A stretch of DNA of 64,000 bases, taken from Umezawaea tangerina (lineage in GTDB: Bacteria; Actinomycetota; Actinomycetes; Mycobacteriales; Pseudonocardiaceae). Both the position numbers and the translations under genes were made by a program. The stretch lies in assembly GCF_003002815.1 (NCBI RefSeq), contig NZ_PVTF01000006.1, positions 310,001 to 374,000 on the forward strand, written 5' to 3'. This document shows positions 1 to 64,000 of the stretch, piece after piece (the stretch's first letter is position 1; every line of letters begins with the position of its first letter). The notes below the pieces were generated by a model, which was not told the origin of the DNA, searched no databases, and saw only the letters and a program-made list of their open reading frames with translations.

Positions 1-1479
1 GAGAGCCGTCTTTTCCTCCAGGAGGGCACAAACAAAGTCTGTACGTGCGCGAACAGCCTCCCCGAAGCGAGCCAACTTCTCATCAAGATCTTTGTAAGTC
101 TCACCGAGGGGAGCAAGTGAACCTGCGCGAGGAACGTTGTTCTCCACGGCCTCGCGGATCGAGGTCACCAGCTTCTTTGCCCGACCTCTCAATACGTCGA
201 GCTTTGACTGCGATTCATCTCGCGCGAACTTCTCAAGAGAAGTAAGCATCAAGGCTGCCGCAGGCTGCAACTCCTGATGACATAGGACGCAATGCGCCTC
301 CGCGCCGACGTGCGGAAACTCGTGGTGCGGGTAGGCCTGGTCTTGGGAATATGCCCGTGCAGCCCGCCAAAGCCTCATCCAAGTTTCTGAACCAACACCC
401 TCAACACTGGTGCCTTCAAGAAGCGATGCATCCGCTTCCACAGCTTTCTGCTGTTCGGAGACTTCGACGATCAAGTCTCGGGCCTGTTGAACTTTGACAT
501 CACTCAATGCTTCTGCAAGACGACCAGCCGCGATATAAATAGGTCGCAACTGTTGTTCATGCTGTTTGTGGAGTTTTGCCTTCGTAGCCGGATCGCTTTG
601 GCGCAATGCTTCAAGCTCTTTGCCAAGGAAACTCAATCGAGAAACTTCAACATCCGAAAGCACCGCAAGCTCGTTAATAGCAGCAGCGCAACCGTCCGCA
701 CCCAGCTTTTTGATTTGAGCACTGACCATGCCACCTTCAATGAACCGAGGAAGAGCAGCTTGCTCAGCATGAAGGCTCCGAACACGTCCATCTATGACGG
801 ATTCAACTGACCCACACGCTTTAGCCAGCGCTTCCAGGAGTGTAAGAACCTCCGGCGCAAACGCTACGTCGTCTTCTTCAGTAAGCAGGTGGTTTGACGC
901 GGAAGTATCGAACAGGGTAATTTGGCGAAGTTCGGGTGGCGCAAGCTTTCCACTTTGCCACGAATGCGTAAGCTCATCAACACCGTAGTTGTATGCAACC
1001 TCAGCACTTGGCAAGTTTCCAGCAGCATCCGCATAGACATTAGGCAGAATCGAATTTATCTTGCCGCGAACCCGGCAAATCTGCTTCAAAATTCTACTGT
1101 AGCCGGATTTGCCTGCACCATTATCTCCATAAACGACAGTGATGCCCGCTGAAGCAAAAAGCAACTCTTGGTCAGCAGCGAGCAAGTTAACGTTGCGGAC
1201 TTGGCTGATCCGCGAAAGCTCTGTGGAGATACCGCCATCGCTCTGACTCGGAACATGATCTTCGGATAGAGGCTCGAAATTCTCGCATCGCCCAGTGGTC
1301 GCCTGCTGCAAGCAGAGCTCAGCCAACTGCTCCAGATCGGATGGGGTCAACGCGCCAGCAACCAGTCGACGCAACGCGTCTCGCTGCCAAAATGGGCGGC
1401 TCACCGACCACTGAACAACAGCCGAGTAGGCGGCGACTAAGTTGTTCTTCTGAGCAATCGGATCTACCATCTTTGGCAT
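1..1479 (-). CDS. AAA/SMC-like ATPase with Rad50-type zinc hook, 3' part beyond window
   Basis: Reading the minus strand from the ATG at 1479 gives 493 open codons to the window edge, so the C-terminus is missing. Walker A (GDNGAGKSGY) lies at about residues 118-127, after an N-terminal helical region rich in Trp/Gln/Arg. A long charged, probably coiled-coil stretch follows, with a CVLCHQEL motif near residue 397 that looks like the CxxC of a Rad50/RloC zinc hook. Proteins of this build include DNA-end sensors and anti-phage nucleases such as RloC, but the effector domain cannot be seen here. An AAAGGAG motif sits about 14 nt before the ATG, rather far; a GTG five codons upstream overlaps that motif. 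The gene has no close partner in view and is AT-richer than the transfer genes. A defence role is inference. Confidence 0.72.
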   Translation of the reverse strand, partial: MPKMVDPIAQKNNLVAAYSAVVQWSVSRPFWQRDALRRLVAGALTPSDLEQLAELCLQQATTGRCENFEPLSEDHVPSQSDGGISTELSRISQVRNVNLLAADQELLFASAGITVVYGDNGAGKSGYSRILKQICRVRGKINSILPNVYADAAGNLPSAEVAYNYGVDELTHSWQSGKLAPPELRQITLFDTSASNHLLTEEDDVAFAPEVLTLLEALAKACGSVESVIDGRVRSLHAEQAALPRFIEGGMVSAQIKKLGADGCAAAINELAVLSDVEVSRLSFLGKELEALRQSDPATKAKLHKQHEQQLRPIYIAAGRLAEALSDVKVQQARDLIVEVSEQQKAVEADASLLEGTSVEGVGSETWMRLWRAARAYSQDQAYPHHEFPHVGAEAHCVLCHQELQPAAALMLTSLEKFARDESQSKLDVLRGRAKKLVTSIREAVENNVPRAGSLAPLGETYKDLDEKLARFGEAVRARTDFVCALLEEKTAL

Positions 1480-1790
1480 TATGATAGGAATCACTCCTTT
1501 GGTCAACGCGCGAACGACCAAGGTGTGGTCAGCCGTCGATTTAAGGCGACCAAAGATGGACACGTAACGCTTTTGCGCCCTGCACTCGACACTCTCCACC
1601 CGCTAAGCGAGCTCGACGCTTAAGCCTTTAGTTTCCACACTTGAACACGTATCGGGACGAGTATACAAGACGTTACGGCAATACCTGCCCATTAGAGTGA
1701 ATGACGGCGAGTACACGAGCTGCTACTTTGCGTTGCAATCCATCAACGCGCATCTTGCTGCAACCGCTTCTCAGTAATTCTGAGCTGTTC
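1480..1790. other. Intergenic stretch without a recognisable gene
   Basis: About 310 bases between the left-edge ATPase and the end of the regulatory operon. I see no convincing coding frame, tRNA or strong hairpin. The promoter of the ATPase gene must lie at its left end, but no clear -35/-10 pair stands out. Confidence 0.4.
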
Positions 1791-2213
1791 TCACCGATAC
1801 CAAGGCTCAGCAACCTCGCGGATAACAGGCAGCACCCCAGTTGGGTACCCATCCGCGAGTTGCCGCAGATAGCCAGGCTCATCGGGATCGCTGTCAGGCC
1901 AGTTGAGGCGAAGCGCCTCTCTGGCCTTCACAGCTCGGTCTATCAGCATGGACACCGTGACCGCCTCTTCTTGGTGCCCGTGGTGCTTGCCGAGGCAGGG
2001 CATCGGTTCGGTCAGGCCGTCAGGGGCCTCTGACTGGCGGTGCTTGCTCATGCTGTCGTCCGCCACTTGGGAGATTTGGCTCCGAGCCCAGGTCTCGGCT
2101 TCCTGGCGGCGGTGCTCCTTGAGCGCCGCGCTCACGACGCACCAAGCAATGCTGAGCAGCAGAAGACCGAGCACTGCCACCGCGGCCTTGGTCACCAGAT
2201 CGACGGTTGCCAC
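1791..2213 (-). CDS. Small single-pass membrane protein, unknown function
   Basis: The 140-residue product has one hydrophobic helix at about residues 8-29, followed by a charged region (KEHRRQEAETWAR), so it is probably an N-terminally anchored protein with a mainly soluble C-terminal part. The GTG start lies two bases after the stop of the upstream DUF5753 regulator, so translation is probably coupled. It is the last gene of a minus-strand operon starting near 4011. I recognise no domain. Small membrane proteins beside XRE regulators are common in actinomycete integrative elements, but a specific role cannot be given. Confidence 0.6.
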   Translation of the reverse strand: MATVDLVTKAAVAVLGLLLLSIAWCVVSAALKEHRRQEAETWARSQISQVADDSMSKHRQSEAPDGLTEPMPCLGKHHGHQEEAVTVSMLIDRAVKAREALRLNWPDSDPDEPGYLRQLADGYPTGVLPVIREVAEPWYR

Positions 2214-2215
2214 GT

Positions 2216-3109
2216 TCAGCCCCGAGGTTCAAGGTCGCCGTGGCTGTAGATCTCCGCCCAGTGCAGGAAAACGTCCTGCGATGCCTCGGGGCTGAGCGCC
2301 AGCTGGTCGAGGACGTCAAACTTCCACTGCATGACCGAGATGGCGGCGTCCTCGTCGTAGAAGACAGTGGCCACGTCGGTGTCCGTATAGCCCATCGGCT
2401 TCACATGTGGCGCGAACATCAGGTAGGTCGCGCCGTACTGGAGCGCCGGATGTCCCACCGACCACGGCACCACCCGCAGGCTGATTGGCGACCACTCAGA
2501 CAGAAGGCTCAGCTTCATGCACTGGTCGTGCATCACGGCGTGGCTGCCAACCACCAGACGGAGCGCTATCTCGTGCAGGAAGAACGTCGCTGCCGGAGCT
2601 GCCTCCTGCTCCAGCACCTTCTGCCGCTCCATCCGAGCATCAACCCAGGCAGCGTGTTGTTCGTCGCTGGCGGTGGACTCATCAAGCAGTGCTTCGGCGT
2701 ACGGCTCTGCTTGCAGTAGCGACGGGATCAGCATCGGCTCGTAGGTGGAGATGGTCAGCGCCTGGGCTTCGTGCATTCGTAGGCAAAGAAGATCATCTGG
2801 AACGGCGTCGCCATGCACGCGGAGGAAATAGCCGTAGTCGGGCTCCTGAGCGAGCCGCAGTATGCGCGTGCGGGTGGCCTTGTCGGCACGGCAGGCGGTC
2901 AGCAACGACGCGATGTCGGTTTCACTCGTCCCGCGCACGCCGTTCTCCAGCTTGGAGAGTTTGCTCGGTGACCACTCCAACTGTTCTGAGATGGCAGTGC
3001 CTCGCAGACCAGCACACTCGCGAACCAACCGGAGTTCCTCGCCGAGTTCTCGACTGTGGGCGCTGGTCGTACGGATGGGGCGCTTGACGTCGTCAGTAAG
3101 TGCGCTCAT
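2216..3109 (-). CDS. XRE-family regulator with DUF5753 (Scr1-like)
   Basis: The 297-residue protein starts with a helix-turn-helix of the Cro/C1 type at about residues 18-75 (elements SRELGEELRLVRECAG, WSPSKLSKLENG). A DUF5753 domain of about 180 residues follows, with the usual run of QAEPYAEALL, RMERQKVL and conserved Leu/Pro segments. This is the architecture of actinomycete regulators paired with DUF397 proteins. The start overlaps the stop of the preceding gene (ATGA), placing it third or fourth in a tight minus-strand operon. A second DUF5753 regulator is encoded divergently at 4263. It probably controls the element through the operator region near 4175-4238, though direct binding is inference. 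Confidence 0.88.
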   Translation of the reverse strand: MSALTDDVKRPIRTTSAHSRELGEELRLVRECAGLRGTAISEQLEWSPSKLSKLENGVRGTSETDIASLLTACRADKATRTRILRLAQEPDYGYFLRVHGDAVPDDLLCLRMHEAQALTISTYEPMLIPSLLQAEPYAEALLDESTASDEQHAAWVDARMERQKVLEQEAAPAATFFLHEIALRLVVGSHAVMHDQCMKLSLLSEWSPISLRVVPWSVGHPALQYGATYLMFAPHVKPMGYTDTDVATVFYDEDAAISVMQWKFDVLDQLALSPEASQDVFLHWAEIYSHGDLEPRG

Positions 3110-3384
3110 GGCTGTGGCACGTCGCCTTCTGGGTTGTGGTGGCTCACGCCAGGAGGCGCAGCAGTGGTGTCGGGGCTGCCGAGGATCTGGCGGCGCCGCT
3201 CGGCGATCAGCTGCAAGGCCTCGCCCAGGCTCACCATCTGCTGGCCGAGTGCCGTCTCCCGCTCGGCGGAGAAGCCCGCCTCACTCAGGCCATTCTGCAC
3301 ATCGAGGCTGCGCAGGATGTAGCGGCTCAGCTCCGAGTTGACGTTGCTCATGCCCGCCAGCAGGACACGCACTTCGGGCGTCAC
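3106..3384 (-). CDS. Small helical protein of unknown function
   Basis: This 92-residue protein is mostly amphipathic helix (MTPEVRVLLAGMSNVNSELSRYILRSL, continuing to a QLIAERRRQIL segment) with a Pro/Ala-rich tail. No domain is recognised. It overlaps both neighbours by four bases (ATGA at each junction), strong evidence that it is translated as part of the operon. It may act with the downstream DUF5753 regulator or the upstream resolvase-like protein. It has no membrane segment. Confidence 0.6.
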   Translation of the reverse strand: MTPEVRVLLAGMSNVNSELSRYILRSLDVQNGLSEAGFSAERETALGQQMVSLGEALQLIAERRRQILGSPDTTAAPPGVSHHNPEGDVPQP

Positions 3385-3764
3385 GGCCCGTCCGCCTTGA
3401 CCAAGTCCTCTTCTTCATGGACGACCAGCAGCACCGAGCCTCGGCGACGGATGAGTCGTCGCAGGAAGGCAAGAACTTCGTTGTCGATTGACAAGTGGTC
3501 GAGATGCGGCACCACCACACCGTGTGAGCTGGCTAGGTCAAGCACGTCGATCACGCCCGCGAACCCTGGGCGCTTGACCTGCTTGCCGGGCACTTCGCGG
3601 TCGACGAACACCGAGGCCAGGAGAAAGCCAGCTTCGGCGCAGTAGCTGCTGAGTTCCTTACATAGCATGGCGATCTGGTCGTTGTCTGGTTCTTCGAGGC
3701 GCAGGTAGCCGTAAACCACGGGGCGGCTGGTCTCAGCCTGCGGGGCTTCGTCGGGTGCGGGCAT
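3381..3764 (-). CDS. Serine-recombinase N-domain-like protein without the catalytic serine
   Basis: From the ATG at 3764 the product has 127 residues. It keeps the fold signature of a resolvase N-terminal domain: a YGYLRLEE beta strand, a helix with LCKELSSYCAEAG, a DREVPGKQVKRPGF segment like the loop that follows in resolvases, and a VVVPHLDHLS strand. The Ser of the usual YxRVS motif is absent (YLRLEE), so strand cleavage is unlikely and a regulatory or structural role is more plausible. I prefer the ATG at 3764 to an in-frame start 23 codons upstream because the extra residues overlap the preceding frame (its stop is at 3770) and a GAGAGG motif lies just upstream of 3764. The 3' end overlaps the next gene (ATGA). 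Confidence 0.6.
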   Translation of the reverse strand: MPAPDEAPQAETSRPVVYGYLRLEEPDNDQIAMLCKELSSYCAEAGFLLASVFVDREVPGKQVKRPGFAGVIDVLDLASSHGVVVPHLDHLSIDNEVLAFLRRLIRRRGSVLLVVHEEEDLVKADGP

Positions 3765-3769
3765 CACGG

Positions 3770-4011
3770 CTAGAACCTCTCTCGGAGTCGGTAGGCAAGA
3801 GCTGCCTGCGGGCACGGCCAAGGGGTGTGGCACTGGATGCAGGTACTCCCGACGCCAAGCAGTCGTGGCGTGTGCAGCACCAGCGCCAGGACGATCAGGG
3901 CGTAGAGCTCTGCCTGGGTTCCGGCAGCACTGCGGACTCGTCCTCTACGGGCATCGACTCCGCGAGGTCAGCGGCCGGAACTTGTTGGTATGCCTCAAGA
4001 AATCCGCGCAT
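3770..4011 (-). pseudogene. Small Cys-containing membrane protein, apparently frameshifted
   Basis: A GGGAGG Shine-Dalgarno sits 7 nt before the ATG at 4011, and the first frame reads MRGFLEAYQQVPAADL... for 38 codons to a stop at 3895. Near 3905 an overlapping frame continues without a start codon as a hydrophobic helix (AELYALIVLALVLHTPRLL) followed by a CIQCHTPWPCP motif, ending at the TAG at 3772-3770, just before the next gene. Both halves look like coding sequence and together would give about 80 residues with one membrane helix and a CxxCHxxWPC cysteine motif. Either a one-base frameshift broke the gene, or frameshifting or a sequencing error is involved. It would be the first gene of the minus-strand operon. 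Confidence 0.5.
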
Positions 4012-4174
4012 CAGGCACCTCCCAGACCCAAGCTGGCGGCCACAACCGCACATACGAAACGACCACCGCAGGCCTCCTGGGGGTGGATGCAGGCGGGGCG
4101 CAGGGCTCGCTGGATGCGCCGCTCGGGGTCGGCACGGTGTCCACCGCGCTCCGCCTGCTTCAGTGAGCCTCAAC

Positions 4175-4212
4175 TTGAAACTCAATCCAAACGATGACAG
4201 ATTGAGTTTCAA
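4175..4212. promoter_or_regulatory. 13-bp perfect inverted repeat, probable operator
   Basis: TTGAAACTCAATC at 4175-4187 is matched by its exact reverse complement at 4200-4212, with a 12-nt spacer. It lies between the divergent operons starting at 4011 (minus) and about 4263 (plus), each encoding a DUF5753-type helix-turn-helix regulator. Its size suits a dimeric repressor. Which regulator binds is unknown. Confidence 0.7.
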
Positions 4213-4226
4213 TCTGGAAGCCACTT

Positions 4227-4238
4227 GACCCTAGGGTC
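4227..4238. promoter_or_regulatory. 12-bp palindrome GACCCTAGGGTC before the XRE gene
   Basis: A perfect palindrome immediately preceded by TT (giving TTGACC) and about 25 bases before the regulator start. It could overlap a -35 region or be a second operator. There is no direct evidence of function. Confidence 0.45.
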
Positions 4239-4262
4239 GCCCGATGGGAGTACTTAAGCGCC

Positions 4263-5138
4263 GTGATGATCTCGCCAGGCACACTGAACGGCATGGTTGA
4301 CGACGAGGATCCCGGCCCCATCGTGCAGCGCCTGATCTTCGGCGCTCGTCTGGCCGAGCTGCGCGAAGCCACCGGCATGACCGTCGACCAGGCCAACACC
4401 GCCATGCCCGGCTGGTACCGGGGCAAGCTCGGCAAGGTCGAGAACGGCGACCTCAACACCACCGACACCGAACTTGACCGGCTCTTCGAGCTCTACAAGG
4501 TCAGCGGCCCGGTGGCTGACGAGATCCGCAAGCTCGGCGTGGAAGCCAGGCGCAAGCTGGCTCCGGCGCGGGTACCGGATCACTCCCGGCGCTACGTCTG
4601 GCTGGAACGTGCTGCTGACGAGATCCGCGAGTACTACGGCGCGTCAGTACCGGGCAACCTCCAGAGCGAGGCCTACGCCCTGGCGCAGATGGCCAGCTCC
4701 TTGGTGATCGCCCCGGCAGACATGCCGACGATCGCTCGTGACCGCGTTGCCCGAGGTGACCGCTACAAGAACGACCCCGGCCGCAAGCTGCACGCCGTGC
4801 TCAACGAGGAGGCGGTGCTCCGGAGGATTGGCGGCGTTGACGTGCTGGCTGGGCAGATCGAACGGCTGCTGGAGCTGGGTGCGCTGCCGAACGTCACCAT
4901 CCAGATCGTGCCGCTGGAAGCCGGGGCGCACGCGGCGCTGGAGTACACCTTCACGTTGCTGTACATCGCCAGGGCTCGGGCAAGCATCGTGTACATCGAG
5001 AGCTTGGCCACGGCGGACTACCTTGCTCGCCCTCAGCACGCCCAGACCTATAACCTCGCGTTTGAGTCGGCGCAGCGCACGGCGCTCAGCCATGAGGACA
5101 TGGCCGACTACCTGCGTCAGACCCAGAACCGACTGTAA
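4263..5138 (+). CDS. XRE-family regulator with DUF5753
   Basis: The 291-residue protein has an N-terminal helix-turn-helix (about residues 20-75: FGARLAELREATGMTVDQAN, GKLGKVENGDLN) and a C-terminal DUF5753 domain with conserved segments LQSEAYALAQ, LNEEAVLRRIGG, VTIQIVPLEAGAHA and YIESLATADYL. Start codons at 4263, 4266 and 4293 are possible; a GGGAG at 4246-4250 favours the first two. The next gene (5151) encodes a DUF397 protein, the usual small partner of this family, as in the Scr1/Scr2 and BldB-related pairs of Streptomyces. It is divergent from the 4011 operon and shares the inverted repeat at 4175-4212. Confidence 0.9.
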   Translation: MMISPGTLNGMVDDEDPGPIVQRLIFGARLAELREATGMTVDQANTAMPGWYRGKLGKVENGDLNTTDTELDRLFELYKVSGPVADEIRKLGVEARRKLAPARVPDHSRRYVWLERAADEIREYYGASVPGNLQSEAYALAQMASSLVIAPADMPTIARDRVARGDRYKNDPGRKLHAVLNEEAVLRRIGGVDVLAGQIERLLELGALPNVTIQIVPLEAGAHAALEYTFTLLYIARARASIVYIESLATADYLARPQHAQTYNLAFESAQRTALSHEDMADYLRQTQNRL

Positions 5139-5150
5139 GAGGAGCCGCAG

Positions 5151-5339
5151 ATGTCGACGGACGCCCGGAAGAGCGCCCAGTGGCGGAAGAGCAGCTACAG
5201 CGGCAGCGGCGCCCAGTGCGTCGAGGTCGCTGACAGTGCCACCACCACGGCTGTGCGCGACTCGAAGAACCCGGATGGGCCTGTGGTGACGTTCCCGCGT
5301 ACGACTTGGGTGCGGTTTGCTCGGGGCTTCAGAGGTTGA
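5151..5339 (+). CDS. DUF397 protein
   Basis: This 62-residue protein has the full DUF397 pattern: WRKSSYSGSGAQCVEVA, a short acidic turn, VRDSKNPDGPVVTFPRTTWVRF. DUF397 proteins are small antagonists or partners encoded beside DUF5753/XRE regulators in actinomycetes. It lies 12 nt after the 4263 regulator with a GAGGAG ribosome site. A palindrome spans its stop codon and probably ends the transcript. Confidence 0.92.
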   Translation: MSTDARKSAQWRKSSYSGSGAQCVEVADSATTTAVRDSKNPDGPVVTFPRTTWVRFARGFRG

Positions 5340-5364
5340 GCTGTCGGCCCATCTGACAGCTCAA
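5336..5364 (+). terminator. Hairpin over the DUF397 stop codon
   Basis: TTGAGCTGTC (5336-5345) and GACAGCTCAA (5355-5364) form a perfect 10-bp stem with a 9-nt loop. No T-tract follows, so it may be a weak or factor-dependent terminator. Confidence 0.55.
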
Positions 5365-5435
5365 CCCCAGCGGGGGCAATAATCGGTATACCCACAACTT
5401 CTGCAATTCAAAATTTGTGCAGCGCATGAACATTA

Positions 5436-7001
5436 TCAGGGGCGGTACGGAAGCCACTGACCGGCTCCCGAATTGTATTTATAGTATGGATAATTGACTG
5501 ATTTGGGAGCCACTACGAACGGATTACCATTGTCGTTGATAGTATGAATATACGTCTGACCATCAACGGTAATGCTCAAATCGAGCCACCATTCGCAGTA
5601 ACAGTTATTTGACGTCGATCGCATCAACACGGTTGCCGACTTGCCGGGATCAAGACTTAGATAGAACGGCTTGTCTGTCTTCTCGACTCCCGGCATAAGG
5701 TCGTCCCCCTCACGGAAGACCGCAGTTTGCGAGTCGATGTCCAGCTTGAGGTAGTTATACGCTTGCGATCCTCCCTTTGGCTGACATATAGGACGTTCGC
5801 CTTGCAATGAATCTGCAGTGACCGTTCGCCCTATCGATGCAGAGCTAATCACCATCGGCTTATCGCGTGCAGCAATCGTAATTCGAGCGATATTCCCCCC
5901 GACGCTGATGCCGCCATTTGCCCTAGACCATGAATTCAAGTCCACTAGCTCGCAGGGCTCATCGGGCGGGCGAAGCTTGAAAAGGTCTCCGGCGGGGAAC
6001 ATGTAGCCCGGAGGAAAACCAGCTGACTTATCCCCGCCGTCGCCAGTTCCGAAGCTTGCCTCTTTTGGGTCAGATGCGACAATCAGCGTGTAGGGGATTT
6101 CTGATCCCGTACTGCCGGATACCTTTATGTCTTGAGCGGTTTTAGGCTTAACTTCCTCGGCATTACCTCCTTGCCAGTGTGGAATAAATGCAGCTCCAGC
6201 GATCAACCCTAGGACGGCTGCTCCTACGACAAGTTTCTTAGAGGTAGTCAGACGCTTTCGCCTTACTGGCGGCTCTAATTTTTCCTGCTGTGCGATATGT
6301 TCGGATGTTGCAAACGATACCGACTCGGGCACATCTGGAATTGCTGCGGAAGAAGTTCGCGCCACACTTGCTTCTACCACACCCTCCTCCCTCGACTTAG
6401 CAGCGTTCTTTCCCTCTTGCGCAGAGCTACTTGCAACGAGAGCTTCTTTTGCCTCATAGGGGATGCCGAGCGAGTTAGCAACCCTTTGCAGCGTATGTAG
6501 ATCATCTAGCGCACACTGGATAGCGGCTATCGCTGCTTCAATTGCCCTTCCTTCGTATTTCTTTCTTGCATAGGCGGCCGAATATCCTTTGGCGGGACGA
6601 AAATGCATGGATGCCAATATCTGGCGGATAGTTTTTACGCCAAGCAGATATCTAAGCCCCGCATCCTCATCCTCGACTTTCACTATTTCTTTGGCGGTCT
6701 GAATAAATTTCACAGCATCGGACCGCGTGCCCAGTTTTTCAAGTACATTCGGATAGCTCAGCTTGGACATCCCGATGTACTCATGCACCGACTTGGTTGC
6801 GTCGTCGAAATTGCCTTGGTCGACTTGTTCGATGAATACAACACGCAAGAACGTGCGCATGAGCCCACTGTCAATATCTAGACTTTTTGGATCGAGTCGG
6901 AATTTTAGTTTCAGCTGCCGCACTAGTTTTGGACACGTTCCGGATGCAAACTCATGTCCTTCATGGAAAAGTTGCTCAATTTCTTTAGGGTCGACCTTCA
7001 T
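5436..7001 (-). CDS. Large single-pass membrane protein, unknown function
   Basis: From the ATG at 7001, preceded by GGAGGG, the product has 521 residues. The first 190 are predicted soluble and helical (PKEIEQLFHEGHEF, DDATKSVHEYIGM, AYARKKYEGRAIEAAI). A low-complexity linker follows, then a basic stretch (RRKRLTTSKK) and one transmembrane helix at about 245-265, giving N-inside topology. The outer 250 residues are beta-rich and contain a CYCEWW motif and several Cys, ending in an aromatic-rich tail. An upstream in-frame GTG overlaps the Shine-Dalgarno and is rejected. The gene is clearly AT-richer than its neighbours and has no operon partner. I recognise no family; an accessory surface or signalling protein is a guess. 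Confidence 0.65.
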   Translation of the reverse strand: MKVDPKEIEQLFHEGHEFASGTCPKLVRQLKLKFRLDPKSLDIDSGLMRTFLRVVFIEQVDQGNFDDATKSVHEYIGMSKLSYPNVLEKLGTRSDAVKFIQTAKEIVKVEDEDAGLRYLLGVKTIRQILASMHFRPAKGYSAAYARKKYEGRAIEAAIAAIQCALDDLHTLQRVANSLGIPYEAKEALVASSSAQEGKNAAKSREEGVVEASVARTSSAAIPDVPESVSFATSEHIAQQEKLEPPVRRKRLTTSKKLVVGAAVLGLIAGAAFIPHWQGGNAEEVKPKTAQDIKVSGSTGSEIPYTLIVASDPKEASFGTGDGGDKSAGFPPGYMFPAGDLFKLRPPDEPCELVDLNSWSRANGGISVGGNIARITIAARDKPMVISSASIGRTVTADSLQGERPICQPKGGSQAYNYLKLDIDSQTAVFREGDDLMPGVEKTDKPFYLSLDPGKSATVLMRSTSNNCYCEWWLDLSITVDGQTYIHTINDNGNPFVVAPKSVNYPYYKYNSGAGQWLPYRP

Positions 7002-7221
7002 GCCTAACACCCTCCAGGTTCAGCTGTTACTCATTTTGGAAGATTGTACTTTGAACCCCAGAAACCCGAACGGGTGACCTTGGGTATAGGGTCGCGTCCG
7101 CCTGAAACCAATTTCCTTTTGCTCAGTTTGACAAAACATCGAAAAAGGTAATTAAAGTATTTACAAATCTGCTTAAATGTAGTTAAATATACGCCGGGAT
7201 TGGCCTCTTGGAGGTCAAAAG

Positions 7222-7608
7222 ATGATTTCATCTGTTGCGTATATCGAAGAAGATGCCTTCCAAGACTTTCTTTCGTGCTACAGCAGCTCGCAGCACGAGC
7301 ACATCGACCATCTTGCGCATTACTTACGTGATTGGTGCGAAGAGGGCGACGGCACGGAAGATTGTGGCTACGATTTTGGCATCTACATGGTCGTCTTTGC
7401 GCTCATCGCCCAGAGTTGGGCGACAGAAGGCAAGACCATCCTCACTACCAGGCCAGGCACTTTCGCCCGCGAGGACAGTCACACCAACGCGCTAGAGAGG
7501 CGCGTTGTCCCTGACTTGCTCGTAAAGGACTGCTGGGACTGCAACGAGGCGGTCAGCCCGCAGTCCTTCACTCTCCGCTCCGCCAGGCATCAGCGTACCA
7601 ATCGGTAA
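7222..7608 (+). CDS. Hypothetical 128-residue protein
   Basis: A good GGAGG site 9 nt upstream and a following terminator support this gene. The protein is acidic at its N-terminus (AYIEEDAFQDFLSCYSSSQHEHIDHLAHYLRDWCEEGDGTEDC) and has a central hydrophobic segment (YDFGIYMVVFALIAQSW) and a CWDC motif near the end. No domain is recognised. It is divergent from the 7001 gene across an AT-rich 220-bp spacer containing TTGACA at 7128-7133, possibly a -35 box. Confidence 0.55.
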   Translation: MISSVAYIEEDAFQDFLSCYSSSQHEHIDHLAHYLRDWCEEGDGTEDCGYDFGIYMVVFALIAQSWATEGKTILTTRPGTFAREDSHTNALERRVVPDLLVKDCWDCNEAVSPQSFTLRSARHQRTNR

Positions 7609-7636
7609 CATTCTGCAACTTGGCCGATCCCACCAC

Positions 7637-7669
7637 CAGCCCATCACCCTTTCGAGGGGAGATGGGCTG
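7637..7669 (+). terminator. Rho-independent-type terminator
   Basis: CAGCCCATC (7637-7645) pairs with GATGGGCTG (7661-7669), with an inner CCCT-TTCG-AGGG hairpin, followed by TTTAAATTT. It fits the end of the 7222 transcript. Confidence 0.75.
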
Positions 7670-7837
7670 TTTAAATTTAGGGCCCTGACCTGCCCTTTTC
7701 CACCGTTTCCAGTAGTTCCACCATTTCTTTCCACCATTTCCATTAGGTACTGGATCGACCACATGCCAATGTTCTTCCTGCATGGCAATGACCTTCAGGC
7801 AGATCGCCTGGAACCAAGTGAAAGGAAGACGCAAAAG

Positions 7838-8143
7838 ATGCAAGGAGAGATCCAAATCACCGGCCAGTCAGACAACTGGCAGAACTCAAGTGGCTTGCCC
7901 ATCACCAGGGAGGGCCGGGCGTTCAACCGAGCACTTCGTATGCAGGACATGGGTGCCGTGCTTCAGGCACGGCAACTCCAGAACTCAGCCCAGATCGCAC
8001 AGTTGGCCATGGAGGCCGTTCGAGAGGTGAACACTCACCGCCGCCTTCTGACCCAGGGAGACGAGCAGACCGCCTTGGCCATGGCCTTGGCAGACGTCGC
8101 GGTAAACCACCTCGCAGTAGTCCTGCGAATCCAGCGAGGCTAG
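7838..8143 (+). CDS. Hypothetical protein of the transfer region
   Basis: I choose the ATG at 7838, preceded by AAAGGAA, over one 25 codons upstream; this gives 101 residues. The protein is Gln/Ala-rich and helical (ALRMQDMGAVLQARQLQNSAQIAQLAMEAVREV, then ALAMALADVAVNHLAVVLRI) with no membrane segment or known domain. It heads a run of small same-strand genes (7838-9292) leading into the coupling ATPase, so it probably belongs to the conjugation region. Confidence 0.55.
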   Translation: MQGEIQITGQSDNWQNSSGLPITREGRAFNRALRMQDMGAVLQARQLQNSAQIAQLAMEAVREVNTHRRLLTQGDEQTALAMALADVAVNHLAVVLRIQRG

Positions 8144-8154
8144 GGCACCAGATC

Positions 8155-8424
8155 GTGGGAGCCATCGTTGTTGGAGGGCTCTGCGCCCTTGTCGCCTTGT
8201 TCGTGGTGGAAATCGCCATTCCCTGGGCGGCTCACCACTGGGTACTCGCGCTGTTCGTCTTGGTGACCTTCGCGCTCGTGTGGGTCAGCACGCGTCCAAC
8301 AGTGGTGGCCTGGTTCCGTGAGATGAGGCGAGCCAAGCAGCAGCGCCGTGCCGTCGAGAAGATCACCGCCGATACGAAGGCCCAGATGGAGCACATCGCA
8401 GGTAAGTGGAAGTCAGAACAGTGA
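8155..8424 (+). CDS. Two-helix membrane protein
   Basis: The 89-residue product has two transmembrane helices (about residues 3-22 and 29-47) followed by a basic, helical cytoplasmic tail (WFREMRRAKQQRRAVEKITADTKAQ). The GTG start follows the previous gene by 11 nt, and its stop overlaps the next start. Size and placement resemble small accessory membrane proteins of actinomycete conjugation modules; no family is recognised. Confidence 0.6.
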   Translation: MGAIVVGGLCALVALFVVEIAIPWAAHHWVLALFVLVTFALVWVSTRPTVVAWFREMRRAKQQRRAVEKITADTKAQMEHIAGKWKSEQ

Positions 8425-8597
8425 GTGCAGCGCCTGGGAAGGGCTGGCCTGCCCGCATCTTTCTTGGGGCTATGGCACTGCTTGCGATTTCACTGGGTGC
8501 GCGGCTGGTCTACGAACTGCTAGCCCCGCTTATGGGTTCGCTCATCGGTCTGGCGGCCCTCGTGGCGATCTACTGGTGGATTCAGCGCAGCTGGTAG
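8421..8597 (+). CDS. Small membrane protein
   Basis: The GTG at 8421 overlaps the previous stop (GTGA) and has a GTGGAAG ribosome site, so I prefer it to an in-frame GTG at 8406. The 58-residue product is almost entirely two hydrophobic helices (IFLGAMALLAISLGARLVYELL and LMGSLIGLAALVAIYWW) ending in IQRSW. Probably translationally coupled to the 8155 protein and perhaps a partner of it. Confidence 0.6.
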   Translation: MSAAPGKGWPARIFLGAMALLAISLGARLVYELLAPLMGSLIGLAALVAIYWWIQRSW

Positions 8598-8645
8598 ATA
8601 CGTCGATATCAGATCTTATCCCAACAATCCACCAGGAGGACACGT

Positions 8646-8852
8646 GTGCCCAGACTCACCCGTAAGCAATTCTTGGAGCGTCTACACGTCCACGAAGAGC
8701 TGCAAGCCGTAGAGCGCGAACTGACGCTCTCGACCTTGGAAGCCGAGCTGCACCGCCAGCGACGTTCGACCAACGGCGACAAGTCACCGGGCGTTCGGCG
8801 TCCATCGGCTGGCCCACCGTCAGAGGTAGATGGGTACCAGTCGCCGATGTGA
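8646..8852 (+). CDS. Small charged protein
   Basis: A GGAGG site lies 5 nt before the GTG start. The 68 residues are basic and helical at the N-terminus (RLTRKQFLERLHVHEELQAVERELTL) with a Ser/Pro/Gly-rich tail. No domain is recognised. It lies in the string of small genes before the transfer ATPase. Confidence 0.5.
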   Translation: MPRLTRKQFLERLHVHEELQAVERELTLSTLEAELHRQRRSTNGDKSPGVRRPSAGPPSEVDGYQSPM

Positions 8853-8901
8853 CTATTACATTCTCTCTTTCCTAGTCCGTAGATTTCTTGCATAGTTGGC
8901 T

Positions 8902-8973
8902 TGAGGGCGAGCATAAGTCTTTCCTACAACAGGCCGTATGTCCGTTCGTGCAGCTTTGGACAGCTCGCCCTCA
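8902..8973. repeat. Long-loop inverted repeat upstream of transfer genes
   Basis: TGAGGGCGAGC at 8902-8912 is perfectly repeated in inverse orientation at 8963-8973, with a 50-nt loop, in the 245-bp gap before the transfer operon. It could be a structured leader or part of a transfer origin. Position is the only support. Confidence 0.35.
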
Positions 8974-9097
8974 CGCCTTCTTTAGATACTCAGGTCGCCA
9001 TGACGACAAGCTTCTAGCTGCTTGCTGCCGCAAGTCTGGCTTATTCGTCATGCCCTGAATTCGGAAGGTGTACCAACACCAACAGAAGGGAGACTGA

Positions 9098-9292
9098 ATG
9101 TCACAAGACTCGGGCCAAGAGCCCGTAACTGTAACAGCCGACGCGCGGCCACATCCCGCCGTTCGTGCGCTAGCCCGCGCCAGCATCTTGCTTGCTCGTC
9201 AGCAGGTGCAAGCCGAGCTGAGTTCGCTTTCAGGTCAGGCGACCGCGGTCACCGCGGACTCGGCCGAGCAGGGCGAGGTCGACCATGAGTAA
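9098..9292 (+). CDS. Small protein translationally coupled to the transfer ATPase
   Basis: This 64-residue protein has an AGAAGGGAG ribosome site and overlaps the start of the coupling ATPase by 8 bases. It is Ala/Val-rich with one helix (HPAVRALARASILLARQQVQAEL) and no recognised domain. The overlap points to a shared operon and possibly a partner or regulator of the ATPase. Confidence 0.55.
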   Translation: MSQDSGQEPVTVTADARPHPAVRALARASILLARQQVQAELSSLSGQATAVTADSAEQGEVDHE

Positions 9293-11465
9293 GCCACTCG
9301 TCTGGTCGGAGCTGCACCCGCCTCGCGGCCTGACGCTGGCCGACCTCACGGCGGCCCTGCGGCCTCTCGCGAACCGCCCCACATCCGGCCCGCTCCAGAA
9401 GACGCCCCTGGTCGTCTTCGAGCTTCGCGCGGAGAAGGGCATCATCCGTTGGTTGCTCGGCACCGACTACAAGCTAGCGTCGAAACTGCCGCGCCAATTG
9501 CGGGCCCAATTGCCCCGACTCGACGTCGTCCAGCTGGCGGATGCTGATCGGACATCACCGGAGCTGGCCGCTGACATCAAGCTGAGCAACCTGTCCAGTC
9601 CGCTGCGCCTGGACACGGCCGAGGCCGTCAGCTCAGCGGTGCTGGATTGCCTCAGCCGCTTGCCGGATGGTCAGACGGCAGTCGTCCAGTGGGCGATCGG
9701 CCCGGCGCAGCCCCGCGCCCAGCAGCCAGAAACCTTTCGGCTCAGCGAGACGCTCGGGCTACGGACGCCAACGCCGGACACGGCCACCGAACGAGACTGG
9801 AAAACCAAGACGTCCGAACCCATCCTCACCGTGCGAGGCAGGATCGGGGCCGGTGGTGGTGACGCTAGGGCCAACCGCAGCCTCATCCAGTCCGTGGCTG
9901 CTGCTCTCGCTCTGGCCGACAGCAGCGGCACCTGTCTGCGAACCAGCACGGCCACCGCCCAGCGAGCTCACAATCTGACGGCCGTCCATCACAACAGTGG
10001 TCGGTGGTCATCGGTGGTCAGTGTTGCCGAGTTGGCCACGCTCCTTGCGTTCCCGCTTGGCGAGCGCGACCTTCCAGGAGCCACGGGTCTGGTGCTGGGA
10101 CGCCCGCCCGCCAGCTTGCTGCGGGAACCAGACAGCCCGCAGCCGATCCGGATCATCGGTACCAGCCTGCATCCGGCCAGTCGCCAACAAGCAGTCGTCA
10201 TGCCAGATTCCGCCAGTGGCCACCATGTCCATGTCGTGGGCCCGACTGGCTCTGGCAAGAGCAACTGGCTCGCGGGGGCAGTACTGGCCGACGTCCAAGC
10301 TGGACATGGAGTTTTCGTTGTAGAGCCACGTGGAGACCTGATCCACGATCTTTTAGCCCGCATTCCGGATGACCGCCGCGAGGACGTGGTGGTCATCGAC
10401 CCAGCTGGATCACCTGGCGAAGGAGTCGTCGGCTTCAACCCGCTGGCCGGGCCACCCGAGGAAGCCGAGCGCCGCGCCGACGAGATGGTCGGCCTCTTCC
10501 GAAACCTCTACGGCTCAGCCATCGGGCCTCGAAGTACCGACGTTCTCCTGCACGCGACGCTCACCGTGGCCAAGCTGCCCGGCGGCAGCCTGGCCGACAT
10601 TCCGGTGCTGCTGAGCAACGCCGTCTTCCGCCGGAAGCACCTGCCAGGCGTCAGCGACCCGCTCGTCCTCGGGCCCTGGTGGGCCTGGTTCGAGAGCATG
10701 TCTGAAGCCGAGCGGCAGCAAGTCACCGCGCCGATCAACAACAAGCTGCGAGCGTTTCTGAGCCGGGCAGCAGTCCGGCGGTTGCTGGCTCCAGACGGCA
10801 GCGCGTTCACGCTGGATGACCTGTTCACCAAACGCCGCGTTGTCCTGGTGAACCTCAATGCTGGGCTCCTCGGCACGGAAGCCTGCCGTCTGCTCGGCAG
10901 CTTGCTTCTCAGCAGCTTTTGGTCGGCTGCCGAACGGCGAGCAGCCGTGCCGAAGGAAGATCGCTACCCGGTGCGGGTGGTGGTTGACGAGTTCGCCAGC
11001 TACATAGCAGCGCTGGACTTTGACGCGGTCTTGGCGTTGGCTCGCGGCCTCGGTGTATCGATCACCGTTGCCCACCAGAACGTCGCCCAACTGACGGCAA
11101 GCCTTCTCGCGACTGTGGCCGCCAACGCCCGTTCCCGTGTGGTTTTCCGGCCGTCGCCCAGCGACGAGAAGACGCTCACCGCGCTCCTGGGTGCGGATGT
11201 CCTTCCTGGCGATCTGGCACGAATTGGTGCCTTCCAGGCCGCCGCTCGGCTCTACATCGACGGCGAGATGACACCAACGTTCACCGTGCAGACGCTCTCC
11301 CTGCCGGACGCCACCACCGATCCGGACGCCATGCGCAGCGAGAGCCGCAGGCGCTACGGCACCGACGGCGAAGAGATCGACCGCCGTTTGCTGGAGCGGT
11401 GGCACGGCGACAGCCCGCCCAGTGACAGTCCTATCGGTGTGAGGCGAAGGAGGACAACAGCGTGA
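9285..11465 (+). CDS. VirD4/TraG-like coupling ATPase (HerA-type P-loop)
   Basis: The 726-residue protein has a Walker A motif GPTGSGKSN at about residues 318-326, followed by VFVVEPRGDLIHDLL, a VVVIDPAG strand, and Walker B VVVDEFASYI at about 562-571. The near C-terminal AHQNVAQLTASL and NARSRVVFRPS segments are typical of type IV coupling proteins and TraM-recognition helicases. Such ATPases recruit the relaxase-DNA complex and pump DNA through a conjugative channel. The first 300 residues are non-catalytic. I see no strong transmembrane helix, which is unusual for VirD4. The GTGA overlap with the next gene and the neighbouring replication-relaxation protein and integrase define the transfer module. 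Confidence 0.85.
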   Translation: MSKPLVWSELHPPRGLTLADLTAALRPLANRPTSGPLQKTPLVVFELRAEKGIIRWLLGTDYKLASKLPRQLRAQLPRLDVVQLADADRTSPELAADIKLSNLSSPLRLDTAEAVSSAVLDCLSRLPDGQTAVVQWAIGPAQPRAQQPETFRLSETLGLRTPTPDTATERDWKTKTSEPILTVRGRIGAGGGDARANRSLIQSVAAALALADSSGTCLRTSTATAQRAHNLTAVHHNSGRWSSVVSVAELATLLAFPLGERDLPGATGLVLGRPPASLLREPDSPQPIRIIGTSLHPASRQQAVVMPDSASGHHVHVVGPTGSGKSNWLAGAVLADVQAGHGVFVVEPRGDLIHDLLARIPDDRREDVVVIDPAGSPGEGVVGFNPLAGPPEEAERRADEMVGLFRNLYGSAIGPRSTDVLLHATLTVAKLPGGSLADIPVLLSNAVFRRKHLPGVSDPLVLGPWWAWFESMSEAERQQVTAPINNKLRAFLSRAAVRRLLAPDGSAFTLDDLFTKRRVVLVNLNAGLLGTEACRLLGSLLLSSFWSAAERRAAVPKEDRYPVRVVVDEFASYIAALDFDAVLALARGLGVSITVAHQNVAQLTASLLATVAANARSRVVFRPSPSDEKTLTALLGADVLPGDLARIGAFQAAARLYIDGEMTPTFTVQTLSLPDATTDPDAMRSESRRRYGTDGEEIDRRLLERWHGDSPPSDSPIGVRRRRTTA

Positions 11466-12370
11466 CCAGCCCTACCGCTCGACCTACCGATCCCGTTGAT
11501 TTCGTCCTACCTCCCACCAGCGCCAATGACTCCCATCCGCCTACGAGTTCTGCGCCCAACAAGGCGCAGAACCTGACTACTCGCGCGGCGCGTCTGCGTG
11601 ATCGCCTTGGCGACCGTGACCTTGGCGTGCTCGGCTCACTCCGTCAGTTCCGCCTACTGAGCGGCCACCACATCCAACGCCTCCATGTCGCTGACGGCTC
11701 CGAGAAAACCAGGGCCAGGCGGTCACGGGCACTCGTGCAGCGCCTCGCCAAACTTGGTCTGGTGGTGCGCTTTGGCCGCAGCGTCGGCGGCATCCGAGCA
11801 GGCAGCAAGGGACACACCATCGGGCTGACTGGGCTCGGTGAGGCGGTGCTGGATGTTGGCCAGGATCAAGGCCGACGGCACCGCCAAGTCTGGGAAGGCA
11901 AGCCGTACTTCCAGGATCACACGCTGGCAATCGCCGAACTGCACACGTCGCTGACGGAACACATCGCGGCCAACGGCGATGCCGACCTGATCGCCTTCGA
12001 GACGGAACCCAAAGTCTGGCGACGCTTCGGCGGCATCGGCGGCAGCTTGACGCTCAAGCCGGACTATTTGGCACACATCGGTGTCGGTGACATCGAACGC
12101 GTGGTCTTCGTGGAGATCGACCTCGGCACCGAGAGCCTGCCGAGCGTCTTACGCAAGTGCCAGGTCTACTTGCAGTACTGGCAGGCGGGCATCGAGCAGC
12201 ACCTGCACGGCCTGTTCCCAAGCGTCCTCTGGCTGGTGCCAGACGGCCGCCGCAGGGGTCGTCTGCAAGAGGGTGTGGAGCGGCTGCCCCGGGATGCCCA
12301 AGCACTGTTCACCATCGCCCTGCTACATGAGGGCGCACAACTACTAACTACCAATGGAGGTCTCGCATGA
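11462..12370 (+). CDS. Replication-relaxation family protein
   Basis: The 302-residue product matches the Replic_Relax family: a winged-helix-like N-terminal domain (LGVLGSLRQFRLLSGHHIQRLH, ARRSRALVQRLAKLGLVVRF, LTGLGEAVLD) and a C-terminal nuclease-like half containing HTLAIAELHTSL, KPDYLAHIGV and VVFVEIDLGTES. These proteins are encoded beside coupling ATPases in actinobacterial plasmids and integrative elements and are thought to act as initiator or relaxase-like DNA-processing proteins. The GTG start overlaps the ATPase stop, and its stop overlaps the methyltransferase start. Confidence 0.85.
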   Translation: MTSPTARPTDPVDFVLPPTSANDSHPPTSSAPNKAQNLTTRAARLRDRLGDRDLGVLGSLRQFRLLSGHHIQRLHVADGSEKTRARRSRALVQRLAKLGLVVRFGRSVGGIRAGSKGHTIGLTGLGEAVLDVGQDQGRRHRQVWEGKPYFQDHTLAIAELHTSLTEHIAANGDADLIAFETEPKVWRRFGGIGGSLTLKPDYLAHIGVGDIERVVFVEIDLGTESLPSVLRKCQVYLQYWQAGIEQHLHGLFPSVLWLVPDGRRRGRLQEGVERLPRDAQALFTIALLHEGAQLLTTNGGLA

Positions 12371-13407
12371 CGAACCAACAACAAGCCGCGGGGCTTCCCC
12401 GCAACCAACTGCTCATCGGCGACGTCCGCAGCCGCCTCAAGGAGCTGCCCGACGATTCCGTCGACTGCATAGTCACCTCGCCGCCATACTTCGCCCTGCG
12501 CGACTACGGCCACAAAGACCAACTTGGCCTGGAGCCATCGGTCGAGGGCTGGGTGCGCGACATCCTTGCCGTCGCCAGTGACCTGAAGCGCGTCCTCAAG
12601 CCAACCGGGGCGCTGTGGCTGAACCTCGGCGACTCGTACGCCCACCACCCTCGCGAGGGTGCGCCTAAAAAGAGCCTGCTGCTCGGCCCATCGCGCGTGG
12701 CGCTCGGCATGGTGGCCGACGGCTGGTTGCTACGCAATCACGTCGTCTGGGCGAAGACCAATCCCATGCCCAGCAACGTCACCGATCGCCTAAGCAACAC
12801 TCACGAGACGATCTACTTCTTCACCAAGGAACGTCGATACTTCTTTGACCTTGGCGCCATCCGGCAGCCTCACAAGTCGAGCCCGACGACCAGCGGCAAG
12901 CGTCGGGGCCGCGACGGGGTGTACCCACCGCGGACTGCCTTGCCTCAGCGTGCGGAACGCACTGGCGACGTCAACGGCGGCTTGGCTCGCCTCAAGGCAT
13001 CCGGGGCCATCGGGCATCCGCTCGGCAAGAATCCAGGCGATGTCTGGTCTCTGGGTACGGCTGCGCTCCATGCAGACCATTTCGCTCCGTTCCCGACCAG
13101 CCTTGTCGAACGGGCGCTCCTGAGTACCTGCCCCGAACGCGTCTGCGTGTTCTGCGGTCGGGGATGGCAACGCGCCCAACAGCGGATCGACGGCCGCTTG
13201 CTACGCGTTGGCTCGCTGCAACGGGATTGCACCTGTTCGCCGATCTGGCAGCCGGGTGTGGTGCTCGACCCCTTCATGGGCAGCGGTACCACGGCGATTA
13301 CCGCTGAGACTCAAGGTCGCGACTGGGTGGGAATCGAGCTGAACCCGGACTACGCCGCTCTGGCCGAGCAGCGTCTTGCCAAGTGGCGTGACGCCACCAA
13401 GTCCTGA
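12367..13407 (+). CDS. Orphan DNA methyltransferase (SPPY, N4-cytosine/N6-adenine type)
   Basis: Motif IV TSPPYF at residues 37-42 comes before motif I DPFMGSGTT at about 301-309, the beta-class order. A TPP or SPP tetrad of this kind is common in N4-cytosine and some N6-adenine enzymes. Between them lie a helical insertion and a Cys cluster (CPERVCVFCGRGW ... CTCSP) that may bind zinc. The gene starts inside the stop of the replication-relaxation gene (ATGA), and no restriction endonuclease gene is adjacent. It probably protects or marks the transferred DNA. Target sequence unknown. Confidence 0.88.
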   Translation: MTNQQQAAGLPRNQLLIGDVRSRLKELPDDSVDCIVTSPPYFALRDYGHKDQLGLEPSVEGWVRDILAVASDLKRVLKPTGALWLNLGDSYAHHPREGAPKKSLLLGPSRVALGMVADGWLLRNHVVWAKTNPMPSNVTDRLSNTHETIYFFTKERRYFFDLGAIRQPHKSSPTTSGKRRGRDGVYPPRTALPQRAERTGDVNGGLARLKASGAIGHPLGKNPGDVWSLGTAALHADHFAPFPTSLVERALLSTCPERVCVFCGRGWQRAQQRIDGRLLRVGSLQRDCTCSPIWQPGVVLDPFMGSGTTAITAETQGRDWVGIELNPDYAALAEQRLAKWRDATKS

Positions 13408-13426
13408 GGCACTTCCGCCTCAGGAC
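13401..13426 (+). terminator. Hairpin after the methyltransferase gene
   Basis: GTCCTGAGGC (13401-13410) and GCCTCAGGAC (13417-13426) form a perfect 10-bp stem with a 6-nt loop spanning the stop codon. No T-run follows. Confidence 0.6.
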
Positions 13427-13514
13427 GGGCACCGCTTCGTCGGTGGCCTGCGGCTGTTTGTCGTCATCTCCTGCAACAGGGATGGCCAGCCGCACCACAC
13501 CGAGGAGGACGGCC

Positions 13515-13820
13515 ATGACCGATCCCAAAGCCAACGGCGTCAAGACTCTGGGCATCCGCCTGCCGCACGAGCTGCACGCCCAGTTCGCCCTCGTCGCCCA
13601 GCTCGACGGCCTGAACCTGACGGACGCCATCCTGCGTGCGGTGGAGTTCTACGTCGAGACCAAGCGGAGCGAAGGCGACTTCGCCGCACGGGCGCAGGAG
13701 GCACTGGCGGAGATCGAGCGCGAAGCCAACAGCCGCCGGGCAGCCATCCAGGCACTGTTCGGAGACAGCGAGCCAGCCGACACCTCGGCCACCCGGAGCC
13801 GCCGCACTACCGACAAGTAG
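13515..13820 (+). CDS. Ribbon-helix-helix protein
   Basis: The ATG at 13515 has an ideal GGAGGA site; an in-frame upstream ATG at 13443 lacks one. The 101-residue protein starts with a ribbon-helix-helix pattern (VKTLGIRLPHELHAQFALVAQLDGL, LTDAILRAVEFYV) and continues as a charged helix to a disordered Ser/Thr tail. RHH proteins encoded at transfer loci often bind the origin of transfer as relaxase accessories or repress the operon; which applies here is open. Confidence 0.75.
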   Translation: MTDPKANGVKTLGIRLPHELHAQFALVAQLDGLNLTDAILRAVEFYVETKRSEGDFAARAQEALAEIEREANSRRAAIQALFGDSEPADTSATRSRRTTDK

Positions 13821-13835
13821 TAGCGGTACTCCACG

Positions 13836-13871
13836 TCGGCTACGGACAGCAGAACTCTGCTGTCCGTAGCC
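13836..13871 (+). terminator. Strong 16-bp hairpin
   Basis: A perfect 16-bp stem (13836-13851 with 13856-13871) and AACT loop follow the RHH gene by 15 nt. Only a weak T-rich stretch follows. It probably closes the transfer operon and insulates the integrase genes. Confidence 0.75.
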
Positions 13872-13975
13872 GGACTACACATTTGCAAAACACGCCACGG
13901 ACGAACGAGAGGCAGGACAGGAGATCCTATCTTGCCAGTTCTTTCAAACAGCGAGAAAATTAGGAGGAACAGTGA

Positions 13976-14119
13976 ATGAAATCAAGGAAAAAACCGGATC
14001 TGGAGGTGAAAGCCTACGGTCAGCAGCTCGACAGTTTTGACCTCGACCTAGTAGTGCAGCTCGTCATCATGCTAGGACGCGAACTAGTGAAAGAAGATGT
14101 CGACGCTGAGGACGAATGA
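13976..14119 (+). CDS. 47-residue protein upstream of the integrase
   Basis: An AGGAGGAACA site precedes the ATG at 13976. The product begins MKSRKKPDLEVKAYGQQ and continues with an acidic helix (DSFDLDLVVQLVIMLGREL) and an EDVDAEDE tail. It lies between the terminator at 13871 and the integrase gene, so it may be co-transcribed with the integrase and could act as a small directionality or regulatory factor; nothing in the sequence proves this. Confidence 0.55.
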   Translation: MKSRKKPDLEVKAYGQQLDSFDLDLVVQLVIMLGRELVKEDVDAEDE

Positions 14120-14174
14120 TCACTCCAGACCTTCAATCGTTTAACTACATTCCAGACTCCAGGAGGATTAAAAA

Positions 14175-15911
14175 ATGGACGAAGACATCCTGAACCAGGA
14201 GCTTGCGCTCCACGTCACGGGCATCAAGCGAACGAAGCGAGCAGTCCTCTACCTGCGCGTTTCCACGTCGGGACAGGTCAACACCGACTACAACCCAGAG
14301 GGTATCTCGATCCCTGCGCAGCGGGAGGCTGGGACGCGCAAGGCTGACTCACTGGACGCAGGAGTCGTCCGCGAATTTGTCGAACCCGGCCGTACCGCTA
14401 CGAGTATCGATAAACGACCAGTGTTTCAAGAGATGATCGCTTGGGTCAAAGAGCAAAAAGACATTGACTACATCATCGTCTATCACTTCAATCGAGTGTT
14501 CCGCAACAGCGTCGACGCGGCCATCACCAAACGCGACCTGCACAAGGTCGGCACTCGTATCGTCTCAACCGTGCTCGACATGGGCGAAGGACCTGAAAGC
14601 GCCATGGTGGAATCCATCATCCATGCCGTCGACCAATATCAGTCACAGGCAAGCGGAGCAGACATCCGCTACAAGATGGGCCAGAAGGCCAAGAACGGTG
14701 GAACTCTCGGCCCAGCGCCGCTGGGATACCTCAACGTCCGCGAGGCCAAGCCAGAGGGTGGCGAGATCCGCACAGTCATGATCGACCCTGAACGTGGTCC
14801 TCTCGTCCGCAAGGGCATCGAGCTGTTCGCCACTGGCCAGTACATCGCGCAGGATGCGCTTGACCACGTCACTACAGCAGGCCTACGCACCCGAGGTACT
14901 CGCCGCACCAGCCCAAAAGAGCTGTCGCTCAGCCAGTTCTACGAGATCCTCAGCGACCGCTACTACATCGGCAAGGTCAACTACGACGACGTGGAGTACC
15001 CCGGTCGTCATCAGGCTCTCATCACAGAGGAGACCTTCGACCGGGTGCAGCGCGTCCTCGCCCTCCGAGGTGGTGGCGGTACCAGGGAGCGTGTACACCA
15101 CCACTGGCTCAAGGGACTGTTGTGGTGTCACCGCTGTGGGCATCGCATGGTCATCATGCGCGGCAAAGGGAACGGCGGTGTCTACTTCTACTTTTTTTGC
15201 CGAGGCAGGCAGAAGCACCTGTGCGACTTGCCGTACCTGGGCATGGCCGACGTTGAAGCAGCCGTGGACAAGCACCTTGGCACCGTCCGCCTGCGTGATG
15301 ACTTCCAGGCAGCCGTACGCCGCCAACTCGATGAGGCAGTGCTCATCGAGCAGGGCGCCATCAGCGGTCTCAAGAAGCGCCTTGGTGCCCGTCTGGATGA
15401 ACTAGATACCAAGGAGGACAACCTCCTTGAGCTCCTGGGCGATCCTGACTGGCCACGGGCCAAGATCAAGAGCAAGCTTGCAGGCATCGAGCGTGAACGC
15501 GCTGAGATCCAGGCCCAGATCGCTGACACCACCAGCAAGCTCGAAGCTGGCCGCCAGTTCTTCGGGGCTGCGCTCGACCTGCTGGCCGATCCACAGGGTT
15601 TCTACCGCCGTGGGAGTGACACGGTGAAGCGAGCCATCACCAAGGTCATGTTCCATAAGCTGCACCTCGACGCCGAGCAGATCATGGGGCACGACCTGAC
15701 TGACGGCCTGGCCGGACTGGTCGAGGCAGGTGGTGCTGGAGGGCAGCTCCGCAACAGCAAAAGCACCTCCGTCCCTGGGGACGGAGGTGCTTTTGATCTT
15801 GTAACCGATGCCGTCTTGCTTGATGTCGTCCAAGGGGACAACGGTTCAAGTAAGACCGCACTGGTGGACGATACAGGGATTGAACCTGTGACCCCTACCG
15901 TGTCAACGTAA
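14175..15911 (+). CDS. int: Large serine recombinase (element integrase)
   Basis: The 578-residue protein has a resolvase catalytic domain with AVLYLRVSTSGQ (nucleophile Ser30), a helix with RDLHKVG, and the recombinase domain (GPAPLGYLNVRE, LSLSQFYEILSDRYYIGKV). A zinc-ribbon follows (WCHRCGHRM ... FFCRGRQKHLCDL), then a coiled-coil and C-terminal region. GGAGG lies 9 nt before the ATG. The last 15 codons run into a 43-bp copy of the 3' half of tRNA-Val, so the attachment core is part of the coding sequence. A strong bidirectional-type hairpin interrupts codons near 530. It catalyses integration and, with a directionality factor, excision of the element. Confidence 0.92.
   Translation: MDEDILNQELALHVTGIKRTKRAVLYLRVSTSGQVNTDYNPEGISIPAQREAGTRKADSLDAGVVREFVEPGRTATSIDKRPVFQEMIAWVKEQKDIDYIIVYHFNRVFRNSVDAAITKRDLHKVGTRIVSTVLDMGEGPESAMVESIIHAVDQYQSQASGADIRYKMGQKAKNGGTLGPAPLGYLNVREAKPEGGEIRTVMIDPERGPLVRKGIELFATGQYIAQDALDHVTTAGLRTRGTRRTSPKELSLSQFYEILSDRYYIGKVNYDDVEYPGRHQALITEETFDRVQRVLALRGGGGTRERVHHHWLKGLLWCHRCGHRMVIMRGKGNGGVYFYFFCRGRQKHLCDLPYLGMADVEAAVDKHLGTVRLRDDFQAAVRRQLDEAVLIEQGAISGLKKRLGARLDELDTKEDNLLELLGDPDWPRAKIKSKLAGIERERAEIQAQIADTTSKLEAGRQFFGAALDLLADPQGFYRRGSDTVKRAITKVMFHKLHLDAEQIMGHDLTDGLAGLVEAGGAGGQLRNSKSTSVPGDGGAFDLVTDAVLLDVVQGDNGSSKTALVDDTGIEPVTPTVST
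15758..15795. terminator. Bidirectional-type terminator hairpin inside the integrase ORF
   Basis: Two perfect 18-nt arms (15758-15775 and 15778-15795) with A-run and T-run ends form a typical two-way terminator, yet it lies about 115 bases before the integrase stop codon, within its reading frame. Confidence 0.7.
15864..15906. other. att: Attachment-site copy (3' half of tRNA-Val)
   Basis: These 43 bases are identical to 36635-36677, which covers the T-arm, acceptor 3' strand and anticodon region of the intact tRNA-Val(GAC). Sequence diverges immediately on both sides. It marks the junction between the integrase-bearing element on the left and the 20.7-kb cargo on the right. The integrase coding sequence runs through it and stops five bases later. 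Confidence 0.88.
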
Positions 15912-16128
15912 ATCCCGAAGAGCCCTGACCAGCGGAAACAGAGACACCCCGCGTCATTATGGTGCCATAGCAGGACGTTGAGTGCAGTTTAGCATCGTTC
16001 AACGCGTCCCGCTGCTCCCAATCTGCTCCCACAACCGTGCTCCCACATCAACCCCATCCCACGGCAACCACGTCGCTCCACATAGGCCGGGACACAGAAC
16101 CGTTGCACCGCTTGAATTATGCATAAAG

Positions 16129-16797
16129 ACTCTGGCAGATCCTGCACGGCGCGGGCATCGACCCCACACCCGTCCGACCTGGCGGGAGTTTCTCACCGCC
16201 CAAGCCGAGGGCATCATCGCCGCGGGCTTCTTCCACCTCGACACCGTGCTCGGCACACGCCTCTACGCACTGGCCTTTCTCGAACACGGCACCCGACGCC
16301 TGCACATCACCGGCGTCACCTCCCATCCGACCCAGGCATCGACAGCGCAGCAGGCCGAAACCTCGCCGCCGACCTCGACACCCGCACCGAGTCCTTGCGA
16401 TTCCTGATCCGCGACCGCGACGCCAAGTACAGCCCGACCTTCGACACTGTCTTCCACCCCGACGACCTGCGCGTGCTCAGGAGCGCGCCACAAGCACCCC
16501 GGATGAACGCCCACTGCGAACGAGTCATCGGCACCATCCGACGCGAACTCCTCGACCACATCCTGATCACCGACGAAACCCACGCACGCCGGATCCTCAC
16601 AACCTACGAAGACCACTACAACCAGCACAGACCCACCAAGCCCGCGACCAACTGCCACCCGACGTTCAGCAACACCCCGCCGCAGTCCACGGCCCCGACA
16701 CCAGCAGAGTGCTCCGCACCCGCGTCCTCGGCGGACTCACCAACGAGTACAAACATGCCGCTTGACCAGCAACGACGACTTTTCGAGCGGCACAACC
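16129..16797 (+). mobile_element. Fragment of DDE (rve) insertion sequence, family B
   Basis: The sequence matches the interior and right end of the family-B element at 26907-27822 but begins abruptly in the middle (WQILHGAGIDP-like) and has several frameshifts. Recognisable transposase segments are FHLDTVLGTRLYALAFLEHGTRR, LRFLIRDRDAKY and APRMNAHCERVIGTIRRELLDH, carrying the last catalytic Glu. It ends with the family-B terminus (CTTTTCGAGCGGCAC). The 5' half is missing, so it cannot transpose by itself. The 217 bases before it, back to the integrase, hold nothing recognisable. Confidence 0.8.
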
Positions 16798-17079
16798 TGC
16801 ACGAAGCGCTTCGAGACGCCCACGCCGAACAACAGACCGACACGTGGAAACAGATCTACCGGGCACGGGCCGGGATCGAAGGCACCATCCACCAGGCCAC
16901 CGCGGTCACCGGTACCCGCCAAGCCCGATACACCGGCCTCGGCAAAGTCAGCCTGGAACACGCCTTCGCCACTGCCGCGATCAACCTCATCCGCCTCGAC
17001 GCTTGGTGGACCGGCATACCCATCCAACACACCCGAACCACCCACCTGAGCAGACTCGGTCTCACCCTCGCCGCATAGG
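16798..17079 (+). mobile_element. C-terminal fragment of an IS1182-type transposase
   Basis: The open frame fused to the upstream IS remnant carries QIYRARAGIEGTIHQA, RQARYTGLGKVSLEHAFATAAINLIRLDAWW, characteristic of the C-terminal end of IS1182/IS5-related transposases (RAGIEGT and AAINL motifs). Only about 90 residues remain. Confidence 0.75.
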
Positions 17080-17095
17080 CTGAATTAGGCAACAA

Positions 17096-17162
17096 GGTCG
17101 CACGACGTCGCCGACCAGTCCTCGGAAGCCTGATCAACGAGTACGAACCCACAGCCGCCTAA
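17096..17162 (+). mobile_element. 3' tip of a further DDE transposase gene
   Basis: A short piece reading roughly LGSLINEYEPTAA and then a stop resembles the last codons of the family A/B transposases in this window (GGILNEYHHAA). It is the third insertion-sequence scrap in a row before the FtsK gene. Confidence 0.5.
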
Positions 17163-17301
17163 CCGCAGGTCAAACTGTGTGGCCGACTTCTGACACCCCA
17201 CAGCCTCGAACACCATCTCCCGGACCTTGACCCGGCAAGATCAGTAACGTTCGTTCGATGTCGACCGACCATCTGGGCAGTCCACACACCAGAGGAGTGC
17301 C

Positions 17302-20300
17302 ATGCCGATCGCCGCGCGAGCCAAGTCGTCCTTTCCAGGCTTCGTGTCGACTTCGGCGTGGCCGCGCTCGGTGTTGGTCGACGTCGTGGCGGAGTTGACC
17401 GGAGCACTGCAGGGGGTTCGCTCGGACCACCGGACCGAGTCCGAGGAGGTGCTGGCGACCAGGTGGCGTTCGGCATGGGCGGACGGTTCCGCCGACCTGC
17501 TCGGTGATCCCGACTCGTACCTGCAACTGGCTTTCGCGGTGCGCTACTTCCTAGACATCCTGCGCAGGCTCGACGGTTCGGAGGAGCGCCTTGCCGAGAT
17601 CTCCGATCTCGCCGACGCTGGCCTTCCGGAGAGGGCAACGGGAACAACGGGTGTGGGGTTCCACCTGCCGAACTACCTGAGGGACCTGGGTGCGCCACTG
17701 CCGGACGACGTGGCGGTGCGACGCGCCGTCTTCGGCGCCATGCGCCCGATCCAGGCGATGGTGGCGCACGTCGGAGGTGGGGTGTTGGACGACGGGGGTG
17801 TCGAACTCCTCGCGGTCGCGTGCCTCGGCGCCCACGCCTTGAACGCACCCGATCCCGTGTGGAAGCTGCTGACGGAGGTCGCACCCGTCCGGGATCGAGC
17901 CGAACCGGAGGTCGCCGAATTCCCCTTCCCCAATGTGGCGACCATCGCCGTGGTCGAGGCGGTGGCTCGCTCCCACACTGGTCTGCTGGCCGCCGAGCGG
18001 CGGGAGACCGAACTCAGGTCGGCGACCAAGCGGATCAAGTCGACCCTAGACGACGGCGAGGTGGACGAGTGGGTCCTGGACAGGTTCCAAGACGTCGGGC
18101 TTGACCTCGCGCGTATGCGGGGCCTGCTGCGCCACCTGCGAGACTACCGGGCCGCCGGGCCGTTCAGGAAGCTGGTGATGGGCGACCCGGACGACGAGAT
18201 TCAGGACGAGGCCCGCGACCTGCTCGTGGAGTGGAACCACCGGGTGCGGCTCGCCGTGGAACACGCGGAGGAGATGCGGGCGGAGCGATCGACGGCGTTG
18301 AGGCGACTGCGCCCGCAGGTCGAAGCGCACTCGGTGGACCGCTGGGCGTCCAATGACCTGCTGCGACCTCAACAGGACTACATCGGGGCCCAGCTTACCG
18401 GTGACGCGTCCCAGTTGGGGCTGTTGTGGTTCCTCGACCCGGTGCCCGACGCTCCCTGGGCGAGGTTGCCGGAACTGAACCACGTCCGGTTGAGCGTCAG
18501 CTTCCTCACCGGGGACAAGGGTCTGCCCTACGAGGTCGCGGAACGGGCTGTGCGGGCGATCGTCCTGGACCAGATGTCACGGGCCTTGCCGGGAAGGCTC
18601 CGGTTGACCTGGATCGACCCGTCGGGTCGTGGTAAGAGCGCCGGGCCGCTGCTGGCGATGCTCGACGGCGACAAGTCGATGATCGACGGCGCGGTGCACG
18701 TCGAGCCGGACGACATCACCGCCGCGCTCCGCCGGGTCAGCGACCGGATGGCCAAGCTCGAACAGCAGTGCCTTCGGGACACCCACGCGGACCTGGCGGC
18801 GTACAACCTGGTCGCAGGGGTACTCGCGGAACCCAACCAGATCGTGGTGGTCACGGGGTACCCCAACGGTTTCTCCGAGGAGAACGCGCGCAGGCTGCAC
18901 CAGATCGCCGAGAACGGCAACAGGCTGGGCATCCAGGCCCTCGTGGTGGCCGACCCGCTGATGGCCGACACCATCCGCACGGCGGCGCGGCCCGACCAGT
19001 ACTTCCCCTTGCTGGCCTCGACGCCGAACAAGAACCTCCCGCACTGGTGGCACCCCGACCTCCTGCCGGGCCACTACCGGGTGCTCGGCCACGGTGGACG
19101 GCCGCACGCCTCGATCTTGGACGTCGCGATCGGCGAGGACGTGGTGCCTTGCGTCCCCTGCGATCTGCCGGACTTCGACGCCGCCGCCGCGAAACGCGTC
19201 GTGACCGGTTACCTCGCCGCGTCCGCCTCCACGGCGGAGGTCCGGGTCGACACCGCCACGCTGGGGTCCGCCGACGACGGGACGGCGAGCAGCGCCGACG
19301 GGGTGGTGGTGTCGCTAGGGATTCACGGCCGGGGGGACCTACTGGACCTGGCGTTGGGGCGGGGACTTCGGCAGAACGTCCTGATCGGCGGCCTGCCCGG
19401 GTCGGGCAAGTCGACGCTGATGCACACTCTCATCACGGCGGCCGCGCGGCGGTACTCCCCGGCCGAGCTGGAGCTGTACCTGCTCGACTTCAAGCAGGGC
19501 GTGGAGTTCCGCCCCTACGCCGATCTCGCGCTCCCGCACGCCAAGGTCGTGGCGGTGCAAAGCGAACGGGAGTTCGGTCTGTCCGTGCTCCGAGGTCTCC
19601 GCGACGAGGTCGACCGCCGCGGCGCGCTGTTCCGCGGCAAGGACGGCGGTGGGGCGGACAACATCAGGACCTACCGGCAGAACACGGGGAAGTCGCTGCC
19701 CAGGGTGGTCGTGGTCGTGGACGAGTTCCAGGTGCTCTTCGCGGACGACGACGCCATCGCCCACGAGTGCGCCCAACTCCTCGACCACCTGGTTCGCCAA
19801 GGGCGAGCCTTCGGCCTGCACGCCATCCTCGGCACCCAAACCCTTCGCGGCCACGGGGCGATGCACCTGTTGCGCGGCACGCTCGACCAGGTCGCGGTGC
19901 GCATCGTGCTGAAGACCAACGAGGCCGATTCGAGGCTGTTCCTGGCCGAGGATAACCCGGCAGGTGCTGGCCTCGGCAGGCCGGGGTTGGCGATCTACAA
20001 CGAGGACGCCGGCCACCTGTCGGGCAACAAGGAGTTCCAGGTCGCCATCTCCGACGACAGCCAGCGCATGGCGATCATCGAGGAGGAGCGGCGGCGAGCC
20101 GACGAGTCGGGGTTCACCCGACGGCCCTTGGTCTTCGACGGCACACGCGTCGTCGGCGTCGAGGACGACGATGACGTGGTCGCGCTCACGAGCGGGCGGG
20201 GTCCTGTGGACCGCAAGCGGGTCCGCCTGCACCTGGGGTTGCCGGTCGCCATTGGCGGCTCCGGTTTCGTCGACCTGCGCAGCCGAGCGGGCAGCCACCT

Positions 20301-20976
20301 GGCCGTGGTGGACCGCGACGTCAAGCGGGCGACCGGGGCCCTGGTGGTGGCGTTGACGACCGGTTGCTTGTCGACCACCCCCGCCCCCGAGGTCGTCGTG
20401 GTCGACTGCCTCGGCAAGGACGAGGACCACGGGGACGTGCTCCACGACGCGGCCGCTTGGTTGCCGCGGGTCACGTTCGTCCGCAGGGTTGGGCTCGCCG
20501 CCGCGGTCTCGCGGGTGGCGGCCGAGGTCCGCCGCCGGGTCGACGAGGACGACACCCGCGGCTCGCGGCTGGTGCTGGTGATCAGCGCAGTGAACCGCGC
20601 CCGTGACCTCGGCGACGAGAACACCTACGCGGAGGAGGGCACCGTCCGGCACGACCTTCTGTCGGTGCTGAAGGACGGTTCGGATTACGGAGTGCACGTG
20701 GTGGTCAACGTCGACTCGGTCGACACCCTGGAACGCAGGCTCGGCGCCGGTTCCCTCGCGGAGTTCGGCATCCGCGTGCTCGGGCAGTGCTCGGAGGACA
20801 CGTCGCGGCAGGTGGTGGGCACGGCCGCCGCGAGCAGGCTCGGGGACAGCTACGCCCTCGTGCACGAACCGGACGACAACAGGCTGGAGACGGTACGACC
20901 GTTCCCGTCGCCCTCACCGGAGTGGATGGCCGCGACCTCGGTCGCCGAACAGGACAGGAGCACCGAATGGCACTAG
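17302..20976 (+). CDS. Large FtsK/SpoIIIE-domain ATPase
   Basis: The 1224-residue protein has an AGAGGAG site before its ATG. Residues 1-350 are helical and charged. Residues 350-640 look like a degenerate ATPase module (LRLTWIDPSGRGKSAGPLLAML). The FtsK/SpoIIIE core follows, with Walker A GGLPGSGKST at about 696-705, LYLLDFKQGVEF, Walker B VVVVDEFQVLF at about 803-813, and GRAFGLHAILGTQTL. The C-terminal 300 residues may be another degenerate copy. No transmembrane helix is seen, unlike FtsK or EccC. The next gene encodes a WXG100-like protein overlapping by 10 bases. A type VII-like secretion motor, a DNA pump or a defence ATPase are all possible; I infer a function linked to the small partner. 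Confidence 0.85.
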   Translation: MPIAARAKSSFPGFVSTSAWPRSVLVDVVAELTGALQGVRSDHRTESEEVLATRWRSAWADGSADLLGDPDSYLQLAFAVRYFLDILRRLDGSEERLAEISDLADAGLPERATGTTGVGFHLPNYLRDLGAPLPDDVAVRRAVFGAMRPIQAMVAHVGGGVLDDGGVELLAVACLGAHALNAPDPVWKLLTEVAPVRDRAEPEVAEFPFPNVATIAVVEAVARSHTGLLAAERRETELRSATKRIKSTLDDGEVDEWVLDRFQDVGLDLARMRGLLRHLRDYRAAGPFRKLVMGDPDDEIQDEARDLLVEWNHRVRLAVEHAEEMRAERSTALRRLRPQVEAHSVDRWASNDLLRPQQDYIGAQLTGDASQLGLLWFLDPVPDAPWARLPELNHVRLSVSFLTGDKGLPYEVAERAVRAIVLDQMSRALPGRLRLTWIDPSGRGKSAGPLLAMLDGDKSMIDGAVHVEPDDITAALRRVSDRMAKLEQQCLRDTHADLAAYNLVAGVLAEPNQIVVVTGYPNGFSEENARRLHQIAENGNRLGIQALVVADPLMADTIRTAARPDQYFPLLASTPNKNLPHWWHPDLLPGHYRVLGHGGRPHASILDVAIGEDVVPCVPCDLPDFDAAAAKRVVTGYLAASASTAEVRVDTATLGSADDGTASSADGVVVSLGIHGRGDLLDLALGRGLRQNVLIGGLPGSGKSTLMHTLITAAARRYSPAELELYLLDFKQGVEFRPYADLALPHAKVVAVQSEREFGLSVLRGLRDEVDRRGALFRGKDGGGADNIRTYRQNTGKSLPRVVVVVDEFQVLFADDDAIAHECAQLLDHLVRQGRAFGLHAILGTQTLRGHGAMHLLRGTLDQVAVRIVLKTNEADSRLFLAEDNPAGAGLGRPGLAIYNEDAGHLSGNKEFQVAISDDSQRMAIIEEERRRADESGFTRRPLVFDGTRVVGVEDDDDVVALTSGRGPVDRKRVRLHLGLPVAIGGSGFVDLRSRAGSHLAVVDRDVKRATGALVVALTTGCLSTTPAPEVVVVDCLGKDEDHGDVLHDAAAWLPRVTFVRRVGLAAAVSRVAAEVRRRVDEDDTRGSRLVLVISAVNRARDLGDENTYAEEGTVRHDLLSVLKDGSDYGVHVVVNVDSVDTLERRLGAGSLAEFGIRVLGQCSEDTSRQVVGTAAASRLGDSYALVHEPDDNRLETVRPFPSPSPEWMAATSVAEQDRSTEWH

Positions 20977-21233
20977 TCCAGTACGACCCCGACCAGCTAG
21001 ACCGCGCGGCGAGCGCGTTGACCCGTAGCCAAACCGTCCTGGTGAACGAGGCGCGTTCGGTGAACGCGACGATCGGCGGCCTCACGGGGTTCAACGACCC
21101 TGGCGCCACACGGTTCCGTGACGAGGTGCGCCAAGTGGCCCGGACGCTGCAACTGCAGTCCGAGGCGCTGGCCAGGCACGCGACCCACCTGAGGAAACTC
21201 GCCCAGGAGGTCCGAAACCTACCGAAGCGGTGA
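20967..21233 (+). CDS. WXG100-like small helical protein
   Basis: Starting at the ATG inside the last codons of the FtsK-type gene (AGGAG site 7 nt upstream), the product has 88 residues. It is two helices joined by a turn (IGGLTGFNDPGATRFRDE), the size and layout of WXG100/ESAT-6 proteins, though the Trp is missing. The C-terminal helix (LQLQSEALARHATHLRKLAQEV) has heptad-like spacing. WXG100 proteins are substrates or partners of FtsK-type EccC motors. The 10-base overlap shows coupling to that ATPase. No other type VII secretion genes are present. Confidence 0.72.
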   Translation: MALVQYDPDQLDRAASALTRSQTVLVNEARSVNATIGGLTGFNDPGATRFRDEVRQVARTLQLQSEALARHATHLRKLAQEVRNLPKR

Positions 21234-21257
21234 CCGGCTTTCCCCGGTCGTGACCCA

Positions 21258-21298
21258 GGCTCGTGCGGCAGGCGCGTTCGTCGCCTTCCGCACGAGCC
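21258..21298 (+). terminator. Terminator after the FtsK/WXG100 pair
   Basis: GGCTCGTGCGG at 21258-21268 pairs with CCGCACGAGCC at 21288-21298, and the loop can form a further inner stem (AGGCG/CGCCT). It lies 25 nt after the WXG100 stop codon. Confidence 0.75.
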
Positions 21299-21301
21299 CT
21301 A

Positions 21302-22280
21302 GTGTCCTGAGTCGTTGATTCGTTGTAGGTTTTGAGATGGCTCGTCGTGGACCCGCGTTGCCCGAGTTGGTGTTGACTGACCTCGAGCGGCAGACGTTGC
21401 AGGGCTGGGAACGTCGTCGTTCGACCGCGCAGACATTGGCGCTGAGGTCGCGGATTGTATTGACCTGCGCCGAAGGTCTGTCCAACATGGACGTCGTCCG
21501 GAGGTGGGCGTTTCACCACCCACGGCGAACAAGTGGCGCCGCAGGTTCATCGAGAACCGCCTGGACGGCCTGTACGACGAGCCCTGTCCGGGCGCGGCGC
21601 GCACGATCACCGACGCCCAGGTCGAGCACGTCGTGGTGACGACGTTGGAGCAGGCGACACCGAACAACGACTCGCACTGGTCGACCGGGTCGATGGCCGC
21701 GGCCACAGGTATGTCGCAGACGGCGATCTCCCGGATATGGCGTGCTTTCGAACTCAAGCCGCACGTGGTGCAGACCTGGAAACTATCGACCGATCCGTTG
21801 TTCATCGACAAGGTCCGCGACGTGGTCGGCCTCTACCTGGATCCGCCGGCGAAGGCGATGGTGTTGTGCGTGGACGAGAAATCCGGGATGCAGGCGTTGG
21901 ATCGCACCGCCCCGGCCCTGCCGATCATGCCCACCACGCCAGCGCGTCGCACCCATGACTACGTTCGACACGGCACCACGAGTCTGTTTGCGGCACTGGA
22001 CATCGCCACCGGCAAGTCATCGGTCGTCACCAGCGCCGTCACCGACACCAGGAGTTCCTGAAATTCCTCAAGGCTATCGATGCCAACACTCCGCCGGAGT
22101 TGGATCTGCACCTGGTGTGCGACAACTACGCCACCCACAAGACTCCGGAGATCAAGACCTGGTTGGTCCGACATCCCCGGTTCCATCTGCACTTCACCCC
22201 GACCGGCTCGTCCTGGCTCAACCTGGTCGAGCGGTGGTTCGCCGAGTTGACCAACCGTAAACTCCGCCGCAGCGCTGTAC
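21302..22280 (+). mobile_element. IS630-family remnant with broken transposase
   Basis: A transposase frame starts at the ATG at 21337 (LPELVLTDLERQTLQGWERRR, SRIVLTCAEGLSNMDV), shifts near 21505 (VSPPTANKWRRRFIENRLDGL ... VLCVDEKSGMQALDR) and again near 22055 (HLVCDNYATHKTPEI, FTPTGSSWLNLVERWFAELTNR). These are the HTH and DDE motifs of IS630 transposases. The right end is cut by a family-A insertion at about 22281. At least two frameshifts make it inactive. Confidence 0.85.
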
Positions 22281-23512
22281 CTGCCGAAAACCTCATCCAT
22301 GCAGGTGACAGAGGGTCCACAGAGACCCATGCGCGGATGCAGTCGTGATCATGCCGCTGCGGATGAGCACGGCATGATGACCAGCCATGCTGCTTCGACT
22401 GGCCTACCTCAGCGTGACCAACGCGTTCGCTTTACTACGCCTGCTCCCATGAGCGACCGGGACAAGGACGTGGAGATCCTGGTGCTACGGCACCAGATCA
22501 CCGTCCTGGAGCGCGAACTGGGCACAACTCGACTGCGGTTCTCCCTCGCCGATCGGGCGTTCTTCGCGGCATTGCTGCACCGGCTCCCTGCGACAGTGCT
22601 TCGTCAGTTCCAGTTGCCGGTACGCCCGGAGACGGTACTGCGCTGGCATCGGGACCTGCTCGCCCGCCGCCACGCGGCCAAGTCCCGGCCCCAACGGCCC
22701 GGACGACCGCGGACACTACGGTCAATCCGGCTCCTGGTGCTCCGCCTGGCACAGGAGAACCCCACCTGGGGCTACCGCCGCATCCACGGCGAACTACTCG
22801 TACTCAGCATCCAGGTCGCCGCGTCCACGGTATGGCAGACCCTCCAGGACGCCGGAATCGACCCGGCACCCGATCGCACCTCCACCACTTGGACGGACTT
22901 CCTCCGATCCCAAGCCGAAGCCCTGCTGGCCTGCGACTTCTTCGAAGTCCCGACCCTAAGCGGCACCCACCTGTACATACTCGCGGTCATCGAACACAGC
23001 AGCCGCCGCATCCGCGTCCTGGGCGCCACCGCGCACCCGACCGCGGCTAGGTAACCCAGGCCGCGAAGAACCTCGTCATGGACCTCGACGACGCGGGCAA
23101 CTCCGCACGATTCCTGATCCGCGACCGCGACCGGAAGTTCCCCGCCCTCTTCGATGCGGTTCTCGCCGACGCGGGCATCCAGGTCATCCTCACCGGTGTC
23201 CGGATCCCTCGAATGAACTCAATCATGGAGAGATGGATCCAAAGCTGCCACCACGAACTCCTCGACCGCACACTCATCTGGAACCAACCACACCTACTCC
23301 ACGCCCTGCGCGAGTACGAGCAGTTCTACAACACCCACCGACCCCACCAAGGCATCGCCAACGCACGACCACTACACCCACTGCCACCACCGATCACCGA
23401 CCAAGCCCAGATCACCGACTTGGACATCCGCCGACGACAACGCCTGGGCGGCCTCCTCAACGAATACCACCACGCCGCCTGACCAGCACAGACGTAGTTT
23501 TCGGCAAGCACA
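22281..23512 (+). mobile_element. Family-A DDE insertion sequence, copy 1 (inactive)
   Basis: About 1.23 kb between a left end CTGCCGAAAACCTC and a right end GTTTTCGGCAAGCACA, inverted to each other. The transposase begins near 22387 (MLLRLAYLSVTNAF), with HTH-type segments (VLRWHRDLLARRHAAKSR, WGYRRIHGELLVL) and an rve catalytic domain (LLACDFFEV, RFLIRDRDRKFP, MNSIMERWIQSC) ending at 23482. Relative to copy 2 it carries frameshifts near 22440 and 23050. The IS3/IS481-like placement is from the motifs. It sits inside the IS630 remnant. Confidence 0.85.
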
Positions 23513-23622
23513 CCTGGTTCCCACGCTTGTCGGTGTCCCAGAATGACCTTCTGAGTGCATACTCTCGAACACCGCTTTGCGGGCTGGCAGGCGGGCTGGG
23601 ACCGCCGAGGAGGTGGCTCCGC

Positions 23623-24129
23623 GTGGCACGGACGGTCACAGGACTTGTCAGCAGCGCTGTGACGTTCACCGTCCTCGTCCGGTACGTCCTTGCCAGCACC
23701 AACCCTGGGCATCGTCCACCGGGACCGGGGAGGCCCGATCCGGATCCACGTTGTCCGAGAGCCGACTGCGGAAGAATCGCGAAACGCGACGACACCACCA
23801 GCTTGTACCACTGCGACAGCTGCCGGTCGTGGTTTGGTGTGGCGGTGTGTGTCAAGTGCCGTGGGTTCGCCTACACGGACGATGACTACGCCTGGGTTTG
23901 CGGTGGCAGCCATACCACCTACGAGACGAGAAAATGCCCCTGTGGGCGTCTCGGGGATCCTATCGGCCGTGGGTGGTGGCGATGCGGGTTTCCTGACTGC
24001 GTACCCTTTGCGATAAGGGTCTGCCAGTGTGGATTCTCGGGCGCAGATCACGGCTACGCGTGCATAAGAGCGGGCGACACCAACTGGTCCTGCGAACTCA
24101 CCGGCACGAATTGGTCGTCGAGGAGCTGA
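23623..24129 (+). CDS. Cysteine-rich, zinc-ribbon-like membrane-anchored protein
   Basis: I place the start at the GTG at 23623, with GAGGAGG 9 nt upstream; the frame continues upstream only as a shadow of the insertion sequence. The 168 residues start with a short hydrophobic helix (TVTGLVSSAVTFTVLVRYVLA), then a Pro-rich linker. A series of Cys pairs follows: CPRADC, CDSC, CVKC, CPCG, CGFPDC, CQCG and two more Cys. This spacing suggests two or three zinc ribbons. The next gene starts 3 bases after its stop, so the three genes 23623-26034 form an operon. No known family is recognised. Confidence 0.65.
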   Translation: MARTVTGLVSSAVTFTVLVRYVLASTNPGHRPPGPGRPDPDPRCPRADCGRIAKRDDTTSLYHCDSCRSWFGVAVCVKCRGFAYTDDDYAWVCGGSHTTYETRKCPCGRLGDPIGRGWWRCGFPDCVPFAIRVCQCGFSGADHGYACIRAGDTNWSCELTGTNWSSRS

Positions 24130-24132
24130 TGT

Positions 24133-25149
24133 ATGGCTACCAACGTGCTGGGCACGATCACCGGATCCACCGGCATGGGCCGGTACTTTACCGTTGTCAG
24201 CGCCCTGCCGTCGGCGTCGTTCGTCAGTTACGTGTACTTGCTGGTGGAAAGCGGCGCGTGGAGCGGGCCTGTGCGATTCGACGAGGCGCTGCGCGGTATC
24301 GACCTCAAAGCCGGAGTCCTGTTGACCCTGGTGTCGTTTGCGGCGGCCGTTACCCTGCACCCACTGCAGTTCGCGCTGATCCAACTTCTCGAAGGCTATT
24401 GGGGACGGTCTACCATCGCGCGCCGCCTCGCCGCACTGAGAGTTCTTCACCATCAACGCGTCACTGCGCGGCTGGACCGGGAAACCGAGAACGGAACGTG
24501 GTCGGCCGATGCACACGCCGCCGAGACAGTGATCCGACAACGTGAAGCGAAACGACTCCGGGAGTCCTACCCGACCGAGCTCGACGACATCCTCCCGACC
24601 CGTCTGGGCAACGTGTTGCGCCGCTATGAGATGAGCGGCGGATCCCCGTACGGGATCGACCTGATCGCCACGGCGCCCAGGATCTCCATGGTCGCGCAAG
24701 ACCGTGAACTGCAGTACGTTGCGGATCAGCGAACACAATTGGAACTGGCGGTCCGCGTTGCAGTGCTGGCGATGATCGCGGCTATGGCGACTGTGGTCGT
24801 GTTGTGGCGGCACGGCGCGTGGCTGCTCCTCGCAATCGGCCCGTACACCGTTGCCTATCTCGCGTACCGGGGCGCGGTCGTCGCCGCGCACGAGTACGGG
24901 ACAGCGCTCACCGTCATGGTGGAGCTGAACAGGTTCGCCCTCTACGAGAGATTGCACCTGAAGCTTCCGGATTCACTAGAAGCAGAGAAACATCTGAATC
25001 CCGGAATCATGAGGTTATTGAGGTCCAAGCATCCCATCACGGATCGCGACTCGCCGTACCGGCACCCGGACCCAGCGCCGTCGGTGTTCCCGCCCGGCAT
25101 TTCCTCCGGTAGGGGATCCACCGCCTCGACCGCCGATCGAGTGGAGTGA
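24133..25149 (+). CDS. Multi-pass membrane protein, unknown family
   Basis: The 338-residue product has a GAGGAG site and about four hydrophobic helices: near residues 18-40, 58-82, 210-228 and 233-255. Between the second and third is a long cytoplasmic-looking charged domain (RRLAALRVLHHQRVTARLDRE, LPTRLGNVLRRYEM) and after the fourth a Pro/Ser-rich tail. It sits between a cysteine-rich protein and a pentapeptide-repeat protein in one operon. I do not recognise the family; a membrane scaffold or channel for the other two is a guess. Confidence 0.65.
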   Translation: MATNVLGTITGSTGMGRYFTVVSALPSASFVSYVYLLVESGAWSGPVRFDEALRGIDLKAGVLLTLVSFAAAVTLHPLQFALIQLLEGYWGRSTIARRLAALRVLHHQRVTARLDRETENGTWSADAHAAETVIRQREAKRLRESYPTELDDILPTRLGNVLRRYEMSGGSPYGIDLIATAPRISMVAQDRELQYVADQRTQLELAVRVAVLAMIAAMATVVVLWRHGAWLLLAIGPYTVAYLAYRGAVVAAHEYGTALTVMVELNRFALYERLHLKLPDSLEAEKHLNPGIMRLLRSKHPITDRDSPYRHPDPAPSVFPPGISSGRGSTASTADRVE

Positions 25150-25158
25150 TCAGACACC

Positions 25159-26034
25159 GTGAACGCGAGCGATCCAGCCAAGAGGCAGTCCACCGAGCCA
25201 TCGGACATCGAAGAGAAGCCCACCAGCGCTGACTTGCCAGAGGGTGCGCTATCGGCGGTCCATCCCAAGGGGACGTTCCGACCACCGCTGCCGAACAAAG
25301 CGGATAAATCACCGGAGTTGCCGACCCAACGCGGGCAGTACCCTCAAGCCCTTGCCAAAACTGCGGCGATGCTGCCCGTTTCAGATACGAACGGCAGACC
25401 GCGGCGACGGGACCAGTTCCTGTGGTTGTGGCCGATCGGCGCAGTCGCGGTGATGGCGGCAGCTGGCCATTTCTTCGGCGCGTTCGGCGCTCTGTTGTCG
25501 GCGGTAGTCGTCGTCGCTACGCTGGTGCTGCTGATCGGCGACATCACGATCAGTCTCCGAACCCGGATCTGGGTCTTGGCGTTGGCAGTGCTCGTGGCGG
25601 CCAGCGTGGTGGTAGGGCGGTATGCCGGCGTCGCCATCTTGGCGGCGCCGGCCGATGCCTTCGAACCGCTCGACCTTCGGGGGCAAATCGTAGACGCGGA
25701 CGCCATCCGGGGGCGGGACCTACAGAACGCGCAGTTGGCGGGCGCTGTGTTGGACGACTTGGACCTGCGCGGCCTGAACCTCGCCGGCGTTAAGGCCCAG
25801 GGCGCCTCGTTCCGGCGCGCCGTGCTCGACGAGGTGCAGTTCACTGGGGCCGATCTGCGAGGCGCGGACTTCACCGATGCCTGTCTGGAGCGGTCGGACT
25901 TGAGCGGTGCTCAGCTCGGCGGGATGATCGCACGCGGTGCGGACGTTACTAATGTGGTGACGGACAAGGAACTCATCGCCAATGTCGTATCGTGGCCGGA
26001 ACCCGGCAATATCCCACCACAGCATTGCCTATGA
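25159..26034 (+). CDS. Membrane-anchored pentapeptide-repeat protein
   Basis: The 291-residue protein has a disordered N-terminus, two hydrophobic helices (about residues 94-135) and a third near 140-155. A right-handed pentapeptide-repeat domain follows from about residue 175: LDLRGQIVDADAI, LQNAQLAGAVL, LDLRGLNLAGV, FTGADLRGADFTDA, LERSDLSGAQL, of the A(D/N)LXX type. Such domains form quadrilateral beta helices. In bacteria they occur in gyrase protectors and in membrane scaffolds of unknown role. The short helix is only about eight coils long. It ends the operon. Confidence 0.8.
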   Translation: MNASDPAKRQSTEPSDIEEKPTSADLPEGALSAVHPKGTFRPPLPNKADKSPELPTQRGQYPQALAKTAAMLPVSDTNGRPRRRDQFLWLWPIGAVAVMAAAGHFFGAFGALLSAVVVVATLVLLIGDITISLRTRIWVLALAVLVAASVVVGRYAGVAILAAPADAFEPLDLRGQIVDADAIRGRDLQNAQLAGAVLDDLDLRGLNLAGVKAQGASFRRAVLDEVQFTGADLRGADFTDACLERSDLSGAQLGGMIARGADVTNVVTDKELIANVVSWPEPGNIPPQHCL

Positions 26035-26292
26035 GTGCTCGATTCGAATCTCGAGGACTGGCTCTGCGTCTGCCGGAATGCCGTCCGCGCAGGTCAAGTG
26101 ATATGATGATGCGACGTTACGAATGTCGCCTGGTCGTTGATTTTGTCGGATGCTGCAGGAAGCTCCGCGCTGCAACAGTTCTCGACAACCACCACCATCG
26201 CAGGACAGACACATCAGAACCACAGACCGAGCACGAGCAGAACCGCCGAAGAGTTCTGCACCATCGTGGCTGAGAACGGTGTAACCCTGTGC
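26035..26292. other. Degenerate sequence, no gene seen
   Basis: About 260 bases between the pentapeptide operon and an IS end. A stretch reading TAEEFCTIVAENGV could be a scrap of an old gene, but no start, stop or family can be assigned. Confidence 0.35.
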
Positions 26293-26560
26293 CTGCCGAA
26301 ACCTCATCCATGCAGGTGACAAAGGGCCCGCAGAGGCCCATGCGCGGATGCAGTCGTGATCACGCACTGCCCGAGTTCGAGCAGTTCCACAACACTGTGC
26401 CTGCCGAAAACTTCATCCGCCCAGGTGAAAGAGGGTCCGCCGAAACCCATGCACGGATGCAATCGTGATCACGCTGCTGTGGACGAGCACGGCATGACGA
26501 CCAGCCATGCTGCTTCGACTGGCCTACCTGAGCGTGATCAACGCGGTCGCCCTACTGCGT
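26293..26560 (+). mobile_element. Two nested left ends of family-A elements
   Basis: The left terminus CTGCCGAAA(A)C...TCATCC occurs at 26293 and again at 26401, each preceded by TGTGC. Between them is a short piece like the transposase 3' part (GAGTTCGAGCAGTTCCACAA), so one element was cut by another. The second carries the start of the transposase (MLLRLAYLSVINAVALLR) and is cut at about 26560 by a family-B fragment. Confidence 0.7.
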
Positions 26561-26906
26561 CTTCCACGCCGACGACCTCCGCATCATCACAAGCGCACCA
26601 CAGGCACCGCGGATGAACGCCCACTGCGAACGGGTCATCGGCACTATCCGCCGCGAGCTCCTCGACCACATTTTGATCATGGATGAGCGTCACACACGGC
26701 AAGTCCTGAAGACCTACGAAGACCACTACAACCGATACCGCCCACACAAGGCCCGAGACCAACTACCACCCGCAGCTCGGCAACACCCTGCCGCGGTACA
26801 TGACCTCGGCACGCACAGCGTGCTCCGCACCCGCATCCTCGGCGGCCTAATCAACGAGTACAGACTTGTTACTTGACCAGCAGCGACGACTTTTCGAGCG
26901 GCACAG
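26557..26906 (+). mobile_element. 3' fragment of a family-B element
   Basis: Contains the end of the DDE domain (APRMNAHCERVIGTIRRELLDHILIM, YRPHKARDQLPP) to GGLINEYRLVT and the family-B right terminus CTTTTCGAGCGGCACA. The 5' two thirds are missing. It directly abuts another family-B copy. Confidence 0.75.
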
Positions 26907-27822
26907 GATCGCCGCCGTTGGCGGGAGGTCTTCCCGATCACGCCGGGCACCCTGCTCGCCTGGCATCGTAGGTTCATCGCCCGTAAGTGGGACTACTCCG
27001 CACATCGACGCATCGGGAGTCCACCGACACGAGCAGCGATCAGGACGCTCGTACTGCGGCTTGCCAGGGAGAACTCCCAGCGGGGACACCGCCGCATCCA
27101 AGGCGAACTGGTCGGGCTCGGATACCGCATCGCCCCTTCAACGGTCTGGCAAATCCTGCACGACGCGGGCATCGATCCAGCACCACGCCGCAGTGGCCCG
27201 ACCTGGCGAGAGTTCCTGACCGCCCAAGGCGAGGGCATCATCGCCGCGGACTTCCTGCACCTCGACACCGTGCTCGGCACACGCCTCTACGCACTGGCCT
27301 TCCTCGAACACGGCACCCGACGCCTGCACATCACCGGCGTCACCACCCACCCCACCCAGGCATAGACAGCGCAGCAGGCCAGGAATCTCGCCGCTGACCT
27401 CGGACACCGAATGGAGTCGCTCCGATTCGTGCTCCGCGACCGTGACGGCAAGTACGGTCAGGCGTTTGACGCCGTCTTCCACACCGACGATATGCGCGTC
27501 ATCACCAGCGCGCCGCAAGCGCCTCGGATGAACGCCCACTGCGAACGAGTCATCGGCACTCTCCGACGCGAACTCCTCGATCAGTTCCTGATCATGGGTG
27601 AGGGCCACCCACGGCAAGTCCTGAAGACCTACGAAGTGCACTACAACCGACATAGACCCCACCAAGCCCGCGACCAGCTACCACCCGCAGACCAGCAACA
27701 CCCCGCCGCAGTGCACGACCCCGACACCCGCAGAGTGCTCCGCACCCGCATCTTCGGCGGACTCATCAACGAGTACAGAAATGCCGCTTGACCAGCAGCG
27801 ACGACTTTTCGAGCGGCACAGG
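26907..27822 (+). mobile_element. Family-B DDE element, longest copy, with an in-frame stop
   Basis: One frame runs from about 26910 (WREVFPITPGTLLAWHRRFIA) through GHRRIQGELVGLGYRIAPSTVWQIL, ADFLHLDTVLGTRLYALAF and the catalytic ERVIGTLRRELL to a stop at 27791, then the right terminus. An in-frame TAG at about 27367 and a missing N-terminus make it inactive. It is the reference for family B in this window; 16129-16797 and 26557-26906 are shorter relatives. Confidence 0.8.
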
Positions 27823-29019
27823 TTTCGCAGAGATACATGCGCGGATGCAGTCGTGATCCCGCGAAGTTGCTGATGAGCACGGCATGATGATCAGCCATGC
27901 TGTTTCGACTGGCCTACCTCAGCATGACCAACGCGTTCGCCCTGCGCCTGCTTCCTATAAGCGACCAGGACAAGGACGCGGAAATCCTCGTGCTACAACA
28001 CCAGATCACCGTGCTGGAACGCTAACTGGGCAAAACTCCACTGCGGTTCTTCCTCGCCGATCGGGCGTTCCTCGCGGCGCTGCTGCACCGGCTCCCGCTG
28101 AGAACGCTCCGTCAGCTTCAGCTGCCGGTACGTCCGGAAACGGTGTTGCGCCGGCATCGGGGCCTGCTCGCGCGCCGCCACACGGCCAAGTCTCGGCCCC
28201 AGCGCGCCAGCCGACCGCGGACCCTGCGCTCGATCCGACGCTTGGTACTGCGCCTGGCACGGGAGAATTCCACGTGGGGCTACCGCCGCATCCACGGCGA
28301 ACTGCTCGTGCTCGGCATCAAGGTCGCCGCGTCAACGGTTTAGGAGATCCTCAAGGATGCCGGAATCGACCCAGCCTCTGATCGCACTTCCGCCACCTGG
28401 GCGGACTTCCTCCGTTCTCAGTCCGAGGTGCTGCTGGCCTGCGACTTCTTCGAGGTCTCGACCGTGCGCGGCATCCGCATGTACGCGCTCGCGGTCATCG
28501 AGCACAGCAGCGGCCGGATCCGCGTCCTGGGCGCCACCGCGCACCCGACCGCAGCGCGGTTCTCCCAAACCGCGAAGAAACTCGTCATGGACCTCGACGA
28601 CGCAGGCAGCCCGTGCGGTTCCTGATCCGCGACCGCGACGGAAAGTTCCCCACCCTGTTCGACGCCGTTCTCGCCGACGCAGGCATCCAGATCGTCCTCA
28701 GCGGTGTCCGGATCCCGCGGATGAACGCGATCATGGAGAGATGGATCCGGAGCTACCGCCACGAACTCCTCGACCGCACGCTGATCTGGAACCGATGACA
28801 CCTGCTCCACGCACTGCGGGAGTACGGGCAGTTCTACAACACCCACCGGCCCCACCAAGGTATCGTCAACGCCCGACTGCTACGGCAACTGCCACAACCA
28901 ACCACGAACCAAGCCCAGGTCGCCGACCTCGACAGCCACCGACGGTAGCGATTGGGCGGCATCCTCAACGAGTACCACCACGCAGCCTGACCAGCACGGA
29001 TGGAATTTTTGGCAAGCAC
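27823..29019 (+). mobile_element. Family-A element copy 3, heavily decayed
   Basis: The left terminus is lost at the junction with the family-B end. The transposase is recognisable from 27898 (MLFRLAYLSMTNAFALRLL) to near 28990 but has several stops and frameshifts (stops near 28024, 28342, 28797 and 28948). The right end is a mutated GGCAAGCAC. It is the oldest-looking of the three long family-A copies. Confidence 0.8.
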
Positions 29020-29075
29020 TACGGACAGTTGGGCAGTTGAAAACAATAGAATATCAACCTATCGACGGACAGCCT

Positions 29076-29672
29076 CTACTTTGCAGCTAATTCAACAATT
29101 GAAATGACTCGATCTTCGATCTCCGCGGCGGCCGAGTTCGGATCGCCTAGATTAATCAACCCCACACCAATTCGCTCGGCATGATGACAGATCCGTTGAT
29201 CGATATATTCCTGAAGCGCATCACCTTCTTCGCGAAGAGGGTCTACAGAGTCCACCATACTAAACCTCCAAGCCGGCCTAAAAATCATGTCATAAGTAGG
29301 AATATAAAGTTCTGAAAATGCGGACATCGCTTGCGCAAGCACTTCTTTATGCCGACTTAGATCGATGCTCAACGCGTCGGTATAGGCGAGAACATCGAGC
29401 AAGGATCTGTCGCAGATCACTATTTCAGCAGATCTTAAAGCCTCTACTTCCGCAGCAATTGTCCCAGCGAACAGCTCTAGTTGTGTCATATGTCCCCTGC
29501 TGCCGCCTGCCAGATAACGACTTATTCGCGAGGGTTCCAACGCAAGTGAGACTGCATATCCACGCCGTAGCAGACGTGCCACTACGTCATGACACAGCGT
29601 CGTCTTGCCAGTGAGATGGGTACCGGAAATCGCGAATCGGAACTTTCGTGAGAGTGGAGCTGCTCTATTCAT
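29076..29672 (-). CDS. P-loop kinase/NadR-like AAA protein
   Basis: From the ATG at 29672 the product has 198 residues. Walker A is GTHLTGKTTL at about residues 16-25, then LEPSRISRYL, a lid-like charged region, EIVICDRSLLDVLAYTDAL with a Walker B-like ICDRS, and a C-terminal helix. The spacing resembles AAA_28/NadR nucleoside-kinase-like domains, so the substrate may be a small nucleoside, though this is inference. A -10 TATATT ends 6 nt before the ATG, suggesting a leaderless message. It is divergent from the NUDIX gene and sits in a notably AT-rich stretch. Confidence 0.72.
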   Translation of the reverse strand: MNRAAPLSRKFRFAISGTHLTGKTTLCHDVVARLLRRGYAVSLALEPSRISRYLAGGSRGHMTQLELFAGTIAAEVEALRSAEIVICDRSLLDVLAYTDALSIDLSRHKEVLAQAMSAFSELYIPTYDMIFRPAWRFSMVDSVDPLREEGDALQEYIDQRICHHAERIGVGLINLGDPNSAAAEIEDRVISIVELAAK

Positions 29673-29678
29673 GGCCCT

Positions 29679-29708
29679 AATATAGCCAAGCGTGTGCGGT
29701 CCTGGCAA
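29679..29708 (-). promoter_or_regulatory. Putative leaderless promoter of the kinase-like gene
   Basis: TTGCCA (29708-29703) and TATATT (29684-29679) on the minus strand are separated by 18 nt. The -10 box ends 6 nt before the ATG, so transcription probably starts at the start codon. No Shine-Dalgarno precedes the ATG. Confidence 0.5.
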
Positions 29709-29760
29709 GAGTTTCACAACGGTCCGACAAGACGTCTATTTTCAAAAAATGCAATCCTGA

Positions 29761-29766
29761 TACTAT
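29761..29766 (+). promoter_or_regulatory. Putative -10 box, leaderless NUDIX gene
   Basis: TACTAT ends 6 nt before the NUDIX ATG at 29773, and no ribosome site is visible. This suits a leaderless transcript. A -35 box is not obvious. Confidence 0.4.
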
Positions 29767-29772
29767 TGCCGA

Positions 29773-30273
29773 ATGAGTAGATCAATACTAGTCGCGGAGG
29801 GCGGAGCCACGAAGGATAACGGGTTTCTATACATCTGCTCGGGATATCTTGTCGAAGACGCCAGAGTTCTATTGGTGCATCACAACGGGTTTGACAAGTG
29901 GGTCCCACCAGGTGGTCATATTGAATTTGGAGAGACATTTTCTCAAACAGCAACGCGCGAGTTTCTTGAGGAAACCGGCTTGACTGTACGCGCAATTTCT
30001 GCATCCATGGAAATCGACCCAAAGGACGGGAATGCCATACCAGAGCCTGTACCCTTCTATGTTGACGTCGAATATAACAGCTTTACAAAGCCAGCTTTGG
30101 TCCAATTTTTTTATGTCGAGCGTGACAAGTCGGGCAGACAGGTAGAGGAAGCACAGTTGTCGGAGATAAAGCAGCTCGGTTGGTTTTCGATGGAAGAACT
30201 AGAAACCATCTCTACATTTGACCAAGTTCGCAGTCTTGCCCGACATGCGCTAATGCACTATCCAGTACGCTAG
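29773..30273 (+). CDS. NUDIX hydrolase
   Basis: The 166-residue protein carries a complete Nudix box (GGHIEFGETFSQTATREFLEE...), matching GX5EX7REUXEEXGU, at about residues 57-79. The surrounding fold is typical of the family: KWVPPGG, EPVPFYVDVEY, GWFSMEEL. These enzymes hydrolyse nucleoside diphosphates linked to another group or act as nucleotide pool sanitizers. Here it is followed by a SAM-dependent methyltransferase and is divergent from a P-loop kinase-like gene, which hints at a shared nucleotide substrate. Start at the ATG; a 14-bp palindrome spans its stop codon. Confidence 0.9.
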   Translation: MSRSILVAEGGATKDNGFLYICSGYLVEDARVLLVHHNGFDKWVPPGGHIEFGETFSQTATREFLEETGLTVRAISASMEIDPKDGNAIPEPVPFYVDVEYNSFTKPALVQFFYVERDKSGRQVEEAQLSEIKQLGWFSMEELETISTFDQVRSLARHALMHYPVR

Positions 30274-30278
30274 CGTAC
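30265..30278. promoter_or_regulatory. 14-bp palindrome between NUDIX and methyltransferase genes
   Basis: GTACGCTAGCGTAC, a perfect palindrome spanning the NUDIX stop codon. Possibly an intercistronic hairpin or a binding site. Confidence 0.35.
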
Positions 30279-30297
30279 AGCAATTTAAGGGAGTCAT

Positions 30298-30948
30298 GTG
30301 ACCGAGACGGGATGGAAAAACCTATTTCCTCATCAAGTCCCAAGCACCCTTCACTGGGAATCAAAAGATTTCATCCAGAAAGGCAAGGGAAATATCCTTG
30401 ATCTTGGGTGTGGATCGGAACCGGCGCAAGTAATCAATAATGACTATTGTTACGTTAAAGTCGACATTAACCCTAACGTGGTTGACAATTTGCGGGAATC
30501 TTCGCTCAAAGGAGTGCATATTGCGCAAGCCGACGCGACATCGCTGCCATTCCAAAATAGCACTTTTGATTTAATCCTATGCAAAGCTATCTTTACAGCG
30601 CTAGTCACCGATGATGCTTGTAAGGCAACAATTTTAGAGATTCAACGAGTGCTGCGACCAGGTGGTCTAGCACTAGTCTTGGATTTCCTTATTAACCAAG
30701 ACGATCCATACTTTACCAGCCGATACAAGCAAACACATGATTATCCATATGGAACTTTTTGGGTCCATGACGACCTAGGGAATATACTGTACTCGGCTCG
30801 CCACTTCTCACACACATGGCTTCAAGAAATGCTCTCCTTGACACCAAGGCTGCGGCTCTCTCAAACGGAAGTTAGGCCTGTCCACACCCGAACAGGAAAG
30901 CCAACACTCGGAATATTCCACATCGTGGAGAAAATTAGCGAAGCTTAA
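30298..30948 (+). CDS. Class I SAM-dependent methyltransferase
   Basis: The GTG at 30298 has an AAGGGAG site. The 216-residue protein shows the Rossmann motifs: ILDLGCGSEPAQV (motif I), VKVDINPNVV (acidic loop), IAQADATSLPF, FDLILCKAIF (motif IV), LRPGGLALVLDFL. The C-terminal region (YPYGTFWVHDDLG) probably shapes the substrate pocket. Small-molecule methylation is most likely. It is the second gene after the NUDIX hydrolase and overlaps the convergent TPR-like gene by 14 bases. Confidence 0.88.
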   Translation: MTETGWKNLFPHQVPSTLHWESKDFIQKGKGNILDLGCGSEPAQVINNDYCYVKVDINPNVVDNLRESSLKGVHIAQADATSLPFQNSTFDLILCKAIFTALVTDDACKATILEIQRVLRPGGLALVLDFLINQDDPYFTSRYKQTHDYPYGTFWVHDDLGNILYSARHFSHTWLQEMLSLTPRLRLSQTEVRPVHTRTGKPTLGIFHIVEKISEA

Positions 30949-32242
30949 TTCCGAGAGTTGCAAGGTGGGGCCAAATCGCGGACCAAGACTGGTCGCGCGC
31001 GAGAAATGCGTAGCTTCTAGTAGGACTACCGTCAGATTCAATAGCAGACCGGAGCGTCTGCCAACTCTTCCATATATTCCTATTCTGGCCTGTTGCGAAC
31101 TTACTAGCCGCCACCATCCTCGCAGTGCGCGATTCGAGCAATGTGCGCGGGCTATAACCATCGGCTAAACTGGCCGACTCATCAAAGTAGTCTAGGCAGA
31201 TGGGGTTGTCCTCCAGAAAGTACAGCCACCCCACATTTAGTTTAGCGCTCGCAAGCCCTGCGGTATTTGGGTTTACCGCGACACGCCCTTGGAGGTACTC
31301 GACACCCTCTTGGGCGATCGCAAGAGAGTTATGGAGCGATCTAGAAGTTGGCTCCAAGATCCACCCCAAATGTGCCTTTCTCCAGCGAACCGTTCCTGGA
31401 ATCCAGTCGTCTGAAGGCGTGTAAGACAGGAGGAAAGGGTCAATACGCTCCATTCGTTCAAGGTATCGAGCAGAGCGGGCGAAATCCTCCAGTTCGTAGT
31501 AGTAGACAAACAGCTCTTTGAAAAGCCGGAGCTTATATTCATTGGGTAGCTTACGAACCGGAATCTGGGGGAAATACCTGCACATTAGGTAATAGACTAT
31601 TGAAAATCTTCCGCGACTCCGATTTATCAGTATCAGATTCGCGAGGAAGAGCGCAGCAATCTCGAAGTCTCGACGGGTGATCGCCAACTCCAGAAAAGTT
31701 TGTGACATCGTGGCTGATTCGGAGTAACGGCCAGCCCAAAAGGCAGTTGTCACGGAATACTCAAGATCTGACACGGACTCCAGGTTGGCTGCGGTCTCTT
31801 CACGCCTTTCGGTAAGGTTGTTATTTTTCGACTGACTCGCGATCAAATTGTCAACAACCAGGCCGAGAATTTCCAGCTCCATACCCTTGCGCCAGTCGTC
31901 TGCGCCAAGCAGTGGGAACATATTCCGGGCTTCATTGCGCCATTGCGTGGGTTTCGCGTGCGTTGGATCAACGTCAAAGCCAAACAGGCGCGCGGCTGCG
32001 CGCTTTGCGATACCGCTGGGCATGTCCGCGACAGCCTGGCTCACCATGTCGAAGACTTTGACAGTAAACGCCCTATGCGAAGCGTCCCAAAGCTGGACCT
32101 TTTGTCGAAGTGTGACAATCTCTAGACTTTTAAGCGACGGATTAGGGCTGTCAACTCTCACAATTCCGCGCTCGCGTACTTGCGCCAAATCCCGAAGGAG
32201 TTGCTGGCGCAGCTCAGCAAGGGACTCACGTGAGAAAGTCAT
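30935..32242 (-). CDS. TPR-like helical protein, unknown function
   Basis: The ATG at 32242 has GGGAGG 6 nt upstream and is preferred over one ten codons earlier; the product has 435 residues. After an N-terminal segment (LAELRQQLLRDLAQVRERGIVRV), the body is a series of paired helices of TPR or HTH-regulator style (SVTTAFWAGRYSESATMSQTFLEL, FEIAALFLANLILINRSRGRF, LFKELFVYYYELEDFARSARYLERM, AKLNVGWLYFLEDNPICLDYFDESA). There is no catalytic motif. Such helical scaffolds occur in actinomycete regulators. It is convergent with, and probably partners, the kinase/NUDIX/methyltransferase genes. Confidence 0.62.
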   Translation of the reverse strand: MTFSRESLAELRQQLLRDLAQVRERGIVRVDSPNPSLKSLEIVTLRQKVQLWDASHRAFTVKVFDMVSQAVADMPSGIAKRAAARLFGFDVDPTHAKPTQWRNEARNMFPLLGADDWRKGMELEILGLVVDNLIASQSKNNNLTERREETAANLESVSDLEYSVTTAFWAGRYSESATMSQTFLELAITRRDFEIAALFLANLILINRSRGRFSIVYYLMCRYFPQIPVRKLPNEYKLRLFKELFVYYYELEDFARSARYLERMERIDPFLLSYTPSDDWIPGTVRWRKAHLGWILEPTSRSLHNSLAIAQEGVEYLQGRVAVNPNTAGLASAKLNVGWLYFLEDNPICLDYFDESASLADGYSPRTLLESRTARMVAASKFATGQNRNIWKSWQTLRSAIESDGSPTRSYAFLARDQSWSAIWPHLATLGIKLR

Positions 32243-32502
32243 CCGAACCTCCCCTGATCTCACCCAGATCATACCCTGATACCGCCTGCTGCCATGAGGT
32301 CTTCTTGAGTCGTCAGGCGATCCGCGATGATCGCAGCTCAGACAGAGAGGTCAGGTCGCAACCGCAGTCAGAGATGATCCTTGATCTCGCCTGTTCCGCT
32401 CAACTATTGCTGTAACTCTGATGACTATTACAAGGCAACAGCCACTCACCTAGTTAGATACATAAAGAGCGCGTTAGCACCTGAAAAAGGAGAAAGTCAG
32501 AA

Positions 32503-32741
32503 ATGCCCGGTAAACTACCTCCTCGCAGGCGCTTAAACGCCCTGCAACGGCAGCATGACCACGCCAACGCAAGCGGTGCAACAACATCCTCGCGGCCGCC
32601 GCGATCGCAGTCCTGCTGGTGGCTAGCACAGCCACCGTCACCGTCGAACTCACGAACGGCAAATACAACAACCACTGTCACCACCAGCGCGTAGGTCGGC
32701 TCACCGCCGAAGCAGACGAACATGGCGAACAACGAGAGTGA
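32503..32741 (+). pseudogene. Small membrane protein, apparently frameshifted
   Basis: An AAAAGGAGAAA site precedes the ATG at 32503, which gives a basic N-terminus (MPGKLPPRRRLNALQRQHDHA). Around 32570 another frame continues as a hydrophobic helix (NILAAAAIAVLLVASTATVTV) to a stop at 32741, overlapping the next gene. The two parts fit a single short membrane protein if one base was gained or lost. In the original frame the reading becomes Ser/Thr/Pro-rich. Confidence 0.4.
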
Positions 32742-33030
32742 CGTGTTCCAGGAACTCAGCCGGTCCGAACCCGAAACCGCCCTCAGCGCCAAGATCCACG
32801 CGCGTCCAGAGGCGCGGGGCACCTCCATCGAGTTTGAGGTCGAGGGTGCCAAGGGCGCCAGCCGGTGCGACCTGATGGCACTCACGCGCGACGGCGAGTT
32901 GATGCCCGTCACGTCGTGGCTGGTGGGAGCAACGGCGCTCAACGGGGGCGTGGGCATGCGGTGGAGCGAGATCACCGCGTTCGTTGTGAAGGATGCCAGT
33001 GGAGCGACGCTGCTCCACATGCCGACTTAA
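32722..33030 (+). CDS. Hypothetical 102-residue protein
   Basis: The protein is acidic and probably beta-rich, with segments ETALSAKIHARPEARGTSIEFEV, KGASRCDLMALTRDGELMPVTSWLV and WSEITAFVVKDASGATLL. Its start overlaps the end of the preceding membrane-protein frame. The pattern of alternating hydrophobics suggests a small beta-sandwich. No family is recognised; no ribosome site is clear. Confidence 0.55.
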   Translation: MANNESDVFQELSRSEPETALSAKIHARPEARGTSIEFEVEGAKGASRCDLMALTRDGELMPVTSWLVGATALNGGVGMRWSEITAFVVKDASGATLLHMPT

Positions 33031-33537
33031 GACTTCTACCACGGAAGTGCGCGACGCGAATGCCTGCTTAATTAACACCTCAGAGGGCTAGTTGTCCCAG
33101 ATCGCTTAGTGGTCCTCGCACCATGATCAGCTCGGATCAAACATGTCCACCGGAGCATCCGAAACCTAGTAGGACTCTCAAGAGTCGAAGAGCCACTATG
33201 GAGTACGAGTCGCGGCACCTCGAATGAGGCGAAGAATCCACCCCCTGTAGACATGGGGAAAGCTGGTTAGTCCTGGGTTATCTAAGAGTTTGACGGTGTC
33301 CTCGTGTTGTCTGCGGCCCGCCATGTCTCCAGAGTCGCACGGATCAAACTGCGTCGCCAAGTCGCTGTGCACCGACCCGACGAGGGCAATGTCCAGCCGA
33401 GTGGTAGGCCGAAACAGGCTCAGGCGCCAAAGGCACAGAATCGCAGTTCCTGCTCCATGGCACCCGCGCAAGTCATCAAGTGTCGGCACCACTTGTCGAC
33501 GAACCCGACCAGAAGCATCGGAACAGGAAAGAGACCC
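33031..33537. other. 500-bp stretch without a supported gene
   Basis: Open frames exist on both strands here, but none has a ribosome site together with a plausible protein composition, and they overlap one another. I see no IS ends, tRNA or repeat. It probably contains the promoter of the 33538 gene. Confidence 0.35.
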
Positions 33538-33750
33538 ATGCAGAACAACACCTCCAACGACGGGCCATCGAACGACAACCAACCGATGGACCACCACACC
33601 GCCCTGCTCATGCTGATCGGAGTCATAGCCGCGATCCTATTGGGCGGTCTAACCTACCTCGACGAACACAACACGCCCGTGGCACTCATCGCCGCCATCT
33701 CGGGGTTCGTCGGCGGTGTCTTGTTCGGCAAGGCGATCATCCGTCGATGA
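33538..33750 (+). CDS. Two-helix small membrane protein
   Basis: From the ATG at 33538 (AGGAAAGAG upstream), 70 residues: a polar Asn-rich N-terminus, a helix HTALLMLIGVIAAILLGGLTYL, a short turn (DEHNTPV) and a second helix (ALIAAISGFVGGVLFGKAII) ending with IRR. It is typical of small accessory membrane proteins on integrative elements; family unknown. Confidence 0.6.
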   Translation: MQNNTSNDGPSNDNQPMDHHTALLMLIGVIAAILLGGLTYLDEHNTPVALIAAISGFVGGVLFGKAIIRR

Positions 33751-33921
33751 CGCCGTAACACAAATGGACCGGAGACCTGTGCTCGGCCGGTGACCAGTAA
33801 TCGCAGGCGCTCGTGTGCAGCGTTCTGAAGTCCACGGGTTGGGTCTCGGTCGTTTCGCCAGCGGCTGACTGGGGCTACGACACCGACCGGGCCTGGATCA
33901 CCAATAGCTACCCGCGCCTCG

Positions 33922-34351
33922 CTGCTCAAGATCAACCCAGGGCCGGACGGTTTGCCGTGGTTGGACGATGCGCGCCTGGCCGAGGTGGTCTCGTCGCTGA
34001 CGCGCTCCGAGGTGGGCAAGCTCATCGAGCTCAACGAGCGGATGACTGAGCGCCTCCTTGAGGGCCTGCCTGTGGCGGGACTACCGAATTGGGACCAGGG
34101 ACGCGCGCAGCGCGTCCGGTTTATCGACTTTGACGACGCAGCCAACAACGACTTCCTGGCGATCAGCCAGTTCCGGGTGGATGAGCCCGGCGGCCAGGCC
34201 AAGAAGTTCGTCGCTCCCGATGTCGTGCTGTTCGTCAATGGCATTCCGCTGGTGGTCATCGAGTGCAAGAGCCCGTACATCACCGACCCGATGGCCGAGG
34301 GCATCACCCAGCTGCGTCGCTACGCCAACCAGCGTCACCTCGGCCTTGTGG
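33922..34351 (+). pseudogene. Type I restriction HsdR fragment (N-terminal nuclease domain)
   Basis: An open frame reading LLKINPGPDGLPWLDDARLAEVV ... RFIDFDDAANNDFLAISQFRV ... APDVVLFVNGIPLVVIECKSP ... GITQLRRYANQR contains the PD-(D/E)xK nuclease core of HsdR (Asp in PDVVLF, Glu-x-Lys in ECK). It begins abruptly and is cut at 34351 by family-A IS copy 2. No hsdM or hsdS gene is in view. The 170 bases before it do not resemble restriction genes. Confidence 0.8.
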
Positions 34352-35584
34352 CTGCCGAAAACCTCATCCATGCAGGTGACAGAGGGTCCACCGAGACTCA
34401 TGCGCGGATGCAGTCATGATCATGCCGCTGCCGATAAGCACGGCATGATGATCGGTCATGCTGCTTCGGCTGGCCTACCTCAGCGTGACCAACGCGTTCG
34501 CGCTACTACGCCTACTCCCCATTAGCGACCGGGACAAAGACGTGGAGATCCTGTTGCTACGGCACCAGATCACCGTGCTGGAATGCCAACTGGGCAAGAC
34601 TCGACTGCGGTTCTCCCCCGCCGATCGGGCGTTCCTCGCGGCATTACTGCACCGGCTCCCGGCAAGAGTGCTTCGTCAGTTCCAGTTGCCGGTGCGCCCA
34701 GAAACGGTACTGCGCTGGCATCGGGACCTGCTCGCACGCCGCCACGCGGCCAAGTCTCGCCCCCAACGCCCCGGCCGACCGCGGACACTACGGTCAATCC
34801 GGCTCCTAGTGCTCCGCCTGGCACGAGAGAACCCCACCTGGGGCTACCGCCGCATCCACGGCGAGCTACTCGTGCTTGGCATCACGGTCGCCGCATCCAC
34901 GGTCTGGCAGATCCTCCAGGACGCCGGAATCGACCCGGCATCCGATCGCACGTCCACTACCTGGGCAGACTTCCTCCGCTCCCAGGCCCAGGTACTACTG
35001 GCCTGCGACTTTTCGACGTACCGACCGTGAGCGGCACCCACCTGTACGTACTCGCGGTCATCGAACACACAAGCCGCCGAATCCGCGTCCTGGGCGCCAC
35101 GGCGCATCCGACCGCTGCCTGGGTCGCCCAGGCAGCGAAGAACCTCGTGATGGACCTCGACGACGCGGGCAACTCCGCGAGGTTCCTGATGCGCGATCGC
35201 GACGGGAAGTTCCCCGCCCTGTTCGACGCCGTCCTCGCCGATGCGGGCATCCGGGTTGTCCTCAGCGGTGTCCGAATACCGCAGATGAACGCGATCATGG
35301 AACGCTGGATCAAAACCTGCCGCCACGAACTCCTCGACCGCACCCTCATCTGGAACCAACGACATCTGTTGCATGCCCTACGTGAGTACGAGCAGTTCTA
35401 CAACACCCACCGACCCCACCAAGGCATCGCCAACGCACGACCACTACACCCACTGCCACCACCGATCACCGACCAAGCCCAGATCACCGACTTCGACGTC
35501 CGTCGACGACAACGACTGGGCGGCATCCTCAACGAGTACCACCACGCCGCCTGACCAGCACGGACGTAGTTTTCGGCAAGCACA
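34352..35584 (+). mobile_element. Family-A DDE insertion sequence, copy 2, best preserved
   Basis: About 1.23 kb from the left end CTGCCGAAAACC to the right end GTTTTCGGCAAGCACA. The transposase starts at 34458 (MLLRLAYLSVTNAFALLRLL) and is intact for 180 codons to LLACDF. A 2-bp deletion near 35012 then shifts the frame, which resumes as DVPTVSGTHLYVLAV ... RDRDGKFPALFDAVL ... MNAIMERWIKTCRHELL and ends at 35554. One frameshift is the only visible defect. It interrupts the hsdR fragment. Confidence 0.88.
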
Positions 35585-35937
35585 GGGTCCTGCGGCGTCG
35601 GGCGGGTGTCGGAGTGTGCGTTCACTGCGGCGAGCAGGTGGCTGAAGCGCGCCGCGGTGGCTGGGATGCCGTAGGCCGGGCTGGTGATCTCCTTTTCGAG
35701 GGTGCCGCTGCGGAGGTCGCCGCTGAGCCTGAAACGGGAGATCTTGTTGTCGAAGCTCTGCACGACCCACAGCGCGTGGACGCGGTGCAGTCCGACAAGC
35801 CCGCGCACCTGGCGGTGAGGCCAGGCGAGCGAAAGCCCATGATCGGCGAGGTTCTCGGCCACGCGCTGCTCGCCGCCGACCCCGATCTCGCCGGCACCGT
35901 CCGCGCCGAAGACGCGCAGCGGTGGCAGCGGCCACAT
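35585..35937 (-). pseudogene. C-terminal remnant of an SMP-30/NHL-like protein
   Basis: The minus-strand frame from about 35937 contains ALWVVQSFDNKISRFRLSGDL, LEKEITSPAYGIPATAARF and LAAVNAHSDTRP, which resemble the last two blades of SMP-30/NHL-type beta-propeller proteins of actinomycetes. It is cut at its 3' end by IS copy 2; the N-terminal blades are absent. The upstream part of the frame (GEIGVGGEQRVAENLADHG) may be coding or noise. Confidence 0.5.
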
Positions 35938-36289
35938 ATTGCTCTCCTTCCGCATCTCCGTGGCCGGACATGATGTGTTCTTGGAAGTGTTAGGAGCCAT
36001 GGACAGTTCCTGGCGGTGTTCAGCTGCCTGCGACCTCCGACGGGCATGTCACCTCCAGCACGTGGTCCCGGCCGCCGGGAATGGTGGGCGGGGCGTCGTC
36101 CCAGAGCCCAAGCCGTACCGCTGGGTAGTAATCGGTGGCGGCGCTGTGCAACAGAAGCCCGCCAAGACCACCGACGGCGACCCACTCGCCCTCGCACCAC
36201 CGCCGACCAACCGTGCGATTCCGGTTCAACCGGGGCATGGTGACTCAACAAAATCCGACATGGGGACACCGTGGCGGCAGTCAGGAAGT
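35938..36289. other. Non-coding stretch next to the cargo end
   Basis: About 350 bases with overlapping open frames on both strands but no ribosome site or recognisable protein. No strong hairpin is seen. Confidence 0.3.
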
Positions 36290-36575
36290 CACGGTCAAAT
36301 GCCGGTCAAGCGGGGCGCCTGAGCGACGGGCCGTCAATCCAGCCCCACGATCACAACACGGCCACAAGATCAACCTCACCATGACCGGCGCTACTCCTGT
36401 CGTAGCAGCTCACGGGCCCACCGACACAGCTTCACGGTCAAACCACGGTCAGATGATCAAGCCCGACACGACCGCCGCTCCCCTGTCACCGCTGCTCACG
36501 CCATCACCAGTAGCCAATGGAGATCAACTCCGAGGGGCCGCGAGCACTACCGTCCACGGTCAAACCACGGTCAAA
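36290..36575 (+). repeat. Three spaced CACGGTCA-pair repeats next to att
   Basis: CACGGTCAAACCACGGTCA occurs at 36433-36451 and 36555-36573, and a variant (ACGGTCAAATGCCGGTCA) at about 36291-36308. Each is a pair of CGGTCA half-sites about 11 bases apart. They lie just inside the right end of the cargo, 60-350 bases from the tRNA att core, and could be recombinase or accessory arm sites or iterons. Confidence 0.55.
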
Positions 36576-36579
36576 ACGA

Positions 36580-36618
36580 CAGAAGCGCCACCGGAGATGA
36601 CCTCCGATGACGCTTCTG
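36580..36618. terminator. Nested hairpin beside the att core
   Basis: CAGAAGCG (36580-36587) pairs with CGCTTCTG (36611-36618), enclosing CGGAG/CTCCG. It sits 17 bases from the att core and may end the tRNA transcript, which runs in this direction. Confidence 0.4.
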
Positions 36619-36634
36619 ACCTGCGAAAACAATT

Positions 36635-36707
<73 letters not shown>

Positions 36708-36708
36708 G

Positions 36709-36780
36709 AGGCGGAGACGGGAATCGAACCCGTGTACAGGGCTTTGCAGGCCCTTGCCTAAGCCACTCGGCCACTCCGCC
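36709..36780 (-). tRNA. tRNA-Cys (GCA)
   Basis: Acceptor GGCGGAG/CTCCGCC with discriminator U, anticodon loop CTGCAAA with anticodon GCA, T-arm ACGGGTTCGAATCCCGT. It is separated by one base from tRNA-Val and probably co-transcribed with it. Confidence 0.95.
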
Positions 36781-36836
36781 ATCGCCTTGAAGGCTAGCAT
36801 CAAGACTTTGGCCTGAGCCCAAGGGGCCCTCTGCCG

Positions 36837-36909
36837 AGCGGACGACGAGATTCGAACTCGCGACCCTCACCTTGGCAAGGTGATGCGCTACCAGCTGCGC
36901 CACGTCCGC
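36837..36909 (-). tRNA. tRNA-Gly (GCC)
   Basis: Acceptor GCGGACG/CGTCCGC with discriminator U, anticodon loop with GCC in CACCTTGCCAAGGTG, T-arm CGAGTTCGAATCTCG. It is first in the minus-strand tRNA cluster Gly-Cys-Val. Confidence 0.95.
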
Positions 36910-37054
36910 ACCGCTCCGCGAAATTCTGGAACTTTTTCCCTTGTGGGGCTTGTGTTCCGGTCTTCCGTGGTGCTGAGGGAACTTTATTACATGCCTGCCA
37001 TCCAGATCAAATCGGGGTACCCGCAACGGCTTTACGGGCCCCCGACCTCGGGTT

Positions 37055-37480
37055 TCACGTCAGGTCGTTGGAGATGAGGTGGGTCAGGGCCTCGTCGACG
37101 TTGACCCACAGGTGCTCGTTGCCGGGCACCACGACGTCGTAGGTGCGGTCGAGGAAGTCGGCGAGCTCCTGGGCGGACGCCTCGAACATGGCGTGGCCGG
37201 ACGGGGAGCTGAGTTCTATGACGACGACCTCCGGGTCGTCGGCCGCGGGGCGGATGCGGACGTCGCCGTCGCCGGCGTCGGCGATGAGGCCGTCGGCGAG
37301 GAGGTCGCGGGCGTAGACCCACTCGACCCAGCCGGCCCTACCGGTGCGGAAGGCGGCCACCACGGCGTAGGGGTCCTTGGTGTCGTACCGGAGCTCCACC
37401 TGGACCGGAACCGCCGGGGTGCGTGGCGCCAGCAGGTCGAAGACCGCTGTTGAACGGAGCGTGACGTGATCGTTGCGCAT
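37055..37480 (-). CDS. SsgA-like (SsgB-type) sporulation/cell-division regulator
   Basis: The 141-residue protein has the SALP pattern: VQVELRYDTKDPYAVVAAFRT, WVYARDLLADGL, DVRIRPA, VVIELSSPSGHAMFEASAQELADFLDRTYDVVVPGNE. SsgA-like proteins occur only in morphologically complex actinomycetes, where SsgB recruits FtsZ to sporulation septa. The length fits SsgB. Its ATG is at 37480, divergent from a sigma-factor gene. The family assignment supports a differentiating host. Confidence 0.93.
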   Translation of the reverse strand: MRNDHVTLRSTAVFDLLAPRTPAVPVQVELRYDTKDPYAVVAAFRTGRAGWVEWVYARDLLADGLIADAGDGDVRIRPAADDPEVVVIELSSPSGHAMFEASAQELADFLDRTYDVVVPGNEHLWVNVDEALTHLISNDLT

Positions 37481-37698
37481 CGTCGTTACCTTTTCTCCCT
37501 TCCCGGTCCAGGAAACGACCGAGCTGCCTGGTTGTGACGTCTCTGTGGTGGAAAACGTATGAAATGCCAGATCGGATCACCCGTCCGGGGCATCCGTACT
37601 CCGTTCCGCTACATCCTCGCTGCGTTCCGTGGCCGCTCGGCGTCGGCGCCACCCATCTTGCTGGGTTTAACCTGAACCCGGTACCGGCTGTTGTGCGA

Positions 37699-38418
37699 AT
37701 GTTGGACGTGAGGACCTCTCTGGTGGCTGACTCGCCCGCTCCACCGCCGCAACCGACGTCCGCCGACCCCAGGTCGACGGACAGCGGAGGCCGCGATGGC
37801 CGACCAACCGACCCCGAACTCGTCACCCGGCTGGCGCAGGGCGACCGGACCGCGTTCGGCGAGCTCTACGACCGGTACGGAAAGCCCGCGTACTCGCTGG
37901 CCAGGCGCATCTGCGTCGACCCCGACCTCGCCGAGGACATCGTCCAGGAGGCGTTCCTGGCGCTGTGGCGCAACCCGAGCCGGTTCGACGCCTCGCGCGG
38001 CGGGTTCGGCACGTGGCTGATGACGGTCGTGCACCACCGGGCCGTCGACGCCGTCCGCAAGGAGAACACGCAGCGCCGCCGGAATGTTCCGCTGACCGAC
38101 GAGCTCTCCGAGCGCAACGTGCCGCCCGCCCCGGGCTCCGACCTGGAGGCGTTGAGCAGTGTCGTCGGGGCCGAGGTGCGAGAGGCGTTGAAGAAGCTCC
38201 CGGAGGACCAGCGGCAGGTCATCGCCCTGGCCTACCTGGGCGGATACACGCAGATAGAGGTGGCGAAGCTGACCGGCGTGCCCCTGGGGACGGTGAAGTC
38301 GCGCACGTTCGCGGCCATCCGAAGACTCCGCGGAACGCTGTCGTCGGTGTGGACAGCGGAGACAGGTGGAGCGCAGGACCTCGCCACGCCCAACAACACC
38401 AAGGGAGCGCACCGGTGA
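37699..38418 (+). CDS. ECF sigma factor (SigK-like)
   Basis: Region 2 (DRTAFGELYDRYGKPAYSLARRI, LAEDIVQEAFLALWRNPSRFD, FGTWLMTVVHHRAVDAVRKE) and region 4 (LPEDQRQVIALAYLGGYTQIEVAKLTGVPLGTVKSRTFAAIRRLR) are complete. I place the start at the ATG at 37699; a GTG at 37723 with GAGGA upstream is an alternative, and the longer open frame to 37534 is unlikely. Its stop overlaps the GTG of a zinc-motif anti-sigma factor, the arrangement of SigK/RskA modules. Regulon unknown. Confidence 0.9.
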   Translation: MLDVRTSLVADSPAPPPQPTSADPRSTDSGGRDGRPTDPELVTRLAQGDRTAFGELYDRYGKPAYSLARRICVDPDLAEDIVQEAFLALWRNPSRFDASRGGFGTWLMTVVHHRAVDAVRKENTQRRRNVPLTDELSERNVPPAPGSDLEALSSVVGAEVREALKKLPEDQRQVIALAYLGGYTQIEVAKLTGVPLGTVKSRTFAAIRRLRGTLSSVWTAETGGAQDLATPNNTKGAHR

Positions 38419-39233
38419 GCGGGGACCCGAAGACCGACTGGTGCGACCAGGAGGAACTGGCCGTCGGCTGGGCCATGCACGCGTTGGAGCCCGACGAGGA
38501 GGCGCTGCTGCGCGAACACCTCCCGGAGTGCGCGAGCTGCAGGCGGACGGTGCGGAACACCGAAGAGGTGACGGCCTTGATCGGGGAGTCGGTCGACCAG
38601 TTCGACCCGCCGGCCCGGCTGAAGGCGAAGCTGATGGACGCCATCGAGCACACGCCGCAGGAGCGTCCCGCGCCCGTCGTCGTCAAAGTGCCGGACCGCC
38701 AGGAAGTGGCGGAACCGATCCCGCTCGACGCCGCGCGCCGCCGCAAGGCCAACCGGACGCGAGTTCTGCTCGCAGCGGCCGCTGTGATCCTCGTCGCAGT
38801 CGTGACCGGAGTGGTCGGCCAGCGCATCGGCACCCTCTCCGACCAGGTGGCCGCGCAGAACTCGCGGACCGACCAGCTGGAGAACACGCTGCGGCTCGCC
38901 GCGGACCCGGCCACGAACAAGGCCGTGCTGCGGACGGCGGGCGGGGAACCGATGGCGGTACTCCTTTCGGGTGACAGCACCGCGGTGGTCGTCGCGGACA
39001 AGATGCCGGCGAACGACGCGAGCAAGGAGACCTACGTCGTCTGGGGAACCAGCGGTGTCGGTCCGGTGGCGCTCACCACGTTCGACGTGTCGCCCGGCAG
39101 CGAGGACATCAAGCTCAGCTGGGACAAGAGCGCCTACGCCCACCACGGTTTCGCGATCTCGCTCGAGCCGGGGCGCACCGCGCCCACCACGCCCTCGGTC
39201 GTGCTGGCGGCGGGTCAGGTCGCGACGGCGTGA
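38415..39233 (+). CDS. RskA-like anti-sigma factor
   Basis: The GTG at 38415 overlaps the sigma stop (GTGA). The 272-residue protein has an N-terminal anti-sigma domain with HLPECASCRR (the HxxxCxxC zinc-type motif), one transmembrane helix (VLLAAAAVILVAVVTGVVG, about residues 117-135) and an extracytoplasmic RskA-type domain (MAVLLSGDSTAVVVADKMPA, ETYVVWGTSGVGPVAL, FAISLEPGRTAPTTPS). It should hold the cognate sigma factor at the membrane until regulated proteolysis releases it. Confidence 0.9.
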   Translation: MSGDPKTDWCDQEELAVGWAMHALEPDEEALLREHLPECASCRRTVRNTEEVTALIGESVDQFDPPARLKAKLMDAIEHTPQERPAPVVVKVPDRQEVAEPIPLDAARRRKANRTRVLLAAAAVILVAVVTGVVGQRIGTLSDQVAAQNSRTDQLENTLRLAADPATNKAVLRTAGGEPMAVLLSGDSTAVVVADKMPANDASKETYVVWGTSGVGPVALTTFDVSPGSEDIKLSWDKSAYAHHGFAISLEPGRTAPTTPSVVLAAGQVATA

Positions 39234-39255
39234 CGGCAGACGGGATGATCGGACC

Positions 39256-39699
39256 ATGACGACCGAGCAGCACGACGACACGACGTCCGGGACGGAGCAG
39301 AAGGGGCACGGGCCGCGGCAGTGGTTCCGCCGCAACCCCGGCCTCAACCTCGCCTACCGGATCGGCGTCGGCGTCGTCGGCGGCCTCGTGCTGGTCGCGG
39401 GCGTCCTGATGATCCCGTACCCCGGCCCCGGCTGGCTCGTCGTCTTCGCGGGCCTCGCCATCCTCGCCACGGAGTTCGAGTGGGCGGGCCGGGTCCTCAA
39501 GTTCGCCAAGCACTACTACGACCGGTGGGTCGCCTGGCTCAAGCGCCAGCCCCTCGTCGTCAAGCTCCTCGTCCTCGCGGGCACCGGCCTCATCGTCCTC
39601 GCGACCCTGTGGCTGCTCGGCGCGTTGGCACTGGTCGGCGGCTGGTTCGACATCCACCAGCCGTGGTTGGAGAGCCCGATTTTTGGCTCCGGGGGTTGA
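39256..39699 (+). CDS. TIGR02611-family membrane protein
   Basis: The 147-residue protein starts at 39256 with a charged N-terminus. It has a first hydrophobic pair (IGVGVVGGLVLVAGVLMIPYPGPGWLVVFAGLAILATEFEWA) containing the signature PYPGPGW turn, a KHYYDRWVAWLKRQ linker and a third helix (LLVLAGTGLIVLATLWLLGALALV). The family (TIGR02611/PGPGW) is conserved in actinomycetes with unknown function. It follows the anti-sigma gene by 22 bases and may be co-transcribed. Confidence 0.88.
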   Translation: MTTEQHDDTTSGTEQKGHGPRQWFRRNPGLNLAYRIGVGVVGGLVLVAGVLMIPYPGPGWLVVFAGLAILATEFEWAGRVLKFAKHYYDRWVAWLKRQPLVVKLLVLAGTGLIVLATLWLLGALALVGGWFDIHQPWLESPIFGSGG

Positions 39700-39751
39700 T
39701 GTTGTAAGCTATCCACACACCGCGAGAGCGGGGAGCAGGACAACTGAAGAT

Positions 39752-39823
39752 GGGCGTTTAGCTCAGCGGGAGAGCGTTCCGTTCACACCGGAAAGGTCAC
39801 TGGTTCGATCCCAGTATCGCCCA
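39752..39823 (+). tRNA. tRNA-Val (CAC)
   Basis: Anticodon stem TTCCG/CGGAA around TTCACAC gives anticodon CAC; T-arm ACTGGTTCGATCCCAGT; D-arm GCTC/GAGC. The acceptor stem is GGGCGTT/ATCGCCC, leaving a T-T mismatch at the sixth pair. A strong terminator follows at once. Confidence 0.93.
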
Positions 39824-39829
39824 CAACCA

Positions 39830-39874
39830 CCGAGAAGTCCCTGACCAGCATGGTCAGGGACTTCTCGGCTTTTT
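39830..39874 (+). terminator. Strong terminator after tRNA-Val (CAC)
   Basis: A perfect 18-bp stem (39830-39847 with 39851-39868), a 3-nt loop and CTTTTT end; a textbook factor-independent terminator. Confidence 0.92.
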
Positions 39875-40027
39875 GGCGTTCCCCGAAGTAGTCCACACCA
39901 GGACGTCGGTGTTCGAAGTGATACCGAATGAGTACCGCCGTGCTTTACCGCGCCTTTCACCGCGCGACAGGAATCCCCGATCCGCCCAGGAGGCCGCGGT
40001 GTCACGGCCTCCTTCGTTGCGGGCGGG

Positions 40028-40378
40028 TCAGTGGTGGCGGAGGTGGTGGACGGCGTGGCGGCGGGCGAGGGACATGATCCATGACAAGGTGGTTCCCCCG
40101 ATCGGGTCGAAGCGGGCCGCGGAGCGCCAGACGTCCAGCCAGACCTGGTGGGCGGCTTCCTCGGCTTCGGCCGGGTCGGGGAGGACTTTGCGCAGGCGCC
40201 AGAGGACGTGGGCGGCGGCGTGGTCGTAGAGGCGGTCGAACGCCTGGCGGTCGCCCTGTGCGACGCGGGACAGGAGGCTTTCGACGTCGTCGAGCGCGAC
40301 CGGCCCGGTCATCGGGCCGTCCGGTGTCTTGAGCGGAGGGCGGGTGTCGGCCAACGGGTCATGACCCGGATCATGCAT
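40028..40378 (-). CDS. Truncated ECF sigma factor (region 2 only)
   Basis: The 116-residue frame contains region 2 (DDVESLLSRVAQGDRQAFDRLYDHAAAHVLWRLR, EAEEAAHQVWLDVWRSAARFD, TTLSWIMSLARRHAVHHLR) and stops at 40028. No region 4 follows in any frame, so it would lack -35 recognition. It may be a pseudogene or a decoy that binds an anti-sigma factor. It is divergent from the histidine kinase gene. An internal start at residue 23 (MTGPVALDDV) is possible. Confidence 0.7.
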   Translation of the reverse strand: MHDPGHDPLADTRPPLKTPDGPMTGPVALDDVESLLSRVAQGDRQAFDRLYDHAAAHVLWRLRKVLPDPAEAEEAAHQVWLDVWRSAARFDPIGGTTLSWIMSLARRHAVHHLRHH

Positions 40379-40460
40379 GCAGGGTTGGCCATTGGACTAA
40401 TCGGCCCAGTGGGGACCGCAATCAGCGGAGCGGAACGTCACTGGAAGGGGTGAACGCGCG

Positions 40461-41606
40461 ATGCGGGTGGGCGAGCTGGTGCCGCGGTTGGACTGGTGGG
40501 GCGGCCGGGTGCGGTCGCTGCTGTTCGACCTGGCGCTGGCGGCCGCGGTGACGACGACCGCGCTCGCCGACGCGCGTCCGGCTCCGCCGCCGGCGCTGCA
40601 CATCCCGGTGGCGGTGGTCACCGTCGTGGCGCTGGTGGTGCGGCGGAAGTTCCCGCTGGTGGCGTTCGCGGTCGGGGTGGCGGGGCTGTTCGGCGGCCTG
40701 CACCTGATGCCGCTCCTCATCGGGATCCACGCCGTGGCCAGCCGGTACGGGCCGACGGTGCGGACGTGGGTGGCGGCGGGCGTCGCGTTCGTGGCGTTCG
40801 TGTTCGGCAACGGGACGGACGACCTGGACGAGTGGCAGCTGCTGGTGCTCGTGTCCGGACTGGCCGTCCTGGCGCCCGCGCTGCTGGGGCTGTGGTCGTT
40901 CCAGCGCCGCACGCTGCTGGCCGCGCTGAGGGACCGCGCCGAGCACGCCGAGCGGGAACGGGACCTGCTGGCCGAACGGGCCGTGGCCGAGGAGCGCCGC
41001 CGCATCGCCAGGGAGATGCACGACGTGGTGGCGCACCGGGTGAGCGTGATCGCGCTGCAGGCGGGGGCGCTGTCGGTCACGCCCGGTGGCGAGCGCACCG
41101 CCGAGGTCGCCGAGGTGATCCGGAAGACCAGCGCGACGGCGCTCACCGAGCTGCGCGACATGCTCCGCGTGCTGCGCGACGACACCCTGGACTCGCCGTC
41201 GCCCGCACCGGCGCTCGACGGGGTCGGCACGTTGGCGCGGGACTTCCGCGCGACGGGCACGGACGTCGACCTCGACCTGCCCGATCCCCTGCCGGACGCG
41301 CCGGGCGCGGTCGGGCGCGCGGCCTACCGGGTGGTGCAGGAGGCGCTGACCAACGCCGGGAAGCACGCTCCCGGTGCCCCGGTCCGGGTCGCGCTCGGTG
41401 CCGCGGACGGCGACCTGGTGGTGGAGGTGGTCAACCGGGTGACCGGCGACCACCAGGCCTCGGTGCCCGGCTCGGGGTACGGCCTGATCGGGATGCGCGA
41501 ACGGGTGGCGCTCGCGGGTGGTTCGGTGCGGTCCGGGCGCACGGCGGGCGGCGAGTACCTTGTGGAGGCCCGGTTCCCCCTGCGAACGGACGACGAGAAC
41601 CCGTGA
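40461..41606 (+). CDS. NarL-type sensor histidine kinase
   Basis: The 381-residue kinase has about four to five hydrophobic helices in the first 140 residues. A HisKA_3 dimerization helix follows with EERRRIAREMHDVVAHR (phosphorylated His187), then a HATPase domain: VVQEALTNAGKHAPG (N box) and GSGYGLIGMRERVAL (G box). There is no large external sensor, as in the DesK-type group of actinomycete kinases. The stop overlaps the response-regulator GTG. The start at 40461 is preceded by a GGAAGGGG-like site. Confidence 0.92.
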   Translation: MRVGELVPRLDWWGGRVRSLLFDLALAAAVTTTALADARPAPPPALHIPVAVVTVVALVVRRKFPLVAFAVGVAGLFGGLHLMPLLIGIHAVASRYGPTVRTWVAAGVAFVAFVFGNGTDDLDEWQLLVLVSGLAVLAPALLGLWSFQRRTLLAALRDRAEHAERERDLLAERAVAEERRRIAREMHDVVAHRVSVIALQAGALSVTPGGERTAEVAEVIRKTSATALTELRDMLRVLRDDTLDSPSPAPALDGVGTLARDFRATGTDVDLDLPDPLPDAPGAVGRAAYRVVQEALTNAGKHAPGAPVRVALGAADGDLVVEVVNRVTGDHQASVPGSGYGLIGMRERVALAGGSVRSGRTAGGEYLVEARFPLRTDDENP

Positions 41607-42247
41607 CGGTCAAGGTCCTCCTCCTCGACGACGAGGAGCTCGTGCGCGGCGGGCTCCGGATGATCCTGGAGTCCGATCCCGGCATCGAGGTCGTCGCCGA
41701 GGCGGCCGACGGCACGAACGTGCTGGACCTGGTCGCGGCGCACCGCCCCGACGTGGTGCTGACCGACATCCAGATGCCCCGCGTGGACGGGCTGGAGGTG
41801 ACCGGTCGGGTCGCCGCGCTGCCCGACGGGCCCGCCGTCGTCGTGCTCACCACGTTCGACCTCGACGAGTACGTGCACGCGGCCCTGCGCCGGGGCGCGG
41901 CGGGGTTCCTGGTCAAGGACATCGCGCCGAACGACCTGCTGGCCGCGATCCACGTCGTGGCGGGCGGTGACGCAATGATCTCGCCGCGGATCACCAAGCG
42001 GCTGCTGGGCGAGTTCGCCAACGGCGGCGCGAAACCGGGTGCGCTCAAGAGGTTGGCGGCGCTGACCCCGCGTGAGCTGGAGGTCGCCGTGGCCGTCGGA
42101 CACGGGCTGGCCAACGCCGCCATCGCGGAGTCGTTGCGACTGAGCGAGTCGACCGTCAAGGTCCACATCGGACGGGTGCTGACCAAGCTGGACGCGGCCA
42201 ACCGCACCCAGGTGGCGATCGTGGTGCACGACGCCGAGCTGGTCTGA
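41603..42247 (+). CDS. LuxR/NarL-family response regulator
   Basis: The GTG at 41603 overlaps the kinase stop (GTGA). The 214-residue protein has a receiver domain (VLLLDDEELVRGG, phosphoacceptor Asp55 in VVLTDIQMP, Thr and Lys in VVLTTFD and FLVKD) and a C-terminal LuxR helix-turn-helix (LTPRELEVAVAVGHGLANAAIAESLRLSESTVKVHIGRVLTKL). It pairs with the upstream kinase. Targets are unknown. Confidence 0.95.
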   Translation: MTVKVLLLDDEELVRGGLRMILESDPGIEVVAEAADGTNVLDLVAAHRPDVVLTDIQMPRVDGLEVTGRVAALPDGPAVVVLTTFDLDEYVHAALRRGAAGFLVKDIAPNDLLAAIHVVAGGDAMISPRITKRLLGEFANGGAKPGALKRLAALTPRELEVAVAVGHGLANAAIAESLRLSESTVKVHIGRVLTKLDAANRTQVAIVVHDAELV

Positions 42248-42493
42248 TCAGGCCCAGCTGCGCTCGGCGTTCTTGCGCCCCACCACGAACCACAGCAGGC
42301 TGCCGAGGAACGGCGCGCAGAACGCGAACACCACCCACACGAGCTTCATCCCGCCGGTCAGGCGCGATCGCAGGACGCTGACGAGCGCGGCCACGAACAG
42401 CACCAGGAACCCGAGCGCGACGGCGATCATCAGTCCCGCCGCCACCAGGCTGAGTCCGGTGTCCAGCGCGGTCCGCGGTTCGAGGGTATGCAC
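42248..42493 (-). CDS. PLDc_N-domain small membrane protein
   Basis: I choose the GTG at 42493 with GGAGGAG 9 nt upstream rather than the longer frame. The 81-residue product has two membrane helices (LSLVAAGLMIAVALGFLVLFVAALV and MKLVWVVFAFCAPFLGSLLWFVVG) with the PLDc_N pattern KLVW...P.LGSLLWFVVGR. It is convergent with the response regulator, the stops being adjacent. Function unknown. Confidence 0.82.
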   Translation of the reverse strand: MHTLEPRTALDTGLSLVAAGLMIAVALGFLVLFVAALVSVLRSRLTGGMKLVWVVFAFCAPFLGSLLWFVVGRKNAERSWA

Positions 42494-42645
42494 GGTGTCC
42501 ACTCCTCCGGTCGGGCGGTGCGGCGCCGCGGTCCGGCACCACCTCCGCTGACCCAAGACTGCCCCACCGGCCGTGAACCCGCATCATCCCGCGCGGTGAA
42601 ACGGGGTAGGACCAAAGTCGTACCCGTGCGGTCCACTGTGGAAGG

Positions 42646-44118
42646 TCAGCTCCGCCTGGTGGCGGTGAAGGCCAACGACATCATGGCGGCCTTCGCCTTG
42701 CCGGACATGGTGTCCCCCTCCACGGTCGCGGCGCAGCTGATCTTCATCGTGAACGGCGACGTGAGCCGCGAGGTGAACGCGACCTCGGCGCCGTCGACCC
42801 GACCGTCCTCGATGGACACCCCGTCGAGGGTTCCGTTCAGCGCCCCACCGGTAGTGCTGAGCACGAGGTCGAGGTACCGCTCGCCCCGCGGGGTCGTGAA
42901 GCCGATCGTCCACGTGCCGTCGACCGACCGCGCGGCCCTCTCGGAGCGCCGGTACGCGGCGGCGCCCTCGCGGTAGCGCCGGTGCGCCGCCGCCTGGTCC
43001 GGGGCGTGGCCGGGCTCCGCGGCGGCGGGCGAGAAGAAGCGGTCGAGGGCGTTGTTCGCCCCGGTGGCGTGCTCACCCGAGCGGGGCAGCATGGTCGCCT
43101 CGTACCGGGTGATGGCGGCGTCCACGGTGGGCTCGGCGACCACCGCACGGGCCAGTTCGGCGCCGTCGAGCAGGGCGAGGTTGACGCCGAAGCCGCCGAA
43201 CGGGGACATCAGGTGCGCGGCGTCGCCCAGCAGCGTCACACCGGGCGTGTGCTCCCAGGTGAGCGGTGCGGGCAGGACGTGGATCGGGCGGTTGACGAAC
43301 CCCTCGCCCTCGGTGACGAACCGGAGCAGCCCGTCGGCCCAGCCGTCGAACTCGCGGAGCAGGACCGCGCGCACGGCGGCCTGGTCGGTCGGGTCGATCC
43401 CAGCCCGCTCGGCCCAGTCCAGGTCGGTGCGCATGGCCACGTAGGCGCGGACGACGCCGTTGCTGTTGCGCTGCCCGACGATCGCCCGGCCGCCGCCGTC
43501 GTTGGCGAACATGTGGCCGTCGCCGACCAGCTCCGCGATGCCGGGGTGGCGGTTGTCGACGTCGGGGTAGGACACGTCGAGGAACGAGATGCCGCTGTAG
43601 GCGGGCACGGCGTCGGTGAGCAGGGGGCGGACGCGGGACCAGGCACCGTCGGCGCCGACCACCAGGTCGGCCTCCGCGGTGGCGCCGCCAGCGAACTCCA
43701 GGCGGTGCACGCCGTCGCCGAGCGGCGTGGCGGCGACCAGCTTGTGGCCCCACCGCACGGTGCCGGGCTCGACGTTCGCGGCAAGCATCGCGCGGAGCTG
43801 GCCTCGGTCGATCTCCGGCGCGGCGTCGTCGCCCTGCTCCGGGACGAACGAGCTGAGCACGGTGCCGTGCTGGTCGAGCCTGCTCTTCGCCTGCCCCTCG
43901 ACCCTGGCGACGGCGTGGAACTCGGCGAGCAGGCCCGCGTCCTCGAGCGCGATCTGGCCGGTGTCGGCGTGCAGGTCGAGGGTGCCGCCGGGGTCGCGGG
44001 CGTCGACCGAGGCGTCGGCGTCGTACACGGTGACGGCGATGCCGTGCCGTTGCAGGACGCGGGCGCACAGCAGGCCGCCCGGCCCCGCTCCGACGACGGC
44101 GATGCGCGTGGTGGTCAT
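42646..44118 (-). CDS. FAD-dependent monooxygenase (TetX-like)
   Basis: The 490-residue enzyme has the FAD fingerprint VVGAGPGGLLCARVL at the N-terminus, the DG motif (GADGAWSRVR) and the GD motif (LLGDAAHLMSPFGGFGVN) of the class A flavin monooxygenases. The Pro/Gly-rich stretch at SPFGGFGVN matches TetX-like hydroxylases that modify tetracyclines and other aromatic compounds. About 95 extra residues at the C-terminus form an unrecognised beta-rich domain. It is divergent from a TetR gene with two palindromic operators between them, so probably repressed by it and induced by substrate. Confidence 0.88.
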   Translation of the reverse strand: MTTTRIAVVGAGPGGLLCARVLQRHGIAVTVYDADASVDARDPGGTLDLHADTGQIALEDAGLLAEFHAVARVEGQAKSRLDQHGTVLSSFVPEQGDDAAPEIDRGQLRAMLAANVEPGTVRWGHKLVAATPLGDGVHRLEFAGGATAEADLVVGADGAWSRVRPLLTDAVPAYSGISFLDVSYPDVDNRHPGIAELVGDGHMFANDGGGRAIVGQRNSNGVVRAYVAMRTDLDWAERAGIDPTDQAAVRAVLLREFDGWADGLLRFVTEGEGFVNRPIHVLPAPLTWEHTPGVTLLGDAAHLMSPFGGFGVNLALLDGAELARAVVAEPTVDAAITRYEATMLPRSGEHATGANNALDRFFSPAAAEPGHAPDQAAAHRRYREGAAAYRRSERAARSVDGTWTIGFTTPRGERYLDLVLSTTGGALNGTLDGVSIEDGRVDGAEVAFTSRLTSPFTMKISCAATVEGDTMSGKAKAAMMSLAFTATRRS

Positions 44119-44141
44119 GGTGGGCTCCTCTCCAGATTTAC

Positions 44142-44190
44142 CGAACGGGCGTTCGTTAAGTGACCCGAACGTAGCCGAACGGGCGTTCGG
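44142..44190. promoter_or_regulatory. Two palindromic TetR operators
   Basis: CGAACGGGCGTTCG occurs at 44142-44155 and again within CCGAACGGGCGTTCGG at 44175-44190, 33 bases apart centre to centre. They lie between the monooxygenase and TetR starts and are the most likely binding sites of the adjacent regulator. Confidence 0.85.
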
Positions 44191-44227
44191 TCGTCAACTA
44201 GACTGGACCGCGACGAAGGGACGCCAC

Positions 44228-44800
44228 ATGACCACCGACACGGGCAACGAGCGCCGCTCGGGAGCCGAGACGCGCGCGGAGATCCTCCGCGTCGCACTGC
44301 GCCTGTTCACCGAGAAGGGCTTCGAGGGCACGACGACCAGGGACATCTCCAGCGCCCTCGGCATCACGAAGTCCTCGCTCTACTACCACTTCCAGAACAA
44401 GGAAGCGATCGTGGCGAGCCTCATGGCGGAGCGCATGTCCGAGCTCGACAACCTCGTGGAGTGGATCTCGGCACAGCCCCCCGCCCCGGACCTGCTGCGC
44501 CGGGCCGCGGTGCGCTGGATCGACAGCACCACGCCAGAGCGGATCCAGGCGATGCTGCTCGCGCACGCCAACCAGCCGGTGATGAAACGCCTTGCCGGCA
44601 GCGGGAACGACGTCCGCACGGGGTTCGACGCGGTCATCGCCCTGTTCGCGGGCGAGGACGCGAGCGAGGCCGACCGGCTCTACGTCCGGATGGCGTTCGA
44701 CACCGTCGGCGCGGCGCTGCTGACCGCCCGGAACACCAGGGCCACCCCGGAGGAGGTCATCGCGACCGCCCGCCGCGCGACCATCGCGTTGACCACCTGA
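44228..44800 (+). CDS. TetR-family regulator
   Basis: The 190-residue protein starts at the ATG at 44228. Its N-terminal HTH is clear: TRAEILRVALRLFTEKGFEGTTTRDISSALGITKSSLYYHFQNKEAI. The C-terminal ligand domain is helical (LLRRAAVRWI, MLLAHANQPVMKRLAGSG, FDAVIALFAGEDAS). Divergent from the TetX-like monooxygenase; the operators at 44142-44190 are its expected targets. Confidence 0.92.
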   Translation: MTTDTGNERRSGAETRAEILRVALRLFTEKGFEGTTTRDISSALGITKSSLYYHFQNKEAIVASLMAERMSELDNLVEWISAQPPAPDLLRRAAVRWIDSTTPERIQAMLLAHANQPVMKRLAGSGNDVRTGFDAVIALFAGEDASEADRLYVRMAFDTVGAALLTARNTRATPEEVIATARRATIALTT

Positions 44801-44827
44801 CCCGTCCGTCCTGAGTGGACGAAGCGG

Positions 44828-45238
44828 CTACTGGCGCGCGTCGTACCTGGCCCGTCCCTCCTCGATGTCACCGCGGTGCGCGATGGCCCAGTCGGTCAGC
44901 GCCGACAACGGGACGAGCAGCGTGCGGCCGAGGTCGGTGAGCCCGTACTCGACGGTCGGGGGCAGCGTCGGGTGGACCGTCCGGGTCACCAGGTCGTCGC
45001 GCTCCAGCGCGCGCAGGGTGCGGGTGAGCATCCGCTGGCTGATGTCCTCGATGTCCCGGTTCAGCTGGCCGAAGCGGCGCGGTCCGCGGCCGAGCAGCAC
45101 GACCACCAGCACGCTCCACTTGTCGCCGACCCGCCTGAGCACGTCGGTGACGGGGCATGCCTCGTGCTCGGAGGTCGTGACCGGCAGCGGCAGCTCCGCG
45201 GTGAGGACCGCGGGAACATCCGTGTGCCCATCGGACAT
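44828..45238 (-). CDS. HxlR-family transcriptional regulator
   Basis: From the ATG at 45238 (AGGAGG 8 nt upstream) the 136-residue protein has the HxlR winged-helix: EACPVTDVLRRVGDKWSVLVVVLLGRGPRRFGQLNRDIEDISQRMLTRTLRALERDDLVTR and a typical LGRTLLVPL helix. The conserved Cys near the N-terminus could sense redox or electrophiles. Divergent from the SDR gene at 45314, which it probably controls. Confidence 0.93.
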   Translation of the reverse strand: MSDGHTDVPAVLTAELPLPVTTSEHEACPVTDVLRRVGDKWSVLVVVLLGRGPRRFGQLNRDIEDISQRMLTRTLRALERDDLVTRTVHPTLPPTVEYGLTDLGRTLLVPLSALTDWAIAHRGDIEEGRARYDARQ

Positions 45239-45313
45239 CTCTGTGCCTCCTTCCGGAGATCGTCCCGGTTCCCGATGATGCGTTGCGGGGAAACAGTAAC
45301 CACGGGAGCGGAC

Positions 45314-46195
45314 ATGGGGAACGAACGCAAGACCGTCGTGATCTCCGGCGGCACGGACGGCATGGGGCGGGCGCTGGCGCTGGCGCGGCTCGATCGCGGC
45401 GACAAGGTGGTCTCGATCGGCAGCAGCCAGGAGAAGGGGGCGGTGCTGCTGGCCGAGGCGGCCCGGCTGGGCGCGGCCGACCGGGTCACCTTCCTGCGCG
45501 CCGACCTGAGCAGCATCGCGGAGAACGCCCGCGTCGTCGCCGAGATCGCGCGGGAGCACACCGCGGTCGACGCGCTGGTGCTGTGCGCCAACCGGGTCAA
45601 CCCGAAGCGCGTGCTGACGGAAGACGGGCTGGAGAGCACGTTCGCCCTGTACTACCTCAGCCGCTACCTCCTCGGCCACGGCCTGCGCGCCCTGTTCGAC
45701 GCCTCCGCCGCACCGGTCGTCGTCAACATCGCCGCGCCCGGCGTCACCATGGGAGCGGTGGACTTCGACGACCTCCAGACCGAACGGGGGTACGGGGCCG
45801 TCCGCGCGCAGGCCCGGTCCGGCCGGGCGAACGACCTGCTCGGCGTGGCGTTCGCCGAGCAGGCGAGCAGCAGGGCCCGGTACGTGCTGTACCACCCCGG
45901 TTTCACGGCCTCCCTCGGCGGCATCGCGCACCTCGGACAGCCGGTCAAGGGGATCATCACACTGCTGGCGAAGGTCGCGGCGAGGCCGGTGGCCGAGGCG
46001 GTCCGCCCGGTGGTCGGGATGATCGACGCCCCGCCGTCGGCGCCGTTGACCGCGGACGACCGCGGCAAGCTCGTCGACCTGGGCTTGCGGACGTTCGACC
46101 CGGAGGCCGCCCGCCGTCTGGCGCGGGTCACCCGGCGGATCGTCGTGGCACGGGTCGGCGAGAGCCCGCTGCTGCCCGTGAACGCCACGGCGTAA
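45314..46195 (+). CDS. SDR-family protein with altered active site
   Basis: The 293-residue protein begins with a Rossmann motif ISGGTDGMGRALA and continues as a short-chain dehydrogenase (VTFLRADLSS, DALVLCANRVNP, VVVNIAAPGVTMG). The usual YxxxK active site appears to be replaced: aligning YGAVRAQARSGRAND with the retinol-dehydrogenase-like pattern puts Gln and Gly at the Tyr and Lys places. It may bind NAD(P) without normal catalysis. Divergent from the HxlR gene. Confidence 0.82.
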   Translation: MGNERKTVVISGGTDGMGRALALARLDRGDKVVSIGSSQEKGAVLLAEAARLGAADRVTFLRADLSSIAENARVVAEIAREHTAVDALVLCANRVNPKRVLTEDGLESTFALYYLSRYLLGHGLRALFDASAAPVVVNIAAPGVTMGAVDFDDLQTERGYGAVRAQARSGRANDLLGVAFAEQASSRARYVLYHPGFTASLGGIAHLGQPVKGIITLLAKVAARPVAEAVRPVVGMIDAPPSAPLTADDRGKLVDLGLRTFDPEAARRLARVTRRIVVARVGESPLLPVNATA

Positions 46196-46365
46196 GGCGT
46201 TCGCACGGGGGGCGTCGCCGATGCCCGAAGGCTCGTCCTTGCGGTCGGGGCCCAGGAACGGTTTCGTGAGTGCATGGCCGAATCAGCTCGCGCTCAAGGC
46301 TCGCGGCTCGACGACGGGAAAGCGGTTGCCAGGATCGGCTGCTCCCGGTCCGGCAAGGCGATGGG

Positions 46366-48012
46366 GTGAGGCCGGCCGACGCGCTGCTGCACGTGCTGCG
46401 CGACGAGGGCGTCACCAAGGTCTTCGGCAATCCCGGCACCACCGAGCTCCCGCTGGTGGACGCGCTGGTCGACGCGGACGGGGTCGACTACGTGCTCGGC
46501 GTCCACGAGGGGTCGGTCGTCGCGATGGCCGACGGGTACGCCCGCGCGACCGGGCGCCCCGCGTTCGTCAGCCTGCACGTGGCCGCGGGGCTGGCGAACG
46601 GCCTGATCGGTCTGCTGAACGCGAGCCGGTCGCGGACCCCGCTCGTGGTGGTCGCGGGCCAGCAGGACCGAAGGCACCTCGTCCAGGACCCGATGCTCTC
46701 CGGCGACCTCGTCGGGCTGGCCCGGTCCGCGGTGAAGCAGGTGTTCGACGTGCGGCACGCGCACGACCTGCCGCTGCTGCTGCGCCGCGCGTTCGCCCTA
46801 GCCGTGCAGCCGCCCGCGGGGCCGGTGTTCCTGTCGGTCCCGATGGACCTGCTGGCCGAGGACGTCCAGGTCGAGATGCCCGCCCGCTCGGTGATCGCGG
46901 CGCAGGGCCCCGCCTCCCGGCTGGACGAGGCCGTCGCGCTGCTGAAGGGCGCGCGCGACCCGGTGATCGTGGCCGGTGACGGGGTCGGCCGCGACGGTGC
47001 CGTGGCCGAGCTGGTGCGGCTGGCCGAAGCGCTGGGGGCCGAGGTGTTCCACCAGCCGATGGCCGACGGCGTCGACTTCCCGACCACCCACCCCCTGCAC
47101 GCGGGTGGGCTGCCGCCGTCGCACGCCGGGATCAGGGAGGCGCTGTCCGGTCACGACCTGGTGTTCGTCGTCGGCTGCCACGCGTTCACCCCGCACCACT
47201 ACACGCCCGGCTCGCCGATCCCGGACGGCACGCGGGTGCTCCAGCTCGACCCGGACCCCGCGGAGCTGGGCCGGAACTTCGCGGTCGAGCTGGGTCTCAC
47301 CGGCGCCATCCGGTCCACAGTGGACGAACTGGCGCACCGGCTGCGGGGTGCGCGGACGGACGTGGCCGCGCGCGTCGACGTCGTCAGCCGGCAGGTGCGG
47401 GCGCGGTGCGACGCCGTCGACCGGGCCGCGCTGGCGGCGTACGGGCCCGCGCCGATGGCCCCGCTCGCCGCCGCGCACGCGGTCGCCGCCGGGCTCCCAC
47501 CCGACGCGGTGGTGGTCGAGGAGGCCATCACGACCGGCGTGCACCTGCGGACCGTGCTGCGCCAGTCGCGGCCGCGCTCGTACGTGCACACCGTCGGCGG
47601 CGGGCTCGGCTTCGGCATCGGTGCCGCCATCGGGACCAGGATGGGCGACCCGACCCGTCCGGTGGTCGCGGTCCTGGGCGACGGCTGCGCGATGTTCGGG
47701 CTGCAAGGGCTGTGGAGCGCCGCGCGGTACGGCGTCCCCGTCACGTTCGTCGTGATGAACAACGGCGAGTACCGCACGCTGAAGGACACCCTGGACTCCT
47801 GGGACGGCCGCGCCGCGCGGGCGGGCCAGTACCCCGGACTCGACCTCGGCTCCCTGGACTTCACCAGGGCGGCGGGGTTCTTCGACATCGACGCGGTCCG
47901 CGTGGGCGACACCGCCGACCTGGTCGACGTCATCGCGAAGTCGGCCCGGCGCACCGCCCCGCTGCTGGTCGACGTGCCCATCACCGGACATCCCCGAGGA
48001 GCAGCCGAATGA
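46366..48012 (+). CDS. mdlC: Benzoylformate decarboxylase-like ThDP enzyme
   Basis: The GTG at 46366 gives 548 residues. The three ThDP-enzyme domains are complete: PYR (FGNPGTTELPLVDAL, GVHEGSVVAMADGYARATG), a central domain and PP with LGDGCAMFGLQGLWSAARYGVPVTFVVMNN, the GDG-N(26)-NN cofactor motif. The sequence LPLVDAL and HEG pattern fit benzoylformate decarboxylase. It would convert benzoylformate to benzaldehyde and CO2, the substrate of the dehydrogenase encoded in the overlapping next gene. The pair looks like the lower half of a mandelate pathway; mandelate dehydrogenase genes are not in view. Confidence 0.87.
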   Translation: MRPADALLHVLRDEGVTKVFGNPGTTELPLVDALVDADGVDYVLGVHEGSVVAMADGYARATGRPAFVSLHVAAGLANGLIGLLNASRSRTPLVVVAGQQDRRHLVQDPMLSGDLVGLARSAVKQVFDVRHAHDLPLLLRRAFALAVQPPAGPVFLSVPMDLLAEDVQVEMPARSVIAAQGPASRLDEAVALLKGARDPVIVAGDGVGRDGAVAELVRLAEALGAEVFHQPMADGVDFPTTHPLHAGGLPPSHAGIREALSGHDLVFVVGCHAFTPHHYTPGSPIPDGTRVLQLDPDPAELGRNFAVELGLTGAIRSTVDELAHRLRGARTDVAARVDVVSRQVRARCDAVDRAALAAYGPAPMAPLAAAHAVAAGLPPDAVVVEEAITTGVHLRTVLRQSRPRSYVHTVGGGLGFGIGAAIGTRMGDPTRPVVAVLGDGCAMFGLQGLWSAARYGVPVTFVVMNNGEYRTLKDTLDSWDGRAARAGQYPGLDLGSLDFTRAAGFFDIDAVRVGDTADLVDVIAKSARRTAPLLVDVPITGHPRGAAE

Positions 48013-49466
48013 CCCGCCTGGTCACCCCCGCAGCGTCCGGGCCGAACACCCGCGACGTGGTCGAGCCCGCTACCGGCGACGTGCTCGGCCGTGTGGTCCT
48101 CTCCGACGCCGAGGGCGTGCGCGCCTCGATCGCCGAGGCCACCGCCGCCCAGCCCGCCTGGGCCGCCACCCCGCCCGCGGAGCGCGCCGCGGTGCTGCGC
48201 CGGGCGGCGCGGGTGCTGGAGGAGCACACCGACGAGGTCGTCGAGTGGCTGGTCCGCGAGTCGGGAACCCTGCGCGCCAAGGCGGCGGGCGAGATCGGGG
48301 AGGTGCTCGACGAGCTGTGGGTCGCCTCCGCCCTGCCGACCCAGCCGCACGGCGAGCTGCTGACCGACCCGGAGGGCAGGCAGAGCCTCGGACGGCGGGC
48401 GCCGCTCGGGGTCGTCGGCGTGATCAGCCCGTGGAACGTGCCGCTGCTGCTGGGGATGCGCGCGGTGGCGCCCGCGCTCGCCCTCGGCAACGCGGTGGTG
48501 CTCAAGCCCGACCCGCACACCCAGGTGTCCGGCGGGCACGTGCTGGCGGCGCTGTTCGACCGGGCAGGCTTACCCGACGGCGTGCTGCGGATCGTGGGCG
48601 GTGGCGCCGAGGTCGGCCGGGCGCTGACCGGGCACCCGGACGTGCGGATGATCGCGTTCACCGGGTCGACCGAGGTCGGCAGGCGGATCGGCGAGGAGGC
48701 CGGGCGCGACCTCAAGCGGGTGTCGCTGGAGCTGGGCGGCGCCAACGCGATCATCGTGCTCGACGACGCGGACCTGGACCTGGCCAGCTCGGCCGGTGCC
48801 GTCGGCTCGTTCCTGCACCGGGGCAGGCCGTGCCTGGCGGCCGCGCGGCACATCGTGCTGCGGGACGTCGCCGACGAGTACGCGGACCGGTTGACCCGGC
48901 ACGCGGAGAAGATGGTCGTGGGCGACCCGTGGCGCGACGACGTGGCGCTGGGCCCGCTGATCGACGCGACGCGGCTGGAGCGGGTGGACCGGATCGTCCG
49001 CGACACCGCGGCGGCCGGGGCGCGGCTGCGGACCGGTGGCACGCACGACGGCCTGTGCTACCGGCCCACCGTGCTCACCGGGGTCACCGCGGACATGCCC
49101 GCGTTCACCCAGGAGATCTTCGGCCCGGTCGCCCCGGTCATCGTGGTGGCCGACGAGGACGAGGCCGTCGAGGTCGCCAACCGCGGCGGGTACGGGCTGG
49201 TCGCGGCGGTGCAGACCGGGTCGGTGGACCGCGGCCTGGTGCTGGCCGGGAGGTTGGCCACCGGTGTCGTGCACATCAACGACCAGACGTTGCACGACAA
49301 CGCCTTCACGCCGTTCGGCCGCGGCGGGAGCAGGAACGGCGCCGGGCGGAGCTGGGACGAGTTCACCCAGTGGCGGTGGCTCACCGTGCGCACCACCACC
49401 GCCCCGCGGCCACCGCGGGAGGAGGAGTCGGCGTCGAGTCCGCAGTGGACGGTCGGGAGCCCGTGA
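48009..49466 (+). CDS. Aldehyde dehydrogenase, probably benzaldehyde dehydrogenase
   Basis: The ATG overlaps the decarboxylase stop (ATGA). The 485-residue protein has the ALDH signature LELGGANAIIVLDDADL (general base Glu), FTGSTEVGRRIG, and the catalytic Cys in RGRPCLAAARH. The conserved EIFGPVAPV and a C-terminal FGRGGSRNGAGR region are present. With the ThDP decarboxylase upstream the likely reaction is benzaldehyde to benzoate with NAD(P)+. Confidence 0.9.
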   Translation: MTRLVTPAASGPNTRDVVEPATGDVLGRVVLSDAEGVRASIAEATAAQPAWAATPPAERAAVLRRAARVLEEHTDEVVEWLVRESGTLRAKAAGEIGEVLDELWVASALPTQPHGELLTDPEGRQSLGRRAPLGVVGVISPWNVPLLLGMRAVAPALALGNAVVLKPDPHTQVSGGHVLAALFDRAGLPDGVLRIVGGGAEVGRALTGHPDVRMIAFTGSTEVGRRIGEEAGRDLKRVSLELGGANAIIVLDDADLDLASSAGAVGSFLHRGRPCLAAARHIVLRDVADEYADRLTRHAEKMVVGDPWRDDVALGPLIDATRLERVDRIVRDTAAAGARLRTGGTHDGLCYRPTVLTGVTADMPAFTQEIFGPVAPVIVVADEDEAVEVANRGGYGLVAAVQTGSVDRGLVLAGRLATGVVHINDQTLHDNAFTPFGRGGSRNGAGRSWDEFTQWRWLTVRTTTAPRPPREEESASSPQWTVGSP

Positions 49467-49520
49467 CTCCCCCGGTGCGGGAACCGGAGGAGCCACAGGC
49501 ACACCGTCCTCGACGGGAGG

Positions 49521-50369
49521 TCAGCCGACGCGTTCGATCGTGGCGCGGCGGATCAGGAACTTCCCCGGCTCGCGGACCTGTTCGAACGCGGCGTTGTTCA
49601 GCAGGGCGCAACTGCCCGACACCGAGGTGACCTTCACGGTGGTGGACTTGTTGTTGTCCAGGTTCGTCACCTTCAGCGTGGTGCCGACCGGGAACTGGTT
49701 GCTCGACGCCGCGGGCGCGCCACCCTCACCGGACAGGGTCACGGTCGACCCGGCGCAGACGACCTGACCCACCGCGCCGCCCGGAGGCTGCTCGGCGGGC
49801 GCCGTCGGCGCGGCCGTCGCGGTGGGCTCGGCCGCGGGCTGGTCAGCGGCAGGCTGGCCGGCGGCGGGCTGCTCGGCCGCGGGCTGGCCGGTGCACCCGG
49901 CGGCGGCACGGCGCTGCTGGATGAGGTCCACCACGGCCTGCCGGTTGGCGATCCGACCCTCCGACTGGGCGTCCGGGTTCGCCCGCTGCCCGGCGATGAA
50001 GTTCAGGTTGTTCTGCAGGGCCTTGTCCAGGCCACCGCAGTCCTCGCCCGACACCGCGGCCCCGGCCTGGGGTTCCTGGGCGACGACCTCGCCACCGCAC
50101 CCGGCCACCGCCCGGCGCTGCTGGATCTGGTCGACGACGGCCTGCCGGTTCGCGATCCGCGCGTCCGACTGGGCGTCGGGGCTGGCCTGCTGCCCGGCGA
50201 TGAACGTGAGGTTGTTCTGCAGAGCGGAGTCGAGGCCCGCGCAGCTCTCGGTCGCGGCCTGGCTGCCGGTCGTGCTGAACGCGAACACCGCCGCCGCGAT
50301 CCCCGTGACGGCGGCGATGGCGGTGACGCCGATCGCCGCACGCTTGCGATGCCGGGCGTTGCCTGCCAT
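49521..50369 (-). CDS. Secreted protein with two tandem repeats and a barrel-like C-terminus
   Basis: The 282-residue protein has a signal peptide (RKRAAIGVTAIAAVTGIAAAVFAFSTTGSQA). Two near-identical units follow, each Cys-Gly-Leu-Asp-x-Ala-Leu-Gln-Asn-Asn-Leu... with a QAVVDxIQQRRA helix and closing Gly-Cys. An Ala/Pro/Gln linker follows, then a C-terminal domain (NQFPVGTTLKVTNLDNNKST, KFLIRRATIERVG) that looks like a double-psi beta barrel. The Cys at each end of the repeats are probably disulfide-bonded. Function unknown; perhaps cell-wall associated. Confidence 0.75.
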   Translation of the reverse strand: MAGNARHRKRAAIGVTAIAAVTGIAAAVFAFSTTGSQAATESCAGLDSALQNNLTFIAGQQASPDAQSDARIANRQAVVDQIQQRRAVAGCGGEVVAQEPQAGAAVSGEDCGGLDKALQNNLNFIAGQRANPDAQSEGRIANRQAVVDLIQQRRAAAGCTGQPAAEQPAAGQPAADQPAAEPTATAAPTAPAEQPPGGAVGQVVCAGSTVTLSGEGGAPAASSNQFPVGTTLKVTNLDNNKSTTVKVTSVSGSCALLNNAAFEQVREPGKFLIRRATIERVG

Positions 50370-50499
50370 GCGGAGCCTCCTTGCTCGTCCCGTTCCTTGC
50401 CGATGACTACGGCCGGGTGACGGGGCGGGTTCAAAGAGGTTTGGACCACCTGATGCCGTCCGGGCAAGTTCGGCGGGAGGAGCCGCCGGATCGACCGGT

Positions 50500-51654
50500 C
50501 TAGCCCATCGGGCCCTTCTCGACGTCCAGACCCGGTTCGTCGGGAGCCGACTCCTCCGGTTCGCTCGCGTGCACGTCGGCCGGGTCGACGTGCTCGTCGG
50601 CCTCGCTGAGCAGCGAGCGGATGCCGGAGTTCAGGACGGCCAGCAGCGGCACGGAGAGCAGGGCGCCGGCGATGCCGCCGGTGAGCAGGCCGCCCGCGAT
50701 GGCCAATACGACGGCGAGCGGGTGCAGCTTCACCGCGCGACCGAGCAGGAGTGGTTGCAGCACATGGCTTTCCAGCTGCATCACGGCGATCACGATGCCC
50801 GCCACGACCAGCCCGGCGACGACGCCGTTCGCGACGAGCGCGATGAGGATCGCGATGCTGCCCGCCACCACCGCACCGATGATCGGGATGAACGCGCCGA
50901 GGAACACCAGTGCGGCCAACGGGATCGCGAGCGGGACGCCCAGCGCCGCTAGCCCGATGCCGATGCCGACCGCGTCGACCACGGCGACGGCCGCGGTGGC
51001 GCGGACGTAGCTGACCAGTGCGGCCAGCCCGCGCCTGCCCGCGACGTCGACCCTGGTCCGGACGCGGGTCGGGACGGCGCGGATGAGGAACTGCCAGATG
51101 CGGGCGCCGTCGTAGAGGAAGAAGATCAGCGTGAACAGCACCAGCAGCATCTGGGTCAGGATCTCGCCGACCGTCGCGGCGGTGGTCAACGCGCCCGAGG
51201 TGATGTCGGACTGGTTCTCCGTCAGCGTCGCGACGAACTTCGCGGACGCGTCGCGGATCTGGGTGTCGCTCAGGTGCAGCGGGCCGTTGGTGAGCCAGTC
51301 GGACGCCGTCTCCACGCTGTGCGAGAGCTGCGTCACGAGGCCGGGGACGCCGTTGACGAACGTGACGACGACGAACGTGAGGACGCCGCCGAGGATCACC
51401 AGGCCGCCGATGAGGACCAGCGCGGCGGCCAGGCCCCTCGGCACGCCGCGTCCGGCGAGGTCGTCGACGCCGGGGACCAGGAGCGCCGCCAGCAGCAGCG
51501 CGATCGCGACCGGGACGACGATGCCCGCGAGGTAGCCGGTGACGGTGCCGACCACGTAGAGCGCGGCCACCAGGACGAGGAACCGCCACGACAAGGCGGC
51601 CGCGACCCGCAGCGGGCGCGGCACTAGGTCCTGTGGTTCTCGTCTGCTGTCCAT
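50500..51654 (-). CDS. AI-2E (UPF0118) family transporter
   Basis: From the ATG at 51654 the product has 384 residues. Eight or so hydrophobic segments include the family pattern GIVVPVAIALLLAALLVPGVDDL, FFLYDGARIWQFLIR, VAVVDAVGIGIGLAALGVPLAIPLAALVFLGAFIPIIGAVVAG and MQLESHVLQPLLLGRAVKLHPLAVVLAIAGGLL. The acidic C-terminal tail is long. Members export signals or act as Na+/H+ antiporters; substrate here unknown. Its neighbour encodes a GlsB-type protein. Confidence 0.9.
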   Translation of the reverse strand: MDSRREPQDLVPRPLRVAAALSWRFLVLVAALYVVGTVTGYLAGIVVPVAIALLLAALLVPGVDDLAGRGVPRGLAAALVLIGGLVILGGVLTFVVVTFVNGVPGLVTQLSHSVETASDWLTNGPLHLSDTQIRDASAKFVATLTENQSDITSGALTTAATVGEILTQMLLVLFTLIFFLYDGARIWQFLIRAVPTRVRTRVDVAGRRGLAALVSYVRATAAVAVVDAVGIGIGLAALGVPLAIPLAALVFLGAFIPIIGAVVAGSIAILIALVANGVVAGLVVAGIVIAVMQLESHVLQPLLLGRAVKLHPLAVVLAIAGGLLTGGIAGALLSVPLLAVLNSGIRSLLSEADEHVDPADVHASEPEESAPDEPGLDVEKGPMG

Positions 51655-51747
51655 GATCTTCCGCCGCTCTGGTGGGACTCCCCCGGACATGGCGAACCCC
51701 GGCGACAGGGGGGAGGTCGCCGGGGTTCGCGTGCGCACGTCCTGAGG

Positions 51748-52014
51748 CTAGGCGTGCGCGCGCCTGCCCGTCACCAGCCGGTAGATGCCCAGCAGGATGA
51801 GCGAGCCGAGAATGGCCAGCAGCCAGGTGCTGAGGCTGAAGAAGGTGCTGATGTCGGTGCCGAACAGAGCCTTGCCGACGAAGCCTCCGATGATGGCGCC
51901 CACGATGCCGATCAGCATCGTGATGATGATGCCACCGGGGTCCTTGCCCGGCATGATCGCCTTCGCGATGGCGCCGGCGATGAGGCCGAGAACGATCCAA
52001 CCCAAGACACCCAC
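51748..52014 (-). CDS. GlsB/YeaQ/YmgE family membrane protein
   Basis: The 88-residue protein is a typical transglycosylase-associated/YmgE member: GWIVLGLIAGAIAKAIMPGKDPGG, IIITMLIGIVGAIIGGFVGKALFG and a third helix (LSTWLLAILGSLILLGIYRL). These small membrane proteins are induced by stress in many bacteria. It is upstream of the AI-2E family gene on the same strand. Confidence 0.92.
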   Translation of the reverse strand: MGVLGWIVLGLIAGAIAKAIMPGKDPGGIIITMLIGIVGAIIGGFVGKALFGTDISTFFSLSTWLLAILGSLILLGIYRLVTGRRAHA

Positions 52015-52187
52015 AGGAAACTCTCCTTCGTCCGGCGGCAGCGAGGTCTCCGCCGCCGCTCTGTTCTTGCTCGAAGATGGGATGTCCCGCCTGCCCGTTC
52101 CCCAAACCTTTGTTTGAAGAAGTTTTCCCGGGGTACCGGTATGCGCCGTCCACTGTGGATCGGGCGGGTGCCTCCGTAGACTGCGGC

Positions 52188-52580
52188 ATGATCGCTTACG
52201 AGTGGCGCGGCGCGTTCGGCAACGACGAGGTGAACGCCCTGCACGCCGAGGGGTTCGCGCACCGGGTGCTCGACGACGACTGGTGGACGCAGGTGAACGG
52301 GCACAGCCTCGGCTGGGTCTGCGCGCGCGCCGGCACCGATCTCGTCGGGTTCGTCAACGTCGCGTGGGACGGCGCGGCCCACGCTTTTCTCCTGGACACG
52401 CTGGTCACGGGCCCGGCCCGACGCCAGGGCGTCGGCACCGGGCTTGTCGGGCTCGCCGTGGAGCACGCCCGCGCCGCCGGGTGCGAGTGGCTCCACGTCG
52501 ACTTCGACGACGACCTGAGGTCGTTCTACTTCGACAGCTGCGGCTTCCGCCCGACCAACGCGGGGCTGGTCGCCTTGTGA
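52188..52580 (+). CDS. GNAT-family N-acetyltransferase
   Basis: The 130-residue protein has an N-terminal strand region (VNALHAEGFAH), an LVGFVNVAWDG core and the acetyl-CoA pyrophosphate loop VTGPARRQGVGTGLVGLAVEHARAAG (RxxGxG). A FYFDSCGFRPTN motif closes the fold. Substrate unknown. Its stop is adjacent to that of the convergent STAS gene. Confidence 0.88.
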   Translation: MIAYEWRGAFGNDEVNALHAEGFAHRVLDDDWWTQVNGHSLGWVCARAGTDLVGFVNVAWDGAAHAFLLDTLVTGPARRQGVGTGLVGLAVEHARAAGCEWLHVDFDDDLRSFYFDSCGFRPTNAGLVAL

Positions 52581-52581
52581 G

Positions 52582-52977
52582 TCAGGCGGTCCGCGCGGCC
52601 GGGATGCGGTGCGCGGGGCGGCTGACGGCGGCCAGTGCGGAGTCGACGTCCGGGTGGACGTCGACCTGCGCGATCACGCCCGTGACCCGCAGCGGACGCA
52701 GCACGCAGCGCTGGTCGGCCACGACGGCGAAGCGGACGCCCAGCCGGAGCGCCCGCTGGGCGGCGGCGAGCACGACGGCGATGCCGGTCGACCCGAAGAA
52801 CAGGACCCCGGTGAGGTCCAGCACCACTGCCGAGGGGTTGTCGTCGAACGCGCCGAACACCTGGCGCCTGACCGGTACGGCCGTGTTGCCGTCGACCTCG
52901 CCGACGAGGGCGACGACCGCGGCCGAGCCCTGGAGGTCAGGGGAAGTGCTTGTGGGCGAAGATGCTTGCATGGGCAT
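52582..52977 (-). CDS. STAS-domain anti-anti-sigma-like protein
   Basis: I place the start at the ATG at 52977 (131 residues). The STAS core is present: AAVVALVGEVDGNTAVPVRRQV, SAVVLDLTGVLFFGSTGIAVVLAAAQRA, RFAVVADQRCVLRPLRVTGV. The Ser in FFGSTG is the usual phosphorylation site of RsbV-type antagonists. Partner kinases of the RsbW type are encoded at 55057 and 58462. Confidence 0.87.
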   Translation of the reverse strand: MPMQASSPTSTSPDLQGSAAVVALVGEVDGNTAVPVRRQVFGAFDDNPSAVVLDLTGVLFFGSTGIAVVLAAAQRALRLGVRFAVVADQRCVLRPLRVTGVIAQVDVHPDVDSALAAVSRPAHRIPAARTA

Positions 52978-53181
52978 TGTGGGGTCCCTCTCCACTGCGC
53001 AGAGGAAGACCAGCCGAGCTAGCTGTTGAACCCGAACCAATCTCGCGAAGCGCTATCGGTAGTTCGCGATGTTAACAATACGGAAGTGGACGGGAACCCA
53101 CAACCGGAGTCCTTGCGCAGTTCATGATCGACTCGCCAGAATCGCGCTGGTCGGATCTCGGTACAACGGAGTGGAGAGACC

Positions 53182-54624
53182 GTGCGGCCGATCTTGCGCG
53201 TGCTCGGGGCGGTTCTGACGAGCGCGGCGATGCTCACGGGGACCGCGGTGGCGGACGCCGACGTGTCCTGGAACGCGCCGGGGATCGACTGGTCGCCGTG
53301 CCCGGACGCACCCGCGGCGGACTGCGGGACCGTGCGGGTGCCGCTCGACTGGGCCGAACCGCACGGCCCTTCCGTCGACCTGGCGGTTTCGCGACTCAAG
53401 GCGTCCGACCCCGCCCGGCGCATCGGCGTCCTGTTCGGCGACCCCGGTGGGCCCGGCGGGTCCGCGGCGGCGTTCGCGCAGTCGGGGTCGTACTTCAGCG
53501 CCGAGGTGCGGGCGCGGTTCGACGTCATCGGGTTCGACCAGCGCGGGACGGGCGGCAGCTCGGTGATCCGGTGCTCACCGGAGGTGCTGGCGAAAGCGCC
53601 GTCGCCCTATCCCGCGGACCAGGCCGCGTTCGACGCGCTGCTCCGGTACAACGCGGAGCTGCGAACGGACTGCCGGGCCCAAGGCGGGCCGTTGTTCGAC
53701 CACGCGAACACCGCGGACGCGGCTCGGGACATGGACTTCGTGCGACGGGCACTGCGGGAGCGCCGGATCAGCTTCGCGGGGATCTCGTACGGGACGCTGC
53801 TGGGAGAGCAGTACGCGGAGCTGTTCGGCGAACACCTGCGGGCGATGGTGCTGGACAGCGTGATCGACCACAGCGCCGACACGACGCGGTTCGTGGTGGA
53901 CCGGGCGGCGTCGGTGGAGGCGTCGTTCGGGGAGTTCGTGAAGTGGTGCGACCGCGACGCGGCGTGCGTTCTGCACGGGCGGGACGTGGTGGCGCTGTGG
54001 GAGGACGCGCTGCGCGGGGCGGACGCGTCGGGGTTTGGGCGGGAGAACCTGCTGGGGTACGTGCACGGGTTGTTGTACGAGCCCGCTTGGGGGGAGATCG
54101 CGTCGGTGATCGAGGCGTTGGCGGCTCCTCCGGGGGTTCGGGAGTGGTTCGAGCCGAACTACGGGTCGATTCGGCAGGCGACCGTGTGCCAGGACTTCTC
54201 GTTGCGGATCAAGGGGTTCGGGGAGTACCGGAGGTTGTACGCGGAGGAGACGCGGGTGGCGCCGCTGATGAGGGGGAGCAGGTTGGGGCACGACGAGGCG
54301 GTCGCTTGTGCGGGGACGCCGGGGAAGGCGGCCAACCCGCCGCATCGGTGGGACGTGCGGCGGGGGCCGAAGGTGCTGCTGGTGAGCTCGCGGTTCGACC
54401 CGGCTACGCCGTACTCGTGGGCGGAGAGCCTGCACCGGCAGGCGCCGGGGAAGACGGCGTTGCTGACGTACGACGGGTGGGGGCATGTGGCTTATCCGCG
54501 GAGTGAGTGCACGCGGGGAGGGGTGGATGGGTATTTGATCGGGTTGGAGGTGCCTGGGGAGGGGGTGCGGTGTGCGGGGGTGGAGGGAGCTGCTTTGGTG
54601 GGGTTCGGTCCTCTCGCTGGGTGA
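53182..54624 (+). CDS. Secreted alpha/beta hydrolase (tripeptidyl-peptidase-like, S33)
   Basis: The GTG at 53182 gives a 480-residue protein with a signal peptide (LRVLGAVLTSAAMLTGTAVADA). The hydrolase core has an oxyanion region GDPGGPGGS, nucleophile Ser202 in GISYG, and a C-terminal TAP-like domain with SRFDPATPYSWAESL (Asp) and WGHVAYPR (His). These enzymes are secreted aminopeptidases of actinomycetes that cut tripeptides or small esters. Confidence 0.9.
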   Translation: MRPILRVLGAVLTSAAMLTGTAVADADVSWNAPGIDWSPCPDAPAADCGTVRVPLDWAEPHGPSVDLAVSRLKASDPARRIGVLFGDPGGPGGSAAAFAQSGSYFSAEVRARFDVIGFDQRGTGGSSVIRCSPEVLAKAPSPYPADQAAFDALLRYNAELRTDCRAQGGPLFDHANTADAARDMDFVRRALRERRISFAGISYGTLLGEQYAELFGEHLRAMVLDSVIDHSADTTRFVVDRAASVEASFGEFVKWCDRDAACVLHGRDVVALWEDALRGADASGFGRENLLGYVHGLLYEPAWGEIASVIEALAAPPGVREWFEPNYGSIRQATVCQDFSLRIKGFGEYRRLYAEETRVAPLMRGSRLGHDEAVACAGTPGKAANPPHRWDVRRGPKVLLVSSRFDPATPYSWAESLHRQAPGKTALLTYDGWGHVAYPRSECTRGGVDGYLIGLEVPGEGVRCAGVEGAALVGFGPLAG

Positions 54625-54714
54625 GCCTGGCTCACTGCCCTCCCCCTGGGAAGGCCGGCCCCCGGCCGTCCCACCCCTGCGCGAAGCCCAGCCCCCGGCG
54701 CGCGATTGTCTCAA

Positions 54715-54769
54715 TGCCCGATCTTCGTTGTCAAGACGATAGAGCTGTCTTGACAACGAAGATCGGGCA
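54715..54769. repeat. 23-bp perfect inverted repeat
   Basis: Positions 54715-54737 and 54747-54769 are exact reverse complements, separated by a 9-nt loop (GATAGAGCT). It lies about 90 bases after the hydrolase gene stop codon and before the hairpin array. No T-run follows. It could be a terminator or the end of a mobile repeat. Confidence 0.85.
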
Positions 54770-54799
54770 GGAGGGCGCTGTGGATCGGGGGCAGAGGGG

Positions 54800-55030
54800 A
54801 AGTCTGGCTTCGCCAGCATCCGACGCTCCGCGCCGGACCAAGCATCCTCGCTGCGCGTCGGACAGGGCATCCTCGGCTTCGCCATTGGACAAGGCATCCG
54901 CGCTTCGCGGCGGACAAGGCATCGGCTGGCGCCGACAAGGCCCCAGGCGCTCCGCGCCGGATGCGCGCTGGCGGGCTTCGCCCAATGGGGTCTTGGCGTG
55001 CTCGCTGCGCTTCGGACCGGGCGGGCGCTT
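54800..55030. repeat. Degenerate ~25-bp repeat array rich in small hairpins
   Basis: Units related to CGGACAAGGCATC start near 54834, 54859, 54886, 54911 and 54933. Between them sit short GC stems with CTTCG or related tetraloops (for example GGCTTCGCC, GCGCTTCGCG, GGGCTTCGCCC). The unit length varies only by one or two bases. No protein-coding interpretation is convincing on either strand. The 26 bases before the next gene are plain. Confidence 0.7.
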
Positions 55031-55056
55031 TGAGCCGGTTGCGTGTGTGCCTGTGG

Positions 55057-55464
55057 TTACGCGAGGGCGTAGGGGACTTCGGCCCAGATGGTTTTGCCCC
55101 AGGTGCGTACTGCGGTGCCCCATTGGTGGGCTAGGCGGTCGACCATGAGGAGGCCGCGGCCGCGGAAGGTGCCGAGTCTGGAGGTGCCTACGACGGGGAG
55201 GGCGTGGGTGTTGGTGTCGTCTACCTCGATGCGGACGTAGTTGGTGTGGGAGGGGTACCAGAGGCGGGCTGAAAGGGGGCGCAGGCCGTGGTCGTAGGCG
55301 TTGCTGACGAGTTCTGTGGTGAGCAGTTCCACGTCTTCGACGAGGTCCGCGCCGAGGGTGCCGAGGGTTCTGCGGATGTGGAGGCGTAGTTCGGCGAGTG
55401 GTGGTGCGGGGTGTTTGCCCAGGTCTAGGTCTAGGTCGACCCGGGTTCGGTGGGTAGTTCGCAT
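55057..55464 (-). CDS. HATPase (RsbW-like) ATP-binding protein
   Basis: The 135-residue protein has the anti-sigma kinase-like HATPase fold: ELLTTELVSNAYDHG (N box), YVRIEVDDTNTHALP (G1 box) and GTFRGRGLLMVDRLAHQWG (G2 region), ending in TIWAEVPYA. Such proteins are RsbW/SpoIIAB-like partner-switching regulators, and STAS proteins are encoded at 52582, 59098 and 59612. Start at the ATG at 55464. Confidence 0.88.
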   Translation of the reverse strand: MRTTHRTRVDLDLDLGKHPAPPLAELRLHIRRTLGTLGADLVEDVELLTTELVSNAYDHGLRPLSARLWYPSHTNYVRIEVDDTNTHALPVVGTSRLGTFRGRGLLMVDRLAHQWGTAVRTWGKTIWAEVPYALA

Positions 55465-55554
55465 CGTGCACCACTCCGATCGTGCCGGGGGACCTGCCGT
55501 CCGGCATGGGGTCGGTTACCCGGAGGGTGGCTTGGGGACACCTCTTTCCTTCCT

Positions 55555-56823
55555 TTAGGTCTTCGGGCGTAGTAGGACGCCGGTGATGGCGTGGTGGCCG
55601 ATGGAGGTGACCTCGATGCGCCACTTGTCCAGGACGACCACGTCGCCGGGGGTTTCGGGGATGCGGCCCAGGGAGACGAGGAGCATGCCGGCGATGGTGG
55701 TGTAGTCGCCGGAAGGGGCGTCGGGGAGTTCTACGCCGAGGTCGACGAGGTCGTGGACGGGGAAGGTGCCGGGGAGGCGGAGGGCGCCGTCGGTTTCGGT
55801 GCGGACGGCGATGATGTCGCGGTCGGTCTCGTCGTAGATCTCGCCGACGATCTCCTCGAGCAGGTCTTCGAGGGTGACGATGCCGGCGACGGCGCCGTGC
55901 TCGTCGATGACGAGGGCGAACTGCTCGCGGGCGGCCTTGAAGCGGCGGAGGGCGTCGGAGACGCGGACGCTGTCGGGGAAGTTGACGATGGGGCGGGCGA
56001 CGTCGGCGACGGTGCCCTCGTCGCCGAGCAGTTCGTGCAGGTGGGCGATGCCGAGGACGTCGTCGAGGTGGCCGTCGTGCACGACGGGGGCGCGGGAGTG
56101 GCCGGAGGCGGCGAGCTCGGTGCGGGCGTCGACCACGGACAGGTCCTTCTGGAGGGTGAAGACGGCTCTGCGGGGGACCAGGACCTCGCGCAGGACGCGC
56201 TCGTGGATCTCCAGGGCGCCGGTGATGATGGTGCGCTGCTCGGTGTTGAGACCGCGCTGGCCCGCGATGAGGTCGCGCAGCTCCTCGGGGCTCAGCTCCT
56301 CCTCGGCGGCCTCGGTGGTGCCTCCGAACATGCGCACGATGACGTCGGTCGACCGGCTCAGCACCCACACGGCGGGCCGGGAGGCGACGGCCAGCGCGTT
56401 GAGCGGGCGGGCGACGAACAGCGACCACGGCAGCGCGTACTGCATGGCCAGCCGCTTGGGCGCCAGCTCGCCGACGACCAGGTTGAAGAAGGCCAGCACG
56501 ACGGTGACCAGGGCGACCGCGACGGCGTCGGCCGCGCCGCCGAGGAAACCGAACAACGGGGCCACCGGGGCGGCCAACGACACCGCGGCGGTGGCCGAGG
56601 CGAGGTAACCGGCGAGGGTGATGCCGATCTGGACGGTGGCCAGGAACCGGTTGGGGTCGCGGGCCAGCTTCAACAGGGTCGTGGCGGTCCGGCCGCCACG
56701 GCGCTCCAGCTGCTTGAGCTGCCCCTGCCGCAACGAGATCAGGGCGATCTCACTGCCCGCGAACAGGGCGTTCACCAGTACCAGCACCGCGACCAGGGTG
56801 ATGTCGAACCAATATCCGTCCAC
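55555..56823 (-). CDS. CNNM/CorC-type transporter (hemolysin family)
   Basis: The 422-residue protein has a DUF21/CNNM membrane domain (about residues 1-190: TLVAVLVLVNALFAGSEIALISL, TLAGYLASATAAVSLAAPV, AFFNLVVGELAPKRLAMQY). A CBS pair follows (about 205-330) and a CorC_HlyC domain (LPGTFPVHDLVDLGVELPDAPSGDYTTIAGMLL). Members transport or regulate Mg2+ or other cations. The GTG at 56823 is the start. Confidence 0.93.
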   Translation of the reverse strand: MDGYWFDITLVAVLVLVNALFAGSEIALISLRQGQLKQLERRGGRTATTLLKLARDPNRFLATVQIGITLAGYLASATAAVSLAAPVAPLFGFLGGAADAVAVALVTVVLAFFNLVVGELAPKRLAMQYALPWSLFVARPLNALAVASRPAVWVLSRSTDVIVRMFGGTTEAAEEELSPEELRDLIAGQRGLNTEQRTIITGALEIHERVLREVLVPRRAVFTLQKDLSVVDARTELAASGHSRAPVVHDGHLDDVLGIAHLHELLGDEGTVADVARPIVNFPDSVRVSDALRRFKAAREQFALVIDEHGAVAGIVTLEDLLEEIVGEIYDETDRDIIAVRTETDGALRLPGTFPVHDLVDLGVELPDAPSGDYTTIAGMLLVSLGRIPETPGDVVVLDKWRIEVTSIGHHAITGVLLRPKT

Positions 56824-57083
56824 TGTGGACAGTGCTCCCGACTGTGAGGATGAGCGGCCACGCTAACAGGGCGTCCCCGGCTTTCGTCACGGGTGACCGA
56901 ACCCCGGGGGGCACGAAACCGCACGGCGTCTCGACACGGCGCCCCCGGCGGTCGGATCGCATTCGTCCGATCGCCATAGCCGACGCGAAAGGCAATGGGA
57001 GAAAATTCACCGGTACGTGTTGTTTACCGATTTCGGCCTCCGCTCCGCGCACGCACCGTCCCGCGCTCCCCTACGCTCGCGAA

Positions 57084-57458
57084 ATGAGCATCGACAACGC
57101 CGATCCGGTGGCGGTGTTGCGCACCGCGGTGCAAGTGGCATCGGCCCCCCTGTTCCGCCTCAACGACCAGCCGAGCCGACGGCCGAGCCCCGTCGTGGGC
57201 GAGGCGGTGAACCGCGCGCTCGGCGCCTTCGTGGCCACGGCGAGACCCGTGCAGGCGCAGTTGGCGGCGCTGATCAGCGCCGATCCGCTCGGGCCGGTGG
57301 CGACGGCGGTCAACCACGTGCGCCTGGCGTTCGGCCACTTCGGCACCGACGAGGACCGGCTCGACGCCGCGTGCGCGGAACTGGACGCCGCCCGGAAGGC
57401 GCTCGACGGGCAGGAGGCCGAGGACCTGCCGAATCTGCATCCACCGATCAGGGGATGA
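57084..57458 (+). CDS. Hypothetical helical protein
   Basis: The 124-residue protein begins at the ATG at 57084. It is Ala-rich and helical (PVAVLRTAVQVASAPLFRL, AVNRALGAFVATARPVQAQLAALI, LDAACAELDAARKALDG). No domain recognised. The 260 bases upstream, back to the CNNM gene, show no other gene. Confidence 0.55.
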   Translation: MSIDNADPVAVLRTAVQVASAPLFRLNDQPSRRPSPVVGEAVNRALGAFVATARPVQAQLAALISADPLGPVATAVNHVRLAFGHFGTDEDRLDAACAELDAARKALDGQEAEDLPNLHPPIRG

Positions 57459-57615
57459 CCCGGCATTGCGCCGCCATTCGGTGACGCGGCGCGATCGCAT
57501 AGCCGACGGAATAGCACGATAGGGCGGCGAAATACCGCTCACGGGAATTCCCGGAATTCCGCGACGTCACCGGAAGAGGCGGAGTCCGGAAACCACGACC
57601 AGAGCAGGGAGACAC

Positions 57616-58455
57616 GTGTCGACCCGAACCCGCGCGACAAGGTGGGCGTTCCGCGTCACCGCGGTCACCGTGACGGTGGCGCTGCTGGCCACGACGAGGG
57701 CGCCCGCCGACGCGGACATCCCGCTGCCGAAGGGCTCGGCCGACCACTTCGCCGGGTCGCAGATCGCCCGGTACGAGGGCGTCGACGCGACCCCGCGGTC
57801 CCCCAGGGCGATGACGGCGGACGCGGTCGAGGGCATCGACGTGAGCAGCCACCAGGGCGAGGTCGACTGGACCGCGCACTGGAACGACGGCAAGCGGTTC
57901 GCCTACGTCAAGGCCTCCGAGGGCACCGGCTACCTCAACCCCGGCTTCGGGGCCCAGTACCGGGGCGCGGCGGCGGTCGGCATGCTGCGCGGCGCCTACC
58001 ACTTCGCGCTGCCCGACCGGTCCGACGGCGCCACCCAGGCGGCGTACTTCGTGGACAACGGCGGCGGCTGGTCGTCCGACGGCCGCACGCTGCCCGGTGT
58101 GCTCGACATCGAGTACAACCCGTACGGCGACGTCTGCTACGGCATGGCGGGCGAGGCGATGGTGGCCTGGATCCGCGGCTTCAGCGACGCCTACACCGCC
58201 CGTACCGGTCGTCCACCGGTGATCTACACCTCGACGCACTGGTGGGCCCAGTGCACCGGGAACCTCGGCGACTTCAGCGCCACCAACCCGCTGTGGGTGG
58301 CGCGGTACTCCGAGAGCGTCGGCGAGCTGCCCCACCCGTGGCCGGTGCACACGATCTGGCAGCACACGTCCACGCCGCTCGACCAGAACACGTTCAACGG
58401 GACCTACGAGCGCCTGCTCGCGCTCAGCGGCGGCGACGTGCGGGCCCGGCGCTGA
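57616..58455 (+). CDS. Secreted GH25 lysozyme
   Basis: The GTG at 57616 is preceded by CAGGGAG. The 279-residue protein has a signal peptide (AFRVTAVTVTVALLATTRAPADA) and a GH25 domain from about residue 70: GIDVSSHQGEVDW, FAYVKASEGTGYLNPGF, LRGAYHFALP, VLDIEYNPYG (catalytic Asp/Glu), PPVIYTSTHWW and IWQHTST. It cleaves peptidoglycan; it may act in wall remodelling or competition. Confidence 0.93.
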   Translation: MSTRTRATRWAFRVTAVTVTVALLATTRAPADADIPLPKGSADHFAGSQIARYEGVDATPRSPRAMTADAVEGIDVSSHQGEVDWTAHWNDGKRFAYVKASEGTGYLNPGFGAQYRGAAAVGMLRGAYHFALPDRSDGATQAAYFVDNGGGWSSDGRTLPGVLDIEYNPYGDVCYGMAGEAMVAWIRGFSDAYTARTGRPPVIYTSTHWWAQCTGNLGDFSATNPLWVARYSESVGELPHPWPVHTIWQHTSTPLDQNTFNGTYERLLALSGGDVRARR

Positions 58456-58461
58456 CGCCGG

Positions 58462-58866
58462 TCAGCCCGCGGACTCGGGGATCTCGGCCCACACGGTCTT
58501 GCGGTCGGGGTACCGGTCCACGCCCCAGGCGGCACCCAGCGACTTGATCAGCACGAGGCCGCGGCCCCGGAACTCCCCCAGCGTCGACGTGCCCGGCTTG
58601 GGCAGCAGGTCCGGGTTGCCGTCGTCGACCTCCAGCCGCACGACGGCGGGCGCGCTCCGGCGCTCCAGCCGCAGCAGGCGGGGCGCTCGGGCGTGCTCGT
58701 AGGCGTTGGCGGCCAGCTCCGTGGCGATCAGCTCGGTGTCGGCGACGAGGTCGGGGTCGAGGTCCTCCAGCAGCGTCCGGATCCAGGCGCGGACCTCCGA
58801 GAGCGGCGGTGTGTCGTGGTCGTCGAGGTCGAACTGGTGGTACGGGTGCGTCGTCGGCGCGCTCAC
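58462..58866 (-). CDS. HATPase (RsbW-like) ATP-binding protein
   Basis: I choose the GTG at 58866 with AGGAG 7 nt upstream; the product has 134 residues. The HATPase motifs are clear: DTELIATELAANAYEHA (N box), VRLEVDDGNPDLLP (G1), FRGRGLVLIKSLGAAWG (G2), ending VWAEIPES. It resembles the 55057 protein over its full length, so the two are paralogues, and STAS genes lie next to it. Confidence 0.9.
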   Translation of the reverse strand: MSAPTTHPYHQFDLDDHDTPPLSEVRAWIRTLLEDLDPDLVADTELIATELAANAYEHARAPRLLRLERRSAPAVVRLEVDDGNPDLLPKPGTSTLGEFRGRGLVLIKSLGAAWGVDRYPDRKTVWAEIPESAG

Positions 58867-59097
58867 CTGACTCCTCAGCTGGTGCGACCGCGGTCGGTTC
58901 GAGGACGGCGGGTGGTGGGTGACGGCTACCCGGCCGGGTCGCCCGTCACACGTCAGACTGTAGAGACCGGCACCGGGGTGGGCCATCGACGCCCGCGAAG
59001 TCGTCCTCAGCCTGTCCGGTGCGCGACGCGCGGACGAGGTTCCCCGGTGGTCGGCCGGCGGCACTAGGCTGTCGTGCACCACGAGACGAGGAATGCG

Positions 59098-59508
59098 ATG
59101 CCCCGTAGTTCTGTGCACGACGCAGGGTCCGGCTCTGGCCCCGATCACAGCACCCCCTTGCGGGTGCTGACCGAGAACGTCGACGGTGCGCTCGTCGTGC
59201 GGGTGGCCGGGGAGATCGACATGAACACCGCGCCCAAGCTGGGCGAGCACCTCACCGCCGCCTTCGCCGCCGCTGCCGCCGACGAGGCGAAGCCCGCGGT
59301 GGTGGTCGACTTCGGCGACGTGGAGTTCCTCGCCTCGATCGGCCTGTCGCTGCTCGTGGCGAACCACCAGCTCGGCGCGGCCAACGGCACCCCCATGCAC
59401 CTGGTCGTCTCGTCGCGGGCCGTGCTGCGGTCGATCACGTCGGCCGCGCTCGACCGGCTGTTCACCCTGCACCGCAGCGTCGACGAAGCGGTGGCGGCCA
59501 CCCGCTAG
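59098..59508 (+). CDS. STAS-domain anti-anti-sigma factor
   Basis: The ATG at 59098 has an ACGAGG site and is preferred over one eight codons upstream; 136 residues. The STAS core is ALVVRVAGEIDMNTAPKLGEHL, PAVVVDFGDVEFLASIGLSLLVANHQL, MHLVVSSRAVLRSITSAAL. The Ser in LASIG is the expected phosphorylation site. Divergent from the RsbW-like gene at 58866, it is its most likely partner. Confidence 0.9.
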   Translation: MPRSSVHDAGSGSGPDHSTPLRVLTENVDGALVVRVAGEIDMNTAPKLGEHLTAAFAAAAADEAKPAVVVDFGDVEFLASIGLSLLVANHQLGAANGTPMHLVVSSRAVLRSITSAALDRLFTLHRSVDEAVAATR

Positions 59509-59611
59509 CGCCGAACAGGCCGGGGTTCCCGCTGGTCAGACGGCTCAAACCTCGAACCGCCATGATTTTTCCAGTGTGGCCGAACGGCTCGCGGACCGCC
59601 ATCATGGGCTG

Positions 59612-59962
59612 ATGACCTCGCCCGATGGCTCGACGAAATCCACCTCCAGAGATGTCCCGACCGTGCTGCGCATGACCGGTGAGATCGACATGTCCAACAG
59701 CGACGCGCTGCGCGAGCAGGTCGTCGAAGCGCTCGACGAGGGCACTCCGGCGCTCGTGCTCGACATGTCCGAGGTGACGTTCTTCGCCTCCTCCGGCATC
59801 GCCGCCCTCGCCCACGCCAGGGAGTACGGCAAGCAGCTCGGCGGCAGGCCCGTGCACGTGGTGGCGAGCCGGAGCGTGCGGCGCTCCCTGGAGGCGACGG
59901 CCATGGACCAGCTCCTGCCGCTGCACCCGACGCTCGAGGACGCGCTGAACGCGGTGCGCTGA
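59612..59962 (+). CDS. STAS-domain anti-anti-sigma factor
   Basis: From the ATG at 59612, 116 residues. STAS elements: PTVLRMTGEIDMSNSDALREQV, PALVLDMSEVTFFASSGIAALAHAREYG, VHVVASRSVRRSLEATAM. Ser in FFASSG is the expected phosphorylation site. It is one of three STAS proteins in this 8-kb region and lies upstream of a stand-alone response regulator. Confidence 0.9.
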   Translation: MTSPDGSTKSTSRDVPTVLRMTGEIDMSNSDALREQVVEALDEGTPALVLDMSEVTFFASSGIAALAHAREYGKQLGGRPVHVVASRSVRRSLEATAMDQLLPLHPTLEDALNAVR

Positions 59963-60058
59963 CCCAGGACGTTCGTAGGTGGACGGGGTCGGTTCCGAGC
60001 CGCGCACGTGGCACCATGGTCCGGCACTGTCCCACCACGAACGGACCGCGCCGTGCCC

Positions 60059-60508
60059 ATGCTCCCCGGAACGATGATCGACGTGCTCCTGGTCGAGGAC
60101 GATCCGGGTGACGCGCTGATGACGGTGGAGGCGTTCGAGTACTACAAGGTCGCCAACCGGCTGCACGTGGTGCGCGACGGGATCCAGGCGATGGACTACC
60201 TGCACCGGCGGGGCGAGTACGCCGATGCCGAACGGCCGGGTTTGGTGCTGCTCGACCTCGACCTGCCCAGGATGGACGGCCACGAGGTGCTGGACCTGAT
60301 CAAGTCCGATGAGGACCTGCGGACCATCCCGGTGGTCATGCTGACGACGTCCACAGCGGACGAGGACATCCTGCGCGCCTACCACCGGCACGCCAACGCC
60401 TACGTGGTGAAGCCGGTGGACTTCGACGCGTTCGTCGGGGCCGTCCGGCAGATCGAGGACTTCTTCATCTCCGTGGTCGCGAAGCCGAGTCCCACCCAGC
60501 TCGTCTGA
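60059..60508 (+). CDS. Rcp1-like stand-alone response regulator
   Basis: The ATG at 60059 or GTG at 60053 starts a 149- or 151-residue protein. It is a receiver domain only: IDVLLVEDDPGDALM, LVLLDLDLPRMDG with phosphoacceptor Asp66, VVMLTTSTADED and AYVVKPVDFDAF (Lys). There is no output domain, as in the Rcp1 group that receives phosphate from phytochrome-like kinases. It may work with the neighbouring partner-switching genes. Confidence 0.9.
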   Translation: MLPGTMIDVLLVEDDPGDALMTVEAFEYYKVANRLHVVRDGIQAMDYLHRRGEYADAERPGLVLLDLDLPRMDGHEVLDLIKSDEDLRTIPVVMLTTSTADEDILRAYHRHANAYVVKPVDFDAFVGAVRQIEDFFISVVAKPSPTQLV

Positions 60509-60517
60509 CCCTCCCGC

Positions 60518-61075
60518 TCAGCTCGCGGCGACCAGTGCCGCGGCGGCCGCGCGGGCGTGGTCGGCCTGCCCTGGGTCGTCGAGGACGGCCGCGCTGACCA
60601 TCGCGCCCTCGGCGAGCAGGAACAGCTGCGGCGCCAAGGCGTCGGGCAGTCCCGCCGCCGAGACCAGCTCCGCGAGCTGCCCGGCGAACGCCCGCTTGTG
60701 CTCGCGCGCCAGTCGCGCCACGACGGCGGAGGTCGCCCCCAGCTCGCCGTAGCCGTTGACCCACGCGCACCCGCGGAAGCCGGGCTCGCGGAACCAGTCA
60801 CCAAGCCAGTCGAACACCGCCAGGACCCGGTCGCGCGGGTTGTCCACCGCCGCGACGAACGCCGCGAGCGAGCCGCGCCAGCGCAGGTCGCGCCGCCCGA
60901 GGTAGGCCTCGACCAGCTGCTCCTTGGCCGGGTACAGCGCGTAGAGCCGCTTGAGGGACACGCCGGAGCCGCCGCGGATCTCGTCCATGCCGACGGACTG
61001 GACGCCGCGGGCGTAGAAGAGGTCCTCCGCGGTGTCCAGCAGCCTGGTGCGCGCGGTGTCGTCGTCGAGGGGCAT
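60518..61075 (-). CDS. TetR-family regulator
   Basis: From the ATG at 61075, 185 residues. The HTH is [53 protein letters not shown], and the C-terminal domain is helical ([41 protein letters not shown]). Divergent from the DUF1348 gene, with a 14-bp inverted repeat between. Confidence 0.9.
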
Positions 61076-61105
61076 GCGGGATCCGACCGGTCGGGGTTGC
61101 CTGGG

Positions 61106-61143
61106 GAACGTGCGTTCTCTACGGTACCGGAGAACGCACGTTC
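61106..61143. promoter_or_regulatory. 14-bp inverted repeat, probable TetR operator
   Basis: GAACGTGCGTTCTC at 61106-61119 and its exact reverse complement at 61130-61143, spaced by 10 bases, lie between the TetR (61075) and DUF1348 (61162) starts. A dimer pair of TetR proteins could bind both. Confidence 0.85.
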
Positions 61144-61161
61144 TCACTCGGAGGCGCACCC

Positions 61162-61617
61162 GTGGACCGACCACCACTCCCCCCGTTCACCCTCGAGACC
61201 GCCTTGCGGAAGGTCCAGGCCGCGGAGGACGCCTGGAACACCCGCGACCCGGAACGGGTCTCGCTCGCCTACAGCGAGGACTCGGTGTGGCGCAACCGCG
61301 ACACCTTCGTCCGCGGCCGGGCGGAGATCGTGGAGCTGCTGACCCGGAAGTGGCGGCGGGAGCTCGACTACGCGTTGCGGAAGTCGTTGTGGGCCTTCAC
61401 CGACGACCGCATCGCCGTGCGCTTCCAGTACGAGTGCCGCGACGCCGGGGGCACCTGGTACCGCAGCTACGGCAACGAGAACTGGGAGTTCGACGCCCAC
61501 GGGCTGATGACGAGGCGGGAGGCGAGCATCAACGACGTGGTGATCGCCGAGTCGCAGCGGCGCATCTTCGGGCCGCGGCCCGAGTCCGAACGCGACTCGA
61601 CGATCCCGCTGCGCTGA
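61162..61617 (+). CDS. DUF1348 (SnoaL/NTF2-like) protein
   Basis: The GTG at 61162 gives 151 residues with the DUF1348 pattern: [88 protein letters not shown]. The fold is a SnoaL/NTF2-like cone. The function is not known; in many genomes it is next to a TetR regulator, as here. Confidence 0.9.
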
Positions 61618-61620
61618 CCG

Positions 61621-64000
61621 TCAGGTCCCGAAGGCCACCACGTAGGTGACCACCACGCCCAGCAGGTAGACCGGGTAGCCGACGCGGGCCGCCTTGCTCA
61701 GCCTGCGTTCGGCGACCTCGTGCCCGGTGCCCGCCAAGCGCTTGCGCAGCATGGCGACCAGCACGCACGTGGCCGCGAGCAGGATGAACGCGTAGTACCC
61801 CCACTCCAGCGCGACCGTGTAGCTGACCGACGGCAGCTGCGAGGTCACGTTGTTGAGCAGCACCGCCGTGCTCAGGATCGCGGTCACGCCCATCGACACC
61901 GGCGCGCCGCCGTCGGAGGCGGAGAAGAACAGCGACAGGTAGGTCACGCAGATCAGCAGCACCAGCGGCAGCAGGTTCTTGACCAGGAACGGCAGCGTGT
62001 CGCGGGCGATCTCCACCTCGCCCGCGTACTGGCTGTAGTAGATGCCCGAGGCGCCGTCGCTGTCGCCGAGCGCGTCGCTGCTGCCGACCGTGCGCTGGAA
62101 GAACCGGGCGGAGGTGGCCACCCAGTTGGGGATCTGGTTGATGCCCGCGTCCGCGTCGGCCCCGCTGCGCAGGTAGTGCGACGGCTCCTCGTTGAGGATC
62201 TCCTTGTCCGTCACGTAGACCACCTGGTCCGCGGTGCGGGACCGGTTCTGCAGCATGACGACGAGCTTCTGGTGGTCGAACGGGAAGCCGCGGAACTCGA
62301 AGCCGCTCTTGAACCGCTCCCCCACCCGGTAGAGCCGGTAGGTGGCACCGTCCTCGGTGACGTCGCGCAGCGGCTGGCCCAGCTTCAGGTCGGGTTTGAC
62401 GGCGTTGACGAACTGCACGTCGGCGGCCACCGGGTCGCCGGTGTAGCGCAGCCACAGGAAGAAGTCGACGAAGTAGGTGCCGTCCCTGGTGTCCAGGTCG
62501 CGGACCTCGTTGAGGTTGATGCCGGTCGACACGACCTGGCGGCGGCTCAGGTACCGGTCGCCGATGGCGATGGCGCTGCCGTCGGCCAGCGCGGCGCGCA
62601 GCGCGTCGGGCGACGGCGGCTCGTAGATCGTGAGCTGCACGGGCGCCGACACGAACCGCGTCCCGTCGCTCGTCACCACCGACACCGGCATCTGCGCGGA
62701 GCCGGTGGGGGTGAAGTACAGCGGGCCGAGCAGCGCGGGGAACGAGTTCTTCTTGTCCTTCAACGCCGCCAGCCCGTCGCGCACCCGCCGCCGGTCCTGG
62801 GCGCGACCGTCCTCGGTGAACACCAGACCGCGCGTGCCCATCGCGTGCAGGCCGACGTTGAGGGCCTGGCGGGCCGTCGCGGCCTGCCACAGCGGCTGTT
62901 CCCCGTACCGGCGCTGGTAGTCCTCCGCCCACGCCAGCGCGGGGCCGGAGAGCGAGTCGTTGGCCAGCGGCGTGCCCACGTAAAGGTTCCGGGTGAGCTG
63001 CCCGGCCCGCCCGGTCTCGCGCTCGGCCTTCAGCAGCGCGTCGTGGAACGTCCGGGTGCCGAGCGTGGCGGTGCCGAGGATCGGCGCCTGCACACCCGCG
63101 GCGCGCAGGCCCTTCACGACCGCCAGGCCGCGTTCCTCGGTGGTGGCCAGCACGATCGGCGCCGTCGGGTCGACCGCGCGCACCACCTCGTCCACCGACG
63201 TGCCGTCGCCCAGCGGCAGCGTGGCCGAGGCGGAGCCGAGCTTGCCGAAGGAGTCCACGAAGGCCTCCCGGACCGACCGGCCCGACTCGTCGGTGTCGTG
63301 GACGAGGGTCGCCGACCTCGCGCCGAGCACGTCGGCGACGTAGACCGCGAGGAAGTCCGACTGGGTGCGGTTGCCGAACATGCTGCGGAAGTACCAGTCG
63401 CTGCTGTCGGTGATCCGCGACGACGTGGCCGAAGGGGTGATCGCGGGGATCCCGGCGCGCTGGTAGATCGGTGCGGCGGCCAGCGCGGTGTCGCTGCTGC
63501 CGTGCCCGACGACGTAGACCACCCGGTCCTCGCGGACGATCGTCTCCGCGATCCCGGTCGCCTTGCCCACGTCGTCGGCGTCGTCGTAGACCAGCAGCTC
63601 CACCGGGTGGCCGTTCACCCCACCGGCCTTGTTGACCGTCTCCAGGTGCATCCGCAGGGCGTTCTCCATGTGCCGCGACGCCGTCGCGGCCGGTCCGGTC
63701 ATGCCCGCGACCATCGCCACGTACACCGGATCCCCTTGCTGGCTGCCGGAAGCGGTCCACACGCCCAGCACGCCGAGCAGGACGACCACCACCGCGCCGA
63801 CCGCGACCCACGACCGCACGGCCCGGCGGCCGGACCGGCCGACGGCCGCGGGCTCCTCGGGCCGCGGCGGGTCGACCAGGTCCACCACCTCGGCGGGCGG
63901 CACCGGCGCGACGCCGTCCAACGCCCCGCGCGCCCGACCGGTGGCAGGGTCGGCCTCCAGCGCGAACGCCCGGTCGAGGCAGAACCTCCGCTCGCCGTCG
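61621..64000 (-). CDS. Periplasmic-binding-protein/pentameric ligand-gated channel fusion, 5' part beyond window
   Basis: The frame is open to the right edge, so a cytoplasmic N-terminus (ending ERRFCLDRAFALEADPATG) is incomplete. After one membrane helix (SWVAVGAVVVVLLGVLGVW) comes a type I periplasmic-binding-protein domain of about 340 residues (VYVAMVAGMTGPAATASRHME, GVNGHPVELLVYDDADD, AGIPAITPSATSSRI). A channel ectodomain follows (GINLNEVRDLDTRDGTYFVDFFLWLRY, FRGFPFDHQKLVVMLQNRS) in the style of prokaryotic Cys-loop (Pro-loop) receptors such as GLIC. Four membrane helices end the protein: LPFLVKNLLPLVLLICVTYLSLFF, MGVTAILSTAVLLNN, TVALEWGYYAFILLAATCVLVAM and VGYPVYLLGVVVTYVVAFG. It would be an extracellular-ligand-gated ion channel. 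Ligand unknown. Confidence 0.88.
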   Translation of the reverse strand, partial: DGERRFCLDRAFALEADPATGRARGALDGVAPVPPAEVVDLVDPPRPEEPAAVGRSGRRAVRSWVAVGAVVVVLLGVLGVWTASGSQQGDPVYVAMVAGMTGPAATASRHMENALRMHLETVNKAGGVNGHPVELLVYDDADDVGKATGIAETIVREDRVVYVVGHGSSDTALAAAPIYQRAGIPAITPSATSSRITDSSDWYFRSMFGNRTQSDFLAVYVADVLGARSATLVHDTDESGRSVREAFVDSFGKLGSASATLPLGDGTSVDEVVRAVDPTAPIVLATTEERGLAVVKGLRAAGVQAPILGTATLGTRTFHDALLKAERETGRAGQLTRNLYVGTPLANDSLSGPALAWAEDYQRRYGEQPLWQAATARQALNVGLHAMGTRGLVFTEDGRAQDRRRVRDGLAALKDKKNSFPALLGPLYFTPTGSAQMPVSVVTSDGTRFVSAPVQLTIYEPPSPDALRAALADGSAIAIGDRYLSRRQVVSTGINLNEVRDLDTRDGTYFVDFFLWLRYTGDPVAADVQFVNAVKPDLKLGQPLRDVTEDGATYRLYRVGERFKSGFEFRGFPFDHQKLVVMLQNRSRTADQVVYVTDKEILNEEPSHYLRSGADADAGINQIPNWVATSARFFQRTVGSSDALGDSDGASGIYYSQYAGEVEIARDTLPFLVKNLLPLVLLICVTYLSLFFSASDGGAPVSMGVTAILSTAVLLNNVTSQLPSVSYTVALEWGYYAFILLAATCVLVAMLRKRLAGTGHEVAERRLSKAARVGYPVYLLGVVVTYVVAFGT

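Follow-up and report, generated by a model that had tools for sequence, protein, structure and literature searches.

A periplasmic-binding-protein domain joined to a predicted Pro-loop channel in Umezawaea tangerina, with relatives on an MscS pore in Azospirillum

At the right-hand end of the window, by which we mean the whole stretch of 64,000 nucleotides of Umezawaea tangerina DNA analysed here, a minus-strand open reading frame ends with a stop at 61621-61623 and stays open past the edge at 64000. Together with adjoining DNA of the same genome (sequence L001), it makes a gene of 845 codons plus stop, with a likely GTG start at window-equivalent position 64158, 158 bases outside the window, and ggagg upstream; 53 N-terminal residues fall beyond 64000 and are invisible from the window alone. 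The GC content at the third codon position is 0.95 in the channel frame. A preliminary description of the window had proposed a fusion of a type I periplasmic-binding-protein (PBP-I) domain with a pentameric ligand-gated ion channel (pLGIC), preceded by a cytoplasmic domain running off the window. The completed gene of 845 residues bears this out: a cytoplasmic part, a membrane helix, PBP-I, a Pro-loop ectodomain and a four-helix pore follow one another in a single frame (Table 1). No frameshift separates the two halves, and the same order forms one open frame in 21 aligned sequences, which were selected for being open.

Table 1. Features of the fused receptor gene, in window positions unless L001 is given, with residues of the full protein.
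Feature	Position	Strand	Residues	Basis or remark
Complete gene	L001:3622-6159			same genome; GTG start; ggagg at L001:6166-6170
In-window part of gene	61621..64000	-	54-845 + stop	
Cytoplasmic region, weakly TPR-like	63919..64000	-	1-80	in window only 54-80
TM0, anchor helix	63745..63825	-	112-138	hydropathy segment 112-140
PBP-I (Peripla_BP_6) domain	62665..63729	-	144-498	Pfam, PDB relatives
GHGSSDT	63487..63507	-	218-224	aligned with loop around LIVBP 79
TPSATSS	63418..63438	-	241-247	aligned with loop around LIVBP 100-102
DTDESGRS	63274..63297	-	288-295	Ser292 where 7/21 members have Tyr (LIVBP 150)
GTATLGT	63055..63075	-	362-368	Ala364 where 9/21 members have Asp
Channel ectodomain	61999..62583	-	526-720	alignment, profiles, hydropathy
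Pro-loop FPFDHQ	62269..62286	-	625-630	F, P, F, D and Q in 21/21
M1	61921..61998	-	721-746	includes Pro731; profile, hydropathy, alignment
M2	61828..61911	-	750-777	2' Ser, 6' Thr, 9' Leu, 13' Val; M2-M3 Pro776
Selectivity-filter stretch	61900..61908	-	751-753	-2' Gly, -1' Ala, 0' Pro
M3	61741..61818	-	781-806	alignment, hydropathy
M4	61624..61695	-	822-845	alignment, hydropathy

In a Pfam scan of the full protein, the binding domain was recovered as Peripla_BP_6 at 141 bits (cut-off 31.7; E 9.4e-41). For the channel half, the preliminary description had pointed to the Neur_chan profiles: Neur_chan_memb matched residues 730-802 (E 1.1e-7, 32.8 bits against 28.1), while Neur_chan_LBD gave no score. 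Among three other family members scanned, Neur_chan_memb was above its cut-off in L018 and L020 and below it in L019 (22.2 bits), and Neur_chan_LBD reached 13.5 bits in L018 (cut-off 26). On simple pLGIC-like Azospirillum proteins, Neur_chan_LBD gave 16.3 and 19.2, both below the cut-off, and 27.0 for a third; searched against the protein's own genome it found no match, but its control was silent too, which makes that search uninformative. A profile built from the ectodomain and pore of 12 family members matched GLIC, GLIC chimeras, GluCl and GABA-A chains (best E 1.9e-19), and these alignments cover the stretch around FPFD. Hydropathy detected TM0, M1, M3 and M4; M2 lies below the hydropathy threshold and was located by profile alignment. 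The Pfam scan found no MS_channel domain in the window protein, this domain being present only in the Azospirillum relatives described below, and there is no Cys in or around FEFRGFPFDHQKLV that could form the Cys pair of the Cys-loop disulfide. With FPFD at residues 625-628, Pro731 in the first of four helices and the profile match to GLIC, the domain order and the Pro-loop identity of the channel are supported at the level of sequence, as first described.

The cytoplasmic region is harder to classify. In the family alignment, 16 of its 80 columns are invariant. TPR_19 matched three of four members scanned, all under the cut-off of 25 (14.8 bits in the window protein, 20.8 in L019), and the Pfam scan of the fourth, L020, gave no TPR match. 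A profile of the N-terminal region found 13 weak matches in the PDB (best E 0.027), two of them named tetratricopeptide repeat protein 5; others among them are TPR proteins too. We call the region weakly TPR-like.

The 21 intact members aligned, the window gene included, come from Pseudonocardiaceae, Streptomyces, other actinomycete orders and Dormiibacter, and some are close relatives. The rows of L004 and L026-L030 are without their first residues, as the sequence stretch starts inside the gene. Outside the alignment are five broken or truncated copies (L021, L022, L031/L035, L054 and L069; the remnant G562 matches L022 at 100% across 3001 bases and is the same copy), L041 and some other long frames, and duplicates of genes already in the set (L005, L006, L025, L039, L040, L048, L049 and L064; the status was checked for L005, L006, L039, L040, L048, L049 and L064). 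The F/YPxD loop, the beta9 Trp (W679 in the window protein), the pre-M1 Arg (R719) and the M1 Pro (P731) are present in 21/21 members, and the M2-M3 Pro (P776) in 20/21. In a published pLGIC set the F/YPxD loop Pro is conserved in 100%, and the other four residues are tabulated as pLGIC features (PMC4795631, Table 1).

Mean pairwise identity rises from 0.56 in PBP-I and 0.68 in the ectodomain to 0.81 in M3 and 0.83 in M2, the two most conserved segments. Compared with its nearest relative, the window gene is under purifying selection, with crude dN/dS values of 0.32 for PBP-I, 0.17 for the ectodomain, 0.14 for the TPR-like part and 0.09 for M2; some values are high, for short segments (M1, 0.97 against L008; M4, 0.88 against L007). 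Because broken copies are not rare (the five above), the gene is evidently dispensable in some lineages. The window gene has a LacI gene and pectin genes as neighbours. We did not use these as evidence, and gene-neighbour reasoning was dropped, because among 15 loci compared only the Saccharothrix group (L011, L012, L013, L015 and L017) has a common neighbourhood. Outside it, neighbour matches are scattered, at one to few loci each; since so few neighbour genes are shared there, the comparison suggests a self-contained protein that would need no fixed partner gene for sensing or conduction.

None of the 21 members has an acid at -2' or -1', and all have 6' Thr, 9' Leu and 13' Val. The 0' residue is Pro in the window protein and Arg in 6/21 members; L027 carries PARV at -2' to 1', identical to the glycine-receptor stretch in the profile alignment. 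An Arg at 0' is typical of anion channels and an acidic ring of cation channels. The pore is without this acidic ring, and we predict that it prefers anions or has weak selectivity. A basic residue at 0' is common but not universal, being found in 79% of the published pLGIC set (PMC4795631).

The PDB relatives of PBP-I (3hut, E 6.4e-23; 4gnr, 1.1e-19; LIVBP, 6.2e-17; also 3ipc) are of the amino-acid-binding kind. At LIVBP positions 79, 102, 150 and 226, which we take to be ligand pocket positions, the window protein keeps the residues at the first two and has Ser and Ala at the others, the 226 position being placed from the 4gnr alignment alone. In the window's clade the pocket Tyr is lost in 13/13 members and the acid in 12/13; both are present in other members, and 7/21 retain both of these lobe-2 residues. 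The amino-acid-like ligand proposed earlier thus agrees with the kind of domain, but is weakened by the loss of Tyr and acid from this clade's pocket, and the window protein may bind something other than a plain alpha-amino acid.

A homologous PBP-I and ectodomain pair sits on an MscS pore in Azospirillum proteins (L023, L024, L036-L038 and L055). All four that were scanned have PF00924, and one protein of this type also has a cyclic-nucleotide domain; in L023, L024 and L036-L038 the first membrane helix is near the N-terminus. L023 is 29.6% identical to the window protein over residues 145-663, and profile comparison of the MscS-type ectodomain with that of the family gave a probability of 99.6. 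The homology of the ectodomains rests on these two comparisons and an ectodomain search, not on a PDB search of L023, whose ectodomain alone, as a single sequence, gave no pLGIC match (best E 1.2). Unlike the window family, the four MscS-type rows aligned are without FPFD and the pre-M1 Arg; they have retained the beta-sandwich core but neither the F/YPxD tip nor the D-R salt-bridge pair, both of which couple the ectodomain to a pentameric pore. Among plasmids, nine records matched the ectodomain and all are from Azospirillum; we saw no fusion of PBP-I to a pLGIC pore there (5/9 examined). Another weak search match, G167, is presumably an unrelated membrane protein and was not counted as a channel.

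With the window PBP-I as query, the best 40 of 524 matches are headed by an MscS-type protein at 134 bits; a second reached 108, but the remaining MscS-type rows (96-101) scored about the same as free PBPs, which reach 97. With the L018 PBP-I, the MscS-type rows scored 113-131 and the best free PBP 107, among the best 30 of 507. These scores give moderate grounds for believing that PBP-I and ectodomain were inherited as one unit, which seems portable between unrelated channels. E. coli MscS is homoheptameric.

We propose, with a probability of about two in three, that the window protein is a self-contained, chemically gated Pro-loop channel in which closure of PBP-I opens a pentameric pore. 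Five copies would assemble in the cell membrane, each with its short TPR-like part in the cytoplasm, TM0 spanning the membrane and PBP-I outside. The PBP-I 'flytrap' would close on a small solute, and closure would be transmitted through the beta-sandwich ectodomain to the FPFD loop and the pre-M1 Arg and on to M2, where the hydrophobic gate at 9' Leu would open. The solute would then be reported to the cell by ion flux or by a putative cytoplasmic partner of the TPR-like part. If PBP-I gates through the ectodomain, a homologous pair is expected on another pore type, as in Azospirillum. Against this reading we counted the silence of Neur_chan_LBD, the 0' Pro, TPR scores below every Pfam cut-off, the high dN/dS of M1 and M4, and the five broken copies.

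Other readings divide the work between the domains differently. Tasneem et al. (PMC549065) proposed that such a binding domain acts as a concentrator; here it would capture the solute and pass it on to the ectodomain, whose classical inter-subunit site would gate the channel. Across the 21 rows nine aromatic residues of the ectodomain are indeed invariant, two of which (F622 and F625) are lost in the MscS-type rows. However, W569, F583, Y607, F616 and W679 are kept in 4/4 of those rows, which are without the pLGIC coupling residues; these five seem to belong to the core of the fold and not to a ligand site specific to this pore. We consider this reading unlikely. It is quite unlikely that PBP-I only modulates or assembles the channel, as in the N-terminal domains of ionotropic glutamate receptors, with protons, ions or an ectodomain ligand opening it. 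The lower identity of PBP-I than of ectodomain and M2 and the pocket losses of the window clade would fit such a role, and the N-terminal domain of DeCLIC affects gating kinetics (PMC9897478, PMC12664993), yet PBP-I is present in every intact copy of the fused family and a third of the members (7/21) retain both lobe-2 pocket residues.

That the protein conducts nothing and signals inward through its TPR-like part, whose 16 invariant columns would speak for this reading, appears very improbable against the conservation of M2 and M3 and the invariant 6', 9' and 13' positions. An assembly or frame artefact is scarcely credible: high-GC DNA does hold long false frames and five relatives are broken, but the same order recurs in 20 more intact members, a few of which may be close relatives but not all, and the third-position GC fits a coding frame.

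GLIC and other simple prokaryotic pLGICs resemble the window protein in ectodomain and four-helix pore, with profile matches to GLIC, but have neither PBP-I nor TM0; GLIC has Glu at its selectivity filter, in contrast to the acid-free filter of the window family. Glycine and GABA-A receptors share the M2 pattern, including the PARV of L027, whereas the window family is without the Cys pair and has PBP-I, and the window protein's 0' residue is Pro, not Arg. DeCLIC is a pLGIC with an additional periplasmic N-terminal domain, but that domain consists of a pair of jelly-roll lobes and has calcium sites (PMC9897478, PMC12664993). Ionotropic glutamate receptors likewise carry PBP-I on a ligand-gated channel, but of another class and with an extra PBP-II domain (PMC549065). 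The fusion principle itself has been known since 2004, when Tasneem et al. (PMC549065) reported that ART-LGICs of Magnetospirillum magnetotacticum and Bradyrhizobium japonicum carry PBP-I on the N-terminal side of a pLGIC ectodomain and pore, in one chain. The main text of that paper does not use the words 'actinobacteria', 'Streptomyces' or 'TPR', and its description of the fusions, on which our comparison is based, mentions no cytoplasmic TPR-like part or TM0. Judged from sequence, what differs here is the cytoplasmic part and anchor helix, the absence of an acid at -2'/-1' and the pocket losses of the window clade.

Taken jointly, the data leave an even chance that PBP-I and ectodomain form a portable gating cassette, which drives an MscS pore in Azospirillum, where the coupling D-R pair and F/YPxD tip are missing, and a pentameric pore of the Cys-loop type in actinobacteria and Dormiibacter. 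Basal actinobacterial members would then resemble anion channels gated by amino acids, and the window clade would since have changed both pocket and filter. Among the open-licence titles listed by our literature searches, we saw none on such receptors in actinomycetes, in keeping with the earlier remark that they are hardly studied. As of 2016, no biological role was known for any pLGIC of unicellular organisms (Jaiteh et al., PMC4795631), and DeCLIC is described in 2025 as the only pLGIC with a partly characterised N-terminal domain (PMC12664993). An external flytrap on the channel offers a direct route to the ligand through purified PBP-I. If the PBP-I and ectodomain pair works on two unrelated pores, comparing the two would make it possible to test what the Pro-loop does and how the ectodomain serves as a transmission, and the question would be how the ectodomain of a five-fold channel sits on an MscS pore.

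The open reading frame at the edge of the window had been described as a fusion of a type I periplasmic-binding (PBP-I) domain with a pentameric ligand-gated (Pro-loop) channel (pLGIC), and the fusion is real, as Peripla_BP_6 and Neur_chan_memb (E 1.1e-7) both exceed their cut-offs in the full protein. Neur_chan_LBD, the ectodomain profile, gives no score in this protein. The 53 N-terminal residues beyond the window were supplied by the organism's own genome (10.68 Mb, 34 contigs), giving a protein of 845 aa whose likely GTG start is preceded by ggagg; third-position GC of the frame is 0.95. In the PDB, a profile built from the ectodomain and pore of 12 family members reaches a best E of 1.9e-19, its matches being GLIC, GLIC chimeras and chains of GluCl and GABA-A; the PBP-I domain matches amino-acid-binding proteins (best E 6.4e-23).

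Features of the fusion gene, its neighbours and the Azospirillum proteins (L001, the window's own genome; other L numbers, fetched loci)
Feature	Position	Strand	Remarks
Window gene	stop 61621-61623, exits window at 64000; L001:3622-6159	minus	open frame
TPR-like region, weak	residues 1-80	minus	TPR matches below cut-off
TM0 membrane helix	residues 112-140
Peripla_BP_6 (PBP-I)	residues 144-498		Pfam E 9.4e-41
Channel ectodomain	residues about 526-720		FPFDHQ at 625-630
M1 to M4	after ectodomain, C-terminal
LacI-type regulator	L001:6340-7368	minus	beyond window
Pectate lyase + pectinesterase domain protein	L001:7604-9943	plus
TetR-type regulator	window 60518-61177	minus
DUF1348/SnoaL-like protein	window 61162-61617	plus
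Two STAS-domain proteins	window 59074-59508, 59576-59962	plus
Lone response-regulator receiver domain	window 60008-60508	plus
PBP-I+ectodomain+MscS proteins	L023:2866-5934, L024:2860-5943, L036, L037, L038, L055:1367-4870		Azospirillum plasmids
Simple-pLGIC-like frames	L056:993-2156, L057:1033-2313		plasmid pAB510b; FPFDRQ; under Neur_chan_LBD cut-off
Simple-pLGIC-like frame	L058:1289-2923		A. argentinense plasmid

The N-terminus would lie inside the cell rather than form a signal peptide, given the long conserved region that precedes TM0, the helix before PBP-I, and the Arg-rich stretch directly before it. TPR_19 was under cut-off wherever Pfam found it (3/4 family members scanned), and a profile search with the first 85 residues gave 13 weak matches (best E 0.027), with tetratricopeptide repeat protein 5 among the names; some of the others are presumably TPR proteins as well.

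Just upstream of the gene, a LacI-type regulator and the protein with pectate lyase and pectinesterase domains precede transporter-like genes in what is probably a pectin-use locus; these genes are not conserved beside the channel gene in the other loci of the 15 compared. On the window side, the TetR-type regulator is divergent from the SnoaL-like protein, and the STAS-domain proteins are followed by the receiver domain. Across 15 loci, members of the Saccharothrix group share neighbouring genes; elsewhere the matches are scattered, each involving between one and a few loci.

A scan of bacterial and archaeal genomes yielded 16 loci, 14 full-length and two broken (L021, L022), in Saccharothrix, Umezawaea, Lentzea, Amycolatopsis, Solihabitans, Actinokineospora, a strain labelled Nocardia, another Pseudonocardiaceae, one Streptomyces and two Dormiibacter genomes. 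The distribution of the fusion gene is patchy. In samples that included the window genome, matches were found in 21/297 genomes at family level (19 with E < 1e-100, one weak and one 57-aa remnant, L022) and in 10/394 at class level (six long frames, one broken, three weak). The phylum-level sample gave 6/396, namely the window genome and five others whose frames, at 285-408 aa, are as long as those of simple channels, and the Dormiibacter phylum 3/201 (one intact, one broken, one truncated). Five copies are broken, frame-split or truncated (L021, L022, L031/L035, L054, L069), the last overlapped by a transposase-like frame that we take to be of IS110 type. Simple pLGIC-like proteins with FPFDR and lacking PBP-I also occur in actinobacteria (L032 and L033 in actinomycetes, L062 in the same phylum).

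We aligned the 14 full-length loci with the window gene and its nearest relative, L004 (16 rows), and extended this to 21 fused sequences with five open frames from other actinomycete genomes (L026-L030), which match only from residue 13-26 because the fetched stretches start within the gene; L028 and L029, both counted, are nearly alike. In the 16-row alignment, mean pairwise identity was 0.83 for M2, 0.81 for M3, 0.77 for M1, 0.68 for the ectodomain, 0.61 for the TPR-like region, 0.56 for PBP-I, 0.55 for M4 and 0.38 for TM0. Crude dN/dS against L004 was 0.32 for PBP-I, 0.17 for the ectodomain, 0.14 for the TPR-like region and 0.09 for M2; against three remoter relatives it was mostly higher and noisier, reaching 0.97 (M1 against L008).

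The seven best-conserved superfamily positions, as listed in PMC4795631, are the loop F, P and D, the beta9 Trp, the pre-M1 Arg, the M1 Pro and the M2-M3 Pro. All are present in 21/21 fused rows save the last (20/21), and M2 has 6' Thr, 9' Leu and 13' Val in 21/21. None of the 21 rows has an acid at -2' or -1'; the 0' residue is Pro in 12, Arg in six, Ala in two and Gly in one, and in L027 the PARV at -2' to 1' is the stretch of the glycine receptor when the family profile is aligned with PDB chains. Tasneem et al. linked A-[RK] to anion channels and already expected both selectivities in bacterial members (PMC549065); Jaiteh et al. caution that the motif is generally insufficient in prokaryotes (PMC4795631). 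The pore thus does not look like a classical cation channel and is perhaps, at most, anion-preferring.

Aligned with LIVBP and 4gnr, amino-acid-binding proteins of known structure, the window protein retains the lobe-1 loops GHGSSDT and TPSATSS, with Ser at the place of LIVBP Tyr150 and Ala at that of the lobe-2 acid; the aligned residues presumably contact ligand in LIVBP. Across the fused rows the pocket Tyr is found in 7/21 and the Asp in 9/21. When six simple channels were added to the tree, the 21 fused proteins formed one group (100/100), although the great length of the branches that join them could make this grouping misleading. The six Arg-0' members fall outside a 14-row Pseudonocardiaceae-type group (87/73, not strong), and the 13-row clade with the window protein (100/100) lacks the Tyr in 13/13 and the Asp in 12/13. 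Because L020 (neither 0' Arg nor Tyr, Asp retained) and L026 (no 0' Arg, both pocket residues retained) hold mixed states, filter and pocket appear to have changed in neighbouring, not identical, branches; this describes the rows rather than testing the point.

Searched by itself against plasmids, the 219-aa ectodomain matched nine records, each of them from Azospirillum (E 9e-11 to 2e-14). Six proteins from five of these match the window protein over PBP-I and ectodomain (E 1e-55 to 6e-48 in a two-sequence database), L023 over residues 145-663 of the window protein, and the other five align with L023 across most of its length. The pore that follows is MscS rather than that of a pLGIC (PF00924 in 4/4 scanned, E 4.2e-18 to 3.3e-15), and L055, a 1168-aa frame, also carries cNMP_binding (E 7.1e-18). 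Comparing profiles of the fused-family and MscS-type ectodomains gave a probability of 99.6 (E 5e-24), with column shuffles below 1% in 5/5; a single-sequence PDB search with the L023 ectodomain found no pLGIC match, which counts against homology. W569, F583, Y607, Y610, F616 and W679 are retained in 4/4 MscS-type rows, from which F622, F625, D628 and R719 are absent, as are Y562, F567 and F687; the loop Pro still aligns in 3/4. In pLGICs the loop Asp forms a salt bridge with the pre-M1 Arg (PMC4795631), and MscS is a homoheptamer (PMC5661003). The simple-pLGIC-like frames L056, L057 and L058 share plasmids with MscS-type proteins, and pAB510b holds two of each, its PBP-I/MscS genes both annotated 'ABC transporter substrate-binding protein'.

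The fusion principle is already known, since a 2004 paper described PBP-I/pLGIC fusions from Magnetospirillum and Bradyrhizobium (PMC549065). Among the literature matches listed, with most subscription journals outside their scope, we found none that dealt with the actinobacterial form or with a PBP-I/ectodomain/MscS protein, and the word 'MscS' is absent from PMC549065.

It is possible that PBP-I merely concentrates the solute or acts as a modulator, and possible too that the protein is a receptor that does not conduct. In the working we propose, solute binding would close PBP-I, the ectodomain would relay the resulting strain to the pore, and the pore would open on it. The strongest case for the ectodomain's likely role as the transmission between PBP-I and pore comes from the Azospirillum proteins.
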